The notes below the pieces were generated by a model. That model did not search any database. It saw only the letters and a list, made by a program, of their open reading frames with translations, and was not told where the DNA came from. Position numbers and translations under genes: made by a program. 52,654 nt of DNA from a virus, in IMG/VR virus record IMGVR_UViG_3300048025_000051, positions 1-52,654 of that record. One strand, written 5' to 3'. Shown in pieces: positions 1 through 52,654 of the stretch. The first letter of the stretch is position 1; every line of letters starts with the position of its first letter.

Positions 1-1500
1 TCCAGATACTGAGTGCTGTAAAGATTGATAACCTATAGCTGTATTAAAACTTGATCCTGTCTGGTTTTCTAAAACACCCTCTCCTAAACCAACATTGCCT
101 TGTTGTGTTGTATAAGTTAAGCTTTCGCCTATTACTAAGTTTGTACCAGAGTCAGTGTAATCGAACGTTACGCCGCCTCCACCTCCAGTTGCAGTTACTG
201 TAACAGTTCCAGTGCCTTGATCAATAGATATACCTGATCCAGCTACAATTGATGTTACACCTGTATTTTCTAAAGTTAATACAGCAGGTGAAACAGAAGT
301 TAATGTTGATGTGATACCTGTACCTGCTGCAAACTTTAAAACTTCAGCTTCAGTTATAGAAGTTGTTGTTCCAGCGTTGTCTTGAATACTCCAAGAGCTC
401 ATGGTGCCATCACCAGCTCCAGTAGCTCCAGTTGATAATGCTGTTATTCTACCGTAAGCATCTACAGTTATATTATCTATCTTAACATTGTTTGACTGAC
501 TACCATAAGTGCCAGCACCAATACCAGCCGTGTCTAGCGATATAGTTCCGGTGTTTACAATTGGACCACCAGTTAGACCAACGCCCGAATTTACTTGCGT
601 AACTCCGGATGCGCCACCTGATTGTGTAACCCAGTCGTAATCGGAGCCGTCCCAAGAAAGTACTTGAGTTGCTGATGCAGTCGATGTGTTTAAATGATTA
701 TCAACATCTGCGTTTGTATATGCAGTTGGGATAACTGTATCACCTTCTAGTGCTGTACCTGCTGTAGTACCGAAACCTGGGAAAGATACTTTCGCTGTGT
801 TTGCAGATACATTTGTATTTGCACTTACTCTAGCTTCTGTGTAGTATAGGTTTGTACCTTCATTTATATTTGAAGTTGTTAATGACACAGCGCCAGTTAA
901 TCCATTTACTGAAGTTACACTTTGTGTATTGTCAACCTTTTCCCATGCAGTGCCATTTGATATAGCCCAATCACCAATACCATATGTAATACCTAAATAA
1001 GTACCAGGAGCACTAACTACATAATAGAAACCTTGATTAGCTGGAGCGGGTGAAGGTAAAGCAGGTGTGTTTGTGCCTGCGTTCCACGTGCCTTTGTAAA
1101 CTACCGCACCTACTAAAGCATCTGGTATGTATTGTACGTCTACTTTAGTTGAAGAGTTTAATGGAGCATAGCCATTAGCTTGCCCTTTTTCACTAGTGCT
1201 TTGTTTGTTGTTAAATGTTGTCCAATCAGTTGAAGATAAGTAACCATCAGCAGAGCTTGAAGCTTGTGTTATTCCGATGCTACCTGTATCTGTTATTGTT
1301 CCACCTGTTAATGGTGATGTTGCAGTAACGCTTTTAACTGTTCCTGATGTTTGACCAGTTAATATACTGTCCTTTAGCGTTTCGAATGTTATAGAGTTCG
1401 TTTCTAAAGCTCCTACACCACTAGTAGGCGCTACGCTTATTACGAACTGGTCACTGTTTTTGACCGTAGTTTTTAGTGGGTAAGAGTATATAATCGCCAT
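1..1500 (-). CDS. Tail fibre protein, N-terminal part (runs off the left edge)
   Basis: An open frame of 500 codons runs from an ATG at 1500 to the window edge without a stop, so the C-terminus is missing. The translation is Gly/Thr/Ser-rich and low in Lys and Cys. It contains the phrase VNGLTGAV followed by NLYYTEARV, which recurs in many phage tail fibres, and near the edge NTAIGYQSLQ, the short repeat of trimeric beta-helical (Hep/Hag-like) fibres. The role is probably host recognition. It is the only minus-strand gene left of the early region and is transcribed divergently from it. A second-class promoter lies 27 nt upstream. The fibre family is well supported; the receptor cannot be judged. 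Confidence 0.8.
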   Translation of the reverse strand, partial: MAIIYSYPLKTTVKNSDQFVISVAPTSGVGALETNSITFETLKDSILTGQTSGTVKSVTATSPLTGGTITDTGSIGITQASSSADGYLSSTDWTTFNNKQSTSEKGQANGYAPLNSSTKVDVQYIPDALVGAVVYKGTWNAGTNTPALPSPAPANQGFYYVVSAPGTYLGITYGIGDWAISNGTAWEKVDNTQSVTSVNGLTGAVSLTTSNINEGTNLYYTEARVSANTNVSANTAKVSFPGFGTTAGTALEGDTVIPTAYTNADVDNHLNTSTASATQVLSWDGSDYDWVTQSGGASGVTQVNSGVGLTGGPIVNTGTISLDTAGIGAGTYGSQSNNVKIDNITVDAYGRITALSTGATGAGDGTMSSWSIQDNAGTTTSITEAEVLKFAAGTGITSTLTSVSPAVLTLENTGVTSIVAGSGISIDQGTGTVTVTATGGGGGVTFDYTDSGTNLVIGESLTYTTQQGNVGLGEGVLENQTGSSFNTAIGYQSLQHSVSG

Positions 1501-1527
1501 AGTTTCTTTATAATTCGTTTATAGGTT

Positions 1528-1558
1528 ATATACTTACAGGTTTCACTATTGTTTTACA
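1528..1558 (-). promoter_or_regulatory. Second-class promoter candidate for the fibre gene
   Basis: Read on the minus strand, TGTAAAAC is followed after exactly 12 nt by TGTAAGTATAT, ending 27 nt before the fibre ATG. The same two boxes with the same 12-nt spacing occur on the plus strand at 10446-10476, 24 nt before the ERF gene. It may be the target of the phage sigma factor; that is inference. Confidence 0.5.
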
Positions 1559-1570
1559 ATACAAGGTGTA

Positions 1571-1620
1571 TAGTGTGACATTAGCCTGTTACTATACTAC
1601 TTATAAGGCTAGTGTCACTA
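1571..1620. repeat. Inverted repeat IR1 (operator or RNA hairpin)
   Basis: The left arm (1571-1587) and right arm AGGCTAGTGTCACTA (1606-1620) pair over about 15 bp, with one wobble and a 2-nt bulge around an 18-nt loop. Left-arm bases 1574-1591 match the reverse complement of 8903-8920 at 17 of 18 positions. That second copy overlaps the start of the HTH gene. There is no T-run, so a terminator is less likely than an operator or regulatory hairpin. Confidence 0.55.
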
Positions 1621-1813
1621 AAAATGACGTTAGATATATTGGAGTATAGTGTTACCCCCTATGTTATTGACAATCAATACGTTACAAAAACGATTTTTAT
1701 TTCACCGGGTCCCCCTTTTTCTCTAGGTTTTTACGTATATACCCTTGATTATCAGTATATTACGCCCAACTGTTTGACTTTTTCTCGACATGTACTAACT
1801 AATTTCTAATACT

Positions 1814-1850
1814 TTACAGACAAAACAGTACTCATTGTGGATAATATATA
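1814..1850 (+). promoter_or_regulatory. Early promoter P1
   Basis: TTACAGACAAA starts 24 nt before TGGATAATATA, the spacing shared by all six copies of this family. It is followed 37 nt after the TGG by a 25-codon ORF. This is the copy with the most divergent upstream box (G for A). Confidence 0.7.
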
Positions 1851-1874
1851 TGTAACACAATAACAATAATCACT

Positions 1875-1952
1875 ATGAACTATCTAACTATGTTTACTTC
1901 AAATGAATTACTTAATATGATTAACACTATTAATACACATAATGAAGTGTAG
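1875..1952 (+). CDS. Small early peptide (25 aa)
   Basis: A short ORF, MNYLTMFTSNELL onward, is the first one after promoter P1 and before P2. It has plausible amphipathic helix content and an A/T-rich leader like its neighbours. No family is recognised. Its reality rests mainly on its position between two conserved promoters; it could instead be a non-coding leader. Confidence 0.35.
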   Translation: MNYLTMFTSNELLNMINTINTHNEV

Positions 1953-1996
1953 TGTAATACTTCTAACTAATTTTTATACACTAAATAAATATACAC

Positions 1997-2033
1997 TTAC
2001 AAACAAAACAAAACTCAAACTGGATAATATAAT
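1997..2033 (+). promoter_or_regulatory. Early promoter P2
   Basis: TTACAAACAAAA starts 24 nt upstream of TGGATAATATAATA. It lies in a non-coding gap and drives the 2065 gene; the distance from TGG to the ATG is 44 nt, the longest leader in the family. Confidence 0.75.
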
Positions 2034-2064
2034 AAACAAATACTAATACTTAAATAATATAACT

Positions 2065-2295
2065 ATGCAAAATTCAATTCAATCAAAACGCTTCGTCATT
2101 CGCAAATCTCTAATAGGTCAAAACTCTATCATTGAAGTCACATTTAAAAATGGCAAAACATTCAAATATAATCACGACAAAGCTTTTCAACTTATGTCTT
2201 CAAACCTTGAACACTTGAACTGTTGGTTAAAATATAACTCTTATACTTCATCAACTTCAATTCCAAAAGTTCTACAAAATGCTGAGGTTATTTAA
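2065..2295 (+). CDS. Early protein of unknown function (76 aa)
   Basis: A small basic protein with alternating hydrophobic and polar stretches (SIIEVTFKNGKTFKYN) that suggest a few beta strands followed by helices. It is the first substantial gene after promoter P2, so it is probably made very early. The stop codon lies in the loop of a hairpin (2284-2303). I do not recognise a family. Host-takeover roles are typical for such genes, but nothing in the sequence proves one here. Confidence 0.65.
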   Translation: MQNSIQSKRFVIRKSLIGQNSIIEVTFKNGKTFKYNHDKAFQLMSSNLEHLNCWLKYNSYTSSTSIPKVLQNAEVI

Positions 2296-2303
2296 TTAAC
2301 CTC
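2284..2303 (+). terminator. Hairpin at the end of the first early gene
   Basis: GAGGTTA, a 6-nt loop and TAACCTC form a perfect 7-bp stem overlapping the stop codon, followed by TTCATT rather than a clean T-run. It may be a weak terminator or a 3'-end-protecting hairpin upstream of the first tRNA-like element. Confidence 0.4.
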
Positions 2304-2321
2304 TTCATTGAACAAACTAAA

Positions 2322-2352
2322 ACTCGCGCGTTGAAATGTGTACATCACGAGT
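2322..2352 (+). other. Weak hairpin upstream of the tRNA-like element
   Basis: ACTCG (2322-2326) can pair with CGAGT (2348-2352), with a small inner stem and the self-complementary ATGTGTACAT in the loop region. It sits in the non-coding gap before the 2376-2416 element. The pairing is short and may be chance. Confidence 0.25.
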
Positions 2353-2375
2353 ATAAATAATGTTGAACAGATACA

Positions 2376-2416
2376 AGTCACAATGGTTAATGTGAGTTCG
2401 ATTCTCACTGTGACTA
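2376..2416 (+). ncRNA. tRNA-like minihelix 1 (acceptor, D-loop-like linker and T-arm, no anticodon arm)
   Basis: AGTCACA (2376-2382) pairs perfectly with TGTGACT (2409-2415) as a 7-bp acceptor stem, followed by A and CTA. Inside is a 5-bp T-stem GTGAG/CTCAC around the classic T-loop TTCGATT. The only other part is the 9-nt linker ATGGTTAAT, which resembles a tRNA D-loop with its GG pair. The whole anticodon arm and D-stem are absent, so it cannot decode. The same architecture and linker recur at 5971-6010. It ends 25 nt before the next ATG. Acceptor/T-arm minihelices are known minimal RNase P substrates; a processing role is inference. Confidence 0.65.
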
Positions 2417-2441
2417 CTACTAACTTTTTAAAATTACAATT

Positions 2442-2582
2442 ATGACTATTACTAATAAAATACAAAAACTATATAACAAACTAGATTTTCTTCAAGACAA
2501 TGACAGATGGGTTCAATACCGTCAAGTGTACAAAGAAATAACTGAACTAGAAAGATTAAGAGATGAATCATACTCAAACTAA
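2442..2582 (+). CDS. Small helical early protein (46 aa), paralogue A
   Basis: A short, highly charged helical protein (MTITNKIQKLYNKLDFL onward) that starts 25 nt after the tRNA-like element and 6 nt before a similar gene. Its spacing of hydrophobic residues and MTI start match the next ORF, so the two look like diverged tandem duplicates. A two-helix coiled coil is likely. No known family is recognised. Confidence 0.6.
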   Translation: MTITNKIQKLYNKLDFLQDNDRWVQYRQVYKEITELERLRDESYSN

Positions 2583-2588
2583 TTCGCT

Positions 2589-2729
2589 ATGACTATAGAT
2601 AAAATATACAATGAACTACAGTTAATAAATGAGTTTGAAGCTAATTTCAATATCACTCCACAGTCTAAAACTAGACGTGAAGAACTTACAAACAAATTAC
2701 AACAACTAATGGATAATAATATAAAATAA
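2589..2729 (+). CDS. Small helical early protein (46 aa), paralogue B
   Basis: Same length as the preceding ORF and similar in pattern (MTIDKIYNELQLINEF then an ELTNKLQQLMD helix). Its last third is encoded by DNA that also forms promoter P3: the residues LTNKLQQLMDNN cover both promoter boxes. This double use explains the fixed C-terminal sequence. The function is unknown. Confidence 0.6.
   Translation: MTIDKIYNELQLINEFEANFNITPQSKTRREELTNKLQQLMDNNIK
2686..2722 (+). promoter_or_regulatory. Early promoter P3 (inside the end of a gene)
   Basis: TTACAAACAAAT starts 24 nt upstream of TGGATAATAATATA. The next ATG is only 22 nt after the TGG, leaving room for almost no leader. Confidence 0.75.
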
Positions 2730-2731
2730 TC

Positions 2732-2989
2732 ATGCAATACAGAGATATAAAATATAACTACAGCGAGTGGACTACTCACAATGGTAAAAAAGCAAGTGGT
2801 TATTCATGCGAAGCTTTTAACCAACATCCATACCACGTTCAATCATTCTCAACAGAACTCGAACAAGACATGATAACTCAAATTGATGAGTACATTGACA
2901 ATCGAGATAAGTATGAAGCTCGTCGCGAACAAACAAATAAAGCAGCGAAAGAATTTTATAACTCAATGGGTGAATATAAAGGCGATTAA
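2732..2989 (+). CDS. Early protein of unknown function (85 aa)
   Basis: A polar protein with an aromatic N-terminal half (YSEWTTHNG, then NQHPYHVQSF) and a long charged C-terminal helix (DEYIDNRDKYEARREQTNKAAKEF). It follows promoter P3 directly. No family is recognised. The alternative start at 2883 in another frame gives a shadow of this gene and was not used. Confidence 0.65.
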   Translation: MQYRDIKYNYSEWTTHNGKKASGYSCEAFNQHPYHVQSFSTELEQDMITQIDEYIDNRDKYEARREQTNKAAKEFYNSMGEYKGD

Positions 2990-2990
2990 T

Positions 2991-3146
2991 ATGAAGAAAG
3001 ATCTATACAAATACCAAAGAGCTAGAAGCATTAGTAAACGTAAGGTTATTGCTAAAATAACTAAAGCTGAAATTGAAGCTATTGAGCGTGAATACTACGA
3101 TAGATTTAACTCAGAACTATCTTCATGGATAATAATTAAACATTAA
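2991..3146 (+). CDS. Small basic early protein (51 aa)
   Basis: It starts at the ATG 1 nt after the previous stop, which fits the tight packing here; the longer frame opening at 2883 would overlap the upstream gene by more than 100 nt and is rejected. The protein is Lys/Arg-rich at the N-terminus (KYQRARSISKRKVIAK) followed by an acidic-aromatic helix, so a nucleic-acid contact is possible. The function is unknown. Confidence 0.55.
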   Translation: MKKDLYKYQRARSISKRKVIAKITKAEIEAIEREYYDRFNSELSSWIIIKH

Positions 3147-3156
3147 AACCATTACT

Positions 3157-3360
3157 ATGGATAAATATAAATTTTATTTCAATGATGCTACCGTTGATTA
3201 CTATGCCGATTACCAAGACGCAAATGGTTGGGCAGGTACTGCACTTGAAATATACAAGTTCATTGCAGACGAGTGTGAATGGCACGACGAGAGTGATATG
3301 CGAGAACTATACCTCGACTTACTCGAGCAAGTGGAAGATAAAATAATAGAACAGTTATGA
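3157..3360 (+). CDS. Acidic early protein (67 aa)
   Basis: A strongly acidic, aromatic-rich small protein (DATVDYYADYQDANGW, then a helix ending LLEQVEDKIIEQL). It follows the previous gene by 10 nt, and its own stop is followed by promoter P4. No family is recognised. Small acidic early proteins often bind host enzymes, but there is no direct evidence here. Confidence 0.6.
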   Translation: MDKYKFYFNDATVDYYADYQDANGWAGTALEIYKFIADECEWHDESDMRELYLDLLEQVEDKIIEQL

Positions 3361-3365
3361 GCAAT

Positions 3366-3402
3366 TTACAAACAAATTACAATATCTTTTGGATAATATA
3401 AT
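3366..3402 (+). promoter_or_regulatory. Early promoter P4
   Basis: TTACAAACAAAT starts 24 nt upstream of TGGATAATATAATA. The ATG of the next gene is 25 nt after the TGG. Confidence 0.8.
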
Positions 3403-3414
3403 AAATAACAAACT

Positions 3415-3615
3415 ATGCAAACAATTAAATTCTATAAAAAATACGATACTCATTTAGCTAAACTAGGCGATGTTGAATACAAAGGCTACAATGTTGGCGA
3501 TCTTCCTAACTCATTTGGCTTTATATACAATAAGTCTCGCGATCAAGAAGGTAAATCAAACTGGTTTAACTACAAAGGTTTAACTTACGTTGAAGTAACT
3601 GAACTGCCATGGTAG
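3415..3615 (+). CDS. Early protein of unknown function (66 aa)
   Basis: A mixed alpha/beta small protein with repeated Tyr/Gly turns (YKGYNVGDLPNSFGF) immediately downstream of promoter P4. The stop overlaps the possible start of the next gene (ATGGTAG). The function is not recognised. Confidence 0.65.
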   Translation: MQTIKFYKKYDTHLAKLGDVEYKGYNVGDLPNSFGFIYNKSRDQEGKSNWFNYKGLTYVEVTELPW

Positions 3616-3623
3616 TTAAAACT

Positions 3624-3860
3624 ATGAAAGAACTGCTCAACTATGTTGAAGAGCAAAAGAAGATTCGAGCTGCGGAGCATAGACGCAAGTTCGCGCATCA
3701 CGGTGAATGTGGTGGACTAACTGACAAAGAGTGGAATTCAATCAAACATGGTCAGAAATCTAGTTTTCCAAAAGCTAGAAAGTTCACCCATCACAAGATG
3801 TGGCGCGAAACAGGTAGTAAATATACAGTCGAACAACTAAAACAAATAGCAAAATCATGA
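3624..3860 (+). CDS. Basic His-rich early protein (about 78 aa)
   Basis: A basic protein with a coiled N-terminal helix (ELLNYVEEQKKIRAAEHRRKF) and a central His/Cys cluster (HHGECGG, later THHK). These could bind metal, though no standard zinc motif is complete. The start at 3624 has an A-rich leader; an ATG at 3609 overlapping the preceding stop would add five residues. It ends with a 4-nt overlap onto the next ATG, so the two are translationally coupled. Confidence 0.6.
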   Translation: MKELLNYVEEQKKIRAAEHRRKFAHHGECGGLTDKEWNSIKHGQKSSFPKARKFTHHKMWRETGSKYTVEQLKQIAKS

Positions 3861-4093
3861 GTAAAACGAAAGAACTAGATCTTATAGCGCAGGGCGTTGC
3901 AGATCACTGTAAAGAAATAATGTATGACACTGTCGAATGGCAGATATCAGATCAACCCGTTGACGGTGATGATTTCAACGAGTTACATAGTTATGTAATG
4001 GATTTAGCTATTGAAAAAATGGCTATAGAACTACCTGAATTTAGAAGACTAAACATAGGTGATTACAAACAAAACGAAACAACTACTGGATAA
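3857..4093 (+). CDS. Acidic early protein (78 aa)
   Basis: A helical acidic protein that starts with MSKTKELDLIAQGVADH, a layout seen again in other small genes of this phage (compare the 6990 protein with KKELDYVAEKVADAI). Its last codons and its stop lie inside promoter P5: the TAA belongs to GGATAA of the -10-like box. The function is unknown. Confidence 0.6.
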   Translation: MSKTKELDLIAQGVADHCKEIMYDTVEWQISDQPVDGDDFNELHSYVMDLAIEKMAIELPEFRRLNIGDYKQNETTTG

Positions 4094-4099
4094 TATAAT
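4063..4099 (+). promoter_or_regulatory. Early promoter P5 (overlapping the end of a gene)
   Basis: TTACAAACAAAA starts 24 nt upstream of TGGATAATATAATA. The next ATG is 24 nt after the TGG. Both boxes are read as protein by the upstream gene. Confidence 0.8.
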
Positions 4100-4110
4100 A
4101 AACAACAAAT

Positions 4111-4299
4111 ATGTATTGTAGATGCGGAAATACTGTGCACCCAGTGCGAATAGACTTAGGTTACAAAACTTGTGTTGAGTGTTCAACCACTCAAACTTAC
4201 AGCTATGTACCAATCATCGAGCACAAGACAGGCAATACTATTCAAATCGTCAGCCAAGAAGTATCAGCGAGTGTGCACAGAGCTTGGCGACGTAAATAG
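4111..4299 (+). CDS. Small zinc-ribbon protein (62 aa)
   Basis: The N-terminus has a CxC pair (Cys3, Cys5) and a CxxC pair (Cys21, Cys24) that together form a zinc-ribbon-like knuckle. They are followed by a beta-rich segment with HKTGNTIQIVS. Proteins of this shape are common in marine phages and lack an assigned function; a link to transcription or DksA-like regulation is only a guess. It is transcribed from promoter P5 and followed by the structured RNA region 4298-4424. Confidence 0.7.
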   Translation: MYCRCGNTVHPVRIDLGYKTCVECSTTQTYSYVPIIEHKTGNTIQIVSQEVSASVHRAWRRK

Positions 4300-4343
4300 A
4301 CTGTCGCGGTGTGTACTCAGGGAGGAGATGACACCGCAGGTCT
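4298..4343 (+). ncRNA. Structured RNA hairpin next to the tRNA-like element
   Basis: GCGGTGT (4306-4312) pairs perfectly with ACACCGC (4331-4337), and an outer AGAC/GTCT stem is possible. The 18-nt loop contains CTC-AGGGAG-GAG, a 3-bp D-arm-like mini-hairpin. It ends 4 nt before the tRNA-like element, so the two may form one RNA. The loop also carries AGGAGATG, but the spacing is too short for a normal ribosome site. Confidence 0.5.
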
Positions 4344-4347
4344 AAAT

Positions 4348-4424
4348 GGGCGTGAAATGGTTAGCGCGAACAAAGTTCGAAAGTACACTATTCGCAAACG
4401 CAGGTTCGATTCCTGCCACGTCCA
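4348..4424 (+). tRNA. Aberrant tRNA or tRNA-like RNA (77 nt)
   Basis: GGGCGTG (4348-4354) pairs with CACGTCC (4417-4423) as a 7-bp acceptor, with A73 followed by CTA rather than an encoded CCA. The T-arm GCAGG-TTCGATT-CCTGC is perfect. After the acceptor comes AATGGTTAG, the D-loop-like string shared with the two minihelices, but no separate D-stem. In the middle, CGAA/TTCG (4378-4394) can form an arm whose loop GTACACT would put ACA in the anticodon position. A competing stem GCGAA/TTCGC leaves a 20-nt loop. The length fits a tRNA, but decoding ability is doubtful. Confidence 0.5.
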
Positions 4425-4429
4425 CTATA

Positions 4430-4466
4430 TTACAAACAAAATTCATTATCTAATGGATAATATATA
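4430..4466 (+). promoter_or_regulatory. Early promoter P6
   Basis: TTACAAACAAAA starts 24 nt upstream of TGGATAATATATAC, beginning 6 nt after the tRNA-like element. The next ATG is only 18 nt after the TGG, the shortest leader of the six. Confidence 0.8.
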
Positions 4467-4471
4467 CGATT

Positions 4472-4717
4472 ATGACTAAAATTAAAACACTTAAACAACG
4501 GCTTAAACCAGAGGTTAGAGCAAAGCTTGAGTCTAATGACCGTAAATACTCTGCATCAGTGCGCAGTTTATTTATTAAACTAGACAAAACTATCTTTGTT
4601 TCTAGCTTAACATTGGATGATGTTCGCATGCTCCATATATTTTCTAACGATACATATACAGACAAAGACGGATTTGAACTAATGTGGTGCGAGCATATAT
4701 TTGATGACAATGACTGA
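4472..4717 (+). CDS. Early protein of unknown function (81 aa)
   Basis: Basic N-terminal half (TKIKTLKQRLKPEVRAKLESNDRKY) and acidic C-terminal half ending DDND. It is transcribed from promoter P6 with a near-zero leader, and its stop overlaps the start of the next gene. No known family. Confidence 0.65.
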   Translation: MTKIKTLKQRLKPEVRAKLESNDRKYSASVRSLFIKLDKTIFVSSLTLDDVRMLHIFSNDTYTDKDGFELMWCEHIFDDND

Positions 4718-4985
4718 TACAACTAAATTACAAGCACACGATAAAGCTTTTGCAAATATGCATCAGTTATCTATCGATATGGCTCAAACCAGACTTCGAC
4801 TAGAAGGCAAGGTGTCAAGTGTATTTGACGAAGAGCAATTACAAACTACATTAGATTCTCAACTAAGAGAATTCGATGCATGGAATTATATAGCAACATT
4901 AATAGAAAAGGATTATGGAAAACACACTTACGTTGATGAAATACTTGGGTATCAACGAGATTACGACTTCGCGGCAGAAGGCTAA
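4710..4985 (+). CDS. Helical early protein (about 91 aa)
   Basis: A mostly helical protein (TKLQAHDKAFANMHQLSIDMAQTRL). The start at 4710 overlaps the previous stop as ATGACTGA; earlier ATGs at 4701 and 4704 are possible. The 3' end overlaps the next gene by about 70 nt, unusually long for this phage, so one of the two genes may start later than listed. The function is unknown. Confidence 0.55.
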   Translation: MTDTTKLQAHDKAFANMHQLSIDMAQTRLRLEGKVSSVFDEEQLQTTLDSQLREFDAWNYIATLIEKDYGKHTYVDEILGYQRDYDFAAEG

Positions 4986-5265
4986 TGGTACAAGAGCTTT
5001 TGAAGCTCCGTTTAAAATACGTAGAAAACCAGTGAGATTTTACTCTTACAAAAGCGGTTACGTAAGAATTGATAGAAACACTCACACATTGTACCAAATA
5101 AACAAGACGTATGACGTTGATTATAAGGTAGTTATGCACAACGGTGAATTTTACCAGTGCAAAAGCCGGCGACGTATGATGATATATAATGAAGAATCTA
5201 GACTAAACTATATTCTAAAGTACATACTAAAAAACTATTTTAAATGGAACAACTATGACAGATAA
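4915..5265 (+). CDS. Basic early protein (116 aa)
   Basis: A Lys/Arg/Tyr-rich protein (FKIRRKPVRFYSYKSGYVRIDRN) that could bind nucleic acid. The ATG at 4936 (MKYLGINEIT) would shorten the overlap with the previous gene and is a reasonable alternative start. The stop overlaps the following gene by 11 nt. No family is recognised. Confidence 0.55.
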   Translation: MENTLTLMKYLGINEITTSRQKANGTRAFEAPFKIRRKPVRFYSYKSGYVRIDRNTHTLYQINKTYDVDYKVVMHNGEFYQCKSRRRMMIYNEESRLNYILKYILKNYFKWNNYDR

Positions 5266-5704
5266 TAAATTAAAACTAGACGAAAAGCTCGTGCAGCAAT
5301 TGCTGTCAGAGGATAACGTTACTACCCCTGAAGATACTAGCTTTGCTATTATGCTTGAGCGTACTAAAAACCATTTTGACTTTGAAATAACAAATGGTTG
5401 GGCTAAAAATCCTGACATGCTGTTTTACACAGAGACAACATCTGATGGTTATGAGGTGTGGATAGCAACAGATGACGATAGAAATATATCAATTAATGAA
5501 GACGTATACTATTATGAAAGTGATTGGCTTGAAAAAATGTCTGACGCTATGACAGATGGTTTAACTATTTACTTTCAAGAACTTGAAGATGAAAACTACA
5601 ATTTTGAAGAAGTTGTACAAGATGTATACGAAGAGTACTACAATGATAAAAAACAAGAACTAATTGAAAAGCTAATTGATGACGGATATGAGTGGGAAGA
5701 ATAA
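5255..5704 (+). CDS. Very acidic early protein (149 aa), possible DNA mimic
   Basis: By hand count it has about 41 Asp/Glu against 11 Lys/Arg, a net charge near -30 over 149 residues, spread along the chain and densest at the end (EEVVQDVYEEYY, DDGYEWEE). It is expressed in the early cluster. Known DNA-mimic proteins such as T7 Ocr share early expression and strong negative charge, but no sequence match is claimed. It overlaps both neighbours slightly. Confidence 0.65.
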   Translation: MTDNKLKLDEKLVQQLLSEDNVTTPEDTSFAIMLERTKNHFDFEITNGWAKNPDMLFYTETTSDGYEVWIATDDDRNISINEDVYYYESDWLEKMSDAMTDGLTIYFQELEDENYNFEEVVQDVYEEYYNDKKQELIEKLIDDGYEWEE

Positions 5705-5963
5705 TAATACAGAACAAAAGCCTCTACCTAAATGGTATGACGGAGCTAAATATACAAAATGGGAAACGGTAACTAACCCGTTTTCAGGTCAATCAGAGTT
5801 GTTATCGCCTAATGAAGTTGCAATGTATGACTTAATTATGGGTTTAACTATGACGCTTGAACGTACAGGTTACAGATCAGAAAGGTTAATGAAAGATCAC
5901 AGGAGAGGTCTTGACTGGTTTAGAGTGGCAAACCCTGAAGCATATATGACTTTGCTAGACTAG
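5688..5963 (+). CDS. Conserved phage protein of unknown function (91 aa)
   Basis: Contains a basic-aromatic start (PKWYDGAKYTKWETVTNPFSG) and the segment LLSPNEVAMYDLIMGL, a pattern I recall from many marine phage small proteins. The ATG at 5688 lies inside the end of the previous gene in another frame; 5676 is an alternative. The stop is 7 nt before the second tRNA-like minihelix. Confidence 0.65.
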   Translation: MSGKNNNTEQKPLPKWYDGAKYTKWETVTNPFSGQSELLSPNEVAMYDLIMGLTMTLERTGYRSERLMKDHRRGLDWFRVANPEAYMTLLD

Positions 5964-5970
5964 CAACAAA

Positions 5971-6010
5971 GGACGTAATGGTTAATACAAGTTCGATTCT
6001 TGTACGTCCA
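5971..6010 (+). ncRNA. tRNA-like minihelix 2 (no anticodon arm)
   Basis: GGACGT (5971-5976) pairs with ACGTCC (6004-6009); the T-arm ACAAG-TTCGATT-CTTGT follows the linker AATGGTTAAT. Discriminator A and CTA follow, as in the other two elements. The acceptor is 6 bp (a seventh pair would be A-A). The paired bases differ from minihelix 1 at most positions while pairing is kept, which argues for a selected RNA structure. It sits alone in the 67-nt gap between two genes and ends 20 nt before the next ATG. Confidence 0.65.
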
Positions 6011-6030
6011 CTAATTTTAAATTAATTATT

Positions 6031-6234
6031 ATGCCTAACATGAGTTATTGCCGGTTTGAAAACACGGTAAACGACATGCAAGATTGTTTAAACGCAATCG
6101 AAGATCGTGAAGTAAACGATCTAAGCAATTACGAAATAAAAGCTTTAAATCATTTTTTAGAGCTAGGTAGAGTTATCGTAGATTACGAAGATGATATTCA
6201 ACAAATTTTAGACAGACACTACCATGATGGATAG
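6031..6234 (+). CDS. Conserved phage protein of unknown function (67 aa)
   Basis: Starts MPNMSYCRFENTVNDMQDC, a signature I recall from a widespread family of small marine phage proteins, followed by a charged helix. It begins 20 nt after tRNA-like minihelix 2 and overlaps the next gene by 8 nt. The function is unknown. Confidence 0.65.
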   Translation: MPNMSYCRFENTVNDMQDCLNAIEDREVNDLSNYEIKALNHFLELGRVIVDYEDDIQQILDRHYHDG

Positions 6235-6421
6235 AGATAAACATATATGGGAAGGTTGGACAGTCGGTGACTTCATTGACGATATAGAACCTATGTTTGA
6301 TAGGTGTGCTCCATTTATGGACAAGCAAAGTCTTAAACGTTGGGTTGCACAAGAACAACCTTATTACAAGAAACATACACCAGAAGTATACAATTACTTT
6401 TTAAAAAAATCAGGATTATGA
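6227..6421 (+). CDS. Conserved phage protein of unknown function (64 aa)
   Basis: Contains WEGWTVGDFIDDIEP, a phrase I recall from small phage proteins of unknown role, then a basic C-terminus. Two adjacent ATGs (6224, 6227) overlap the previous stop. It ends with ATGA overlapping the next start, so translation is probably coupled. Confidence 0.6.
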   Translation: MDRDKHIWEGWTVGDFIDDIEPMFDRCAPFMDKQSLKRWVAQEQPYYKKHTPEVYNYFLKKSGL

Positions 6422-6552
6422 AGACAATTAAACTAACAGAAGGCGACGCGATCTTTGTTCACTATGTACTACGCCAATACGCTGATCAAACAGCAGGGCT
6501 AGACAGTGAAGACAAGATAGAAATCTATGACGTCGCAGCTAAATTTAAATAA
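6418..6552 (+). CDS. Small early protein (44 aa)
   Basis: Starts at the ATG that overlaps the previous stop; the frame opening at 6340 is a shadow. It reads MKTIKLTEGDAIFVHYVLRQ and ends AAKFK. Probably a single helix-turn-helix-sized fold, but no DNA-binding signature is clear. Confidence 0.55.
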   Translation: MKTIKLTEGDAIFVHYVLRQYADQTAGLDSEDKIEIYDVAAKFK

Positions 6553-6553
6553 T

Positions 6554-6997
6554 ATGGCAACAAGAAACTTAACAATGGTTGTTGATCGCGAGCACGCGGA
6601 AAAGCACAAGGAAGGCTTTGCAGCTAATCCTAGTAACTTTACTGACAATAGCTATGTAAATATGTACTTACACCATGATGGTTATCCTGAGTTTCAGGGC
6701 GTACAAATAGCTAATTGGGTGCATACTAACGGCAGACAAGACGGTAGTGCGATGGCAGCGAAGCTAGTTCATGACATGTACTATGACAGTTGCTACTTAT
6801 ATCCATTACCAGATGCGATAGATCACCAATATACTTATATTATTTGGTCAGGTAAAAAAGATATATGGATCAGTTGTTATGACAATTACAACAGTGAAAA
6901 TGTATTTGTACTAACGCCTGCTAAAGTAATATCACGTTATATGTCTGATTATGAGTACACTGATTTCGCTAACAATGAAACTAGATATAATGACTAA
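6554..6997 (+). CDS. Conserved phage protein of unknown function (147 aa)
   Basis: The chosen ATG follows the previous stop by 1 nt; the frame opening at 6527 lies within the upstream gene. The protein has NMYLHHDGYPEFQGVQIANW, which I recall from uncharacterised marine phage proteins, and several Trp/Tyr-rich beta-like segments. It probably forms a compact globular domain. No catalytic motif is apparent. Confidence 0.65.
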   Translation: MATRNLTMVVDREHAEKHKEGFAANPSNFTDNSYVNMYLHHDGYPEFQGVQIANWVHTNGRQDGSAMAAKLVHDMYYDSCYLYPLPDAIDHQYTYIIWSGKKDIWISCYDNYNSENVFVLTPAKVISRYMSDYEYTDFANNETRYND

Positions 6998-7235
6998 AAA
7001 AGAACTAGATTACGTAGCTGAAAAAGTAGCTGACGCTATAGTTGAAAAACTATTTAATTCAGAAAACTTTGAAGTTTCGTCTATGCCATCTGCAACAGAT
7101 GAGCAAATGATTATAGCTGAAGTAGCAAGACTTATGACCCTACTGTCACAATATGAAGAGTCAGAAGAGTATGAAAAAGCTGCTATTATACAAAACAAAA
7201 TAACTAAATTAGAAAAAATACTTAAAAAATTATGA
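6990..7235 (+). CDS. Helical protein with a UVR-like C-terminal hairpin (81 aa)
   Basis: An N-terminal helix (KKELDYVAEKVADAIVEKL) is followed by a C-terminal two-helix segment, YEKAAIIQNKITKLEKIL. This fits the UVR motif used by UvrB/UvrC-type and other nucleotide-stress proteins as a protein contact. The start overlaps the previous stop (ATGACTAA) and the end overlaps the ligase start by 4 nt. The exact role is unknown. Confidence 0.6.
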   Translation: MTKKELDYVAEKVADAIVEKLFNSENFEVSSMPSATDEQMIIAEVARLMTLLSQYEESEEYEKAAIIQNKITKLEKILKKL

Positions 7236-8107
7236 TAAAACCAATGCTAGCGCATAAAGTAAGTGAGAACAGAATTGATTTCTCAGAGAAGGTTTTTATA
7301 CAACCTAAACTCGACGGTGTGCGCTGTCTAATTAAAAGAGTATCAGACTTTCCTGGTCAAGAGAACTTAGCATCCTTCAGTGTAAAAGCTTACTCACGAA
7401 CAGGTAAAGAATTTAAAAACGTTAGGCATATTACAAATGCTTTGAAAGGATTTTTCTTGCATAATCCTGACGTAGTGCTTGATGGTGAGTTGTATAATCA
7501 CGATCTAAGAGACGATTTCGAACAAATCATATCATTGGTCAGAAAACAAAAACCGACTGACGAGGATCGTCTAAACGCGCACAGACTAATACAATACCAC
7601 GTATACGATATGATAGCTGAAGGTCCTAGTTACGAAGACAGACTTAACTGGCTGTTGTCAAGTAAAAATCTATGGTCAGACTCGGTTATACATGTTTTAA
7701 CCCTTGGTGTTAGCAAGTATGAAGAAGCTGCTAACGTACACTACGATGGCTTTTTAAAACAAGGTTACGAAGGTTCTATATTAAGACTAAACGGTCCGTA
7801 CGAGCAAAAACGTAGCTACAATTTACAAAAATTCAAAGACTTCAGTGACACCGAAGCTACTATTATTGGCTATGAAGCTGGTAAAGGTAAGTTTACAGGT
7901 CTTATCGGTAAGTTTTTTATGGTAGATGATGATGGTAACGAGTTCGGTTGTCCAATCGGTAAAGGTTACAACTACTCTGATCGTCGTTACATACTAGATA
8001 ACATTCACGATTACATTGGTAAAGTAGCTACATTTACGTACTTCGAGCGTACTAAAGCTGGTAGTTACAGACATCCGTTGTATAAAACATTACGTAACTA
8101 TGAGTGA
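7232..8107 (+). CDS. ATP-dependent DNA ligase (291 aa)
   Basis: Seals nicks in DNA using ATP. Motif I is PKLDGVR with Lys26 as the residue that becomes adenylated; motif III is LDGEL near residue 80, motif IV is EGSIL, and motif V is the LQKFKDF lysine pair. A short OB-fold follows (TATIIGYEAGKGKF onward is near the junction). The length fits small phage ligases with only the two core domains. It is coupled to both neighbours through 4-8 nt overlaps. Likely roles are joining Okazaki fragments and repair. Confidence 0.93.
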   Translation: MIKPMLAHKVSENRIDFSEKVFIQPKLDGVRCLIKRVSDFPGQENLASFSVKAYSRTGKEFKNVRHITNALKGFFLHNPDVVLDGELYNHDLRDDFEQIISLVRKQKPTDEDRLNAHRLIQYHVYDMIAEGPSYEDRLNWLLSSKNLWSDSVIHVLTLGVSKYEEAANVHYDGFLKQGYEGSILRLNGPYEQKRSYNLQKFKDFSDTEATIIGYEAGKGKFTGLIGKFFMVDDDGNEFGCPIGKGYNYSDRRYILDNIHDYIGKVATFTYFERTKAGSYRHPLYKTLRNYE

Positions 8108-8228
8108 TTCTTTGGCAGATAGATATTTTAATATAATAAAAAAACAAATTAAAGATGAGCAAACTTATTTGGAAGCTATACGCTCAAAACATGATAAGCG
8201 AAGAGGTAGCAAATATCTTACTAGATAA
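8100..8228 (+). CDS. Small basic protein (42 aa)
   Basis: MSDSLADRYFNIIKKQIKDEQ onward starts 8 nt inside the ligase end and ends KRRGSKYLTR. It is overlapped out of frame over 74 nt by another plausible small ORF (8155-8241). It resembles short helical proteins found next to replication genes in other marine phages; the function is unknown. Confidence 0.55.
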   Translation: MSDSLADRYFNIIKKQIKDEQTYLEAIRSKHDKRRGSKYLTR

Positions 8229-8241
8229 ATTATACGAATGA
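8155..8241 (+). CDS. Tiny protein overlapping its neighbour out of frame (28 aa)
   Basis: MSKLIWKLYAQNMISEEVANI onward lies in a different frame over the second half of the 42-aa gene. Its stop is joined as ATGA to the next gene's start, the coupling used throughout this operon, which supports it. The composition (short helix, acid-hydrophobic end) looks protein-like. Ribosome profiling or conservation would decide. Confidence 0.5.
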   Translation: MSKLIWKLYAQNMISEEVANILLDKLYE

Positions 8242-8738
8242 ATATATTTTATCTAGACAAAGATCCTTATAAAGCTGCTAGTCATTTTTACGACAAGCAC
8301 AAGGTTAAAATGATACTGGAATCCGCTCAAATACTCTGTACGGCTCACCATGTTTACGGTAATTCTGACGATGTGCCTTATAAACAAGCACACCTGAACC
8401 ATCCGTCTACAATATGGGCTAGACAGAGTAAGCCAAACTATTATTGGCTATATGAGCACATGATAGCATTAGGGCAAGAGTACACAAAACGCTATGGCAA
8501 AGTACATATGTCAATAGATAAATGCAAAGATGCATTACGCTTTTGTCCTGATGGTATTGAATCTGTAGTATTTACAGAACCACCACAATGTATGCCTGAT
8601 GAATATAAAGTTGAAGGCGACAGTGTAACAGCGTATTGGAATTATTATGAACAAGATAAATATAAAATAGCAAATAAAAATGAGCAAATTATTATACGAC
8701 CACATGATGTCAACAAACTATATGAATTTAGCGCATAA
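8238..8738 (+). CDS. Pyrimidine-dimer glycosylase-like protein (166 aa)
   Basis: The N-terminal pattern MNIFYLDKDPYKAASHFYDKH followed by VKMILESAQILCTAHH, and the later HLNHPSTIWARQSKPNYYWL, match a phage family usually annotated as pyrimidine dimer DNA glycosylase-like. The known T4-type enzyme excises UV dimers, but catalytic residues cannot be confirmed by eye and the annotation is inherited. It would fit repair of sunlight damage in a surface-water phage. It lies in an operon with ligase. Confidence 0.6.
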   Translation: MNIFYLDKDPYKAASHFYDKHKVKMILESAQILCTAHHVYGNSDDVPYKQAHLNHPSTIWARQSKPNYYWLYEHMIALGQEYTKRYGKVHMSIDKCKDALRFCPDGIESVVFTEPPQCMPDEYKVEGDSVTAYWNYYEQDKYKIANKNEQIIIRPHDVNKLYEFSA

Positions 8739-8793
8739 GGTTAAATCATTAAAAAAAGTTAAGCAAAAACCTAAAAAAAATGGGAAAAACTAA
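8680..8793 (+). CDS. Small Lys-rich protein (37 aa)
   Basis: MSKLLYDHMMSTNYMNLAHK followed by a run of lysines. It overlaps the end of the previous gene by 59 nt in another frame and the next ATG by 14 nt. The basic tail suggests nucleic-acid contact. Support is mainly the operon packing. Confidence 0.4.
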   Translation: MSKLLYDHMMSTNYMNLAHKVKSLKKVKQKPKKNGKN

Positions 8794-8902
8794 AGAATTG
8801 TTTAATAAATTAAGAGAACAAGAAGAATTTTTAAAAGAACATATTATTATATGTACTTTAAAACCAGAAGGGACTGTGACAACAGCCCCTAATAATAACT
8901 AG
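8780..8902 (+). CDS. Small conserved phage protein (40 aa)
   Basis: MGKTKELFNKLREQEEFLKEH resembles a short protein, starting MGKTKELF, that I recall from many marine phages. Its last codons encode the left arms of two alternative hairpins upstream of the HTH gene. The function is unknown. Confidence 0.55.
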   Translation: MGKTKELFNKLREQEEFLKEHIIICTLKPEGTVTTAPNNN

Positions 8903-8920
8903 TAATAGGCTAATGTCACA
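8870..8920 (+). promoter_or_regulatory. Inverted repeat IR2 and competing hairpin over the HTH start codon
   Basis: TGTGACA (8875-8881) pairs with TGTCACA (8914-8920), and AGCC with GGCT inside, burying the ATG at 8913. A competing hairpin GGGACTGT-GACA-ACAGCCCC (8870-8889, one mismatch) uses the same left arm. 8903-8920 matches IR1 in inverted orientation at 17 of 18 bases. It could be an operator, a translational switch, or both. Confidence 0.5.
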
Positions 8921-9533
8921 AGATAGAAATTTAAGTTTGTTAAATAAACACCGCATCGTCTATAGAAGAGGTACTATAAACGATAAGCCAGATCAAGTGT
9001 ATGACTGGGGTGATGTTTATCTAAATGGCACTCATGAATGTTATGAACTATTTAGAACTAAAGCTAAAATTACTACATACAAATCTCTTAAGTGGCATTT
9101 GCTTGTTATATGGTATTTAAACCCGCAGTTAGATCAAGATAAGTTTGAATTTATTGCGACGCATATAGTAAACAAAGACAATGGATTTGTAACATTTTCT
9201 GTTTCAGAACAGTTGTTTAAAAATATAATTTATGATGTTAGCATGTTTGATCTTGAACAACCTCCAAGAAACAAACTAAGAAAAGTTATATTTAAAGATA
9301 ATTGTAAATTATCTGTTACAGAAAAACTAAGTATAGTTGGTCAAATTATAGGTAGATCAAAAGGTGTAACGCCAGATGATATATACGATGCTATGTTATC
9401 AATAAACGAAACACAAGAAAAGATAACAATAAGTAAATTAGCAAAGTATCATAACTGTTCAACTAGAACTATTCACAGAAGTATGACACAAGAATTAAAG
9501 AAAGAAAAAGAACTTTTAAACTCACAATTATGA
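8913..9533 (+). CDS. HTH DNA-binding protein, candidate regulator (206 aa)
   Basis: The C-terminal part (about residues 168-195, ITISKLAKYHNCSTRTIHRSM) reads as a helix-turn-helix with the two helices around the HNCS turn. The N-terminal 150 residues are mixed and unfamiliar. Its start codon lies inside an inverted repeat that recurs in the 1574-1620 control region, which suggests autoregulation plus control of the divergent promoters. It is followed by a membrane peptide and the sigma factor. An alternative is a replication initiator-type protein. Confidence 0.6.
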   Translation: MSQDRNLSLLNKHRIVYRRGTINDKPDQVYDWGDVYLNGTHECYELFRTKAKITTYKSLKWHLLVIWYLNPQLDQDKFEFIATHIVNKDNGFVTFSVSEQLFKNIIYDVSMFDLEQPPRNKLRKVIFKDNCKLSVTEKLSIVGQIIGRSKGVTPDDIYDAMLSINETQEKITISKLAKYHNCSTRTIHRSMTQELKKEKELLNSQL

Positions 9534-9685
9534 AATATCCAGATGCAGATAAACACTTTTGGGCTAGTATGACAAAGAGTGTTATAAGAGTAGCAGGCTA
9601 TTGTCTTATACCTTTTAATATTTGGCTAGCCGCTACTATATTAATTATATCAGAAGCCGTAGGAATTATAGAAGAAACAGTATGA
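9530..9685 (+). CDS. Small membrane protein (51 aa)
   Basis: After a polar start (MKYPDADKHFWASMTKSV) comes one long hydrophobic segment (GYCLIPFNIWLAATILIIS, about residues 23-41) and a short acidic tail. A single membrane helix is predicted. It overlaps both neighbours by 4 nt, so it is coupled to HTH and sigma genes. The role is unknown; superinfection exclusion is one of several possibilities. Confidence 0.6.
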   Translation: MKYPDADKHFWASMTKSVIRVAGYCLIPFNIWLAATILIISEAVGIIEETV

Positions 9686-10437
9686 AAAAGTACAATGTAC
9701 AGAACTACATAAGGTATAAAGAAGATGTTAAAAAGTCTATGCCTGTACAAGCGTCTTACGATAGCTATTCAAGAGAAGAACTAGTTGTAAAGTTTCTTCC
9801 TCTTGTAGAAAATTTAGCACGTAAGTTTTCAACAACTCAACAAGCTTCAGGTGTATTAAGTATTAATGACTTAATTCAAATTGGAGCTGAAGGTTTAATT
9901 AAAGCTGTTGATAAATTAACATGGGAAAAACTAAATGAGTCTGAAGATATTGAAAAAACTTTAAAATCATTTTTTAGTAAACGTGTTAAAGGTGCTATAC
10001 GTAGACGAATTGATATGCACAGAGGTGATATACGTATTCCAGAGCATAAGATAAACGAAATACGTAACAACCCTAAAGATAAAAAAATGGTTGAAATGTT
10101 TTTCAACTCTGTGTTTTTATCAATAGATGCTCAACCTACTAATGATGAAGGTGAGCAAATGATACATCAAATAGCAGACAGATCAGAGCCATACAACATA
10201 GCTTTGTTAAATAGTTATTTGAAAAGCTTATTGTTAAAACATCTTAGTAACAAAGAATATGAGGTGTTACGATTAAGCTACGGACTTGACTGCGATAAAC
10301 ATTCAGCTAAGCAAATCGCAGCTAAATTAAATATAGATGGAGTTAGTAATTATGTTCGTGTAAGCGAGCTAAAAAAGCAAGCGGTACAGAAATTAATTGA
10401 CAACGTTGATCACTCACAAGTGATTGACTATCTGTAA
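9682..10437 (+). CDS. Phage-encoded sigma-70-family factor (251 aa)
   Basis: Directs RNA polymerase to promoters. Region 2 is clear (LPLVENLARKF, LSINDLIQIGAEGLIKAVDK, then FFSKRVKGAIRRRI); a region 3-like RIPEHK follows; region 4 lies near residues 178-240 (LSNKEYEVLRLSYGL, SAKQIAAKLN, a recognition-helix-like VRVSELKKQAVQKL). The start at 9682 overlaps the preceding stop as ATGA; the frame opening at 9622 is inside the membrane gene. No phage RNA polymerase is present, so this is the best candidate for the switch to later promoters. Confidence 0.88.
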   Translation: MKKYNVQNYIRYKEDVKKSMPVQASYDSYSREELVVKFLPLVENLARKFSTTQQASGVLSINDLIQIGAEGLIKAVDKLTWEKLNESEDIEKTLKSFFSKRVKGAIRRRIDMHRGDIRIPEHKINEIRNNPKDKKMVEMFFNSVFLSIDAQPTNDEGEQMIHQIADRSEPYNIALLNSYLKSLLLKHLSNKEYEVLRLSYGLDCDKHSAKQIAAKLNIDGVSNYVRVSELKKQAVQKLIDNVDHSQVIDYL

Positions 10438-10445
10438 GTTACTTG

Positions 10446-10476
10446 TGTAAAACTATATTTTTATGTGTAATTATAT
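10446..10476 (+). promoter_or_regulatory. Second-class promoter candidate before the recombination operon
   Basis: TGTAAAAC, 12 nt, TGTAATTATAT; identical spacing to 1528-1558 on the other strand. It lies in the only 63-nt gap in this part of the operon, immediately after the sigma gene and 24 nt before the ERF start. Confidence 0.5.
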
Positions 10477-10500
10477 TAATAAGTAAATACCAATATACCT

Positions 10501-11052
10501 ATGAAACTAAATGAAAAGCTGGCTACTATCCAGACTAAGTTTAAATCGAAAAAAAGTAGGTTTAACTCATTCGGCAAATACAACTTCCGATCAGCCGAAG
10601 ACATTCTTGAAGCAACTAAACCCTATCTATTAGAGTTAGGAGTATCAGTTAAGATTGATGAGACAATCATTTCAACTGAACCAATGCCTATTGTAGAAAG
10701 TAAAGCTACAATATCTGATGGTGATAACAGTATTAATGCAACAGCATTAGTAGGCGTTGATCTAAATCAGAAAGGTATGCAAACTCCACAGCAGTTTGGT
10801 TCAGCTTCAAGTTATGGGAAGAAATATGCATTAGGTAATTTATTCCTAATAGACGATACGCAAGACTCAGATGCGTCTAATACTCACGGAAAGACCGTAA
10901 GTAAATCTAAACAGAAGCTTGATACAGGTACTGATGCTTTTAAGAAAGCAGTTGATTATATCAAAGCTGGTGGCTCAATTAAAGCTATCAACTCTAAGTA
11001 CGATGTGTCTGTTAAAGCTATAGCAGAACTTAAGAATTATGAACGAGGATAA
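10501..11052 (+). CDS. ERF-family single-strand annealing protein (183 aa)
   Basis: Anneals complementary single strands in phage recombination. The N-terminus (LATIQTKFKSKKSRFNSFG then YNFRSAEDILEATKPYL) and the central PQQFGSASSYGKKYALGNLFLI followed by DDTQDSDA are the typical ERF core (HxYRY-like tyrosines and the SYxRRYAL-type motif). A C-terminal linker with a small helix domain follows. It overlaps the nuclease gene by 14 nt, the usual annealase-exonuclease pair. It starts a new transcription block after the sigma gene. Confidence 0.88.
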   Translation: MKLNEKLATIQTKFKSKKSRFNSFGKYNFRSAEDILEATKPYLLELGVSVKIDETIISTEPMPIVESKATISDGDNSINATALVGVDLNQKGMQTPQQFGSASSYGKKYALGNLFLIDDTQDSDASNTHGKTVSKSKQKLDTGTDAFKKAVDYIKAGGSIKAINSKYDVSVKAIAELKNYERG

Positions 11053-11767
11053 GATAATCGATAAGCTAAGAAACGATGAAGATTACTACGGTGATTTTGG
11101 CAAGAAGTATCTTAGCAACTCTGACATATCAACTCTTTTAAGTAACCCTTTAGCTTTAGGTAAAAAGTTAAAACAATCACCGGCGTTTTTAATTGGTGGT
11201 TATTTTCACACTGCTATACTTGAACCTGATAAATTAAAAAACTTTAAAATAGTTGAATCAACAAGTAGAAATACTAAAGCATATAAAGAAATATCAGGTG
11301 GAGAAATGCTGTTGCTACAGTCTGAAGTTGACATGATCGAACTGATGACAGATAAGATTTTATCAAACGATGTTTGCGAAGGTCTTATAAGAGGTAACTG
11401 CGATTACGAGACACCTGGTATTGGTGAGATTGAAAATGAATTATGGAAAGGTAAAGCTGATATATTGAATCACGATGAAAAACTTATCATTGATTTGAAG
11501 ACTACAGCAGATCTTAACAAGTTTAGATGGTCAGCATCTAAATATAATTATGACAGTCAAGCTTATATATACCAAAAGTTATTTGGTTACGAGATGTTGT
11601 TTATTGCAATAGATAAAACAACACATCAAATTGGGATGTTTGATTGCTCACCTGAATTTTTACAGCGTGGTGCTGACAAAGTTAAGAGAGCAGTAGAACA
11701 ATATCAATTATTTTATCAACAAGAAGGTTTTGATCCTTCACAATTTTTTATTAACGAAACCCTTTAA
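11039..11767 (+). CDS. PD-(D/E)XK exonuclease, RecE/Cas4-like (242 aa)
   Basis: Degrades one strand to make substrate for the annealase. The catalytic signature GKADIL ... LIIDLKTT gives Asp141, Asp152 and Lys154; after it comes the conserved YDSQAYIYQKLF helix with the Gln-Tyr pair of this superfamily. The N-terminal SNSDISTLLSNP is typical of phage RecE-like nucleases that chew double-strand ends. It is coupled to the ERF gene, which supports a two-component recombinase. Confidence 0.85.
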   Translation: MNEDKIIDKLRNDEDYYGDFGKKYLSNSDISTLLSNPLALGKKLKQSPAFLIGGYFHTAILEPDKLKNFKIVESTSRNTKAYKEISGGEMLLLQSEVDMIELMTDKILSNDVCEGLIRGNCDYETPGIGEIENELWKGKADILNHDEKLIIDLKTTADLNKFRWSASKYNYDSQAYIYQKLFGYEMLFIAIDKTTHQIGMFDCSPEFLQRGADKVKRAVEQYQLFYQQEGFDPSQFFINETL

Positions 11768-11777
11768 ACCAATTAAT

Positions 11778-11957
11778 ATGGCACGAGCTAGAAAAAATCA
11801 AACTAAAGTTTGTACAGTAACAGGAGTTGAAACAAGTGTAAACAATTTTTACGCTAATCAAAACCATGTTAAAGCAGTAGATAATCTACGACGCAATAGC
11901 AACGCTACTAAAGATCAGTTGCAGCGCATGTTTAATCAAATTAATAACTACGCATAA
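11778..11957 (+). CDS. Small basic protein (59 aa)
   Basis: MARARKNQTKVCTVTGVETSV with a C-terminal Asn/Gln/Arg helix (DNLRRNSNATKDQLQRMFNQ). The ATG at 11778 lies 11 nt after the nuclease stop and is chosen over 11730, which is inside that gene. The stop overlaps the SSB-like start. It is probably a nucleic-acid-binding accessory of recombination; no family is recognised. Confidence 0.6.
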   Translation: MARARKNQTKVCTVTGVETSVNNFYANQNHVKAVDNLRRNSNATKDQLQRMFNQINNYA

Positions 11958-12274
11958 TGGCAAGTATTATAGCAACAAGTATTGACCTTACTAAAATTCC
12001 TAAGGATAAAATTATTCCAGGTAAGAAAGGTAAATACCTACCTATTACTATTACAATCAATGATGAAGCAGATCAGTTTGGAAATCAAGGTCCTGTAATC
12101 GTACAGCAAACTAAAGAAGAACGTGAAGCTAAAGTTGATAAAGTTTATTTAGGTAATGTAAAAGTAGTATGGACAAACGGAGACAATGTAGCTGCTGCTC
12201 AGCGAGATGGTGGGGCTGCACCTGTACAACAAGCTGCGTCAATTCCAGCAGCTAATGATGACCTGCCCTTCTAA
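11957..12274 (+). CDS. Single-stranded DNA-binding protein-like (105 aa)
   Basis: A short beta-rich core (KYLPITITINDEADQFGNQGPVI, then VYLGNVKVVW) is followed by a low-complexity Ala/Gln/Pro linker and ends DDLPF, the acidic tip used by bacterial and phage SSBs to recruit partners. It lies between the recombination and the primase-helicase genes. It is shorter than host SSB (about 170 aa), so it is either a minimal OB protein or a distinct phage type. Confidence 0.7.
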   Translation: MASIIATSIDLTKIPKDKIIPGKKGKYLPITITINDEADQFGNQGPVIVQQTKEEREAKVDKVYLGNVKVVWTNGDNVAAAQRDGGAAPVQQAASIPAANDDLPF

Positions 12275-12363
12275 TGCCACTTTGTGAAATATGTAATGAG
12301 AATATGTCGCAGGAAGATCACGACTACTGCGACATATGTCCTAAGTGTTTAGAAGATTGGTAA
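12274..12363 (+). CDS. Tiny Cys-rich zinc-finger peptide (29 aa)
   Basis: MPLCEICNENM followed by YCDICPKCLEDW gives CxxC at 4-7 and 19-22 plus Cys25, a compact zinc knuckle. Its ATG overlaps the SSB-like stop (TAATG). It ends 18 nt before the primase-helicase. It may assist primase or be a free zinc peptide; there is no direct evidence. Confidence 0.6.
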   Translation: MPLCEICNENMSQEDHDYCDICPKCLEDW

Positions 12364-12381
12364 TAAATTAAATTAAATTAA

Positions 12382-14094
12382 ATGCAGACAACAGAGATCA
12401 ATGGATTCTTGATTGATGAGTTCAATCAATATGGTCTAAAAGAAGGAAAGACTCAGGGCGTTTGCCCTTTGTGTTCTCACGATAGACAACCTAAGAATCA
12501 GAAAGCACAATGTGCTTCTTATGATTGGGAACGGGGTCTCGGAACTTGTCACAACTGTAGTACGTCTTTTCAACTACACACTTACCAACGTAAAGGTGCT
12601 AGTGAAAAAGATTATGTGCGGCCTGAACAATACGTCGAAAAGTTATTACAAAGTAAAGTAGTCGACTGGTTTGAGTCACGCGGTATATCTCATGAAACTC
12701 TTACCGATCTTCGGGTCGGTGAGGGCTCTGAGTATATGCCACAGACTGGCAATAAAGAGAACACAATTCAGTTTAATTATTTAATGGGTGATCAACTTAT
12801 TAATGTTAAATACAGAGATGGTCGTAAAAACTTTAAGCTTTATAAAGGAGCTGAAAAAGTATTTTACAATATCAATAGTATTGTAGGTTACGATACTTGT
12901 ATAATTACTGAAGGTGAAATGGACGTGTTAGCTTTACACGAAGCTGGCATTAAGAATTCTATATCAGTACCAAACGGTGCAACATTAACTAACAATAATC
13001 TAGATTATCTAGACAACTGTATTGATTATTTTGAAGACAAAGAAAAAATAATCTTAGCTGTTGATCAAGATGAAGCTGGTCAAATGCTACAGCAAGAGTT
13101 TATTCGTAGGCTCGGAGCTGAAGTATGTTTCTTAGTAACGTTTGAAGATTGTAAAGATGCTAATGAATATTTATTAAAGTATGGAAAAGAAAAGCTGGCA
13201 GAGCGTATTACAAAGGCAAGACCAGTACCCCTTGAAAACGTCACAACTTTCAAAGACATTGAAGATGAAGTTACTGACTTCGTTAAAAATGGTTTCAAGC
13301 CCGGTTTCCAAATCGGCCTTCAGAATTTTGATGATATCTTTTCAACTTACACTGGTCAGTTTATTACTGTTACTGGTATTCCTAGTTCCGGCAAGAGTGA
13401 TTTTGTCGATCAAATGGTCGTTGGGTATAACGCGAACTATGGTTGGAAGACAGCGTTTGCTAGTCCAGAAAATGCGCCAACTTATTTACATGCCCATAAA
13501 CTAATGCGTAAAACGTGGGGCGACATGCCTACACGTGGAGATATCGGTGGTGGTAAATGGAATGAAGTTGCTGAGCATGTTAATGATAATTACTTTTTCA
13601 TTGATATGGATAAGTACAGTCTTGAATCAGTACTACGTAAAGGTGCTGAGCTTGTTAAACGTAAAGGTATTAAATGCCTGGTAATCGATCCATTTAATAA
13701 GATCAGAGATATTGATTGCAAAACAGAAGATGTTAATAGATATACAATGGAATATCTAAGTAAGATAGAAATGTTCTGCAAGAAATATGATGTGTTAGTT
13801 TTTATTGTAGCACACCCTACTAAAATGTATAAAGATAGTAATGGCAAAATTGAAGAGCCAACTATGTATAACATTAAAGGTGGTGGTGAATGGTATGATG
13901 CTAGTTACCATGGTATATTAGTACACAGAGACTACGAAGCCAAGACAGTTAAAGCTAAGGTACTTAAAGTTAAATTCCAAAACTTAGGTGAGAACGGAGC
14001 TGAAGCTCATTTCAAATGGGAACCAAAGTCAGGTCGTTTTATTCCTCATGTTTTGCCTGGTATGGCTGAAGGTGAGAAAATGCCCTGGGAATAA
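12382..14094 (+). CDS. Bifunctional primase-helicase, T7 gp4/Twinkle type (570 aa)
   Basis: Unwinds DNA at the fork and probably makes primers. A zinc-binding N-terminus has Cys28, Cys31, Cys56 and Cys59. The Toprim domain shows IITEGEMDVLAL (Glu near 177) and AVDQDEAG near 226. The RecA-like DnaB-type helicase has Walker A GIPSSGKSDF (about 331-340) and Walker B CLVIDP (about 431). The length matches T7 gp4. The start lies after a short ATTAA-type repeat at 12361-12381. No DNA polymerase gene is visible in the window, so it must be outside it or supplied by the host. Confidence 0.93.
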   Translation: MQTTEINGFLIDEFNQYGLKEGKTQGVCPLCSHDRQPKNQKAQCASYDWERGLGTCHNCSTSFQLHTYQRKGASEKDYVRPEQYVEKLLQSKVVDWFESRGISHETLTDLRVGEGSEYMPQTGNKENTIQFNYLMGDQLINVKYRDGRKNFKLYKGAEKVFYNINSIVGYDTCIITEGEMDVLALHEAGIKNSISVPNGATLTNNNLDYLDNCIDYFEDKEKIILAVDQDEAGQMLQQEFIRRLGAEVCFLVTFEDCKDANEYLLKYGKEKLAERITKARPVPLENVTTFKDIEDEVTDFVKNGFKPGFQIGLQNFDDIFSTYTGQFITVTGIPSSGKSDFVDQMVVGYNANYGWKTAFASPENAPTYLHAHKLMRKTWGDMPTRGDIGGGKWNEVAEHVNDNYFFIDMDKYSLESVLRKGAELVKRKGIKCLVIDPFNKIRDIDCKTEDVNRYTMEYLSKIEMFCKKYDVLVFIVAHPTKMYKDSNGKIEEPTMYNIKGGGEWYDASYHGILVHRDYEAKTVKAKVLKVKFQNLGENGAEAHFKWEPKSGRFIPHVLPGMAEGEKMPWE

Positions 14095-14363
14095 TGCCTC
14101 CTTATAAGCAAGCTAAGAAGTCAGCTTGGAGTATGGGCAAGTATGAAGCTACAGATGAAGACTGGAAGGCTATGCGATGGTGTATAAACAACGGTATAAC
14201 AATAGCACCATTTGCTAAAGAGCCAGGTTCTTGGTATATCGATATAACAGTAAACGGTAAAACAAATCGATCACCTCATATTTATATTAGAGATATGATA
14301 TGGGAGAAGATCTATGAATATTATAGATATTATTATGAGAAATACTTTCGAGACAGCAAATGA
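14094..14363 (+). CDS. Protein of unknown function (89 aa)
   Basis: Basic, aromatic-rich protein (KKSAWSMGKYEATDEDWKAMRW, then WYIDITVNGKTNRSPHIYI, ending in many Tyr). The start overlaps the helicase stop (TAATG). Its 3' end overlaps the next gene by 29 nt. It has the look of a small globular protein; no family is recognised. Confidence 0.65.
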   Translation: MPPYKQAKKSAWSMGKYEATDEDWKAMRWCINNGITIAPFAKEPGSWYIDITVNGKTNRSPHIYIRDMIWEKIYEYYRYYYEKYFRDSK

Positions 14364-14976
14364 AGCTTATGAGTATATGCACAACGAAATCATTACAAAT
14401 GGTGTTGAGTTTGCAGGTACCAAAGCTTTATTTAATATAGGGTTTACAATAGAGAACCCAACAAACAAAGTAATTACAAACAAAGAGCGTAACTGGAATG
14501 AAGAGTACGCAGCTGCAGAGTGGCAATGGTATTTATCTGGTGATCCTAAAATTAAAAAACTAGGTGAGCTATACGGTAAGATACCACCGATATGGAAACG
14601 CATGGCCAATGAAGACGGCGAGGTCAACTCTAATTATGGTTATCAATGGAAACGACATGAGCAATATGAAAAAGTTATATACATGTTAAGATCAAATCCT
14701 GAAACCAGACAAGCTGCTATTAGTATATATGACGGCAAAGAAATACACAAGTACAGTAATGATACACCATGTACGTACGCAGTACAGTTTACAATAGTAC
14801 AAGGCAAACTGTATATGTCTGTCTATATGCGTTCTAATGATCTTTGGTACGGTTTCTGTAATGATCAGTATCAGTTTGCATCATTGCAAGAAATGGTTGC
14901 AGAGAGATTAAATTTGCCTGTTGGCACATACTACCATCACGCACACAACTTACATTTGTATAACGATAAAATATAA
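14335..14976 (+). CDS. Thymidylate synthase family enzyme, dCMP hydroxymethylase-like (213 aa)
   Basis: The nucleophile region is DTPCTYAVQF (Cys146) and the phosphate-binding MRSND has Arg166. Where thymidylate synthases have Asn in GLPFN, this protein has GFCND with Asp177. From memory, T4 gp42 (dCMP hydroxymethylase) has MRSND-VVFGFRND at the same place, and its NSNYG before the catalytic loop is also shared. Asp there selects cytosine over uracil, so the likely product is 5-hydroxymethyl-dCMP. The protein is shorter than T4 gp42 (246) at the C-terminus. The ATG at 14314 would overlap the upstream gene more. Neighbouring MazG genes support the idea. Confidence 0.75.
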   Translation: MRNTFETANEAYEYMHNEIITNGVEFAGTKALFNIGFTIENPTNKVITNKERNWNEEYAAAEWQWYLSGDPKIKKLGELYGKIPPIWKRMANEDGEVNSNYGYQWKRHEQYEKVIYMLRSNPETRQAAISIYDGKEIHKYSNDTPCTYAVQFTIVQGKLYMSVYMRSNDLWYGFCNDQYQFASLQEMVAERLNLPVGTYYHHAHNLHLYNDKI

Positions 14977-14981
14977 AACCA

Positions 14982-15743
14982 ATGTATTATTTATACCACA
15001 TACCAGGTAAAAAGATAGGTGTTACACGTGATCTTAATACCCGAGTAACCCTTATGCAAGGCTATAAGGAGGGAGAGTATGAAGTTCTTGAGCAGTCAGA
15101 CGATATAGATTTTATATCAGACCGCGAAATAGAACTTCAAAAGTCTTATGGCTATAAGGTCGACAGAAAATTATATAAAAATTTATTTAAATCAAATATG
15201 AATATAAACGCTACTGAACAAACGTCAACCTTTCCGTGTCCAGCTAATAAACTCAAAGGGCATCTGATGGATAACATCGGGCTCAGCTGGAAAACTCAAC
15301 ACGGTAAATTCGAAATCAATTCAACTACAATACCATGGATTATACATAATGCAAAGACGTCTATGTATAACAACGAGAGATGTTACATTTATAACAAAGC
15401 TTATTACGAAGCTTTCTTAGCTGAACCAGGTTCTGAAAGTATAGACGCAACTATCTTTGATAGTATTCGTGACTGGGCTGATAAACGAGGTATATATGAT
15501 AGTGGAGATACTAAAACGCAGTTTGTTAAACTTATGGAAGAAGTCGGCGAACTCGGAAAAGCAATTCTTAAAGACGATAAAGCTGAGTTTGTTGATGCTA
15601 TTGGCGATTGTATCGTTGTACTCACCAATCTTTCCCATCTCGGTGGGTATGATGTTGAACATTGTATTAGCAGTGCTTACGATGAGATCAGCAATAGAAC
15701 TGGATCTATGGTAAACGGAACATTTGTTAAAGATGCAGATTAA
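14982..15743 (+). CDS. GIY-YIG nuclease-like and MazG fusion protein (253 aa)
   Basis: Residues 1-62 look like a GIY-YIG domain: YLYH for GIY, KIGVT for YIG, a conserved Arg (16 or 21) and Glu near 49-51 in SDREIELQ. Residues 75-145 are unfamiliar. Residues 158-240 carry a MazG-type all-alpha nucleotide pyrophosphohydrolase site: LMEEVGELGK (Glu186, 187, 190) and AEFVDAIGD (Glu202, Asp205, Asp209). It lies directly after the hydroxymethylase-like gene. In T4 the dCTPase belongs to this MazG superfamily, and a GIY-YIG enzyme attacks cytosine DNA; the parallel is inference. Confidence 0.75.
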   Translation: MYYLYHIPGKKIGVTRDLNTRVTLMQGYKEGEYEVLEQSDDIDFISDREIELQKSYGYKVDRKLYKNLFKSNMNINATEQTSTFPCPANKLKGHLMDNIGLSWKTQHGKFEINSTTIPWIIHNAKTSMYNNERCYIYNKAYYEAFLAEPGSESIDATIFDSIRDWADKRGIYDSGDTKTQFVKLMEEVGELGKAILKDDKAEFVDAIGDCIVVLTNLSHLGGYDVEHCISSAYDEISNRTGSMVNGTFVKDAD

Positions 15744-16029
15744 AACTGAAGATAAGATAGTACAAGCTGTACTAAGGAAGATGGACGAGCGCAGTATCAT
15801 AGGTCAAAAGAAATATGGTGCTACAATGATGGAAGAGATTGAAGGTCAAGTTAAAGACTTAGATCGTTTCTTAGTTGATGTTCAAGAAGAATTAATGGAT
15901 TCGTTGCTATATATTGAAGCGGCACGACGATGTCTAACTGATGAGGTTGAAGAGGTTATGTTACGCCGAATGAATATCATTGGTCAAAACGGAAATGATG
16001 GAGAACATTATGGTGCGGAAGAAATATAA
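15733..16029 (+). CDS. Second MazG-like all-alpha protein (98 aa)
   Basis: A four-helix protein with KYGATM ... DRFLVDVQEELMDSLLYIEAARR. The EExxD pattern and the KYG motif match phage nucleotide-pyrophosphohydrolase-like proteins of the MazG/dUTPase superfamily. Only part of the metal site is visible, so it may be an accessory subunit. The start overlaps the preceding stop (the next gene in turn starts inside its 3' end). Confidence 0.6.
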   Translation: MQIKTEDKIVQAVLRKMDERSIIGQKKYGATMMEEIEGQVKDLDRFLVDVQEELMDSLLYIEAARRCLTDEVEEVMLRRMNIIGQNGNDGEHYGAEEI

Positions 16030-16465
16030 ACGAAAAAAAAGAGGACCGGTACAAGCAAAGAAGATATCATATGATGGTATCAACTTTGCTTCAGGCCTTG
16101 AGAGATATATGTATATGGCTTTGAAAAAAGCAAAAGTCAAAGCCAAATACGAAGGTGAAACATTTGTACTAATGAATGGCTTTCATTTTCCAAACGAGTG
16201 TTATGCTCGTCAAGCAAATGGTAAAGGTGATTATAAGAACAGAGGTTCTAAGCGTATACTACCTATTAAATACACACCTGATTTTATTGGTGATGGATTT
16301 ATTATTGAAACAAAAGGTAGAGCTAATGAATCTTTCCCAATGCGATGGAAATTATTCAAGCTATTAGTTACACAACAGTTTCCAGACACTGTGTTATATA
16401 AACCACAAAATCAAGCTGAATGCGACAGAACAATACAGCTGATCCTAGAAAATCAAAGGATATAG
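16010..16465 (+). CDS. Endonuclease, T7 endonuclease I/DUF1064-like (151 aa)
   Basis: The PD-(D/E)XK signature is YTPDFIGDGFIIETKGR, giving Asp91, Glu100 and Lys102, with an earlier Glu31 in GLERYMYMAL. The distance PD-x-ExK and the following basic helix resemble T7 endonuclease I and DUF1064 proteins, which cut branched DNA such as Holliday junctions. The very basic start (RKKYKRKKRG) suits DNA binding. The ATG at 16010 is chosen over 15980, which lies deeper in the preceding gene. Confidence 0.8.
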   Translation: MVRKKYKRKKRGPVQAKKISYDGINFASGLERYMYMALKKAKVKAKYEGETFVLMNGFHFPNECYARQANGKGDYKNRGSKRILPIKYTPDFIGDGFIIETKGRANESFPMRWKLFKLLVTQQFPDTVLYKPQNQAECDRTIQLILENQRI

Positions 16466-16593
16466 CAAGGCGTAAGTACGCTGAAAGACAGATAGATAAG
16501 TTTACTAAATGGTCTATTGAACAACGTGGTTTTTTAAAGTACAAAGATCTAGTTGAACAACAAGACAAATATAATATAAATATAAGTGGCTAA
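16420..16593 (+). CDS. Small basic protein (57 aa)
   Basis: Starts with an ATG inside the end of the endonuclease gene (another frame) and reads MRQNNTADPRKSKDIARRKY, then an amphipathic helix to ISG. It bridges the gap to the next small gene, overlapping it by 8 nt. The function is unknown; it could bind DNA. Confidence 0.5.
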   Translation: MRQNNTADPRKSKDIARRKYAERQIDKFTKWSIEQRGFLKYKDLVEQQDKYNINISG

Positions 16594-16720
16594 ATTAAAT
16601 TTATTTGCCTACAATGAAAAGGCAAAGGTACGTCGTCCAGGCGTTAAAGCAAAAACAAAAACTAGTAATAATAAACAAAGTAAAAATTATGTCAAAAAAT
16701 ACAGAGGACAAGGGCGTTAA
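16586..16720 (+). CDS. Small basic protein with a GTG start (44 aa)
   Basis: MAKLNLFAYNEKAKVRRPGV onward ends YRGQGR. I recall a family of short marine phage proteins with the same start and the KTSKNYKKxYRGQG ending, so the GTG start at 16586 is well supported despite being rare here. It overlaps both neighbours, the next one by 32 nt. Very basic; possibly nucleic-acid-binding. Confidence 0.65.
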   Translation: MAKLNLFAYNEKAKVRRPGVKAKTKTSNNKQSKNYVKKYRGQGR

Positions 16721-16853
16721 AAAAACGTGGTCATTATCGTTTGGTGTATACCCAGGTATATTGTTTGGTATGAGAACATACTCAGAGCCAAATCAAACTG
16801 CTCATGTTTTTTATCTACCGTTTGTAGATGTAGCATATGAAGTATTTAAGTAA
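16689..16853 (+). CDS. Small conserved phage protein upstream of RNR (54 aa)
   Basis: MSKNTEDKGVKKTWSLSFGV, then YPGILFGMRTY and HVFYLPFVDVAYEVF. I recall a similar PGILFG ... HVFYLPFVD protein in marine phages. The stop overlaps the NrdB start by one base (TAATG). The ATG at 16605 in the same frame is less likely. The function is unknown. Confidence 0.6.
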   Translation: MSKNTEDKGVKKTWSLSFGVYPGILFGMRTYSEPNQTAHVFYLPFVDVAYEVFK

Positions 16854-17821
16854 TGGGTTTATTTGATGAGCGCATAGCGTACAAACCGTTTGAGTACCCT
16901 GAGTACTATACAGAAGGTTGGTTAAAGCAAGCACAGGCTTTTTGGTTACATACCGAAATACCCATGCAGGGCGATGTCAAAGACTGGAAAGAAAAATTAA
17001 ATGATAAAGAGAAAAATCTTGTTGGAAACATACTTCTTGGATTCGCGCAGACCGAATGTGCCGTTTCAGATTACTGGACCCAGAAGGTCGTATCGTGGTT
17101 TCCTAAACATGAGATACAACAAATGGCAATGATGTTTGGTTCGCAAGAAACAATACACGCTGTCGCATATAGTTATTTAAATGAAACACTTGGTCTTGAA
17201 AATTTCGAAGCTTTTCTCCACGAGCCTACAACTGCTGCAAGGTTTGACAATCTGGTTAGTTATAGCGGCACCGATCCTATCGGTATCGCTAAGTCTCTTG
17301 CTGTGTTTAGTGCTTTTGCTGAAGGGGTTAGCTTATACTCTGCATTTGCTGTACTTTATAGTTTCCAATTAAGAAACTTACTTAAAGGTATAGGTCAACA
17401 AATGAAATGGAGCGTAAGAGATGAGTCACTGCATAGCCGTATGGGCTGCAAACTATTTAGAGATATGTGCTCTGAAAATAATCAATTAAAAGATCTGTGT
17501 GAAAAAGATATAATAGTAGCTGCTGAAACTATGGTTAAGCTAGAAACAAATTATATTGATAAGATGTTTGAGATGGGTGATATAGAAGGCATCAAAGCAA
17601 ATGATCTAAAACACTTTATAAAAAAGAGAACAAATGAAAAACTGGTTGAACTTGGTTACAGCAACTTGGCGTCGCATTTTAAGTTTGACGACAATGCAGC
17701 AGGTAATCTTGATTGGTTCTATCATCTTACCGGCGGGCATACTCATACTGACTTTTTCGCAATCAGGTCAACGGATTATTCGAAGGCTAACGAGGGTGAG
17801 GACTTCGAGGATATTTGGTAG
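16853..17821 (+). CDS. nrdB: Ribonucleotide reductase, class I small subunit (322 aa)
   Basis: Holds the di-metal site and the radical. Expected ligands are visible: Glu68 (in AQTECAV, where many NrdB have Asp), Glu99 and His102 in QETIHAVAY, Glu157 in AFAEGVSL, Glu191 and His194 in RDESLH. Tyr106 sits in the place of the radical tyrosine. The length is typical for a short phage NrdB. With NrdA it supplies deoxynucleotides for phage DNA. It is coupled to the preceding gene. Confidence 0.92.
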   Translation: MGLFDERIAYKPFEYPEYYTEGWLKQAQAFWLHTEIPMQGDVKDWKEKLNDKEKNLVGNILLGFAQTECAVSDYWTQKVVSWFPKHEIQQMAMMFGSQETIHAVAYSYLNETLGLENFEAFLHEPTTAARFDNLVSYSGTDPIGIAKSLAVFSAFAEGVSLYSAFAVLYSFQLRNLLKGIGQQMKWSVRDESLHSRMGCKLFRDMCSENNQLKDLCEKDIIVAAETMVKLETNYIDKMFEMGDIEGIKANDLKHFIKKRTNEKLVELGYSNLASHFKFDDNAAGNLDWFYHLTGGHTHTDFFAIRSTDYSKANEGEDFEDIW

Positions 17822-17856
17822 TTTATTAACTGAACAAGAATTATATAAAGAATTAT

Positions 17857-18093
17857 ATGAAGGGACAAAAACAGAGTAGAACAGATAACCTTGAGAAAAG
17901 AATGGCTGCAATGACTAATGTTGTTCAGGTATTAATAAAAGAGTTTGATAATTTAAAGACCATGGTGTTTGGTCAGCAAGAGATATTGAAACAATTAGAT
18001 GGTTACGAAAATGCGATCGATGAACTTAAAAAGAAAGTGGCTGAAGAGTCTAGTGATGGAACGTCGTTTGACACCGACGGAAAGATTAGCTAA
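17857..18093 (+). CDS. Coiled-coil protein between the RNR genes (78 aa)
   Basis: Heptad-like segments (NLEKRMAAMTNVVQVLIKEFDNLKT, then NAIDELKKKVAEE) indicate a coiled coil or helical hairpin. It starts 35 nt after NrdB and overlaps the next gene by 38 nt. No family is recognised; similar small helical proteins lie near RNR in other marine phages, but the function is not known. Confidence 0.6.
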   Translation: MKGQKQSRTDNLEKRMAAMTNVVQVLIKEFDNLKTMVFGQQEILKQLDGYENAIDELKKKVAEESSDGTSFDTDGKIS

Positions 18094-18283
18094 TAGATTA
18101 GGGTATATGGGGACTGGTTTTTTTGTAACTGCTCCCCATTTATTACCTGACACACCAGGTATAGTAATATATTTTTTAGCTGGTTTATTTTGCACACCGC
18201 AAGTTTGGGTTGCAAAACAATGGAACTTAGTTATAGTTAATTTAAACGTGATGATAGCATACGCATTGCTATTTTTTAAATGA
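18056..18283 (+). CDS. Small membrane protein (75 aa)
   Basis: After MERRLTPTERLANRLGYM there are two to three hydrophobic segments (TGFFVTAPHLL; GIVIYFLAGLFCTPQVW; LVIVNLNVMIAYALLFF). The start at 18056 lies inside the previous gene in another frame, and the end overlaps NrdA by 4 nt. It is a likely integral membrane protein of unknown role, perhaps related to the MtN3/SemiSWEET-like small phage membrane proteins; low confidence on that. Confidence 0.6.
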   Translation: MERRLTPTERLANRLGYMGTGFFVTAPHLLPDTPGIVIYFLAGLFCTPQVWVAKQWNLVIVNLNVMIAYALLFFK

Positions 18284-20049
18284 TGTGGAATAATGAATGG
18301 AAAAAAGGAGTTGATTACCCGAGCTGGGGAGACACCGAAGTATACAAGAAGACTATATCCGGGGGATATTTATATATGGGAGAAACCCCAAGAGAAGCCT
18401 ACCAACGAGTTGCAACAACAGTAGCTAGACGATTATACAAACCAGAACTAGCAGATACTTTTTTTAATTACATATGGAAAGGTTGGTTGAACTTAGCTTC
18501 ACCTGTTTTATCTAACACTGGTACAGACAGAGGTCTACCTATTAGTTGTTTCGGTATTGATGTTGGTGATAGTATACATGATATTGGAGGTAAAAATTTA
18601 GAAATGATGCTACTCGCAAAGCACGGCGGTGGAGTTGGCATTGGTATTAATATGATCAGACCCGCTGGCGCTAAAATTACAGGCAATGGAACATCAGATG
18701 GAGTCGTACCTTTTTGCAAAATCTATGATAGCACAATCCTCGCTACCAATCAAGGATCTGTCAGAAGAGGAGCTGCGTCCGTTAATATCAACATTGAACA
18801 TGACGATTTCGAGGAATGGCTGGAGATACGAGAGCCTAAAGGAGATGTTAACAGACAGTCGCTTAATCTACATCAGTGCGCAGTTGTTGGTGATAAGTTT
18901 ATGCGAAAGCTTGAACAAGGAGATGCGGATGCTAGAAATAGATGGAGTAAACTTCTTAGAAAGCGAAAGTCAACTGGCGAACCGTACATTATGTTTAAAG
19001 GAAATACTAACAAAGCAAATCCAGAAGCTTACAAAGACAATGCTTTAAAGGTGCATATGACAAACATCTGCTCTGAAATTACATTGCACACAGATGAAAG
19101 CCATAGCTTTGTTTGCTGCCTGTCTAGTTTAAATGTTACTAAATATGAAGAATGGAAAAACACAAACCTTATCTATGATGCTACGTGGTTTCTTGATGGA
19201 GTTCTGGAAGAATTTATTCAAAAAGCTAAAGGGCTTAAAGGTTTTGGAAACTCTGTACGATCTGCTGAAAAAGGCAGAGCACTTGGCTTGGGAGTCCTTG
19301 GTTGGCATACGTACCTTCAACAGAATGGCATACCCTTCGAAGGATTGCAAGCCCAATTTGAAACGCGCCGTATATTTAGCCAAATTAAGATTGAATCTGA
19401 ACGAGCGTCAAGAGCACTTGCTGAGGTTTATGGCGAACCTCTTTGGTGTCGTGGGACTGGTTTTCGTAACACTCATCTTAGGGCTGTTGCTCCTACTGTG
19501 TCTAATAGTAAGCTTGCCGGTAATGTTAGTCCTGGCATTGAGCCTTGGGCCGCTAATGTTTTCACTGAACAAAGCGCGAAGGGTACGTTCATTAGGAAAA
19601 ACAAAGAGCTAGAAAAAGTTCTACGTAAAGCTAATATTAATACTAAAGAAACATGGGATAAGATCATGGCCGATGGTGGAAGTGTTCAAGATATTAAGGA
19701 GCTTGATGACTTTGGCTACGTTAACAGTAAGCTAGTGCGTTTATCTGAGCATGAATCGTTAGATCTAACGGGCTTTGATAAGGTTAAAGATGTATTTAAA
19801 ACATTCAAAGAAATAAACCAATTAGAGCTAGTTAATCAAGCTGGTATACGTCAGCAGTATATTGATCAATCAGTTAGTTTAAACTTAGCTTTTCCTTCTG
19901 AAGCTTCACCAAAGTGGATTAATCAAGTCCATATGGATGCTTGGAAGAAAGGAGTTAAGACTTTGTATTACATGCGGACTGAGTCAGTGTTACGAGGAGA
20001 TATAGCAGCAAGCGCTATGGATCCTGATTGTCTTGCTTGTGATGGGTAA
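18280..20049 (+). CDS. nrdA: Ribonucleotide reductase, class I large subunit (589 aa)
   Basis: Reduces ribonucleotides. Key residues: Cys90 in PISCFGID, the catalytic TNICSE (Asn262, Cys264, Glu266), Cys280 in CCLSSLN, the radical-path tyrosines in LYYMRTES, and a C-terminal CLAC pair (Cys584, Cys587) for re-reduction. The N-terminal ATP-cone of cellular NrdA is absent (about 750 residues in E. coli), so the enzyme probably escapes dATP inhibition. The start overlaps the membrane gene. It is the last early gene before the convergent terminator. Confidence 0.93.
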   Translation: MMWNNEWKKGVDYPSWGDTEVYKKTISGGYLYMGETPREAYQRVATTVARRLYKPELADTFFNYIWKGWLNLASPVLSNTGTDRGLPISCFGIDVGDSIHDIGGKNLEMMLLAKHGGGVGIGINMIRPAGAKITGNGTSDGVVPFCKIYDSTILATNQGSVRRGAASVNINIEHDDFEEWLEIREPKGDVNRQSLNLHQCAVVGDKFMRKLEQGDADARNRWSKLLRKRKSTGEPYIMFKGNTNKANPEAYKDNALKVHMTNICSEITLHTDESHSFVCCLSSLNVTKYEEWKNTNLIYDATWFLDGVLEEFIQKAKGLKGFGNSVRSAEKGRALGLGVLGWHTYLQQNGIPFEGLQAQFETRRIFSQIKIESERASRALAEVYGEPLWCRGTGFRNTHLRAVAPTVSNSKLAGNVSPGIEPWAANVFTEQSAKGTFIRKNKELEKVLRKANINTKETWDKIMADGGSVQDIKELDDFGYVNSKLVRLSEHESLDLTGFDKVKDVFKTFKEINQLELVNQAGIRQQYIDQSVSLNLAFPSEASPKWINQVHMDAWKKGVKTLYYMRTESVLRGDIAASAMDPDCLACDG

Positions 20050-20050
20050 T

Positions 20051-20090
20051 AAAAAAAAGGGCTCTCTTTCGAGGGCCCTTTCTTTATTAG
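20051..20090. terminator. Bidirectional intrinsic terminator between converging operons
   Basis: GGGCTCTC-TTTC-GAGGGCCC (20059-20078) forms an 8-bp stem with one wobble. It is flanked by eight A on the left and TTTCTTTATT on the right, so it can end transcription from both strands. It lies just after the NrdA stop and before the end of the late operon. A weaker hairpin GGGTA-TGG-TAC-CC with T6 follows at about 20099-20119. Confidence 0.85.
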
Positions 20091-20131
20091 GAACTGTTGG
20101 GTATGGTACGCCCATTTTTTATTGTTCCTAT

Positions 20132-20491
20132 TTAATATGTCCAAATAACATTTGAAACTTTATCATTATCAATATCTATGTGTATGAAGTTCTTAGCGAC
20201 ACCTATTCTATTTATACCATGTTTTAAAAACAACTGAATAAGATTAAATCTATCTACACTATTATCGCAAGCTATATCTACAGCTAAACCTTTTAAATGA
20301 GATGACGCTGGTTTCCCACCAACTTTTTGGTTATGTGCTTCTGTACGATACCCAGAATTGATACTTATAGGTTTACCGTACTCTTCACGTATCATGTCAA
20401 GCTTGCTTAACATTTCCTTCCCCATCATCTGTCCACTGCCCTGTATATCAGGTGAGTCAAACTCTTCGTATTGAAAGTATTTCATAATCAT
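20132..20491 (-). CDS. M15 family peptidase, endolysin candidate (119 aa)
   Basis: Cleaves peptide bonds in peptidoglycan. The zinc site is SSHLKGLAVD (His65, Asp72) and HIDID (His104), with the conserved SGYRTEAHN earlier; this is the M15A (VanX/L-D-carboxypeptidase-like) pattern. The length fits a single domain without a cell-wall-binding part. An ATG overlapping the preceding stop (ATGA) is chosen; a TTG at 20500 is unlikely. As the last gene of the late operon it probably lyses the host, with the holin at 49767-50165. Confidence 0.85.
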   Translation of the reverse strand: MIMKYFQYEEFDSPDIQGSGQMMGKEMLSKLDMIREEYGKPISINSGYRTEAHNQKVGGKPASSHLKGLAVDIACDNSVDRFNLIQLFLKHGINRIGVAKNFIHIDIDNDKVSNVIWTY

Positions 20492-20904
20492 TTTCCACAA
20501 GGCTCTCCTGTAGCCACATTAATCCAATTTTCTTTTTCAAACCAGTCACGTAATGTTGCTCCTTTTTTACGAGCACCTTTTACGTTTGACTTGCTAGATC
20601 TTTTGTAATCTCCTTTACCAGCAGCAGATCTTTTTGCTCTAATAACTTTATCTTTTTCTGCCTTACTCATTGACTTTACTTTAGCAGCAGGTAAACAAAC
20701 TTTCTTAGTACCTCCACCTTTTACTTTAGACTTCTTATTTAATGGAGATCTTAATGTCTTAGCATTAGCTAAAGCTTTATCATTACCAGTACCAATGCCA
20801 TAAGACGAAACTCTTTGTCTCATTTTATTAGTCTCAGGATTATGAAGCACACTAGCGTAGCAATGAGCTAATGGGCTTTCATTTAATTTTCTAACTTTGC
20901 CCAT
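20488..20904 (-). CDS. Basic virion or DNA-binding protein (138 aa)
   Basis: Lys/Arg/Ser/Gly-rich throughout (KKSKVKGGGTKKV, RAKRSAAGKGDYKRSSKSNVKG). The C-terminus has LRDWFEKENWINVATGEPCG, a motif I recall as recurring in phage and algal-virus proteins. It is probably packaged with or bound to DNA; no enzyme motif. The start shares bases with the previous stop (TAATG). Confidence 0.65.
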   Translation of the reverse strand: MGKVRKLNESPLAHCYASVLHNPETNKMRQRVSSYGIGTGNDKALANAKTLRSPLNKKSKVKGGGTKKVCLPAAKVKSMSKAEKDKVIRAKRSAAGKGDYKRSSKSNVKGARKKGATLRDWFEKENWINVATGEPCGK

Positions 20905-21041
20905 TACTTTTTCTTTTTACCCATTTTACCAGGACCACCAGCTTTAGTACATCTCACACCCCAACCAGAGGCATAAGCGCTGGGCCATACTTCAAACTTC
21001 TTTTTTGCTGCAGCCTTGCAGGGTCCACTAATTTTTCCCAT
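20904..21041 (-). CDS. Small basic protein (45 aa)
   Basis: MGKISGPCKAAAKKKFEVWP followed by SAYASGWGVRCTKAGGPG and a poly-Lys end. The WPSAYASG phrase occurs in many small phage and giant-virus proteins. Two Cys. It fills the gap between its neighbours with TAATG coupling on the right side and 2 nt on the left, so it is almost certainly real. It may act with the 138-aa basic protein. Confidence 0.65.
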   Translation of the reverse strand: MGKISGPCKAAAKKKFEVWPSAYASGWGVRCTKAGGPGKMGKKKK

Positions 21042-21043
21042 AA

Positions 21044-21385
21044 CTAATTTGTTTTTCTTCTATATATTTTCTGCTTATCTTCTCTTATAGCATAAGCTAT
21101 TTCTTCAGCTGTAAGTACCAACTTAAAGCTTAGGTCTGCTGACCACTGCCTTACGACTTTATTATCCTTCCACAATACTACAACAGGTACAGCTAATATT
21201 TGTTTCTGAAATGTCTTACTTTGATTTTCAAGTAAAGCGTATCTATATTTAGCACCTTCAATACTGTAAGGTAAGTCTATCTTATTTTTATTATTCCACT
21301 CAGCGTTTATTTGTACTACCTTATAATCTTGCGCTATAACTACTGATGAAATTAAAATTAATAGTAAATTAACAAGTGTTTTCAT
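21044..21385 (-). CDS. Secreted thioredoxin-fold-like protein without CxxC (113 aa)
   Basis: A signal peptide MKTLVNLLLILISSVVIAQ is followed by INAEWNNKNK, then FQKQILAVPVVVLWKDNKVV, which reads like the beta-alpha part of a thioredoxin fold with its cis-Pro (VPVVV). The CxxC is missing, so no redox role is expected. Export to the periplasm is likely in a Bacteroidota host. It could be a structural or superinfection-related protein. Confidence 0.5.
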   Translation of the reverse strand: MKTLVNLLLILISSVVIAQDYKVVQINAEWNNKNKIDLPYSIEGAKYRYALLENQSKTFQKQILAVPVVVLWKDNKVVRQWSADLSFKLVLTAEEIAYAIREDKQKIYRRKTN

Positions 21386-21386
21386 T

Positions 21387-21671
21387 TTACATTTCTTCGA
21401 TTATTTCATATAGTTTTTCATCAATCTTATCTAACTTATCACTATTCTCTTCAACTTTGTCCTGCGTATTGATTATTGTTTCGCGAATAAGCTGATCTTT
21501 CAAATCGTATTCAGTTCGACTGATTGTAGGTTCAGGAAGTTCTTTAGCTAGTTCTATATCTTTTTTCAATGTAAAATACATTGCAGCGAGAGACACAGCG
21601 CCAACTACTACCATTCCTATGGTCTTCAAGTCAAGAGTTACTTTAGTATTTTCTCCAAGTTGTGTGGCCAT
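21387..21671 (-). CDS. Single-span membrane protein with coiled coil (94 aa)
   Basis: One hydrophobic segment (TIGMVVVGAVSLAAMYFTL, about residues 17-35) is followed by a charged coiled coil (DKVEENSDKLDKIDEKLYEII). The layout resembles phage spanin or holin-accessory proteins near lysis genes. The stop is separated by 1 nt from the next gene. The function is unproven. Confidence 0.6.
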   Translation of the reverse strand: MATQLGENTKVTLDLKTIGMVVVGAVSLAAMYFTLKKDIELAKELPEPTISRTEYDLKDQLIRETIINTQDKVEENSDKLDKIDEKLYEIIEEM

Positions 21672-21680
21672 AATTTATGT

Positions 21681-24600
21681 TTATCTGTTTGTAGTTTTTC
21701 TTTCTTTACTTCTTCTTTTTGTTTGTCTAGTTTTTCTAGGTTGTGGTTTATTTTTCTTTGTCTCTTCTTTTATTCCTATTTCCCAGTCTTGCCAACCACC
21801 AAGCAAAGCTAATCTTTCCCATGTTTCAAGCTCACTATCAGAAGCTTTAGTAAGGTTGTTTATTTTCTTAACTGCTCTGTCTATAGGCAAGTTAGTTGTA
21901 GCTGAAACTACATTACCTACAGCTAAGTAAGCTGGGTTATCTAATCCCCAACCACCATTAATCATTTCGTCTTTATCCCATTTAAATGATCTTGCAGCTT
22001 GATTTATTTTAGATAGCTTAGAAGATATCGGTGGAGCTATTCTTTGTAAGTCAGCACCAACCTTTTCGTAATTAGGATTCTTCTTCTGAGACTCTTCTAT
22101 TATACGTATTATAGCATTTTTAGTTACTGACAATACGCCACCCGCTACACCTGTACCCCTTAATAAAGAGTCAGCCATGCCGTTAGCTATACCAATATAT
22201 TTATCTTTTTTCTCTGTGTCTGTAGGCTCTTCATCGTCAAACGCCATAGCAAACACGGCTTGTTGTAATGCGTTAAATAATAAATTTTGTACAGTAGAGT
22301 AATAAATTATTTTACTTACATTTGTTTTTCTATCACCTCTATTGTTTTTAAGATCACGTACAGATTTGTCTATTATTCTAGCATACTGAGACGGTGTGTT
22401 TTGAAAAGCTAATATTAATCTACCAAGCGGACCAGCTTGTTGCATTGATATACGGTCTGGTCTTGATGATTGCTGTGACTCTTCAGCTGTCTCTCTAAAA
22501 TCTTCAAACGCTTGAGTCTCAGCTTCAGCTTGAGACATTCCTTGTTTCATTAGAGATTTTATCCTGTTTCTATAAAACGTAGCTCCACCAGATGCAATAG
22601 CAAAACTATCCGCCACCTGTGTAGGTGTAAAACCAAATTGTAATAGTTTACTTATAACAGCTCTTGGTCCACCTTTCTTAGCCATATCAGCTATATCTGC
22701 TTCGTTTACATTCATGCGTAAACCAGATCTTCTAGCTTTTAAAAAGTCAGAATTTATAAGTTTAGAAAAGTCTGACCAGTATTGTTTTTGATTTGCAAAA
22801 GCTTTAGCCGCTGCAAGCGGATTGTTATCTGTAAAGTTTAAAAAGTTTATAGATGATAAGTTCTGTAACAATGCTGATCTAGAATTGAAGAACATAATAG
22901 CACCAATACTACCTTGCAACCAGTCTGTAAATCTAGCTGTTAAACTATCATCAGAGAAATTTCTATTTCGACCAGTCTTCATTCTGCCTAGCATGTTCTC
23001 CATAGCTTTACGCCACTTCTTACCATACACAGCTTCAAGTTTATTCATATTCTTTTCAGAGAATATAACATCAACATTGTTTTGCCATTGAGTTAAATAC
23101 TTAGCTCTAACACCTGTATTTATACTTTCTTGTATGTCAGTTGTTATCGTACCAGCTGGCCAACCTTCTTTAGGTTTAGTGTATTCACCTTTTTGTATAG
23201 CGATAACTTGGTCAGCAAACACTTGAAGATCAGCGTTTTCGGTTACATACTCTGTTAACTCTTTTAAATCTTGTTTACTAATACCTGGAACATCATAACC
23301 TTGCGTGTTCCAAATATAAACACGAACAGCTTGCTCTCTAGTAAATGGTTCACCTGGTACTTTTGCTCTTAGATTTTTAGGCACAAATCCTAATTGTTTT
23401 TTAAGAGCTCTATAATCAGCCATCACTGCTAGTCTAGCGTTGTCAATGTCATTTACAGCTCTAGCATAAGGATTAAGCAGGTGTGTTTTATACCAAGCCA
23501 TTTGAGCATCGCCAAGTTTACCTTTGCTAAGAGTTTCGTATAGTAAACCTACAAAGTCTTGAGCTGAATATGGTACACCTCTAAATACTCTACCAAGCGA
23601 AGCGCCTGCTACTTCTGCCTTTACTTTCTTATATTCTTTTTCCGATGCAATACCAGTTGTTTGTTCTAGTATATCGTTAAATCCTTTGTCTAAAGCTTCT
23701 GAGTTACTATATTTAACATAAGCTTGTCTTACTTTTGATTTAACATCTAGTACATTTAAAGCATTACGAACAGCTTTAACATTTTTATAAGCATCATCTG
23801 CAAAGTAAAAATCATTATAACCTTCAGCCGCTTTACTTACAACCCAGGTTGCTTTAGCTTCAGGTGTACTGTTACCTAGGCCTACAATATTTTTAAGAGG
23901 TATATCTAAACCTATTGCTTTTAAAAACTGGTGTATAGGTTCTGCAGCTGCTTGCGTTCTAGCTGTAAGTATGTATACATTATTGTTACCAAACTTTCTA
24001 TTACGAGCTACAGCTTTTTCAAACATAGGACCTTTACCACCTTCTGTTACTTTTTCAAACTCGCTAAAATCAAACTCAGCACCTTGCTGCAATAACTCGT
24101 CACCTTGTTTAGCAAATTCTTCTGCGTTTAAAACGCCTTCAGTCCCATCAGGCATAGTGTATAATACATTAGATTTAGTTGTAGCTAGTGTGTCATCAAA
24201 GTCCCAAACACTAATTCCTTTACTCTCAGCGTTAGCATCACGCGCGTTATCAATAGCTGTGTCTGACATTTTCATTATAGCTATTGTTTTTTCAACTGGT
24301 GTACCAGGGACATTTTCCGCTACTTTAAGTTGTTGCTCTGGATCAAGAGCTTCGTAAGATGTAATTCTACCTGACTTAACAGCGTCTGAATTAGCTTGCT
24401 CTGGAAACATTTGTCTAGCGACAATGTCAACCATACCAAACGAATCAAACGTACTTGGATCTTCTAGTCGTATATCAGCAGGAAGTTTTTTAGTGTTTGA
24501 ATAAGAAACTTTTACTTTTTCATCTAACTTAGTGTATTCATTTAAATACTTCTGCGCATTTTGTGGTGTTCTTTTACCGTCTATTACGTCAGCTACTAAT

Positions 24601-27600
24601 TGATTTTGTTTAGCAACGCTGTCAGCATTTATTTTAGACTTGTCTAGTTTAACACCTAACTCTTCAGCTAGCGACTTACCTGTATCGTAGTTTATAATAC
24701 TATTTAAATCAATACCAGCTTTTACAAAACGTATAGCTGGGTTTTGTAGTATAGTATAACCCTGTGGTAGTGTTGCGTCTAGCTTTGCTAAGTCTAATTT
24801 AAAGTCATCAGCTTTAGATAATCTAGTTTGGTAGTAATTACTTTTAATAGCTGGCATTACAATATTTGTAGTACCATTTGACAAAGCAAATATAATCGAT
24901 GCACCTATAACTGAGGCTGGTGGATTATGCTCTTCTCTATACTTATCACCTTTTCGTTGTTCTGGTTTAGCTCCTTTAGGCGCGTACTTTTCAGTTAAAG
25001 ATTTATAATTAAATGGCGCAGCTATCTTTATTAATCCACTAGTTGCTTGATAACCTTGAACTATAATCATTGCCGCTAAAGATTTTGGCATACCAGCCTT
25101 AACAGCCTTGTCAAGTCTTTCAACGACACCTTCTAAAACTTCCATGTTAACTTTAGCTTGCGCTTTACCATCTTTAGTATCAGCTTTTTCAACGCTAACT
25201 CTTATAGCTTTAGGTTGTTTCTTACCTTTTAAATTTACTTCTGCAGCTTCTAAAGCTTCAAGATAAGAAGGATCTGTTGTGCCATAGTACAACCTACCTC
25301 TTTGCGGTAAAAGATTAGTTACACCAGTTGGAGGTACAAAACTTTTTCCTAGCTTACCATTCTTTAATACTTTTCTCTCGCCTTTAACCCAGTTGCCATC
25401 AGTTAACTCATACCAGTAATCACCTTTTTTACCCTGTATGTTTTGAGATTTTAAATAATCATTAAGCTTTTTAGCTAAAGGTACTAATTTTCCATTTTTG
25501 CTTTTGCCAACTTGAACTCTAGTAGAACCACTAGAAGTAAACGCTCCAGCTAAAATATCGTTAGGTGTTAATCCGTATTTCTTTATAGCTTCAAGAAAAG
25601 TTTTTTGTATTTCAGCTCTATTTTCATCGCTTACACTAGCACTATCTAAACCTAAAAGATCTAATACTTGATTAATATTTCGAGCTACAGATACATCTTC
25701 TAATATACTAGTTTGTTTAGGTGTAAGACTGAATTTAGCACCAGCTCTAATTCTTTTTGGTTTACTAGGTATGGCGTCTTCAACCATACGGTTTCTAATA
25801 CTAGTATTAAATAAACCCCGTATAGTCTGACCGACTCTGTCTCTGTATATAGGCTTAACAGGTTTCTCTCTAATAAGATTTAAATAATCTTTTAGCGTAC
25901 CTGTTAGCTCACCATCTGTATACAAAGCATTCATTACATTGTTAGGTATAAACGTAGCCTTGCCAAAATCATCTTTTGTTCTTGGTAATCTAGCAAAGTC
26001 ACTAGTAGCGTTATCTATCAAGTATTGCTTTATACGTGTTAAACCTTCACTGTCTTTCTTAGAGTAGTTACGTTTTTTATCATATATAGTTTCTGGATTT
26101 ACACCAAACATTTTACCATATATTTCTGCAATAGCAACAGGTACGTTTTTAGTTTGACCAAACCTTGTAACCTCTTGACCTTCAAACGCTTTGTTAGTAG
26201 CGTCTGATATTTGTTTTTCAGCTTCAGCTTTATTTTTTACACCTAAGTTAGTTAACACCGTATCGCTAAACCTAGTTGTTTCAGTAGGTTTTTTAGGACC
26301 TTTAGCTTCTTCAGTAACTTCTACTGTAGCTTCTTCAGCTACAACGCTTTTAGCTTCTGTAACGTCAGCTGTAAACTCTTGACCTAAAACTCTATTAGAA
26401 GCTTCAATAGCTCTAGCTGGTAGAAACTTATTTATGTAAGCCGCTAATGGTACACCTGAATTAGGATCATACTCATTAATTAAATCTATTATACCACGCT
26501 TACCTGTTTCTATTTCGTCTGTAAGTAGTTGTCTATCAAAATTAGGCGCTTCAGCTCTACGCTGAACTAATCTAGATGTTATAGGTTTAAATTGTTCTAT
26601 AATGTCAAAAGCACCAGCTACACCTTGCTGGTTATATATGTCTTGAACACGCTGCGAAGATTGCTCTCGAGGTGTTAATGAAGCCGCTGCTCTAATTTCT
26701 ACATCTTCAACTGCTTCTGGTTTAGTTTCTTTTACTTGCTTACCCTCTTGTATTTGCTGTACGTCTGTAACGCTTAAAGTACCTTCTTTTAGTTTAGTAC
26801 CTAACGTTGTAAGAAAATCTACAACATTTGTTTCATCTGTTAAATTAAAACTTGTTTGATTATCTGTAGCTTTTTTAATAGAGTTGTTTATACCAAAATT
26901 TAAAAAGCTTAGTAATCCTTTATTCTGTTCAGCTTCTAAGTCTAATCTACCTGAAGATACTTCTTCTAAGAAATTAGTTAAAACTTCATCTGCATCTTGA
27001 CCTCTTGTTCTACGCTTTATTCTTCTATAAGCAGATGGGTTTGACTTTTCAAGATAATTCATTACTGTCTTTGATAGACCGTCAAAGTCTTTAGGATTAG
27101 AACTTAATCCTTCTGTAAATAACGTATGGCCAATCTCATGTATATTTGTACCTGTTTTACCATTAGCTATAGCATTTTCTTTCACTACAACTATATCGTA
27201 TGTAGTTTTACCTGTCTCAGTATTACGCAATGATAAGTTAACACCATTAGCAGAACCAGATTTTACGTTTTTAGTAAACTGCGCTAATTGTTTTTTAGCA
27301 TCTTCTTCTGTAAGTCCACTGTTTGGGTCTGCAAGTCTAGCATCTAGCATGTCGCTGAATGCATCTATAGCTTCAGCTTTAGTTTCAGCTACAAAAGAAT
27401 TTTGATCAACACCAGCTTCACTTAATGCTTCATTTGCTTTTAAACTTTGCTCTATGTTTGCGTCAAATGTATCTGTTTGCCAAAGCTTTTCAGCTCGCTG
27501 CTGTAACTGTAAGTTTGTAAACTCTCCACCTTCTTGCTCTAACTCAACTTTAGCTCTGTCAATATATTTATTACGCTCAGCTTTAGGTAATAAATCTATG

Positions 27601-30029
27601 TTAATCTTATAGTCTTTTCTAAAGTTATCTCTAGCTAATTGTTCAAATTCAAACTCAGCGTGTAGCCCTGCTAATATAGGTTTTTTTTGTGCGTCGCTTA
27701 GCTCATTACTTTCAAGTATTTGTTTTGCTTTAAGTCTTAATTGCTCTTGCCTTTGTGTTGCTCTTGCGTATAAATCAAAGCCTTCAGTAGTTAAATTAGC
27801 TACAACTTTTTCTTCTACTTGTTTTATTATTTCGTTGTTAGCATCGTTTAACTCTGCTACTTTTTGCTGTATTATTTTATATTCTGTAGTTCTTTTGTTT
27901 AGACTTAAACCTATCTCGTTTAACTCAACCATTTCATCTAGGTTCTTTCTATAGCCTTCAAAGCTATTATAGTCAGATAAGTTTGACAAAACCATACCTT
28001 TAACAACAGGAACAGAGTTTAAACCAGTACCTATAAAAGCACCGTCAAACATTCCTTGAGGTACATTGTCAAATATACTTACACCTTCTTTACCTCTACC
28101 TATGTCAATAATGTTCTGAACAAAAACAGTTCCACCTTCTGAAAGAGGTTCAACGATAGCACCATCAACACCAGCTCTTGTAAATTGTTTTCTAAAGTGA
28201 TTTTTAAAACCCTCATTAATTAAACTTCTTTTACCTATTAAATCAGCAGCATTAAATCCTCTTTTTAAGGCAAAAAATGTAGGTGCAAAACCTAACCCAA
28301 CTTCTGCAGAAGCAAATCCTAAAGCAACAGCCGCTTTGTAGTGTGTAGATCTATCTGTACCGAGTAACTCTTCTTCTTCATCTAATAATCTTCGTTGATC
28401 ATCATATGAGCTAGCGCCAATACCTATCATACCTGGGTACATACCAGAAGCTAACATTGTAAATGTACCAGCTTGCCCTACTGTTTGCTGTAAAGCATAC
28501 TCGCCAAAATTTTCCAAGCTGTTAAAAGCGTCATCAAAAGCAACATCGTCTTTGTACTTTTTTCTGTACATGTCTTCTGCTTTTTCAACAACATCAGTAG
28601 TAAAGTCTGTAATAGCATATGGATTTATAGGCGACGTATTTCTTATTACGGTTTCTATAACATCTTCGTCAACACCAAACAGTTTGTTTAAAGCTATTTC
28701 ATAAGAGTCGGTAGCTATTCTAGTAATACCACCTGCTAGCTTATAAGGTATAGAACCCATTTGAAGTTGTATATTGGCGCCGGCTTTTTGTAATGTACTG
28801 TAATTCTTTTTCAAGAATTCTAATTCAACTTCAGCTTCGTTTAGCCCTACAGGTATTTCGTTTATTTCTTTTTCTAAACCAGCCAGTGTACTACTTACCT
28901 CTTGATTTTCTTTAACTAGATCTTTATATAAATTGAAAGTTGCTTTTGGAACTTCTTTACCTGTAGACAGCACAACTGTCTCAGCGTTTCCAACAGCTTC
29001 TTTGTATTTATTTACGAGGTTATTATATAAGTCAACACTAGCTTGCGTAGGTAAGTTTTCTGGATCACCTAATTCATTTATTCTCTGCAGATATACATCA
29101 GCGTTTTTAGCGCTATTTAATCCACTTAAATCAAACTCATAATCAGGATCATCAAATCTAGCTGATATGTTTATTAAGTTTACGCTATTGGGGCTATCTT
29201 TATATTTGTTAAATATAGTTTGATACTGATCAGTTGCTCCTGTAAGTTTCTTATCTAACTTTATATACTCGTCAACCTTGTAAGGTACAAGTTTTTCTCT
29301 TTCTTCGTTTGGTATTGAATCTAAATACTCTGTAGACTTCCTTTTTTTAACGTCATATCTGTATTTATTTTTTATATTTTTTTCAGCAAGCTTACGTATT
29401 TGCTCATTACTAGGCTCTTCAACACCCTGTTCCACTAGCATTTCTTTAGCGTCGAATAGCTCTTGCTCATGTGGTTGCACTGTGTCCATTAAGTTACCTG
29501 CTTCATCATAGTCAGGTCTATACGTTAAATCAAACTCCTCTACATACTCACCAGTTGTAGGGTTTTTCCAACGAGGATCAAATACAGTTTTTATTAGATT
29601 TTCGTTTGTTTCAGGATCATACGGTTGTAGTTCTCTGCCAACACCTTTAGGTGTAAAATCTATAGGGTTATTTAAAAAATCATTATCAAGTTGATTAAAA
29701 GCCATTGCCTCTTCATAATCTTGCTCAGACTTTAAATCCGTTTTTGGCTGTATAGCTTTTAATTCTTTTTTTCTAGTTTGAGCTCTACTACTACGCTTTG
29801 GTTGTGATTCCGAAGAAATATCTACCGATTCTAATTCCATACTCTCGGGTGCTTGCCCGGTTATCGGTGTTACAGTTGCACCCGTTTGCGCAACACCGTT
29901 TGCATTTCCCTTGTCTTCAGTTTTGACAAGACCGTACTCACTTACGTACTCACCTAAAGACATGCTAGACTGCTTTGCAGCTTCTTCAACTTGCTGTAGT
30001 GAATACTGTTCGCCGTTTAATTCAAACAT
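21681..30029 (-). CDS. Giant internal virion (ejection) protein, gp16-like (2782 aa)
   Basis: The largest gene, last of three ejection-type proteins, in the place of T7 gp16. Recognisable parts: an HEIGH metallopeptidase motif at 964-968 with a candidate third ligand Glu near 1015-1022 (DEVLTNFLEE); a HAD-type phosphatase motif DFDDT at 1943-1947 with YILTART and FADDAY further on; a hydrophobic/amphipathic C-terminal third and a final stretch of basic residues (KTRQTKRRSKERK). Glu/Lys-rich helical regions fill much of the rest. It is probably injected with DNA and may build a channel; the enzyme domains may act in the host. No lysozyme domain was recognised. Confidence 0.75.
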   Translation of the reverse strand: MFELNGEQYSLQQVEEAAKQSSMSLGEYVSEYGLVKTEDKGNANGVAQTGATVTPITGQAPESMELESVDISSESQPKRSSRAQTRKKELKAIQPKTDLKSEQDYEEAMAFNQLDNDFLNNPIDFTPKGVGRELQPYDPETNENLIKTVFDPRWKNPTTGEYVEEFDLTYRPDYDEAGNLMDTVQPHEQELFDAKEMLVEQGVEEPSNEQIRKLAEKNIKNKYRYDVKKRKSTEYLDSIPNEEREKLVPYKVDEYIKLDKKLTGATDQYQTIFNKYKDSPNSVNLINISARFDDPDYEFDLSGLNSAKNADVYLQRINELGDPENLPTQASVDLYNNLVNKYKEAVGNAETVVLSTGKEVPKATFNLYKDLVKENQEVSSTLAGLEKEINEIPVGLNEAEVELEFLKKNYSTLQKAGANIQLQMGSIPYKLAGGITRIATDSYEIALNKLFGVDEDVIETVIRNTSPINPYAITDFTTDVVEKAEDMYRKKYKDDVAFDDAFNSLENFGEYALQQTVGQAGTFTMLASGMYPGMIGIGASSYDDQRRLLDEEEELLGTDRSTHYKAAVALGFASAEVGLGFAPTFFALKRGFNAADLIGKRSLINEGFKNHFRKQFTRAGVDGAIVEPLSEGGTVFVQNIIDIGRGKEGVSIFDNVPQGMFDGAFIGTGLNSVPVVKGMVLSNLSDYNSFEGYRKNLDEMVELNEIGLSLNKRTTEYKIIQQKVAELNDANNEIIKQVEEKVVANLTTEGFDLYARATQRQEQLRLKAKQILESNELSDAQKKPILAGLHAEFEFEQLARDNFRKDYKINIDLLPKAERNKYIDRAKVELEQEGGEFTNLQLQQRAEKLWQTDTFDANIEQSLKANEALSEAGVDQNSFVAETKAEAIDAFSDMLDARLADPNSGLTEEDAKKQLAQFTKNVKSGSANGVNLSLRNTETGKTTYDIVVVKENAIANGKTGTNIHEIGHTLFTEGLSSNPKDFDGLSKTVMNYLEKSNPSAYRRIKRRTRGQDADEVLTNFLEEVSSGRLDLEAEQNKGLLSFLNFGINNSIKKATDNQTSFNLTDETNVVDFLTTLGTKLKEGTLSVTDVQQIQEGKQVKETKPEAVEDVEIRAAASLTPREQSSQRVQDIYNQQGVAGAFDIIEQFKPITSRLVQRRAEAPNFDRQLLTDEIETGKRGIIDLINEYDPNSGVPLAAYINKFLPARAIEASNRVLGQEFTADVTEAKSVVAEEATVEVTEEAKGPKKPTETTRFSDTVLTNLGVKNKAEAEKQISDATNKAFEGQEVTRFGQTKNVPVAIAEIYGKMFGVNPETIYDKKRNYSKKDSEGLTRIKQYLIDNATSDFARLPRTKDDFGKATFIPNNVMNALYTDGELTGTLKDYLNLIREKPVKPIYRDRVGQTIRGLFNTSIRNRMVEDAIPSKPKRIRAGAKFSLTPKQTSILEDVSVARNINQVLDLLGLDSASVSDENRAEIQKTFLEAIKKYGLTPNDILAGAFTSSGSTRVQVGKSKNGKLVPLAKKLNDYLKSQNIQGKKGDYWYELTDGNWVKGERKVLKNGKLGKSFVPPTGVTNLLPQRGRLYYGTTDPSYLEALEAAEVNLKGKKQPKAIRVSVEKADTKDGKAQAKVNMEVLEGVVERLDKAVKAGMPKSLAAMIIVQGYQATSGLIKIAAPFNYKSLTEKYAPKGAKPEQRKGDKYREEHNPPASVIGASIIFALSNGTTNIVMPAIKSNYYQTRLSKADDFKLDLAKLDATLPQGYTILQNPAIRFVKAGIDLNSIINYDTGKSLAEELGVKLDKSKINADSVAKQNQLVADVIDGKRTPQNAQKYLNEYTKLDEKVKVSYSNTKKLPADIRLEDPSTFDSFGMVDIVARQMFPEQANSDAVKSGRITSYEALDPEQQLKVAENVPGTPVEKTIAIMKMSDTAIDNARDANAESKGISVWDFDDTLATTKSNVLYTMPDGTEGVLNAEEFAKQGDELLQQGAEFDFSEFEKVTEGGKGPMFEKAVARNRKFGNNNVYILTARTQAAAEPIHQFLKAIGLDIPLKNIVGLGNSTPEAKATWVVSKAAEGYNDFYFADDAYKNVKAVRNALNVLDVKSKVRQAYVKYSNSEALDKGFNDILEQTTGIASEKEYKKVKAEVAGASLGRVFRGVPYSAQDFVGLLYETLSKGKLGDAQMAWYKTHLLNPYARAVNDIDNARLAVMADYRALKKQLGFVPKNLRAKVPGEPFTREQAVRVYIWNTQGYDVPGISKQDLKELTEYVTENADLQVFADQVIAIQKGEYTKPKEGWPAGTITTDIQESINTGVRAKYLTQWQNNVDVIFSEKNMNKLEAVYGKKWRKAMENMLGRMKTGRNRNFSDDSLTARFTDWLQGSIGAIMFFNSRSALLQNLSSINFLNFTDNNPLAAAKAFANQKQYWSDFSKLINSDFLKARRSGLRMNVNEADIADMAKKGGPRAVISKLLQFGFTPTQVADSFAIASGGATFYRNRIKSLMKQGMSQAEAETQAFEDFRETAEESQQSSRPDRISMQQAGPLGRLILAFQNTPSQYARIIDKSVRDLKNNRGDRKTNVSKIIYYSTVQNLLFNALQQAVFAMAFDDEEPTDTEKKDKYIGIANGMADSLLRGTGVAGGVLSVTKNAIIRIIEESQKKNPNYEKVGADLQRIAPPISSKLSKINQAARSFKWDKDEMINGGWGLDNPAYLAVGNVVSATTNLPIDRAVKKINNLTKASDSELETWERLALLGGWQDWEIGIKEETKKNKPQPRKTRQTKRRSKERKTTNR

Positions 30030-30033
30030 AATT

Positions 30034-31677
30034 TTATTGTTTTTTAATAGGTAAATTACCTGTAGATATTTCCGGTAAATTAGGTACGTTAGTTATTTCT
30101 ACATTTGCTGTAGGTTTAAAACTAGTACCTGTTTCTAAAAATTTCAAAGCGGCTTTAACTTCGCCGTCTGTAGCACTATCAAATATAGTCACAGATCTAT
30201 CAGCTCCTTCTACAGATTTAGTAAGTTTTCTAGTATCTTCCCCACCAACAGTTTCATCTTTAGATACAGTAACATTGTATGGAGGTCTAGAAACTAACTT
30301 TTCTAAAATATTTAAATTTAAAAGACCTCTCTCTGATTCTACACCTTCAAGCGAAGGTCCTTCAACAAATGCAGAGCTAATGTCTAATTCTTCTATATTT
30401 TCTACAGCAGCTTTATCTTGCGTTTGTTTTTCAGTAGCTTTCTTCTCTGCAGCTGTAGGTTCTTTTGGTTTTTCTATTTCTATTTTACTTGTTTTAATAA
30501 CTTTAGGTGATAAGCTTTTTAAAACTAAAGCTGTATTATATTCATCAAAAGCTTTACTAAATTTACTAATAGACTCTTCATTAAACAAACTGCTTGTGTT
30601 ACCACCACCTACGGTAAGCTCATCGTCCATTGGTTTACCGAATATATTATGATAAACTATGCGGGCTTTTTTAGGATCATCTAAGTATGTTTTCTTAATA
30701 GCTTCTAAACTAGATTTTGTAAGAGTATTTATTCTACTAACATCTGTATTTTGCATTACAAACTCTAAGGTGCCTTGATCATTTGTTTTTATAACAGTGT
30801 CAGGTGTTCCATCTTCTTTAGTGTTTAAAAACTCATCTTGAAGTTGTCCGTCTTTTAATATTTTAGATGACTCGTATACATCTAATACTTCATCATCAAA
30901 CATAGGAACTCTTTGAGGATCGTAATCTAAAAGCTCTAAAGCGTTTACATCCATATTATCACTCACTTGTTCCATGTAATTACCAGCTATTGGATTAAAA
31001 ACAGAAACGATTTTACCAGCTTCTTTGTTTTTTCTTTTTATTTGATCACTAGTTAGTTTAACTCTAAATTGACCATTATCATCTTCATACCACAAGGCGT
31101 CACTTCCACGTGTTGCTCCAAATAAAGATGGCATACCTAAGTTATATGTTTGGTTGTAAGAATCACCCGCTAAAGCTACACCTCCTTGCCTTCCAGCTTT
31201 GCTACCATCTTTAATTACATCGTCGCTGTAAGTAGAACCAGCATCTTTCATCTTACCTATTAACCCTCGATACTGCACTAGCTTACCAGTAAGCTTACTA
31301 TATAATCCTTGGTAGTAAGATCTTTCTTTATTTGTTTGTGACTTTTTAATTAAACCATTCACTTTAGATCTTTCACTGATAATATTATAACCTAAATCAT
31401 AAAATGATTTATTATTTATACCAGCATCTTGCATTTGAATCATTAACTCTTCAGACTGTTCTTGTTGAAAGTTCCAATCCTCTTCAATGTCTTTCCTCGC
31501 TTGCTTAAGCTCGGCATTTTCACGTTTAGTTACAGCGTTAATAGACTCGGCTATCCTAGCACCTGCTTCAGAAATAGTTTTAGCTTGGTAAAAACCAGAT
31601 TTGTCTAATACAGTTTGCGGGCTTTCATAAGCTCCACCCGGACTTCTATATACACCTGAAAATTTAGGTAATGCCAT
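30034..31677 (-). CDS. Internal virion protein, gp15-like (547 aa)
   Basis: Mostly helical, charged and Gln/Lys-rich (ITKRENAELKQARKDIEEDWNF), with a central coiled section and an acidic C-terminal half. It precedes the giant protein by 4 nt and follows the gp14-like gene, so by position it is the middle ejection protein. No enzyme motif. Sequence identity to T7 gp15 is not claimed. Confidence 0.65.
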   Translation of the reverse strand: MALPKFSGVYRSPGGAYESPQTVLDKSGFYQAKTISEAGARIAESINAVTKRENAELKQARKDIEEDWNFQQEQSEELMIQMQDAGINNKSFYDLGYNIISERSKVNGLIKKSQTNKERSYYQGLYSKLTGKLVQYRGLIGKMKDAGSTYSDDVIKDGSKAGRQGGVALAGDSYNQTYNLGMPSLFGATRGSDALWYEDDNGQFRVKLTSDQIKRKNKEAGKIVSVFNPIAGNYMEQVSDNMDVNALELLDYDPQRVPMFDDEVLDVYESSKILKDGQLQDEFLNTKEDGTPDTVIKTNDQGTLEFVMQNTDVSRINTLTKSSLEAIKKTYLDDPKKARIVYHNIFGKPMDDELTVGGGNTSSLFNEESISKFSKAFDEYNTALVLKSLSPKVIKTSKIEIEKPKEPTAAEKKATEKQTQDKAAVENIEELDISSAFVEGPSLEGVESERGLLNLNILEKLVSRPPYNVTVSKDETVGGEDTRKLTKSVEGADRSVTIFDSATDGEVKAALKFLETGTSFKPTANVEITNVPNLPEISTGNLPIKKQ

Positions 31678-31745
31678 AGTTTTTAATTATTATGTTTGTA
31701 CACCTTTTGGTGTTAAAGTTGATACAGGATTTACAGTGTTATTAC

Positions 31746-32405
31746 CTACCCTTGATTTCCCATGAAGGCAGACGCCACATTTCCCAAAGCACCTGTAACA
31801 GCACTTTGTGTAGCGCTAGCTTGTCCAAGTAGGTTAGCCTCTTCCTGAGCTTTACCTGTTATCTGAGCTTGTAATCTATTCATATCTGCAAGATCTCTTT
31901 GTTCTTGTTGACCGTAAACAAACTCTTTACCCATGACATCTGCTTGTTGCATACGTTGAGCTTCAGCCATTTTCTCTTGCTGCATTTGAGCTTCGCCTTG
32001 GGCTGCTAGTTGTTGGTTGTTTGCTTCTTGCCTTTCGATACTAGATGATACATCTTTTTTACTTCTAAGAGCTGCTTGAGCTAGAGCAGTTGCCCCACCA
32101 GCACCAGCGCCTGTAGCTGCTAATGTATCTAAAGTATTAGCCAAAGATATATCAGCTTCTTCAGCTTGCATCTCTGCAGCTTGAGTGGCTACTCCTATAT
32201 TTTCATAAGGATTAGTTATCATGCTTGACAAGTCTTGAACGTCAGCATAAGGGTTAATTATATCTTGTCTTTTAAAGTTGTCTAATTTGTTTTGTAGGTT
32301 TCTTTTTTCATCTGCAGCTCTTCTAGCAGCTTTCTTTTTTCCACCACCGAACAAACCACCTATCAATGTTGAACCTAAAGAGAGACCTATTGATAATGCA
32401 TCCAT
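31746..32405 (-). CDS. Internal virion protein, gp14-like (219 aa)
   Basis: The N-terminus has a Gly-rich hydrophobic segment (LSIGLSLGSTLIGGLFGGG), then Lys/Arg, then a long Ala/Gln/Glu-rich helical region (QQEKMAEAQRMQQ) and an Ala/Gly tail. This matches the layout of ejection proteins that insert in the outer membrane. It begins the ejection cassette after the nozzle genes. The 68-nt gap after it contains only a short hairpin ACACC-TTTT-GGTGT. Confidence 0.65.
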   Translation of the reverse strand: MDALSIGLSLGSTLIGGLFGGGKKKAARRAADEKRNLQNKLDNFKRQDIINPYADVQDLSSMITNPYENIGVATQAAEMQAEEADISLANTLDTLAATGAGAGGATALAQAALRSKKDVSSSIERQEANNQQLAAQGEAQMQQEKMAEAQRMQQADVMGKEFVYGQQEQRDLADMNRLQAQITGKAQEEANLLGQASATQSAVTGALGNVASAFMGNQG

Positions 32406-32422
32406 AACGTTTTATTTATTAT

Positions 32423-33943
32423 TTAATATGATGATTGTACATAGTTAGATGATACTGCAAATAATTCTTTCAGTCCACCTATATTAGTTCCTGATGTAGC
32501 TTGATTTGTGTTAGCGTCTATAACCATATCTGTAGATATTGTTACAGTAGCAAAGAATCCTTTTATACCTGTTAATTGAGATCCAAATCGAACTTCACCT
32601 TGCGTAGCTGTACTGTTGTTAACTAAGTAAGCTACATACTTATTTTCTTTTCTATCAAATCCAGCATGGTATCTATTCAAAGCTGGATTAGTTGTTCCAA
32701 ACGTAGTCTGATAATCTGCTCTAATAACAGCTTGCCCGTCAGCGGGGTTTATAACGTATTCACCACCCTCGTAACTTCTAATGACACTACTAGTGTCTTG
32801 AGTTTGAGAGTACGTAGAATCAAATTGATCTTCACCTGTGAATCCAGAAGCGAAGCTTGTTACTTGAAAACCATTACCACCTTCATAACTAACTGTGTTA
32901 AAGTTTTTTACTAAGCTAACATTTGGATTAAATAAAAATGTTATAGAAGTATTATTATCTTTACCATAAAAATTACCTCTATTAACGCTGTTGCTATAGT
33001 GAAAATATAGTTTGTTATCTTTTAAAGAATAAAAATTATTTTTTAAACTAAATATTATATCTGGATCGTAAGTAAAGAAACTTGTCCAACCTCTAACGCT
33101 TTCGTCAAAAGATAATGTTTCATAAGAGTTGTCAGTTGAGTTTATATTAGTTGTAGTGGAAACAACATATTGACTATTGTGTATATCCCAACCGCCTATT
33201 ACTCTACCAGAGCCTTGAGCGTCGTCCATGTTATTGAATCGATCTCTAAAGTAATCTCTCATACCATAACTAGATAATTCTGTTATACCATCTTGAGACA
33301 ATCTTAACACTACATTTTGTGTCTTATCTGTAAAGTATTTTCTATAACCATAAACAGCAAAGCTACCTGGATCTTTACTTATTCCAAATTCACCTGCGTA
33401 TGGTAGTATTTGACCTATAACTAAATTAAGTTGGCTAACAGCTGTACCACCACCTTCTGCAGTGTATATAGCGTCCTTGTCTATTAAAGCTCTATTAACT
33501 TTATTTTCTTGAAATATAATTAAGTTAGTATCTTCAGCATACAGTTTCTGTATAGTACCTTTAGATGGATCAAGAGATTTGGTTATATCTTTACCAACAG
33601 AAAAAACATTTGAATTGTTTACTCCAGTTCTTGAATTAAATATACCAGAGTATATAAGAGAACTACCTCTTATAAAACCGTTTGTTTCTTCCTCTACAAG
33701 ATAAGCTTTAACGCCGTAGTCAACATTAGTATTATTGTAGCCACCTGTGATTCTAGCTTCTTCAATAACCCAGCTAGAAACGTCGTCATATCCACCACTT
33801 TGGTACGATATAGATGGGTAACCACCAATATTTTGAGGTATACCTTTAGAACCATCATACGCTGGAGCGTTAACTCCAGTTGTAGAATTAGTCTTCTTAA
33901 GTAGAAAAGAGTTGAAGAATTTTATTTCAATTACTGCACTCAT
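32423..33943 (-). CDS. Tail nozzle protein, second half (506 aa)
   Basis: Beta-rich protein with a motif familiar from tail tubular B/nozzle proteins (KLYAEDTNLIIFQENKVNRALI) followed by DAIYTAEGG and several WD-like turns. Together with the 1405-aa gene upstream it appears to be a split version of a protein that is single in T7-like phages (gp12). The separation is clean (two genes with 40 nt between), not an obvious frameshift. Confidence 0.65.
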   Translation of the reverse strand: MSAVIEIKFFNSFLLKKTNSTTGVNAPAYDGSKGIPQNIGGYPSISYQSGGYDDVSSWVIEEARITGGYNNTNVDYGVKAYLVEEETNGFIRGSSLIYSGIFNSRTGVNNSNVFSVGKDITKSLDPSKGTIQKLYAEDTNLIIFQENKVNRALIDKDAIYTAEGGGTAVSQLNLVIGQILPYAGEFGISKDPGSFAVYGYRKYFTDKTQNVVLRLSQDGITELSSYGMRDYFRDRFNNMDDAQGSGRVIGGWDIHNSQYVVSTTTNINSTDNSYETLSFDESVRGWTSFFTYDPDIIFSLKNNFYSLKDNKLYFHYSNSVNRGNFYGKDNNTSITFLFNPNVSLVKNFNTVSYEGGNGFQVTSFASGFTGEDQFDSTYSQTQDTSSVIRSYEGGEYVINPADGQAVIRADYQTTFGTTNPALNRYHAGFDRKENKYVAYLVNNSTATQGEVRFGSQLTGIKGFFATVTISTDMVIDANTNQATSGTNIGGLKELFAVSSNYVQSSY

Positions 33944-33983
33944 TAATTATCACTTATTTATATTATTTATTACTAAACTAAAG

Positions 33984-36900
33984 TTATACTACTTGAAACG
34001 AATAACCTTTTAACGCATCGGAAGCCTCCGCGCTCAGTGAACCATTGTGACCCGCGGCTAAACAGACGCCAGCAGTGTTAAGAGCAAGTATACCAACATC
34101 GCTAGCATCGTTTTCGTTAACAAATGCCCATTGACTTTGATTAGTACTGCAAGTTATTTGTTGCTTACCATCTATGGTTTGACCAATAGACGCGTTTGTT
34201 CTGTCTATAGTTATAACCTTATTTTCTGCATTGCTTGCTAAGCTATATGGAGATCCTTTGTAATAGTAAATACCATTAGTATCGTTACCAGGTTGGTCAC
34301 CAATTATTATAACTGTAAAAGTTAAGGTTATCGCATCTTGACCTGACATTGGGTCGCTGTTGGAGGGGAATCTAAAAAGCATAGTTGATATAGAACTAGG
34401 TGTAGTTCCAAATCCAAAAGTAAAAGCTATAGATGATTCTTCTCCACCTGCGTCTTTTAAATTTACAGTAGCCGTGTAAGTATCGTTTATATCTAAACCA
34501 CTGATAGAAGATAAAACTAAATCAGCAGCTAATAAACTTTCAGTTGATTGATTTGAGTTTTCAATTATATCAAAATTATCAGAAAAACTTTCTGCATTAT
34601 TAGTGCCAATAACGTCTACGACACGAAAACCAATATCTTCACCGGCGTTAGCTGTGTTAGCACCATTCACACCGCTTAGTGATTTTAATTTGTAGTTGTT
34701 TTGAAATGGTATTACGGTTAAATCAATAGTGGTGCCATCAGGTATTAAAGGCCCTTGTGGGTTGTAACCGTCAAAAATCTTTGGGGGTTTATTATCTAAG
34801 CTAACCGTTTTAGTTATTTGAGTTACAGACGGTTGACCGTTTTCAATAGTCAATGTTTCGTCGTCACTTAAATTAACAGTTGTATTTAACACCAATGTAG
34901 AGGTCTGATTATCATAACTAACAACCTCAACTCCACTTGGTAATGAACCACCCGTTACTGTAGCTCCAACAGCTGGTATAAAGTTAGTAGTTAAGGCATC
35001 TATAATTACATTAGTTGAATTAGTGACAACTCCATTTACATCAGCAGAGCCTTTGTTTTCAACAGAAACGCTTATGTTTATTACAAAATTTCTTTTATTA
35101 GGATCTTCACCGTACCATATATCGTCTACAAAACGTTGCTTTGTTCTTATATTCCAATCGCCAGATGTTGTTGTTTGGTAAACTTGAAGTATTTCACTCG
35201 CATCAAGAGCTTCATCTCCAGTATAAGTAATAGATTCATTTGTTAATGTTACTAAAGCAGCGTCAATAGGTGCGCCAGTTCCAGCGTCTATAACTCGAAA
35301 GTTAGCTGCTAATATATCTTGACCAGCGCTTAAGTCTTCTTCAAAAGCACTATCGTTAAAAGGAGCTATATCAGCCTCTGTGCTATTTGCAGAGTTTCTA
35401 ATAGCTTCATTTAATTCACTAATTAAACCAGCAGAAGAAGTTTCCCAATATATATCTAAATTAGATATTGTTGGTGCTGTTTCTAGTATAGCTAGATTTT
35501 CTATAGGTAAATAATCTTCTTGTGTAAAAGTAAAAATAGTGTTCGCGGCGTACGTTATAGCTTCACTAATAACAACTTCAGATGCTGCTGGATCGTAAGA
35601 AACAACAAACACATCATCAACTATATTACCTCCTGTTACTTTATAACCAGGTTCTAAAGTAAAACCTGGAGAAAAAAGAGTTAATGGTATTGTTGGGCTT
35701 GGTTGTGACTGTGCACCTGAGCCACTCGCTGTATAAGTGTTGGTATTAACAACTTCATTTAAAACTCCAAACTGTTTACTAGCATCCTGTGAAGTAACAA
35801 ATTCCCCAACAAAAGGATTAGCATCGGCTTTAAAAAATGGAGAAAAAGGACTTTCTATATCCGTAACAGGTATTTGCGCATTAACGTTGTTTTCAAATTG
35901 CTCTACATCAAACAAGTCGAAAAGATCTTCTATAGAATTTGTAGTAAAAGAAGTCCTATCAGGTTGAAATTGTTTATTACCAGTGTTGCTATATGTGTGT
36001 GTAGTATTTTCAACTCTACCAAATAATACCACGCTACTTCTAAATGTTTTATCTTGAGGTCCAACTTCTGTTAAATCTCTAGGTACTTTGTTTATATTGT
36101 CATTTAGTAAAGTTACAAAAGAAATATTAGGTGTAATTGGATCAGTAGGTGTTGGAGGACCTTTGACCGTAGATAAATAATTGTAAGGTATGTCTTTCAT
36201 AGCTCCAGCAGTATACACGTTGTAATACTCTTGCTCTTGCTGCTTAACTACTATTTTATAACTATACCAACCAAGTGGATTGTAGCCAGTGTCATTAACG
36301 TCACCGTTGTATATACCTGGCTCGTATGTATTAGTGTTTGGTCTGTTGGGACCAATAACACTATTAAAAGACATTTTTAAAGAATTACCTAACCATTCGT
36401 AAAACTCTCCTGATATATTGCTTCCGTTTATGTATGGTGAGTATACAGTGTCACCTGAAAAAGAAAGACCACCTGTGTTTATGACATTTTTATTGTTAGA
36501 TAATATAACACTAGATTGTCTGCCAAACTTATCAGAAAGCACAACTCCAACTTGATACGTTCTATTTGTTTTAACAGAACTACTAGGGTATTCTATAATA
36601 CTAGTAGTATCTAACACGCTATACGTTGGGTCTAAATCAAACGCTTTTTTCTCTCCAACGCTAACGCGGTAGTCTAATGAAGCTGGTGGAGTGTGTTTGT
36701 TTTGAAAGTTACCATATATAACTCTATTGCTAGCTGTTTCTTGAGATAAAGCTTTAACTGGAACTTTATCAAAAACTCTTATTAGCTCTGATTCGGGCAG
36801 TGTTTTAAAAGGTTTTTTATTTATATACTTATAATCATAATAAGTATCGCTACCGCTTAAAGCTGAAATTCTAGATGCTGGTACGGTCTCAACAACCTGA

Positions 36901-38201
36901 ACAGCTAAACCATCTGACTCTTTAAATAGTATATCTATTTCTTTTACCAAGTATTGAGAAGACATTGAATTAGCAGCTGATGGTAGCGGTATTCGTAGAG
37001 TTATTTCACTTACTTTATTTTTCATGAAATCAACAATAGTAGATGCAAATGTACTTTGTTGATCACCTAAATCTTGCTCTGTGTTTAAAAAATAACCATC
37101 TTGTTTTGGTATAAAGCATGGTTGAGTAAACGGAGCATATATAGAATATTCACCATCATTAAACTTAAATCTATAACTAAATCTTACAAACCTATCTTCT
37201 AAAAACCTAGAGTCTCCAGCATACGAACTATCGTAATATGGATTAAAATTAAAAACAAGTGTGTCACCAGTTCCAACTGTTATGTTTTGATCTAGTGTTA
37301 AAGTTGTACCTGAGTATGAATCTACTAAAACTGTAGAATTAACTATAGGGCCATTACCGTTAGTTGAAGCGGCTATAACACCTACAGTCATAAATTCTTG
37401 TGGTGTTTTTACTGTTGAGGCGCTTTGCCTAGTAGGGAAAAAAGGTATGTTTATTTGATCTATATCAACAGTTGTTGAGTTGGTAACACCAGTAACCACA
37501 CTAGCTGTTCCACCTCCTGGATAAAACTTACTTACAACATCGCGCATTGTAGTGTCGTACTCGCCTGAAGCTGGTGCAAGAAGCGGGTTATCATCAATCC
37601 TTTCACTGTCAATTTGTTGATACAGCTCTATAGGTTGATAAGGATTATACGAGGCAACTGATATCTGATCTTCAGTCGTATAATATGTGTTTGCATTTTC
37701 AGGATTAGATGCGGTTGCTACGTTTATTTTTCTAGGTTGATTAAAGTTATCAGTCCAAAACAATAAATTTTCTATTAAATTTATACCGTATATAGGATAG
37801 TTTTTAGAGAAATTTAAAAATGCTCCAGAAACTATTTTAACAGGCGGAGCTGGACTGTTTGTGTTGTATTTATATATAAAATGATTAGAACCACTATTAT
37901 CGGCAGTAACAAAATCATCACCCCCAACACGTGTACCATCAGTTAAAAAAACATATATACAGTTGCTAGTTTCATCTGTTACATAACCTATACAAGTCAA
38001 GTCATTAGAATAACTCTGCCCGTCTTCAAAAGTAGCTTGCACAGAGTTACCTAAAACATTTTCTAAAGCACCAACATCTGAACCTTCAGATCTACTCACC
38101 TGAGCGTTTATAGCATTTCTATATTCACCATTAGGAACAAGCCTAGCATCTAGGTCTTTGTTCATTTTAGATTGAATAAAAGCGTTTTTAACTTCTGCCA
38201 T
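33984..38201 (-). CDS. Tail nozzle/stabilisation protein, first part (1405 aa)
   Basis: The N-terminus (SKMNKDLDARLVPNGEYRNA then NAQVSRSEGSDVGALENVLG) is the typical start of a nozzle/tail stabilisation protein of podoviruses and crAss-like phages. The rest is long, beta-strand and Ser/Thr/Asn-rich, with two related inserts (TVTGGSLPSGVEVVSYDNQTS and KVTGGNIVDDVFVVSYDPA) near residues 830 and 1090. It is about 600 residues longer than T7 gp12 and may carry added fibre-like domains. Confidence 0.7.
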   Translation of the reverse strand: MAEVKNAFIQSKMNKDLDARLVPNGEYRNAINAQVSRSEGSDVGALENVLGNSVQATFEDGQSYSNDLTCIGYVTDETSNCIYVFLTDGTRVGGDDFVTADNSGSNHFIYKYNTNSPAPPVKIVSGAFLNFSKNYPIYGINLIENLLFWTDNFNQPRKINVATASNPENANTYYTTEDQISVASYNPYQPIELYQQIDSERIDDNPLLAPASGEYDTTMRDVVSKFYPGGGTASVVTGVTNSTTVDIDQINIPFFPTRQSASTVKTPQEFMTVGVIAASTNGNGPIVNSTVLVDSYSGTTLTLDQNITVGTGDTLVFNFNPYYDSSYAGDSRFLEDRFVRFSYRFKFNDGEYSIYAPFTQPCFIPKQDGYFLNTEQDLGDQQSTFASTIVDFMKNKVSEITLRIPLPSAANSMSSQYLVKEIDILFKESDGLAVQVVETVPASRISALSGSDTYYDYKYINKKPFKTLPESELIRVFDKVPVKALSQETASNRVIYGNFQNKHTPPASLDYRVSVGEKKAFDLDPTYSVLDTTSIIEYPSSSVKTNRTYQVGVVLSDKFGRQSSVILSNNKNVINTGGLSFSGDTVYSPYINGSNISGEFYEWLGNSLKMSFNSVIGPNRPNTNTYEPGIYNGDVNDTGYNPLGWYSYKIVVKQQEQEYYNVYTAGAMKDIPYNYLSTVKGPPTPTDPITPNISFVTLLNDNINKVPRDLTEVGPQDKTFRSSVVLFGRVENTTHTYSNTGNKQFQPDRTSFTTNSIEDLFDLFDVEQFENNVNAQIPVTDIESPFSPFFKADANPFVGEFVTSQDASKQFGVLNEVVNTNTYTASGSGAQSQPSPTIPLTLFSPGFTLEPGYKVTGGNIVDDVFVVSYDPAASEVVISEAITYAANTIFTFTQEDYLPIENLAILETAPTISNLDIYWETSSAGLISELNEAIRNSANSTEADIAPFNDSAFEEDLSAGQDILAANFRVIDAGTGAPIDAALVTLTNESITYTGDEALDASEILQVYQTTTSGDWNIRTKQRFVDDIWYGEDPNKRNFVINISVSVENKGSADVNGVVTNSTNVIIDALTTNFIPAVGATVTGGSLPSGVEVVSYDNQTSTLVLNTTVNLSDDETLTIENGQPSVTQITKTVSLDNKPPKIFDGYNPQGPLIPDGTTIDLTVIPFQNNYKLKSLSGVNGANTANAGEDIGFRVVDVIGTNNAESFSDNFDIIENSNQSTESLLAADLVLSSISGLDINDTYTATVNLKDAGGEESSIAFTFGFGTTPSSISTMLFRFPSNSDPMSGQDAITLTFTVIIIGDQPGNDTNGIYYYKGSPYSLASNAENKVITIDRTNASIGQTIDGKQQITCSTNQSQWAFVNENDASDVGILALNTAGVCLAAGHNGSLSAEASDALKGYSFQVV

Positions 38202-38207
38202 TTAATT

Positions 38208-39416
38208 CTAGTGTTTTAACCATTTAGACTTACCACGCATAACTTGTACTATTTCATTTAACTTTATGTTAGACAAACGTAGTTTAGTATTTCTAAGCTT
38301 AGTACTAGCTTCTCGCTTTAATCTTTGTACTATATATTCTGGTTGATTTATTCTGCTAGCAATTACCGCATGACTAATGTAAGCATACATAGCTTCTTCC
38401 GCTAGCTTAGGAACTCTTGTTTCAATGTCTGTAGATAATCCATCCGATATATATTCAAACACAATTATTCTATCTACAAGGTTTGCAGAGAAAGATATTT
38501 TACCTTCTCTATCATTTATAGTGAAATAACCATTTGCATTAGCGTATTGAGGATCAAGACCATACATTTGACCATAACCAACCTCAGGCCAGCCATAGTA
38601 ATATTCCCAACCAGCTATAGTATTATCTACTAAATCTTTGTTATTTTTAAAGAAGTTGTGTTTCCATCTATCTTCCACTATTGATGTACCTTCAATATTG
38701 TTTTCAAAGTTATCTTGCGTAGGTACTCCTTGCCCATCTTGTAGTGGTAAACTATAAGGATCACTAGTTAAATTATTACTAGGCATTATAATATGCTTAA
38801 CACCTTGATTATCAACCCAGTGTATATTAACGTAGTTAACGTAATCTTGAGGTAGTATAATGCTTAAGTTATGAGGTACAGTTAGCTCTTGAGAGTTTAC
38901 GCTTTTCAACGTATCATAGCTAAACTCTTGCATAGCTCGTTTAGCATGGAATATAACGTCTGTTCTTTTTACGTCTTGTATTAACTTACCAGAACCTACG
39001 TATGCTATTAAAAAATTATTAACTATATCACCTAGCTTTGTATAAGCATAAGATCCGTAGTTTTCTTCTACAACATTACCATAAGCTTTATCACTAATGT
39101 TGTTACCATAGTTACCACCATCTAGCTTTTTAAGCTGAACTACGATAAACAAGTTATTAGCAGGTGAGGCGTCAAATGTAATAACGTTTCTAGCTACTGA
39201 GTAATTACCTACAACTTCAGTCCAAGTCCCAGGTATACCAGTTGCGCTAGTGTATATTTTAAAATTATTTTTTTGGTAATTTATATCAGCTGGTAAAGCA
39301 GATCCAAAAACTAAATCAGTATTGAAAGTGGTTGTAAATGTTTTAGTATCACCATCACCTCTAAAGCCTTGAGCGCCTTCGTAATATTGCCTATTGTTTT
39401 CTGTTAGTAATGACAT
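38208..39416 (-). CDS. Tail adaptor or connector protein (402 aa)
   Basis: A beta-rich N-terminal domain (GDGDTKTFTTTFNT, NNFKIYTSATGIPG) and a helical C-terminal half (LAEEAMYAYISHAVIASRINQ). Position (between the 249-aa connector candidate and the nozzle) and the helical end fit the gp11-like adaptor group or a fibre-anchoring protein. The identity is inferred from gene order. Confidence 0.55.
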   Translation of the reverse strand: MSLLTENNRQYYEGAQGFRGDGDTKTFTTTFNTDLVFGSALPADINYQKNNFKIYTSATGIPGTWTEVVGNYSVARNVITFDASPANNLFIVVQLKKLDGGNYGNNISDKAYGNVVEENYGSYAYTKLGDIVNNFLIAYVGSGKLIQDVKRTDVIFHAKRAMQEFSYDTLKSVNSQELTVPHNLSIILPQDYVNYVNIHWVDNQGVKHIIMPSNNLTSDPYSLPLQDGQGVPTQDNFENNIEGTSIVEDRWKHNFFKNNKDLVDNTIAGWEYYYGWPEVGYGQMYGLDPQYANANGYFTINDREGKISFSANLVDRIIVFEYISDGLSTDIETRVPKLAEEAMYAYISHAVIASRINQPEYIVQRLKREASTKLRNTKLRLSNIKLNEIVQVMRGKSKWLKH

Positions 39417-39419
39417 TTA

Positions 39420-40169
39420 TTAACTTTTTGAGTTTACTTCTTCAGCTTGCACAGCTTGTTGTGCAGCTTGAACTATTTGAGGATCTCTTATTACTATACC
39501 TGAGTAAGCTAATATTCTTAATATAACCTCAACTTGCTCAGTGTTATCAAGTTCAAATTGAACAGAAGCACTTGAGCTGTAAACGTAGTTACCTAAAAGA
39601 GGATTTAAAGTAAAGCCCCAGACAACATCTGCAGGTTTTCTTATATAAGATATAGTTATATCACTAGATTTGTTTATAGATGTAGGGTATACATATATAT
39701 TAGGTTGACTAGTAACACCACCGCCAGTGCCTTGTGTAGCTTGCTCGTATAAATATACTGGAAATTGCTCAGTGGGTTTAGTTAGTGGAGATAAGTTTAT
39801 ATGTAGAAAATCATTTCTACTTACTCTCTGCAGTTCTTTTTCGTTATTGTATATAACAGTACCTATTCTATGTAAATCACTAGGAGATGCGAAATAAGCA
39901 TCAGCGTTTGCTGGGGTTGTATAAGTTGTATTACCTACTGTTTTAAATATAGATATAAGATTATCTACATTTTTTTGACGATTAGCGTATTCGTTATCAG
40001 TCTGTGGCACACGCAACTGTTGGTTCATATCTTCAAAGTAATTTTCAAAAATATCGAGCTGTACCTGTGTTGCTAACTTATTAAACTCATCAGGGGTTAT
40101 GTAACCTCTTTGTTCTTTGTTTAAAATAGACAACACTGTCGTGTAAACAGTATTTACGTTTATTGCCAT
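39420..40169 (-). CDS. Head-tail connector (tail adaptor) candidate (249 aa)
   Basis: Begins with NTVYTTVLSILNKEQRGYIT then FNKLATQVQLDIFENYF, a helical bundle common to tail-tube/adaptor proteins, and continues with a beta section (NIYVYPTSINKSSDITISYI) and an Ala/Gln helix. The placement after the capsid genes supports a portal-binding ring. No unique motif settles it. Confidence 0.55.
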   Translation of the reverse strand: MAINVNTVYTTVLSILNKEQRGYITPDEFNKLATQVQLDIFENYFEDMNQQLRVPQTDNEYANRQKNVDNLISIFKTVGNTTYTTPANADAYFASPSDLHRIGTVIYNNEKELQRVSRNDFLHINLSPLTKPTEQFPVYLYEQATQGTGGGVTSQPNIYVYPTSINKSSDITISYIRKPADVVWGFTLNPLLGNYVYSSSASVQFELDNTEQVEVILRILAYSGIVIRDPQIVQAAQQAVQAEEVNSKS

Positions 40170-40188
40170 TTATATTTGTTTTAAGTAT

Positions 40189-40212
40189 TAGGGCCCGAGT
40201 GAACGAGCCCTA
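40189..40212 (-). terminator. Hairpin after the capsid-accessory gene
   Basis: Minus-strand TAGGGCTCG and CGGGCCCTA pair over 9 bp (one wobble) around a 6-nt loop. The 3' side lacks a strong T-run, so it may only slow transcription or protect RNA 3' ends. Confidence 0.5.
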
Positions 40213-40227
40213 TACTATTGTTACATG

Positions 40228-40998
40228 TTATTTTAACTTTTTCTCGATAGACTTAAAGACCTCTACGCCTTCATCAGTCTTAAAGAAAGCTGCCATAGCA
40301 GAGTATGGGTTTTCTTCAAATGGAACACTCATAAGCTTCTTACCATTTGATGCCCAAGTAAACGAACGTTGGTCTTGAGCTAGCTTTATAATCTTAGCTT
40401 CAGTAGCTAATATTGCAAAGTTTCTAAGCTGAACGTTTTCATCTTTAGCTAACTCTAAAAACAAAACTGGGTTTTGTCTAGCGAAAATAAGCGAATCTCT
40501 TTTTAATTCTTTAGAAGACATTGTGCTAACTTTGCTACCAACTTCAACTCTCATTATAGCTTCTAGATGTTCTACCTCCATACCTCTAGCTGCATTGAGA
40601 GCGTCAATTTGCAACTCCATCATATCAAGCTCATTTTTAGCTTCAATTTTAGAGTCAAACTCTTTGTATCTTTTGTTTCTCATAGGGTGATACAAAGATA
40701 AAAGCTTTTGTAAAGCTTGCTGGTTTTTACGAACTACTAACGCACCATCTTTAAAAAGTATAGTGCCTAAAGTTGCTTCTCCATCTTGCTCATCTTTAAA
40801 TGGGCTGTTCATGTTTGTAGCAAACCTAAGTTCTCTTGTTGTTTGATTTGATTCGTCGTACCATAATAAAGGTTTTTTTGCACTGTGTTTAGATGGTATT
40901 CTAAACGTTAGTGGTTTATATTGACCTGTTACAAAATACGTTCTATCTTTAATTTCCCAACCTTTTTCTACGCTTGGGACTTCTTTTTCTTTTGACAT
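40228..40998 (-). CDS. Capsid-adjacent protein of unknown function (256 aa)
   Basis: Basic and helical (KNELDMMELQIDALNAARGME, then KELKRDSLIFARQNPVLFL). It lies between the capsid and connector genes and is bounded by two terminator-like hairpins, so its level is probably set separately. It may be a head-completion or DNA-end protein. No motif is decisive. Confidence 0.5.
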   Translation of the reverse strand: MSKEKEVPSVEKGWEIKDRTYFVTGQYKPLTFRIPSKHSAKKPLLWYDESNQTTRELRFATNMNSPFKDEQDGEATLGTILFKDGALVVRKNQQALQKLLSLYHPMRNKRYKEFDSKIEAKNELDMMELQIDALNAARGMEVEHLEAIMRVEVGSKVSTMSSKELKRDSLIFARQNPVLFLELAKDENVQLRNFAILATEAKIIKLAQDQRSFTWASNGKKLMSVPFEENPYSAMAAFFKTDEGVEVFKSIEKKLK

Positions 40999-41031
40999 AA
41001 TATAATATAATAAAATTGATAAAAGTAATAA

Positions 41032-41058
41032 TTACCCCCGTCGGTAAGACGAGGGTAA
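41032..41058 (-). terminator. Intrinsic terminator after the major capsid gene
   Basis: On the minus strand TTACCCTCGTC-TTACC-GACGGGGGTAA gives an 11-bp stem (one wobble) followed by TTATTACTTTT. It lies 18 nt after the capsid stop and would make more capsid RNA than downstream RNA if leaky. Confidence 0.75.
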
Positions 41059-41076
41059 ATACTACATAACTAATTA

Positions 41077-42537
41077 CTACTTAGTAAACAATACAAAGTT
41101 GTTAGCACCTTGTACACATAAACATCTTTCAGATAAGAAGTTTACTTCCATCGCGTCAAGATCAGATGTGTAAGCACCGCCAACAGATCCAGTCAACCAA
41201 GACTTCATACGACGATCGTCAGTCTGTGACGCTCTATATCGTACGTGTAAGAATGGACGACGTATGTTGCTACCAAGAACTTGATCGTATACAGTTGATG
41301 TACCAGCTGGAATCAAAACTCCATCAATAGCACTTACACCGTATCCTCCAGCTCCATTATCAATAGCACCACGGGTAGAAGCATCATTTAGATATTTCCA
41401 GTCAGTCTTATAGAAATCGTAAGAACCTCTACGGAAACCGCTAAAACCTAAGTTTAACGCCATATCTTCAGAGTTTTCAAACAAACCATAAGCAGTACCG
41501 CCATTACCACCATCAGAAACCCCAGCGAGCATATCGTCAAATCCTAGCGCAGTTTCGCGATTTAAGAAAAGCATGTTTTCTTCAATAGCTCCTTGAGTAT
41601 CTAGGTTTCTAAGAATGTCATCAAACGAACCAAGTTGGCCAGTTCCTACATTGTAACCAGCTTCTACGTTACCACGGTCTTTAATAGCAGCAAACAAACC
41701 TTGCGTACCTTTAAAATTTGCAGTTTCAGCAGCAGAACCAGTAGCAGCTTTTTCACCTTCAACCACGCTCATTTCAAGATAATCTTCGAAACGTAAGCGA
41801 GTTTCAGATTCAGCTTTTAGATACCATAGATATCCTCCAGTTCCATCTTCAGTAGCAACTTCAACCCAACCAATCTGAGCAGTGTCAGAACCAGAAACAA
41901 CATATTTGCTTCGAATAATAATTGGTGAATTAGAAAATTGAGTAAAAGAAGGATCTACACTTACATAACCACTAGTATTAGCGGCTGAGTAGTTTGGTGT
42001 AGAAGAACCTTTGTCGTATTCAGAACCGTATACAAACATTTTTACGCCAGTTCCAGCTAGACTAGATGTATTTGCAGCTGTATAAGGAGCTACTGTTACA
42101 ACAGCACCAACACCTACCGTACCGATATCAGAACCAGTTACTACAGCTTTTAGCTCAGCACCTAGCTTATCAATAAGTACAACTGTAGAATTTACAGAAA
42201 TAACATTGTTTACTCCGGCTTGAAGCGGAATAGTAATAGCATTAGCACCATCATTAGTACAGTCGTCGTATGCGATGTGTAAACGGTTTTGTTCAGACCA
42301 GATAACCTGATCAGAAGTCATAGGCATTTCAGCTCCTACCATACGTAAGAAACCAGATAACGTGCGGTTTCCATAGCGCTCTACTTCTTGTTCGTAGATC
42401 TCAGGTAGATACTGTTGTGCGAATGTATCAGAATCGCCAGCACCAGATCCTCCGTTAAACGAAAGGAAGTTAGTATCTAGCAATTGTTGTGATTGACTTG
42501 GGACAATACTCCCAAATAAAGGACTTATAGTAGCCAT
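41077..42537 (-). CDS. Major capsid protein (486 aa)
   Basis: Builds the head shell. Candidate features are the N-arm (LFGSIVPSQSQQLLDTNFL), FLRMVGAEMPMTSDQVIW, and a Gly/Ala-rich central part with repeated DG turns. It is in the canonical position after the portal and scaffold genes. Its codons look less AT-rich than those of the neighbours, as in highly expressed genes. It is followed by a strong terminator. HK97 fold is expected but not provable by eye. Confidence 0.8.
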   Translation of the reverse strand: MATISPLFGSIVPSQSQQLLDTNFLSFNGGSGAGDSDTFAQQYLPEIYEQEVERYGNRTLSGFLRMVGAEMPMTSDQVIWSEQNRLHIAYDDCTNDGANAITIPLQAGVNNVISVNSTVVLIDKLGAELKAVVTGSDIGTVGVGAVVTVAPYTAANTSSLAGTGVKMFVYGSEYDKGSSTPNYSAANTSGYVSVDPSFTQFSNSPIIIRSKYVVSGSDTAQIGWVEVATEDGTGGYLWYLKAESETRLRFEDYLEMSVVEGEKAATGSAAETANFKGTQGLFAAIKDRGNVEAGYNVGTGQLGSFDDILRNLDTQGAIEENMLFLNRETALGFDDMLAGVSDGGNGGTAYGLFENSEDMALNLGFSGFRRGSYDFYKTDWKYLNDASTRGAIDNGAGGYGVSAIDGVLIPAGTSTVYDQVLGSNIRRPFLHVRYRASQTDDRRMKSWLTGSVGGAYTSDLDAMEVNFLSERCLCVQGANNFVLFTK

Positions 42538-42548
42538 AATTATTTATT

Positions 42549-43745
42549 TTATTTTTTTATTGTTATTTTTTTAACTTTTAATTTTGAAGAGTCAACACCA
42601 CTAATAGCTTTAACTTTTAATCCATTAACAAATACTTCACCCTGTGCTGATTGTCTTGGTTCTGTCGAGATGTTTTTCGACTTAGCCATTACATCTTTAA
42701 CAGCGTCAGCTTTTCCTTGCTCATAGAAATGGTTAGCAATAGTGTCAACATTTTTAGCAGCATAGATAGCTTTGTGGTAACCTGGTGCATCAACAACTTC
42801 TCCTTTATCATTTAAGAACGTCTTAATGAAATTACTTATGTCGTTTTGCTCTTTAGCTACTTGATCTGGATTCTTTACACCATATCTAAACTTTTTATTT
42901 CCAACGTTGAAATCAAAACCTTTGAAATCATTTGAAAAATAACTAGATGTTTTGTTTAAAAAATCCTCATTAACCTTCTTTGCTTGTGCTTGCTCTTCAC
43001 TATAGCGATTGAAAAAGTCTACAGCTTTTTGTTGTTCTTGGGTTACGCCTGGTCTCAACTTGATCTCATCGTAGTACTTACCCTTTAGTCCTTCCAAAAA
43101 GCTTTTGGCCTTTCCAACTTCTTCTTTAAACGCAATTTTCTTCTTGCGTATATCTTTATCCTCGTCTAATTCTTCATCATAATCAAAGTCTTCTAATAAA
43201 AGACTTACATCCTCATGATCAAGATGCGGTCGTGTTTGTTTATAATATTCTCTAACTAACGTATTGTTATCTACGTTAGAGTAATCTGCGTTAAGCCGCA
43301 CGTAATCAGCGACTGTACCACCAGTTTCTTCCATGAACGAAACTAGCTTTTCAATATTTTCTGGTAGCGGTTTACCTGTTTGCTCCGCTTTTTCTACAGC
43401 TTTTTCTACAGCTTGTACAGTTTCATTAACTTCTTCTTCATCAACTAATGTTAATGGAGATTCTACTGCTTCTTCGGTGGCCCGTATTTCTTCAACCACT
43501 TCTTTGCTGTCGCCACTGTCTTCGGGCTTTTCGACAATAGCATTGCTATCATCTGTCTCTTGTGTTTGAACGGCATCTTCTTTTTTTATTTCTACTTTAG
43601 TAACTTCAGGTATAACTTCACCTTGCGCTTCAACCGATGTTTTTGGTATTTCAACTTTAGTTACTTTATTTGCTTTACCTAAGTTTTTAGGTTTAGAAGG
43701 AGTTTTCATCTTAAACTCTCCTTCTTGTTTTACTTCTTCTGACAT
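42549..43745 (-). CDS. Scaffolding protein (398 aa)
   Basis: A highly charged, acidic, largely helical protein with Glu/Val/Lys repeats in the first 120 residues and a basic C-terminal end (KVKKITIKK), the classic layout of a capsid scaffold. It lies between portal and capsid. Leader ATTATATTATATT before the ATG repeats before the 256-aa gene. No protease motif is seen, so removal is probably by exit. Confidence 0.75.
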   Translation of the reverse strand: MSEEVKQEGEFKMKTPSKPKNLGKANKVTKVEIPKTSVEAQGEVIPEVTKVEIKKEDAVQTQETDDSNAIVEKPEDSGDSKEVVEEIRATEEAVESPLTLVDEEEVNETVQAVEKAVEKAEQTGKPLPENIEKLVSFMEETGGTVADYVRLNADYSNVDNNTLVREYYKQTRPHLDHEDVSLLLEDFDYDEELDEDKDIRKKKIAFKEEVGKAKSFLEGLKGKYYDEIKLRPGVTQEQQKAVDFFNRYSEEQAQAKKVNEDFLNKTSSYFSNDFKGFDFNVGNKKFRYGVKNPDQVAKEQNDISNFIKTFLNDKGEVVDAPGYHKAIYAAKNVDTIANHFYEQGKADAVKDVMAKSKNISTEPRQSAQGEVFVNGLKVKAISGVDSSKLKVKKITIKK

Positions 43746-43778
43746 AATATAATATAATTAAATAATTAAAAGTTTTTT

Positions 43779-46196
43779 TTAACGAGGTTCAAATTGTTCT
43801 AGTCCAAATCCTCCAAGTGAATCATTACCAGCAGACTCAAAGTTTTTAGGTAATTCGTCGTTTTGTCTTTGTGATATCATTTCAGATTGTTGCGTGCCAA
43901 TAATTCTAGCACGTTCATCTTTACGATTTTCTATTTCTTTTTCTCTAGTAGTTTCAGCATCAACTCTAGATTTAGCTAACTGAATGTTGTAGTTAAACTC
44001 TTGCTCCATCAACTGCTTTTTGATTTTAGCCTCCATCTCCATTTTTTGTATTTCAAATTGAGATTTAGCTTGCTCAAGCTGCATCTTCTGCTCTGTTAAT
44101 ACTTGTTGTTTTTGAGTTTCAACTAAAGCAGTTTGCTCTGCAGTCTGAGCGTTAGCCTGTGCTTGCGCTTGTATGTTAGCCATCTGAGCTTGCTGAGCTT
44201 CCTCAGCTTTAACCTTTTGTCTATACTTAAGATATTGATTAGCTAATTTTATGTTGCTTATCTCCCTAATATCAATAGCATCTTCTAAACCTATTTGACC
44301 TGTTTGCAAAGCCACTTGTATATTCTGCTCTAGCTTTTGCTTTTCTTCTTCATCTGGTTCTAAGTCTAAGAATATTCCAAACTCATGCATGTTTAATTTA
44401 TCTATTTCATCTAACGTAGCAACGTTAAATTGATTTATAGAAGACATTAAAGCATTTTTAGTAAGCGGAAAGCTTAACATGTCAGCAACTCTTAAGCTTA
44501 TGTTTTCTGCAGTTCTTATAGTTAAATACATTAACGATTGTAGTATGTGCTTAGTAGCTGTGTTTGATGCTGCAGCAGCTAGTTTCTGTAATCCTACTAA
44601 AGCATTTTTATCTGGTTGACTACCATCACGAGCTTCATTTAATCCCGTCACATCACGTATCATTTGTAAGTAGTATTGATACGTTTGAGTTAACGCCTGT
44701 ATCTTTGACATACCAGAAGATGTTTGTAGCTCTTGAATTGGTACTCTACCAGGATTCATATCACCATCAACTGTCTTAGATCTACCAACTATACTACCAG
44801 TTTGGAAGTACATATTTAAAGCCTCTTGAGGATTGTAGTTTGTACCATTACCAAGATCAACTTCCGCTAAACCATCTACATCTACAAATACGCCATCTGG
44901 TACCATGCGCGCTAGAACTTGCTGTATTTTCAAATGTGTTAATTGAATCATATCAGCAAACCCAATACACTTACTTACTAAACTTTCTATACGACCTTTG
45001 TACATTCTAGGAGCAGATATACTATAGTTCATTTGAACTTTAGTCTGATCACTATATGGTCTAGTCATATTTTCAGACAGTTGCCATTTAAGCATTTTCT
45101 CATGACCTAATATCTTAGCGCCACTATATAAAACCTCTATAGCTCTATGTACTCTTTCAAAGTTATCATTTTCAGGTGGATTAAAATCACCTGGCTTTTC
45201 TAAAGCTTTTTCTAAACCTTGATCTGTTTGTTTAATTTTAAATACCTGATTGTTATATGTTTTGTATTCAAAATAAAGAACCTGTATATTATTGTAGTTA
45301 TCGTCTTGACCTCTGTAATTTCTAGTATAATTAGAATCACCTGGGTATTTTTGTATTTCATCTAACTCGCTATCAGTTAGGTATGGAAATTGTTTTTTAA
45401 TCTCTTGTAAACTTACGCTTTTAACTTCACCTACGTAATATATATCTTCAAAGTTAGGATCTTCTGTGTAAGAATAAACCAAACTAGAAGGATCAACATA
45501 ATCTACTGTAACTCCATTGGATACATTGAAATCAGTTTTAACAGCTGATATACCTAACACAACTAAATCGTAAGCTAATCTTTTCTTTACTTCGTCATAC
45601 TTGTTATAATCAAACACGTTTGATATAACTTCTTCTTCAGCTATTTCTATAGATTGTTTATAGCTTAATTGAAGATACAAGTTTAATTCTTCTTTGTTTA
45701 TAGGTAAATCATCTGGATCAGGTGTAGCAAAATAGTTTTGCCCTGTCTCAGCGTTTAACTGCATTATAGTTTCTCTGTTTTCAATATCACGTAAAGCATT
45801 AAAAGCAAAGTCAGTTCTTTCTTTTATAGCATATGGATCTGATGCAAATGATTTTATAGCATAACCTTTGTCAGTCATACCATTTACAACAATATCTACA
45901 AACTTGGACAACACAGCTACTGGCTTCCAATCTAAATTAAGATAAGACAAATCACCGTTAATAGATAATTCATCTTTATATTTAGCTACAGACTGTTCGC
46001 CTCTAGCGTACAATCTTAATCTGTGGAAATCCTGCCAATTGTTTCCAAAGCGACCACCAGCTCCTAAGCCACGATCACCTCTGAACCATTCATTTTCAAT
46101 GGCTCTACCAACTTGATAACCGTAATCTAAAGTATTCTTTTCTACGTCTGGTACCACCTGACTTGGAAACGAACTATTAACATTAGTGTAAATCAT
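43779..46196 (-). CDS. Portal protein (805 aa)
   Basis: Forms the dodecameric DNA gate. Long helical and beta core with ARMVPDGVFVDVDGL and a typical stalk-like helix region, then a C-terminal coiled coil of Gln/Ala/Glu (QAQANAQTAEQTALVETQKQ, then QKMEMEAKIKKQ). It ends 1 nt from the terminase stop. It is longer than T7 gp8 (536), mainly through the coiled coil. Confidence 0.85.
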   Translation of the reverse strand: MIYTNVNSSFPSQVVPDVEKNTLDYGYQVGRAIENEWFRGDRGLGAGGRFGNNWQDFHRLRLYARGEQSVAKYKDELSINGDLSYLNLDWKPVAVLSKFVDIVVNGMTDKGYAIKSFASDPYAIKERTDFAFNALRDIENRETIMQLNAETGQNYFATPDPDDLPINKEELNLYLQLSYKQSIEIAEEEVISNVFDYNKYDEVKKRLAYDLVVLGISAVKTDFNVSNGVTVDYVDPSSLVYSYTEDPNFEDIYYVGEVKSVSLQEIKKQFPYLTDSELDEIQKYPGDSNYTRNYRGQDDNYNNIQVLYFEYKTYNNQVFKIKQTDQGLEKALEKPGDFNPPENDNFERVHRAIEVLYSGAKILGHEKMLKWQLSENMTRPYSDQTKVQMNYSISAPRMYKGRIESLVSKCIGFADMIQLTHLKIQQVLARMVPDGVFVDVDGLAEVDLGNGTNYNPQEALNMYFQTGSIVGRSKTVDGDMNPGRVPIQELQTSSGMSKIQALTQTYQYYLQMIRDVTGLNEARDGSQPDKNALVGLQKLAAAASNTATKHILQSLMYLTIRTAENISLRVADMLSFPLTKNALMSSINQFNVATLDEIDKLNMHEFGIFLDLEPDEEEKQKLEQNIQVALQTGQIGLEDAIDIREISNIKLANQYLKYRQKVKAEEAQQAQMANIQAQAQANAQTAEQTALVETQKQQVLTEQKMQLEQAKSQFEIQKMEMEAKIKKQLMEQEFNYNIQLAKSRVDAETTREKEIENRKDERARIIGTQQSEMISQRQNDELPKNFESAGNDSLGGFGLEQFEPR

Positions 46197-48422
46197 CTAT
46201 TTTATTATTTTTGATGTATGACCTGTATTGTCGTATTTGCCGAAGCTTAAACTAACTGGATCTTTTTTTACTAATTGAACTGGAGTATATTTATTTTTAT
46301 TACAAGCCATTATAGCTAATCCTGAGCTTATCGTTGCATCAAACTTAGTTCTATTATTTATATTGAACTTAGCCCAATCCTCTAGTGTTCTTTGGAAATA
46401 CATACTTCCATATTCATTTTCTTTTAAACCTACATAATCTTCTATGTACGATTCAATAGCAGCAGCATGTGCTTGCTTGATATCTTCTGATGAGTTAGGT
46501 ATTCCACCTATCTCTCTTTCTGTAACTGAAAGCTTGTTGTAAAGTTTATCAGGTCTATTTATAGAAAACTTCCTATAACCTCTACGCTTTAAGTAGTACA
46601 GTAATCTTGGTTTGTTATTCTCTGCTAGTATAGGCATACCATAAAAATGTAATGCCATAAGTACATCTTCAAAGAATATTTCTGCTGTTGGTGGTCTTGA
46701 TATATATTCTAAGAAAAACATATTAAACGGAGCGTCTTCCATGCTGAACTTAGTTAGACCGTGTAAAGATCCTTTGGATCCTTGCTTGTCTACAGTTCCT
46801 GATATATCATAAGAGTCACAACCAAAAGCACCGATATGTTCATTGCCAGGATATTTAACTCCATTTTTTATTATTACACGATTCTGCATGTTTGCAGGTG
46901 GAATCCAAGAAACAAGAAATCTACCATTTTTTTCAGGATAAAAATTAACTGTAGTATCTTTAATACCACCAGCCCATTGAAAGTTACCTTGTGTAACTAA
47001 AACTTTATTTTTAACATCTTCATTGTAATCTATCTGTTCGTATAATTTAGTTAGATTAAATAAAGATAATTTTGCTTCATCTCTAAACGCATGCTTTTCT
47101 GTTCTTGGGAACTGACGGTAGTATTCGTTTAAACCGTCTTGATCGTCTTTAAGACCATCAACTTCATTCTCCCAATGTTCTATAACACCTGTTGTTATTA
47201 AGTCGCCTTGCGGGTCTTTAACTGCGTCTTTTGGCGTTTCGAATACAGGTAGTCCATAAGCATCAATGAATCCTTCGTAGTTCCATTCCATAGGTATGAA
47301 CAAAGAATATAATCCTGAGCTAGTCTGTCCATTGCGGTTTCTCTTTGTAACGTCTGAAGCATAGTATAATTTTTTAAAGTTTTCACCACCTTTATCCAAA
47401 GCGTTACTTGTAGATCCCATTAAACATTTACCTACAATTTTACTACCTAATCTTAATGTCGTCTTCGTGACTCGCCAGTTGTTGAGGATATTGTCTGGCC
47501 TCTCCCATTTGCCCGATTCGTCGTGTACGAGGAGCTTGAGCTTTTCACCATCGTACGAGTTGTCCCCTGTGTTCTTCCAGTCGATCGTGGTGTCGAGACC
47601 GTCGATCTCCTGTGGTGCTTCACCTTGATCAAGTTTTCTTCTGGTAAGCTTCGACGCTGGTACTCTGTAGGCAAGCTCTGTTTTTGGGCGGTCCATACCG
47701 TCTTGTATTGGCTTGAAGAAGAACGGGTAGTTAAGGGATATTGGTACAACCTTATCGGTGAACATCTTTTTAGCGTCAGCCCCAGATTTGGACAATATGC
47801 CGAACCGTGAATCAGATGATATTGTGGCCATGTTAACAGTTTCCCCTGATGCCATGAATGAAAAGCCAGAGCGTCTGTTCTTGAGGTAGGCCATTCCATA
47901 ACAACGCTGGTCGGCTTTACACGCTTCCCAGAATATAAAGAAAAGCCTATTTGACTCTCTGTAATCGGCTGCGCCAACATCAATTTTACTCCACTGCAAG
48001 TACATGTAATGAGTGCCAGTGATATAAGTAGGAATACCTTTGTTATAGAACCAGAAACCTTCATCACGTCTTTTAAATTCTGTATCAATGTAATCATACC
48101 ATTGCTCTTTAAAGTTAGATGGGTAACGATCCCAATCAAATACACTTTTTATTTTAGATAAAGCTTTAGGGTATTCTTCTTTAACCCACATTTGTTCTTC
48201 AACTTTTTTAGAAGAACTGTAAACTTTTTCATGCATCAATGGTAATGCTATTCTTAGGTTTTGTATCTCAATGATATCACCTACAGTACCATCTTTACTT
48301 ATAATTATAATATCGTTTTCGACATCATAACCATACTCCCATTTTTTATACCTATTATTTTTTTTAATAACACTAGGTTTTATATGGTCTTTTATTATTT
48401 TAACTAAAGACTGATCGTACAT
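46197..48422 (-). CDS. Terminase large subunit (741 aa)
   Basis: Packages DNA using ATP and cuts it. The ATPase has a divergent Walker A KNRRSGFSF (about 181-189), Walker B KLLVHDES with Asp301/Glu302, and motif III GSTSN near 336. The nuclease domain begins with GCDSYD (Asp536). Residues 141-322 lie in a patch of DNA with roughly 50% G+C while the rest is near one third; the patch contains both ATPase motifs. The start touches the preceding stop. Confidence 0.9.
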   Translation of the reverse strand: MYDQSLVKIIKDHIKPSVIKKNNRYKKWEYGYDVENDIIIISKDGTVGDIIEIQNLRIALPLMHEKVYSSSKKVEEQMWVKEEYPKALSKIKSVFDWDRYPSNFKEQWYDYIDTEFKRRDEGFWFYNKGIPTYITGTHYMYLQWSKIDVGAADYRESNRLFFIFWEACKADQRCYGMAYLKNRRSGFSFMASGETVNMATISSDSRFGILSKSGADAKKMFTDKVVPISLNYPFFFKPIQDGMDRPKTELAYRVPASKLTRRKLDQGEAPQEIDGLDTTIDWKNTGDNSYDGEKLKLLVHDESGKWERPDNILNNWRVTKTTLRLGSKIVGKCLMGSTSNALDKGGENFKKLYYASDVTKRNRNGQTSSGLYSLFIPMEWNYEGFIDAYGLPVFETPKDAVKDPQGDLITTGVIEHWENEVDGLKDDQDGLNEYYRQFPRTEKHAFRDEAKLSLFNLTKLYEQIDYNEDVKNKVLVTQGNFQWAGGIKDTTVNFYPEKNGRFLVSWIPPANMQNRVIIKNGVKYPGNEHIGAFGCDSYDISGTVDKQGSKGSLHGLTKFSMEDAPFNMFFLEYISRPPTAEIFFEDVLMALHFYGMPILAENNKPRLLYYLKRRGYRKFSINRPDKLYNKLSVTEREIGGIPNSSEDIKQAHAAAIESYIEDYVGLKENEYGSMYFQRTLEDWAKFNINNRTKFDATISSGLAIMACNKNKYTPVQLVKKDPVSLSFGKYDNTGHTSKIIK

Positions 48423-48697
48423 TACCTTGATCTACCCTCAGCAAAACCTTTAAAACTTTTTTCTTTAGTTTCTCCAGGTTTATCTTCAAGCATATTTTTT
48501 TCTTCGTCTATTCTAGATAGTATTTCAAAAGCATCGAATATAGCTAGCTTTTTAGTAGCAGCTGCATTCTTAAGTCTATCTGCAGAAACATCATCTTCAG
48601 TATTAGTGATGATCTTTTCCTCAGCTACCTTAATAAGCTCGTTAACTGCTTTTTGCCCAGCTCGGATTATATTCCTTCTCGTTTCCTTTGAACTCAT
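48422..48697 (-). CDS. Candidate small terminase subunit (91 aa)
   Basis: A short helical protein (TRRNIIRAGQKAVNELIKVAE, then LKNAAATKKLAIFDAFEILSRI) directly upstream of the large terminase, overlapping its start by one base. It is small for a terminase small subunit and no HTH is obvious, so the identity is by position only. It starts inside the end of the GroES-like gene. Confidence 0.5.
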   Translation of the reverse strand: MSSKETRRNIIRAGQKAVNELIKVAEEKIITNTEDDVSADRLKNAAATKKLAIFDAFEILSRIDEEKNMLEDKPGETKEKSFKGFAEGRSR

Positions 48698-49247
48698 ACT
48701 TAACTAAAATATCATTTGATTGCATACAATATAGTCTTTGTTTATCTATAATAAACTCAAACTCTCTATTAGATTTAAAACCAACTAAGTCACCTTCGTT
48801 AATACCTAGTGACGTTAAAGTTTTATTTCCTATCTTTACTATACCTTTATTTTTCTGCTCTGGCTCTTGTGACCATTCATCGTTATTTTCAATTGGTATA
48901 ATAAAACAATGTTCACCTACCGGTAACCATTTAACCATACGTTTATAAAGATATATTTGATCGTATTGACAAAGGTATTTATTATCGCCAAATGTTTTGC
49001 TACTATCTACTTCTTTACCTTTAGTATTGTAATATCTTCTAAATACATTGTGATGTATAATAACTTCATCACCTTCTTGTATTGGTGTTGTGAAAGCAGT
49101 AGGTATTGTAAGCACCGTTGCTTTTCTATTTATTAACTTAAAGTTTTCTATACTAGAATTAACTACAAGCTTATCACCATCTATATCAACTTCATTGCTA
49201 TACCTATTTCCTTCTGGCATAACTATAAAATCAAAAACGCTTTTCAT
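48642..49247 (-). CDS. GroES-like co-chaperonin protein, putative (201 aa)
   Basis: Has the beta-barrel phrase IPTAFTTPIQEGDEVIIHHNVF and a second half GINEGDLVGFKSN that ends with SNDILVKYE, like the last strand of GroES (SDILAIVE). Phages such as T4 (gp31) encode GroES substitutes for capsid folding, and the placement just before head genes fits. The mobile loop is not clear. It might be a similar barrel with another role. Confidence 0.45.
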   Translation of the reverse strand: MKSVFDFIVMPEGNRYSNEVDIDGDKLVVNSSIENFKLINRKATVLTIPTAFTTPIQEGDEVIIHHNVFRRYYNTKGKEVDSSKTFGDNKYLCQYDQIYLYKRMVKWLPVGEHCFIIPIENNDEWSQEPEQKNKGIVKIGNKTLTSLGINEGDLVGFKSNREFEFIIDKQRLYCMQSNDILVKYEFKGNEKEYNPSWAKSS

Positions 49248-49474
49248 TAATATTCTAAATCATATTCAACAGATATAGCCATGTTAGAATTAAACTTCTT
49301 CCATGGCAATACCTCGTTGTTTTTCTTTATGAATATGTTATAAGAAGCGTCAGGTTCTTCGAACATTATATGAGAGATCTCATGTCCACCATACACCTGC
49401 TGACCTACAGCATAGTGCATAGCTTCGTTCTTGTAATCAGAACCAATACTAATTTTCCTTATAACAGTACTCAT
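49247..49474 (-). CDS. Small protein of unknown function (75 aa)
   Basis: Mixed strand-rich protein (STVIRKISIGSDYKNEAMHYA then GHEISHIMFEEPDASYNIFI). It shares a stop-start base with both neighbours. Nothing identifies it; the GGHEISH segment is not a metal-binding motif. Confidence 0.6.
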   Translation of the reverse strand: MSTVIRKISIGSDYKNEAMHYAVGQQVYGGHEISHIMFEEPDASYNIFIKKNNEVLPWKKFNSNMAISVEYDLEY

Positions 49475-49743
49475 TAGTCCTCTCCTTTTACAACTGAAAG
49501 TTCTTGAGCATCTTCAGCTTCAACCTCTTCATAACTACCGTCTTCAAGGTTAATACTAATAGATCCGTATTTATCTTCTAGTTGCTTTTTGGTTTCTTCA
49601 ATACCTTCATTAACACCAGCGATCTTATGCAGCAAAGCGTGCTTGTTAGTTTCTAATTGACCGATTTGATTGATGATACCACCTAGTTCTGTTTGTTGTT
49701 CTTTAATAGTTTTAAGCTCTTCAGCTGTAATCATGTTTGACAT
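49474..49743 (-). CDS. Coiled-coil protein (89 aa)
   Basis: A long helix with heptads (EELKTIKEQQTELGGIINQIG, then HKIAGVNEGIEETKKQLED) then an acidic tail. Small coiled-coil proteins with a KYG-x-SI strand are frequent in marine phages. The role is unknown. Confidence 0.6.
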   Translation of the reverse strand: MSNMITAEELKTIKEQQTELGGIINQIGQLETNKHALLHKIAGVNEGIEETKKQLEDKYGSISINLEDGSYEEVEAEDAQELSVVKGED

Positions 49744-49766
49744 TTGATTTGATTTAATTGTTTAAC

Positions 49767-50165
49767 TTACTTATTATCACTTGATTTCTTTGATTTTTCC
49801 CAAGTTCTACCTACGAAGTACGCGCCGTATACCGTTATTAATAGTGATTGAAAAATTGGGATATAATCTTCTGCTACTACAAATCCACCTACGTTACCAT
49901 CAGCAAAAGCTAGAATAGTAAATATAGATGTAAGATACACAAGTACAAGTGGCCGAATATTTTTAGATAAAAATGAATCTGATTGCATATCCATTTTCCA
50001 TCTTTCAGTAACTTGCGCTTGTGCGTCTTGATCTGCTTTTTCTAATAACTCTTGAATCTTTTGCTTAGCAGCTAATCTTTCCTCATCTGTAGTTGTAAGC
50101 TTATCGATTACATTACCTACGTCTTTAATTATACCGCCTGATAAAAGACTTAAAAGTTTTTTCAT
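49767..50165 (-). CDS. Holin of three-segment type (132 aa)
   Basis: Makes holes in the inner membrane. After a charged helix (EERLAAKQKIQELLEKADQDA) it has RPLVLVYLTSIFTILAFAD, then IFQSLLITVYGAYFVGRTW as membrane segments and a basic end. This matches the phage/GTA holin family (3TM). It is the best lysis partner for the M15 peptidase although the two genes are far apart. Confidence 0.75.
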   Translation of the reverse strand: MKKLLSLLSGGIIKDVGNVIDKLTTTDEERLAAKQKIQELLEKADQDAQAQVTERWKMDMQSDSFLSKNIRPLVLVYLTSIFTILAFADGNVGGFVVAEDYIPIFQSLLITVYGAYFVGRTWEKSKKSSDNK

Positions 50166-50732
50166 TTAGCTTTTTTTAAAAGGATTATATGATCTATCAA
50201 ACTCACCTTTTGCGTCACCTAGTTGTGCGTTTCGTATATTTTGAGAAATATATTCCATGCCTTTAACAGGATTACTTTTAGAAAGTGATTTTAATTGTTG
50301 CGTATTTAGTTTATCCTTTCTCATTGTACCTAACAAAGCGTTTCTAACAGTCTTGTCTGAGTTAGCGTACCCAGTATACGTTCCTTTACCAGCATCTATG
50401 CCCTCTAAAGTCTGCACAGCTCTATCAACTATATCTTGACTTTTAAAGAATTTTTTAGATGCAGCTTCCCCTACATCTGCAGTATCTGCTTTAAAATCTT
50501 TGGGAATTGGTGTACCAAATTCATCTATTTCACCTGACCTTTCGTCCATTTGTTTAGCTGGTGATCCAGCTCTTTTATCAATAGGCATGTCTTTCATTAG
50601 GTCTTTCTTCTCTTGACCAGCAGACTCCATGTGCATAGCAGAACCTTCCATCATTAATCCTGATGGTTTACCTTTTTCATCGTACATCTTAATACAAGAT
50701 GATTTACTCATAGGGGATTTTTTATACGGCAT
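50166..50732 (-). CDS. Virion-associated protein candidate (188 aa)
   Basis: A disordered start with GSPAK and Met/Lys-rich repeats (KSSCIKMYDEKGKPSGLMME) followed by a helical end. The GSPAK string is shared with a nearby 87-aa protein and is known to me from Bacteroidota phage structural genes. A processing or assembly role is possible but unproven. Confidence 0.55.
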   Translation of the reverse strand: MPYKKSPMSKSSCIKMYDEKGKPSGLMMEGSAMHMESAGQEKKDLMKDMPIDKRAGSPAKQMDERSGEIDEFGTPIPKDFKADTADVGEAASKKFFKSQDIVDRAVQTLEGIDAGKGTYTGYANSDKTVRNALLGTMRKDKLNTQQLKSLSKSNPVKGMEYISQNIRNAQLGDAKGEFDRSYNPFKKS

Positions 50733-50737
50733 TTTAA

Positions 50738-51109
50738 TTATTTTTTTAGTTTATCTTTTAAATTTACTTTGTATCTAGTAAGATGTATGGTTTTATTTAA
50801 ATCACCACTAAACTTACAGATTAAATTATTTTTGTCTTTTAATTTATATTTTACTTTTACAAGGTAACCATTAGCTGGATTAAACAAGCGTGTTACAAAT
50901 GTTCTTTTATTTCTTTTAATTATATCTTCATGTATTGTATTATCAGTACTTGGACTGTAGTTAACAACTGCTGATACACCATAACTACCAGCGTAGATCA
51001 TTGTGATGTATTTAGAAGTTTTACTTTGCCACCAGCCACTAAAATCTTCTTGGCTATACGTTGATACTGAAATTAAAATAAATGATAGTACTAAAAATAA
51101 ATTTTTCAT
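50738..51109 (-). CDS. Secreted protein of unknown function (123 aa)
   Basis: A signal peptide MKNLFLVLSFILISVSTYSQ in typical flavobacterial style precedes a beta-rich domain (WWQSKTSKYITMIYAGSYGV, later VKVKYKLKDKN). Export to the periplasm is likely. The role is unknown, perhaps superinfection or lysis related. The 28-nt gap after it has no structure. Confidence 0.6.
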   Translation of the reverse strand: MKNLFLVLSFILISVSTYSQEDFSGWWQSKTSKYITMIYAGSYGVSAVVNYSPSTDNTIHEDIIKRNKRTFVTRLFNPANGYLVKVKYKLKDKNNLICKFSGDLNKTIHLTRYKVNLKDKLKK

Positions 51110-51144
51110 AATATTAGATTAGATTGTTATACTAATATTATTAC

Positions 51145-51360
51145 TTATTTTTTACGTTTTATAGGTGTTTCTACTACATATTTAGCACCTGGAAAATTAT
51201 AATCGTAACCAGGGTGCATAACTTTCGTATAGCCTCTATCGTCCGTGCCTAACACTTTAAAGTCAACTCCTTTCATTGTTATCTTGCCACCTAGTATCTT
51301 ATTAGTTGACTTGTTAACATCAGGGCTGTTTCTTAAATATCCTTTCTTAGATGGCTTCAT
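51145..51360 (-). CDS. Small basic protein (71 aa)
   Basis: MKPSKKGYLRNSPDVNKSTN with a short beta section (KITMKGVDFKVLGTDDRGY) and a basic tail. The ATG at 51360 overlaps the upstream stop (ATGA), better than 51390. Possibly a minor virion protein. No family is recognised. Confidence 0.55.
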   Translation of the reverse strand: MKPSKKGYLRNSPDVNKSTNKILGGKITMKGVDFKVLGTDDRGYTKVMHPGYDYNFPGAKYVVETPIKRKK

Positions 51361-51665
51361 TTTGATTTGCTGTAAGCTTCTTTTTCCCAAGGTAAATTTT
51401 TAGCACCTTCTTTAATACTAGATCGTGGTATTACTTTACCTTTCCAGTAAACATTTTTATCGTCATAATCAAGATCACCGCGCTTCATTTGATCTATGTG
51501 GATCATCTCGTGATCAACAACTTCTTGTAATTTAGCTGGTGAAACATTTTTATTTATAATGATAGTACCATTGTTGTTAGCTTTACCTAACACTCCATCT
51601 TCCATATCAACATGATACACAGGAGTATTATCTATTGAGAACGGTGGTGTTAGTTTAAAAGACAT
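51357..51665 (-). CDS. Small HExxH metallopeptidase-like protein (102 aa)
   Basis: VVDHEMIHIDQ gives His52, Glu53, His56, and Glu94 or Glu96 in NLPWEKEAYS is a likely third zinc ligand. This is a compact zincin in a virion gene cluster. The start at 51665 avoids overlap with the previous gene. A prohead or host-surface target is possible, but the substrate is unknown. It is separate from the HEIGH site in the giant ejection protein. Confidence 0.65.
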   Translation of the reverse strand: MSFKLTPPFSIDNTPVYHVDMEDGVLGKANNNGTIIINKNVSPAKLQEVVDHEMIHIDQMKRGDLDYDDKNVYWKGKVIPRSSIKEGAKNLPWEKEAYSKSK

Positions 51666-51666
51666 A

Positions 51667-51930
51667 TTATTTGTAGCAATGTGCTTTAGCAGGTGAACCA
51701 TGATGCTTCTTGTCATACTTCATGTCACCAGCTAGTTTAGAAATGTGCTTTTCATCATTAGTCATCTGCTTGTTGCTACCACCATGCTTAGCATCGTAAT
51801 TAACATCACGCTTTAAATAATCAATATGCGCAGCGTCATCTCTTACAGCTGAACCGTAGTTACTTTTATTAACTGGAGTTTTCGAATGTCTTGCATTGCC
51901 AGTATATTTACCGTAGTGTCCTTTTTCCAT
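51667..51930 (-). CDS. His-rich protein with an internal repeat (87 aa)
   Basis: Two similar segments DDAAHIDYLKRDVNYDAKH and DEKHISKLAGDMKYDKKHH lie in tandem (about residues 32-50 and 59-77), then GSPAKAHCYK. It is rich in His, Lys and Asp. A start at 51930 avoids overlap with the previous stop. Metal binding or a structural role is possible. Confidence 0.6.
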   Translation of the reverse strand: MEKGHYGKYTGNARHSKTPVNKSNYGSAVRDDAAHIDYLKRDVNYDAKHGGSNKQMTNDEKHISKLAGDMKYDKKHHGSPAKAHCYK

Positions 51931-51932
51931 AA

Positions 51933-52193
51933 TTACCATTTTACTTTGTCGGCCCAGTAAGCGGCAGACATTTTACCTTTTTTAATGTTCTTTGCATGTC
52001 GAGCTTTAAAGCTAGCTCTACGTGCTTTTGATTTTGCATCTGTTTTTTTGCCAGCAGTAGTAACACCTTGTTGTCCAAAGCGTATAATCCTTTCTTTGCC
52101 GTTTTCGCAAGCTTTAACAATGTGAGACTTAGTGTTGTGGCTAGGAGTTTTCCTAGGTTTATTACACTTAAGCGTCTTTTTATCTACAGCCAT
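51933..52193 (-). CDS. Conserved basic protein, DUF6321-like (86 aa)
   Basis: Strongly basic, with KPRKTPSHNTKSHIVKAC, RIIRFGQQGV and a C-terminal SFKARHAKNIKKGKMSAAYW that I recall as a conserved phage/virophage protein (DUF6321). It is likely DNA-binding or virion-associated. The stop is one step before the His-rich gene. Confidence 0.65.
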   Translation of the reverse strand: MAVDKKTLKCNKPRKTPSHNTKSHIVKACENGKERIIRFGQQGVTTAGKKTDAKSKARRASFKARHAKNIKKGKMSAAYWADKVKW

Positions 52194-52399
52194 TAAACTC
52201 TACCTTGAGCTTTTTTAGTTATAGGTCCAGCTGTATAGTCGCAAGGATATTTTTTAACTTGCATACCTGTAATACCAGAACTACTACCTTTACCCATTGG
52301 AAAACCGGTAGTGTCTAGTGGTCCGTCCCAAACATGAGACTCTCCTACTTGTCCTTCAAGAACAGGTTTTCTAATTAATTTTTCTATCTTGTGATCCAT
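52193..52399 (-). CDS. Small protein of unknown function (68 aa)
   Basis: Gly/Pro/Lys-rich (GESHVWDGPLDTTGFPMGKG) with no clear domain. It shares one base with the stop-start of its downstream neighbour. Probably a minor virion component by position. Confidence 0.5.
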   Translation of the reverse strand: MDHKIEKLIRKPVLEGQVGESHVWDGPLDTTGFPMGKGSSSGITGMQVKKYPCDYTAGPITKKAQGRV

Positions 52400-52401
52400 A
52401 A

Positions 52402-52654
52402 TTATCTTTGTTTAAAATCTTTTTCAGGAATTTCAGTGCTTGTTATTTTCCCTAAATTTACTTTTTTACCATCTTTAGTAATGCCAAAAGCTTGTTTTGT
52501 ATTTTCTACTACTGGTACTCTAGGCTTGTCAGTTAGTTCTTTTGACATTTTTTTAGGTATTTCTTTACCTACCATTTTAGCGCCTATCTCGAGTTTTTGG
52601 TTTAATGGTGAAACCATTCTAGTAGCTGAGTCATAACCCATTTGCTCTACAACA
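52402..52654 (-). CDS. Protein of unknown function, possibly continuing past the right edge
   Basis: An ATG at 52641 gives 79 residues (MGYDSATRMVSPLNQKLEIG onward), but the frame stays open to the window edge. The protein may be longer. It is Lys/Pro/Val-rich, no motif is recognised, and it is 2 nt from the next gene of the late operon. Confidence 0.5.
   Translation of the reverse strand, partial: VVEQMGYDSATRMVSPLNQKLEIGAKMVGKEIPKKMSKELTDKPRVPVVENTKQAFGITKDGKKVNLGKITSTEIPEKDFKQR

Follow-up and report, generated by a model that had tools for sequence, protein, structure and literature searches.

tRNA-like minihelices without an anticodon arm form a structurally selected RNA family in phages and may punctuate their messages

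What is the nature of a 41-nt element that combines the acceptor stem and the T-arm of a tRNA with nothing between them but a short linker? Such an element, here called minihelix 1, lies in a 52.6-kb virus record (IMG/VR IMGVR_UViG_3300048025_000051, positions 1 to 52,654), the whole of which was analysed and is referred to below as the window. An earlier note had read it as a selected RNA structure rather than a decayed tRNA, and had suggested that such elements punctuate the early mRNA or act as tRNA mimics or decoys. The observation was right and proved more general than the note had stated.

From 5' to 3', minihelix 1 consists of AGTCACA, the linker ATGGTTAAT, the T-arm GTGAG TTCGATT CTCAC, the strand TGTGACT and a final A (Table 1). 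The sequence and a structural scan confirmed the perfect 7-bp stem, the canonical T-arm and the D-loop-like linker described earlier. Minihelix 2 (GGACGT, AATGGTTAAT, ACAAG TTCGATT CTTGT, ACGTCC, A) had been presented as the same design; it does share the linker while its paired bases differ, but its outer stem has 6 bp instead of 7. In both elements the outer stem leads through a linker of 9-10 nt to the T-arm, the D-stem and the anticodon arm being missing. The structural filter retained these two elements on the + strand of the window and none on the - strand, whereas 300 shuffles of the whole window that preserved dinucleotides gave five by chance, about 0.017 per strand. A third element, absent from the earlier note, is a truncated tmRNA reduced to its tRNA-like domain (TLD). 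ARAGORN found no tRNA in the window and Rfam, at gathering thresholds, matched no family there, missing all three elements; the tRNA model RF00005 reached 22.2 bits, below its gathering score of 29, and the D and anticodon arms of a cloverleaf were lacking. Minihelix 2 occupies most of the gap that separates its two flanking genes. A locus nearly identical to that of minihelix 2 was observed in JAAGZR010000458.1 (L189), which is titled as an Aliivibrio MAG and is probably of phage origin, the contig having been assigned to a bacterial genome by a binning error.

Table 1. Coordinates of the tRNA-like elements and of the neighbouring features (in the window, except for the last line).
Feature	Position	Strand	Description and evidence
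Conserved small early gene, 76 aa, KRFVIRKSL...	2065-2295	+	upstream of minihelix 1, as in many flavobacterial phages
Possible hairpin ACTCG...CGAGT	2322-2352	+	fold and identity in close relative; without Rfam match
Minihelix 1	2376-2416	+	sequence, structural scan, family covariation, family model R1 (match not independent, minihelix 1 being among the training sequences)
Minihelix 1 outer stem	2376-2382 with 2409-2415	+	7 bp, perfect
Minihelix 1 linker	2383-2391	+	D-loop-like, 9 nt
Minihelix 1 T-stem	2392-2396 with 2404-2408	+	5 bp, perfect
Minihelix 1 T-loop	2397-2403	+	canonical TTCGATT
Minihelix 1 discriminator-like base	A 2416	+	
Minihelix 1 CTA trailer	2417-2419	+	with A2416, N73-C74-(not C)-A
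Short ORF, 46 aa	2443-2583	+	start 26 nt past minihelix 1
Small zinc-ribbon-like gene	4111-4299	+	upstream of truncated tmRNA
Truncated tmRNA, TLD only	4348-4427	+	RF00023 37.8 bits, E 9e-13
Truncated tmRNA acceptor	4348-4354 with 4417-4423	+	includes G3.U70
Truncated tmRNA D-loop motif AAATGGTTAG	4355-4364	+	followed by variable insert
Truncated tmRNA T-arm	4400-4416	+	then A 4424 and CTA 4425-4427
Gene	5676-5963	+	ends 7 nt upstream of minihelix 2
Minihelix 2	5971-6010	+	sequence, structural scan, family model R1
Minihelix 2 outer stem	5971-5976 with 6004-6009	+	6 bp
Minihelix 2 linker	5977-5986	+	
Minihelix 2 T-stem	5987-5991 with 5999-6003	+	
Minihelix 2 T-loop	5992-5998	+	
Minihelix 2 discriminator-like A	6010	+	CTA trailer 6011-6013
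Gene, PHROG 8760 (unknown function)	6031-6234	+	start 21 nt past minihelix 2
936-group elements	L328 (sk1, AF011378) 2064-2240; L326, L329-L332		

The nearest relatives of the viral terminase were found in an uncultured podovirus (62.6%), then in Flavobacterium elemo phages (46%) and Cellulophaga phages (37-39%), and that of the primase-helicase in Cellulophaga phi10:1 (43%). From these sequence affinities, the host is therefore most likely a flavobacterium. A good minihelix was absent from eleven cultured relatives picked via the terminase or the primase, two of which, Cellulophaga phi38:1 (L229) and Calle_2 (L230), carried a full-length tmRNA (about 362 nt, 87 bits). We also observed a promoter-like repeated block (ACAAACAAA ... 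GGATAATATA) ahead of several early genes of the window (about 1999-2035, 3362-3410, 4062-4110 and 4433-4467).

Viral contigs were searched with the pattern ATGGTTAANNNNNGTTCRANTC, in which only the linker and the T-loop were fixed and pairing was left free. At least 124 matches were obtained; among the matches listed, 92 of 124 had a perfect T-stem and 6-7 outer pairs, and all four Watson-Crick pairs occurred at nearly every position of the outer stem. Compensatory change affected 10 of the 11 pairs in an alignment of 51 distinct sequences which, having been pre-filtered for pairing, gauges the variety of the pairs and not the rate of pairing. Homologues with compensatory changes, which the earlier note had proposed to look for in related phages, were thus clearly present. 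As a rule, the outer stem in the family has 6 bp, and next to it stands an A that is conserved and mostly unpaired. The pair G3.U70 was not conserved among minihelices, which ruled out alanylation as their general function. A stricter pattern retrieved 15 loci from bacterial and archaeal genomes, 14 of them with the fold (at least five outer pairs and at least four T-stem pairs); at least three resemble phage contigs of the window's type. BLAST searches of single minihelices against phage records mostly returned pieces of ordinary tRNAs.

The minihelix recurred downstream of the conserved small gene whose product begins with KRFV (about 35 loci), and loci gathered by this protein alone could therefore serve as an unbiased test. 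We picked 80 loci by the protein and not by the RNA, of which 64 were usable. A minihelix was present within 400 nt downstream in 36 of the 64, against none on the reverse complement, none in the upstream flank and none in 100 shuffles of each segment. When longer inserts were permitted, some acceptor/T-arm element appeared in 47 of 65 loci. Across the 29 distinct elements of the protein-chosen loci, the linker (9-17 nt) was free in sequence and length except for its GG, which the filter required, and the T-loop was TTCGATT in 28. The minihelix is thus a real RNA family under structural selection, in strong support of what the earlier note had proposed. The KRFV protein (KRFVIRKSL...SYTSSTSVP), with 526 relatives in viral contigs, is itself a very common early protein of uncultured flavobacterial phages. 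The cultured-phage collection contained no relative of it, and the structure that AlphaFold predicted with confidence (pLDDT 89) had no fold match, so that a protein partner for the minihelix could not be argued from it.

The minihelices and the real tRNAs of the same phages have in common the 3' end N73-C74-(not C)-A, without an encoded CCA. C74 was found in 55 of 58 minihelices and in 162 of 163 tRNAs, and a C at position 75 in 4/58 and 12/163, respectively. Bacterial RNase P contacts C74, and an encoded CCA discourages RNase Z. By inference from tRNA structure, the linker can contact the T-loop through its GG and so form a tRNA elbow. With its stacked outer and T stems, C74, this candidate elbow and no CCA, the minihelix thus retains the features read by end-processing enzymes and discards those needed for decoding. 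Position +1 is A or T in most minihelices, whereas it is G in tRNAs, and is in this respect not ideal for RNase P.

The elements are intergenic and co-oriented with the genes: 2 of 77 lay within an ORF (at least 40 aa) of the same strand and 8 of 77 opposite an ORF of the other strand. The next start codon was located 2-4 nt past the sixth outer pair in 14 of 123 distinct elements and 5-14 nt past it in two; most of the others were at 15-40 nt, and for many elements the start codon was far off or none was nearby. The close start codons, which concern about ten gene families, are real since the N-termini agree with those of homologues in most cases. Among 85 cases, the stop codon overlapped the element in 5 and lay within 30 nt, overlaps included, in 26. 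At one locus (L016) the stop codon overlaps one side of the element and an ATG stands three bases beyond the other. The start codon stays beside the stem as the linker grows from 12 nt (L301, L309) to 114 nt (L295). Other minihelices have different surroundings: large phages carry them inside tRNA clusters, several close to full tmRNA genes, and L152 (record G008, about 2242-3090, - strand) contains about six near-identical copies spaced by roughly 150 nt; the DNA there is rich in A and C and apparently non-coding, and no clear genes separate the copies. To judge by their sequence context, the minihelices of the clusters and of this array look like trans RNAs, for which punctuation would not be needed.

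The truncated tmRNA of the window scored below the RF00023 gathering score of 47, and it aligns to this model end to end, the 312-nt interior being reduced to 20 nt. It has a TLD without D-stem and lacks the mRNA-like domain with resume codon and tag. Its D-loop motif and T-arm are those of the minihelices, joined by a linker of 45 nt in which an inner stem may form; in a relative (L161/L212) both ends are identical and the insert is different. The mRNA-like domain is absent from minihelices too, and those of other phages match RF00023 weakly or partly. Searching 48 minihelix-bearing phage records with RF00023, we recovered three full-length tmRNAs, together with about 15 elements of the TLD-only type that measure 68-129 nt (that of the window, L202-L212 and L215-L218). 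Most TLD-only elements retain the alanine identity pair G3.U70 but vary in pair 4-69, and those of flavobacterial phages differ freely in the insert that separates D-loop and T-arm. L216 and L217 are intermediate, with a minihelix linker plus a small hairpin, and in L059 a homologue of the zinc-ribbon-like gene that precedes the truncated tmRNA of the window precedes a minihelix instead. This series, the intermediates and the exchange in L059 suggest, without proving it, that in minihelices the reduction of a tmRNA or tRNA has reached its limit.

Punctuation and mimicry, the two functions put forward in the earlier note, are the best explanations of these data, and the gene-boundary geometry favours the former. 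An account that joins the observed structure, covariation, tRNA-like 3' end and gene-boundary position is that the minihelix marks the polycistronic phage message for cutting by the host's RNase P and RNase Z, by analogy with pre-tRNA; we give it about an even chance. RNase P would cut on the 5' side and RNase Z past the discriminator-like base, excising about 40 nt from the transcript; the upstream mRNA would thereby receive its 3' end and the downstream mRNA its 5' end. Cleavage beside a close start codon would leave a leaderless or short-leader mRNA. We ranked this account first because a stem so near to a start codon, if left in place, should block initiation. The 28 protein-chosen loci (of 64) without a short-linker element count against it, as do the A or T at position +1, the elements with a distant start codon or none nearby, the minihelices of tRNA clusters and the L152 array. 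The RNase Z family was matched in a Bacteroides control genome and had no match in the phage record. Both the cleavage and a selection for cutting itself, rather than for the released RNA, are what we infer. If the elbow instead stayed in the message, it could recruit or block ribosomes or shield the mRNA from exonucleases, in keeping with its intergenic, gene-co-oriented position and with start codons typically 15-40 nt away. We hold such an uncut cis element to be improbable: besides the blocked initiation just mentioned, it would leave the tRNA-specific 3' end and the T-loop identity unexplained, and minihelices also occur in tRNA clusters without an mRNA.

Somewhat unlikely, though less so than the uncut element, is that the excised minihelix acts in trans as a stable tRNA/tmRNA-elbow decoy occupying SmpB, EF-Tu or some other host factor that binds tRNA and silencing, for example, trans-translation or a tRNA-targeting defence, the site at a gene boundary being a mere convenience of co-transcription. 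The TLD-only tmRNAs of the same phages, mostly with G3.U70, the exchange in L059, the L216/L217 intermediates, the L152 array and the minihelices of tRNA clusters all speak for it, and a precedent exists: in E. coli, tmRNA is strongly inhibited by a TLD-only molecule of the kind known from mycobacteriophage DS6A, whether or not this molecule can be charged, and the effect may come from titration of SmpB (PMC4131195). A decoy does not predict the start codons 2-4 nt past the stem or their scarcity at 5-14 nt, nor would one expect of it a linker highly variable save for GG, or a G3.U70 that is not conserved. The two roles could also be combined, excision yielding mRNA ends and the released RNA having a use of its own. 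As for functionless remnants of tRNA or tmRNA genes or of attachment sites, the clear likeness to the T-arms of tRNAs and tmRNAs and the coexistence of truncated tmRNAs would fit such decay, which we nevertheless find hardly credible: both stems show compensatory changes, the position is kept despite divergent linkers, and in a close relative of the window the minihelix is identical though its flanks partly diverged. Covariation and the 36 of 64 protein-chosen loci, against none in the controls, led us to reject a decayed tRNA or attachment-site remnant. With rather less confidence than the cleavage itself, we propose that minihelices, stripped of every decoding part, are a new, widespread viral RNA class of sequence-independent RNase P/RNase Z signals that split operons into separate, sometimes leaderless mRNAs, possibly in series with TLD-only tmRNAs, and that released copies may inhibit trans-translation.

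Acceptor/T-arm minihelices have served as substrates in the test tube and have also been used to model early tRNA. Hairpins of this kind, the AT1-type model substrates, are cut by E. coli RNase P (PMC11143913), in agreement with the sufficiency that the earlier note had invoked; they were designed and have no GG linker, whereas the phage minihelix is natural, conserved and located within operons. Plant mitochondrial t-elements are tRNA-like structures at mRNA ends, have no encoded CCA and are cut by RNase P and RNase Z (PMC11658184). Minihelices share with them the tRNA likeness, the unencoded CCA and, by their start and stop distances, the position at the ends of protein-coding messages. However, t-elements are homologues of tRNA genes with a typical tRNA-like fold, whereas minihelices have only acceptor, T-arm and linker, occur in phages and are predicted to be cut. 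In mitochondrial tRNA punctuation, as described in the literature, tRNA units excised between genes make the mRNA ends; these are working tRNAs, whereas the phage minihelix cannot decode, and its role at message ends would be an analogous one. TLD-only tmRNAs are known from DS6A and some organelles (PMC4131195, PMC11915505), and the truncated tmRNA of the window is of the same kind as that of DS6A, phage-encoded and without tag reading frame or D-stem. Minihelices differ from this type by having no inner helix or insert, not keeping G3.U70 and having a 6-bp outer stem. Full-length phage tmRNAs (PMC9004378) are also phage RNA genes with a TLD, but complete with a tag reading frame, and some minihelix phages carry one as well. 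tRNA-like processing signals and TLD-only tmRNAs are thus known kinds; a family of natural phage minihelices (~40 nt) was not reported in the literature searched, which covered few subscription papers, so that its absence is not proven.

Many bacterial viruses carry a minihelix between genes, and phage genomes contain many tRNA-like RNA genes that slip past tRNA finders. If cut as predicted, minihelices would let phages of Bacteroidota, and probably others, make mRNA ends with the tRNA-processing enzymes of the host, a prokaryotic parallel to mitochondrial tRNA punctuation. They would also be joined to the TLD-only tmRNAs, a group with a precedent as inhibitors of ribosome rescue.

Structured-looking motifs, e.g., CTCACACAGGTGACTGTCCGAACCTTCAGGCAACGGGAAAACTGGGCAGGGTAAATACACGTGAG, recur between the KRFV gene and the minihelix (window 2322-2352; L019, L064, L082, L094, L111, L022, L043, L050, L099, L067, L070 and L080). 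An Rfam scan of eight loci bearing them gave no family for the motifs, which are possibly protectors of mRNA 3' ends or another RNA family. Elements also turned up, unannotated, in named phages. Flavobacterium phage FL-1 has one of the minihelix kind near 7240-7300 of KY421186; its 6-bp stem is bulged, and TCTA and an ATG come after it. Lactococcal phages of the 936 group, including sk1, have two anticodon-less tRNA-like elements in the middle transcript, beside real tRNA genes. A survey of 936-group genomes had reported neither tRNAs nor tmRNAs (PMC6105707), and the published ribosome profiling left out reads that mapped to tRNAs (PMC10986495). The linkers of the two lactococcal elements measure 6, 8 or 21 nt at one position and 16 nt at the other, and the C74-A76 trailer is lacking; judging from their sequences, they may represent a separate reduction.
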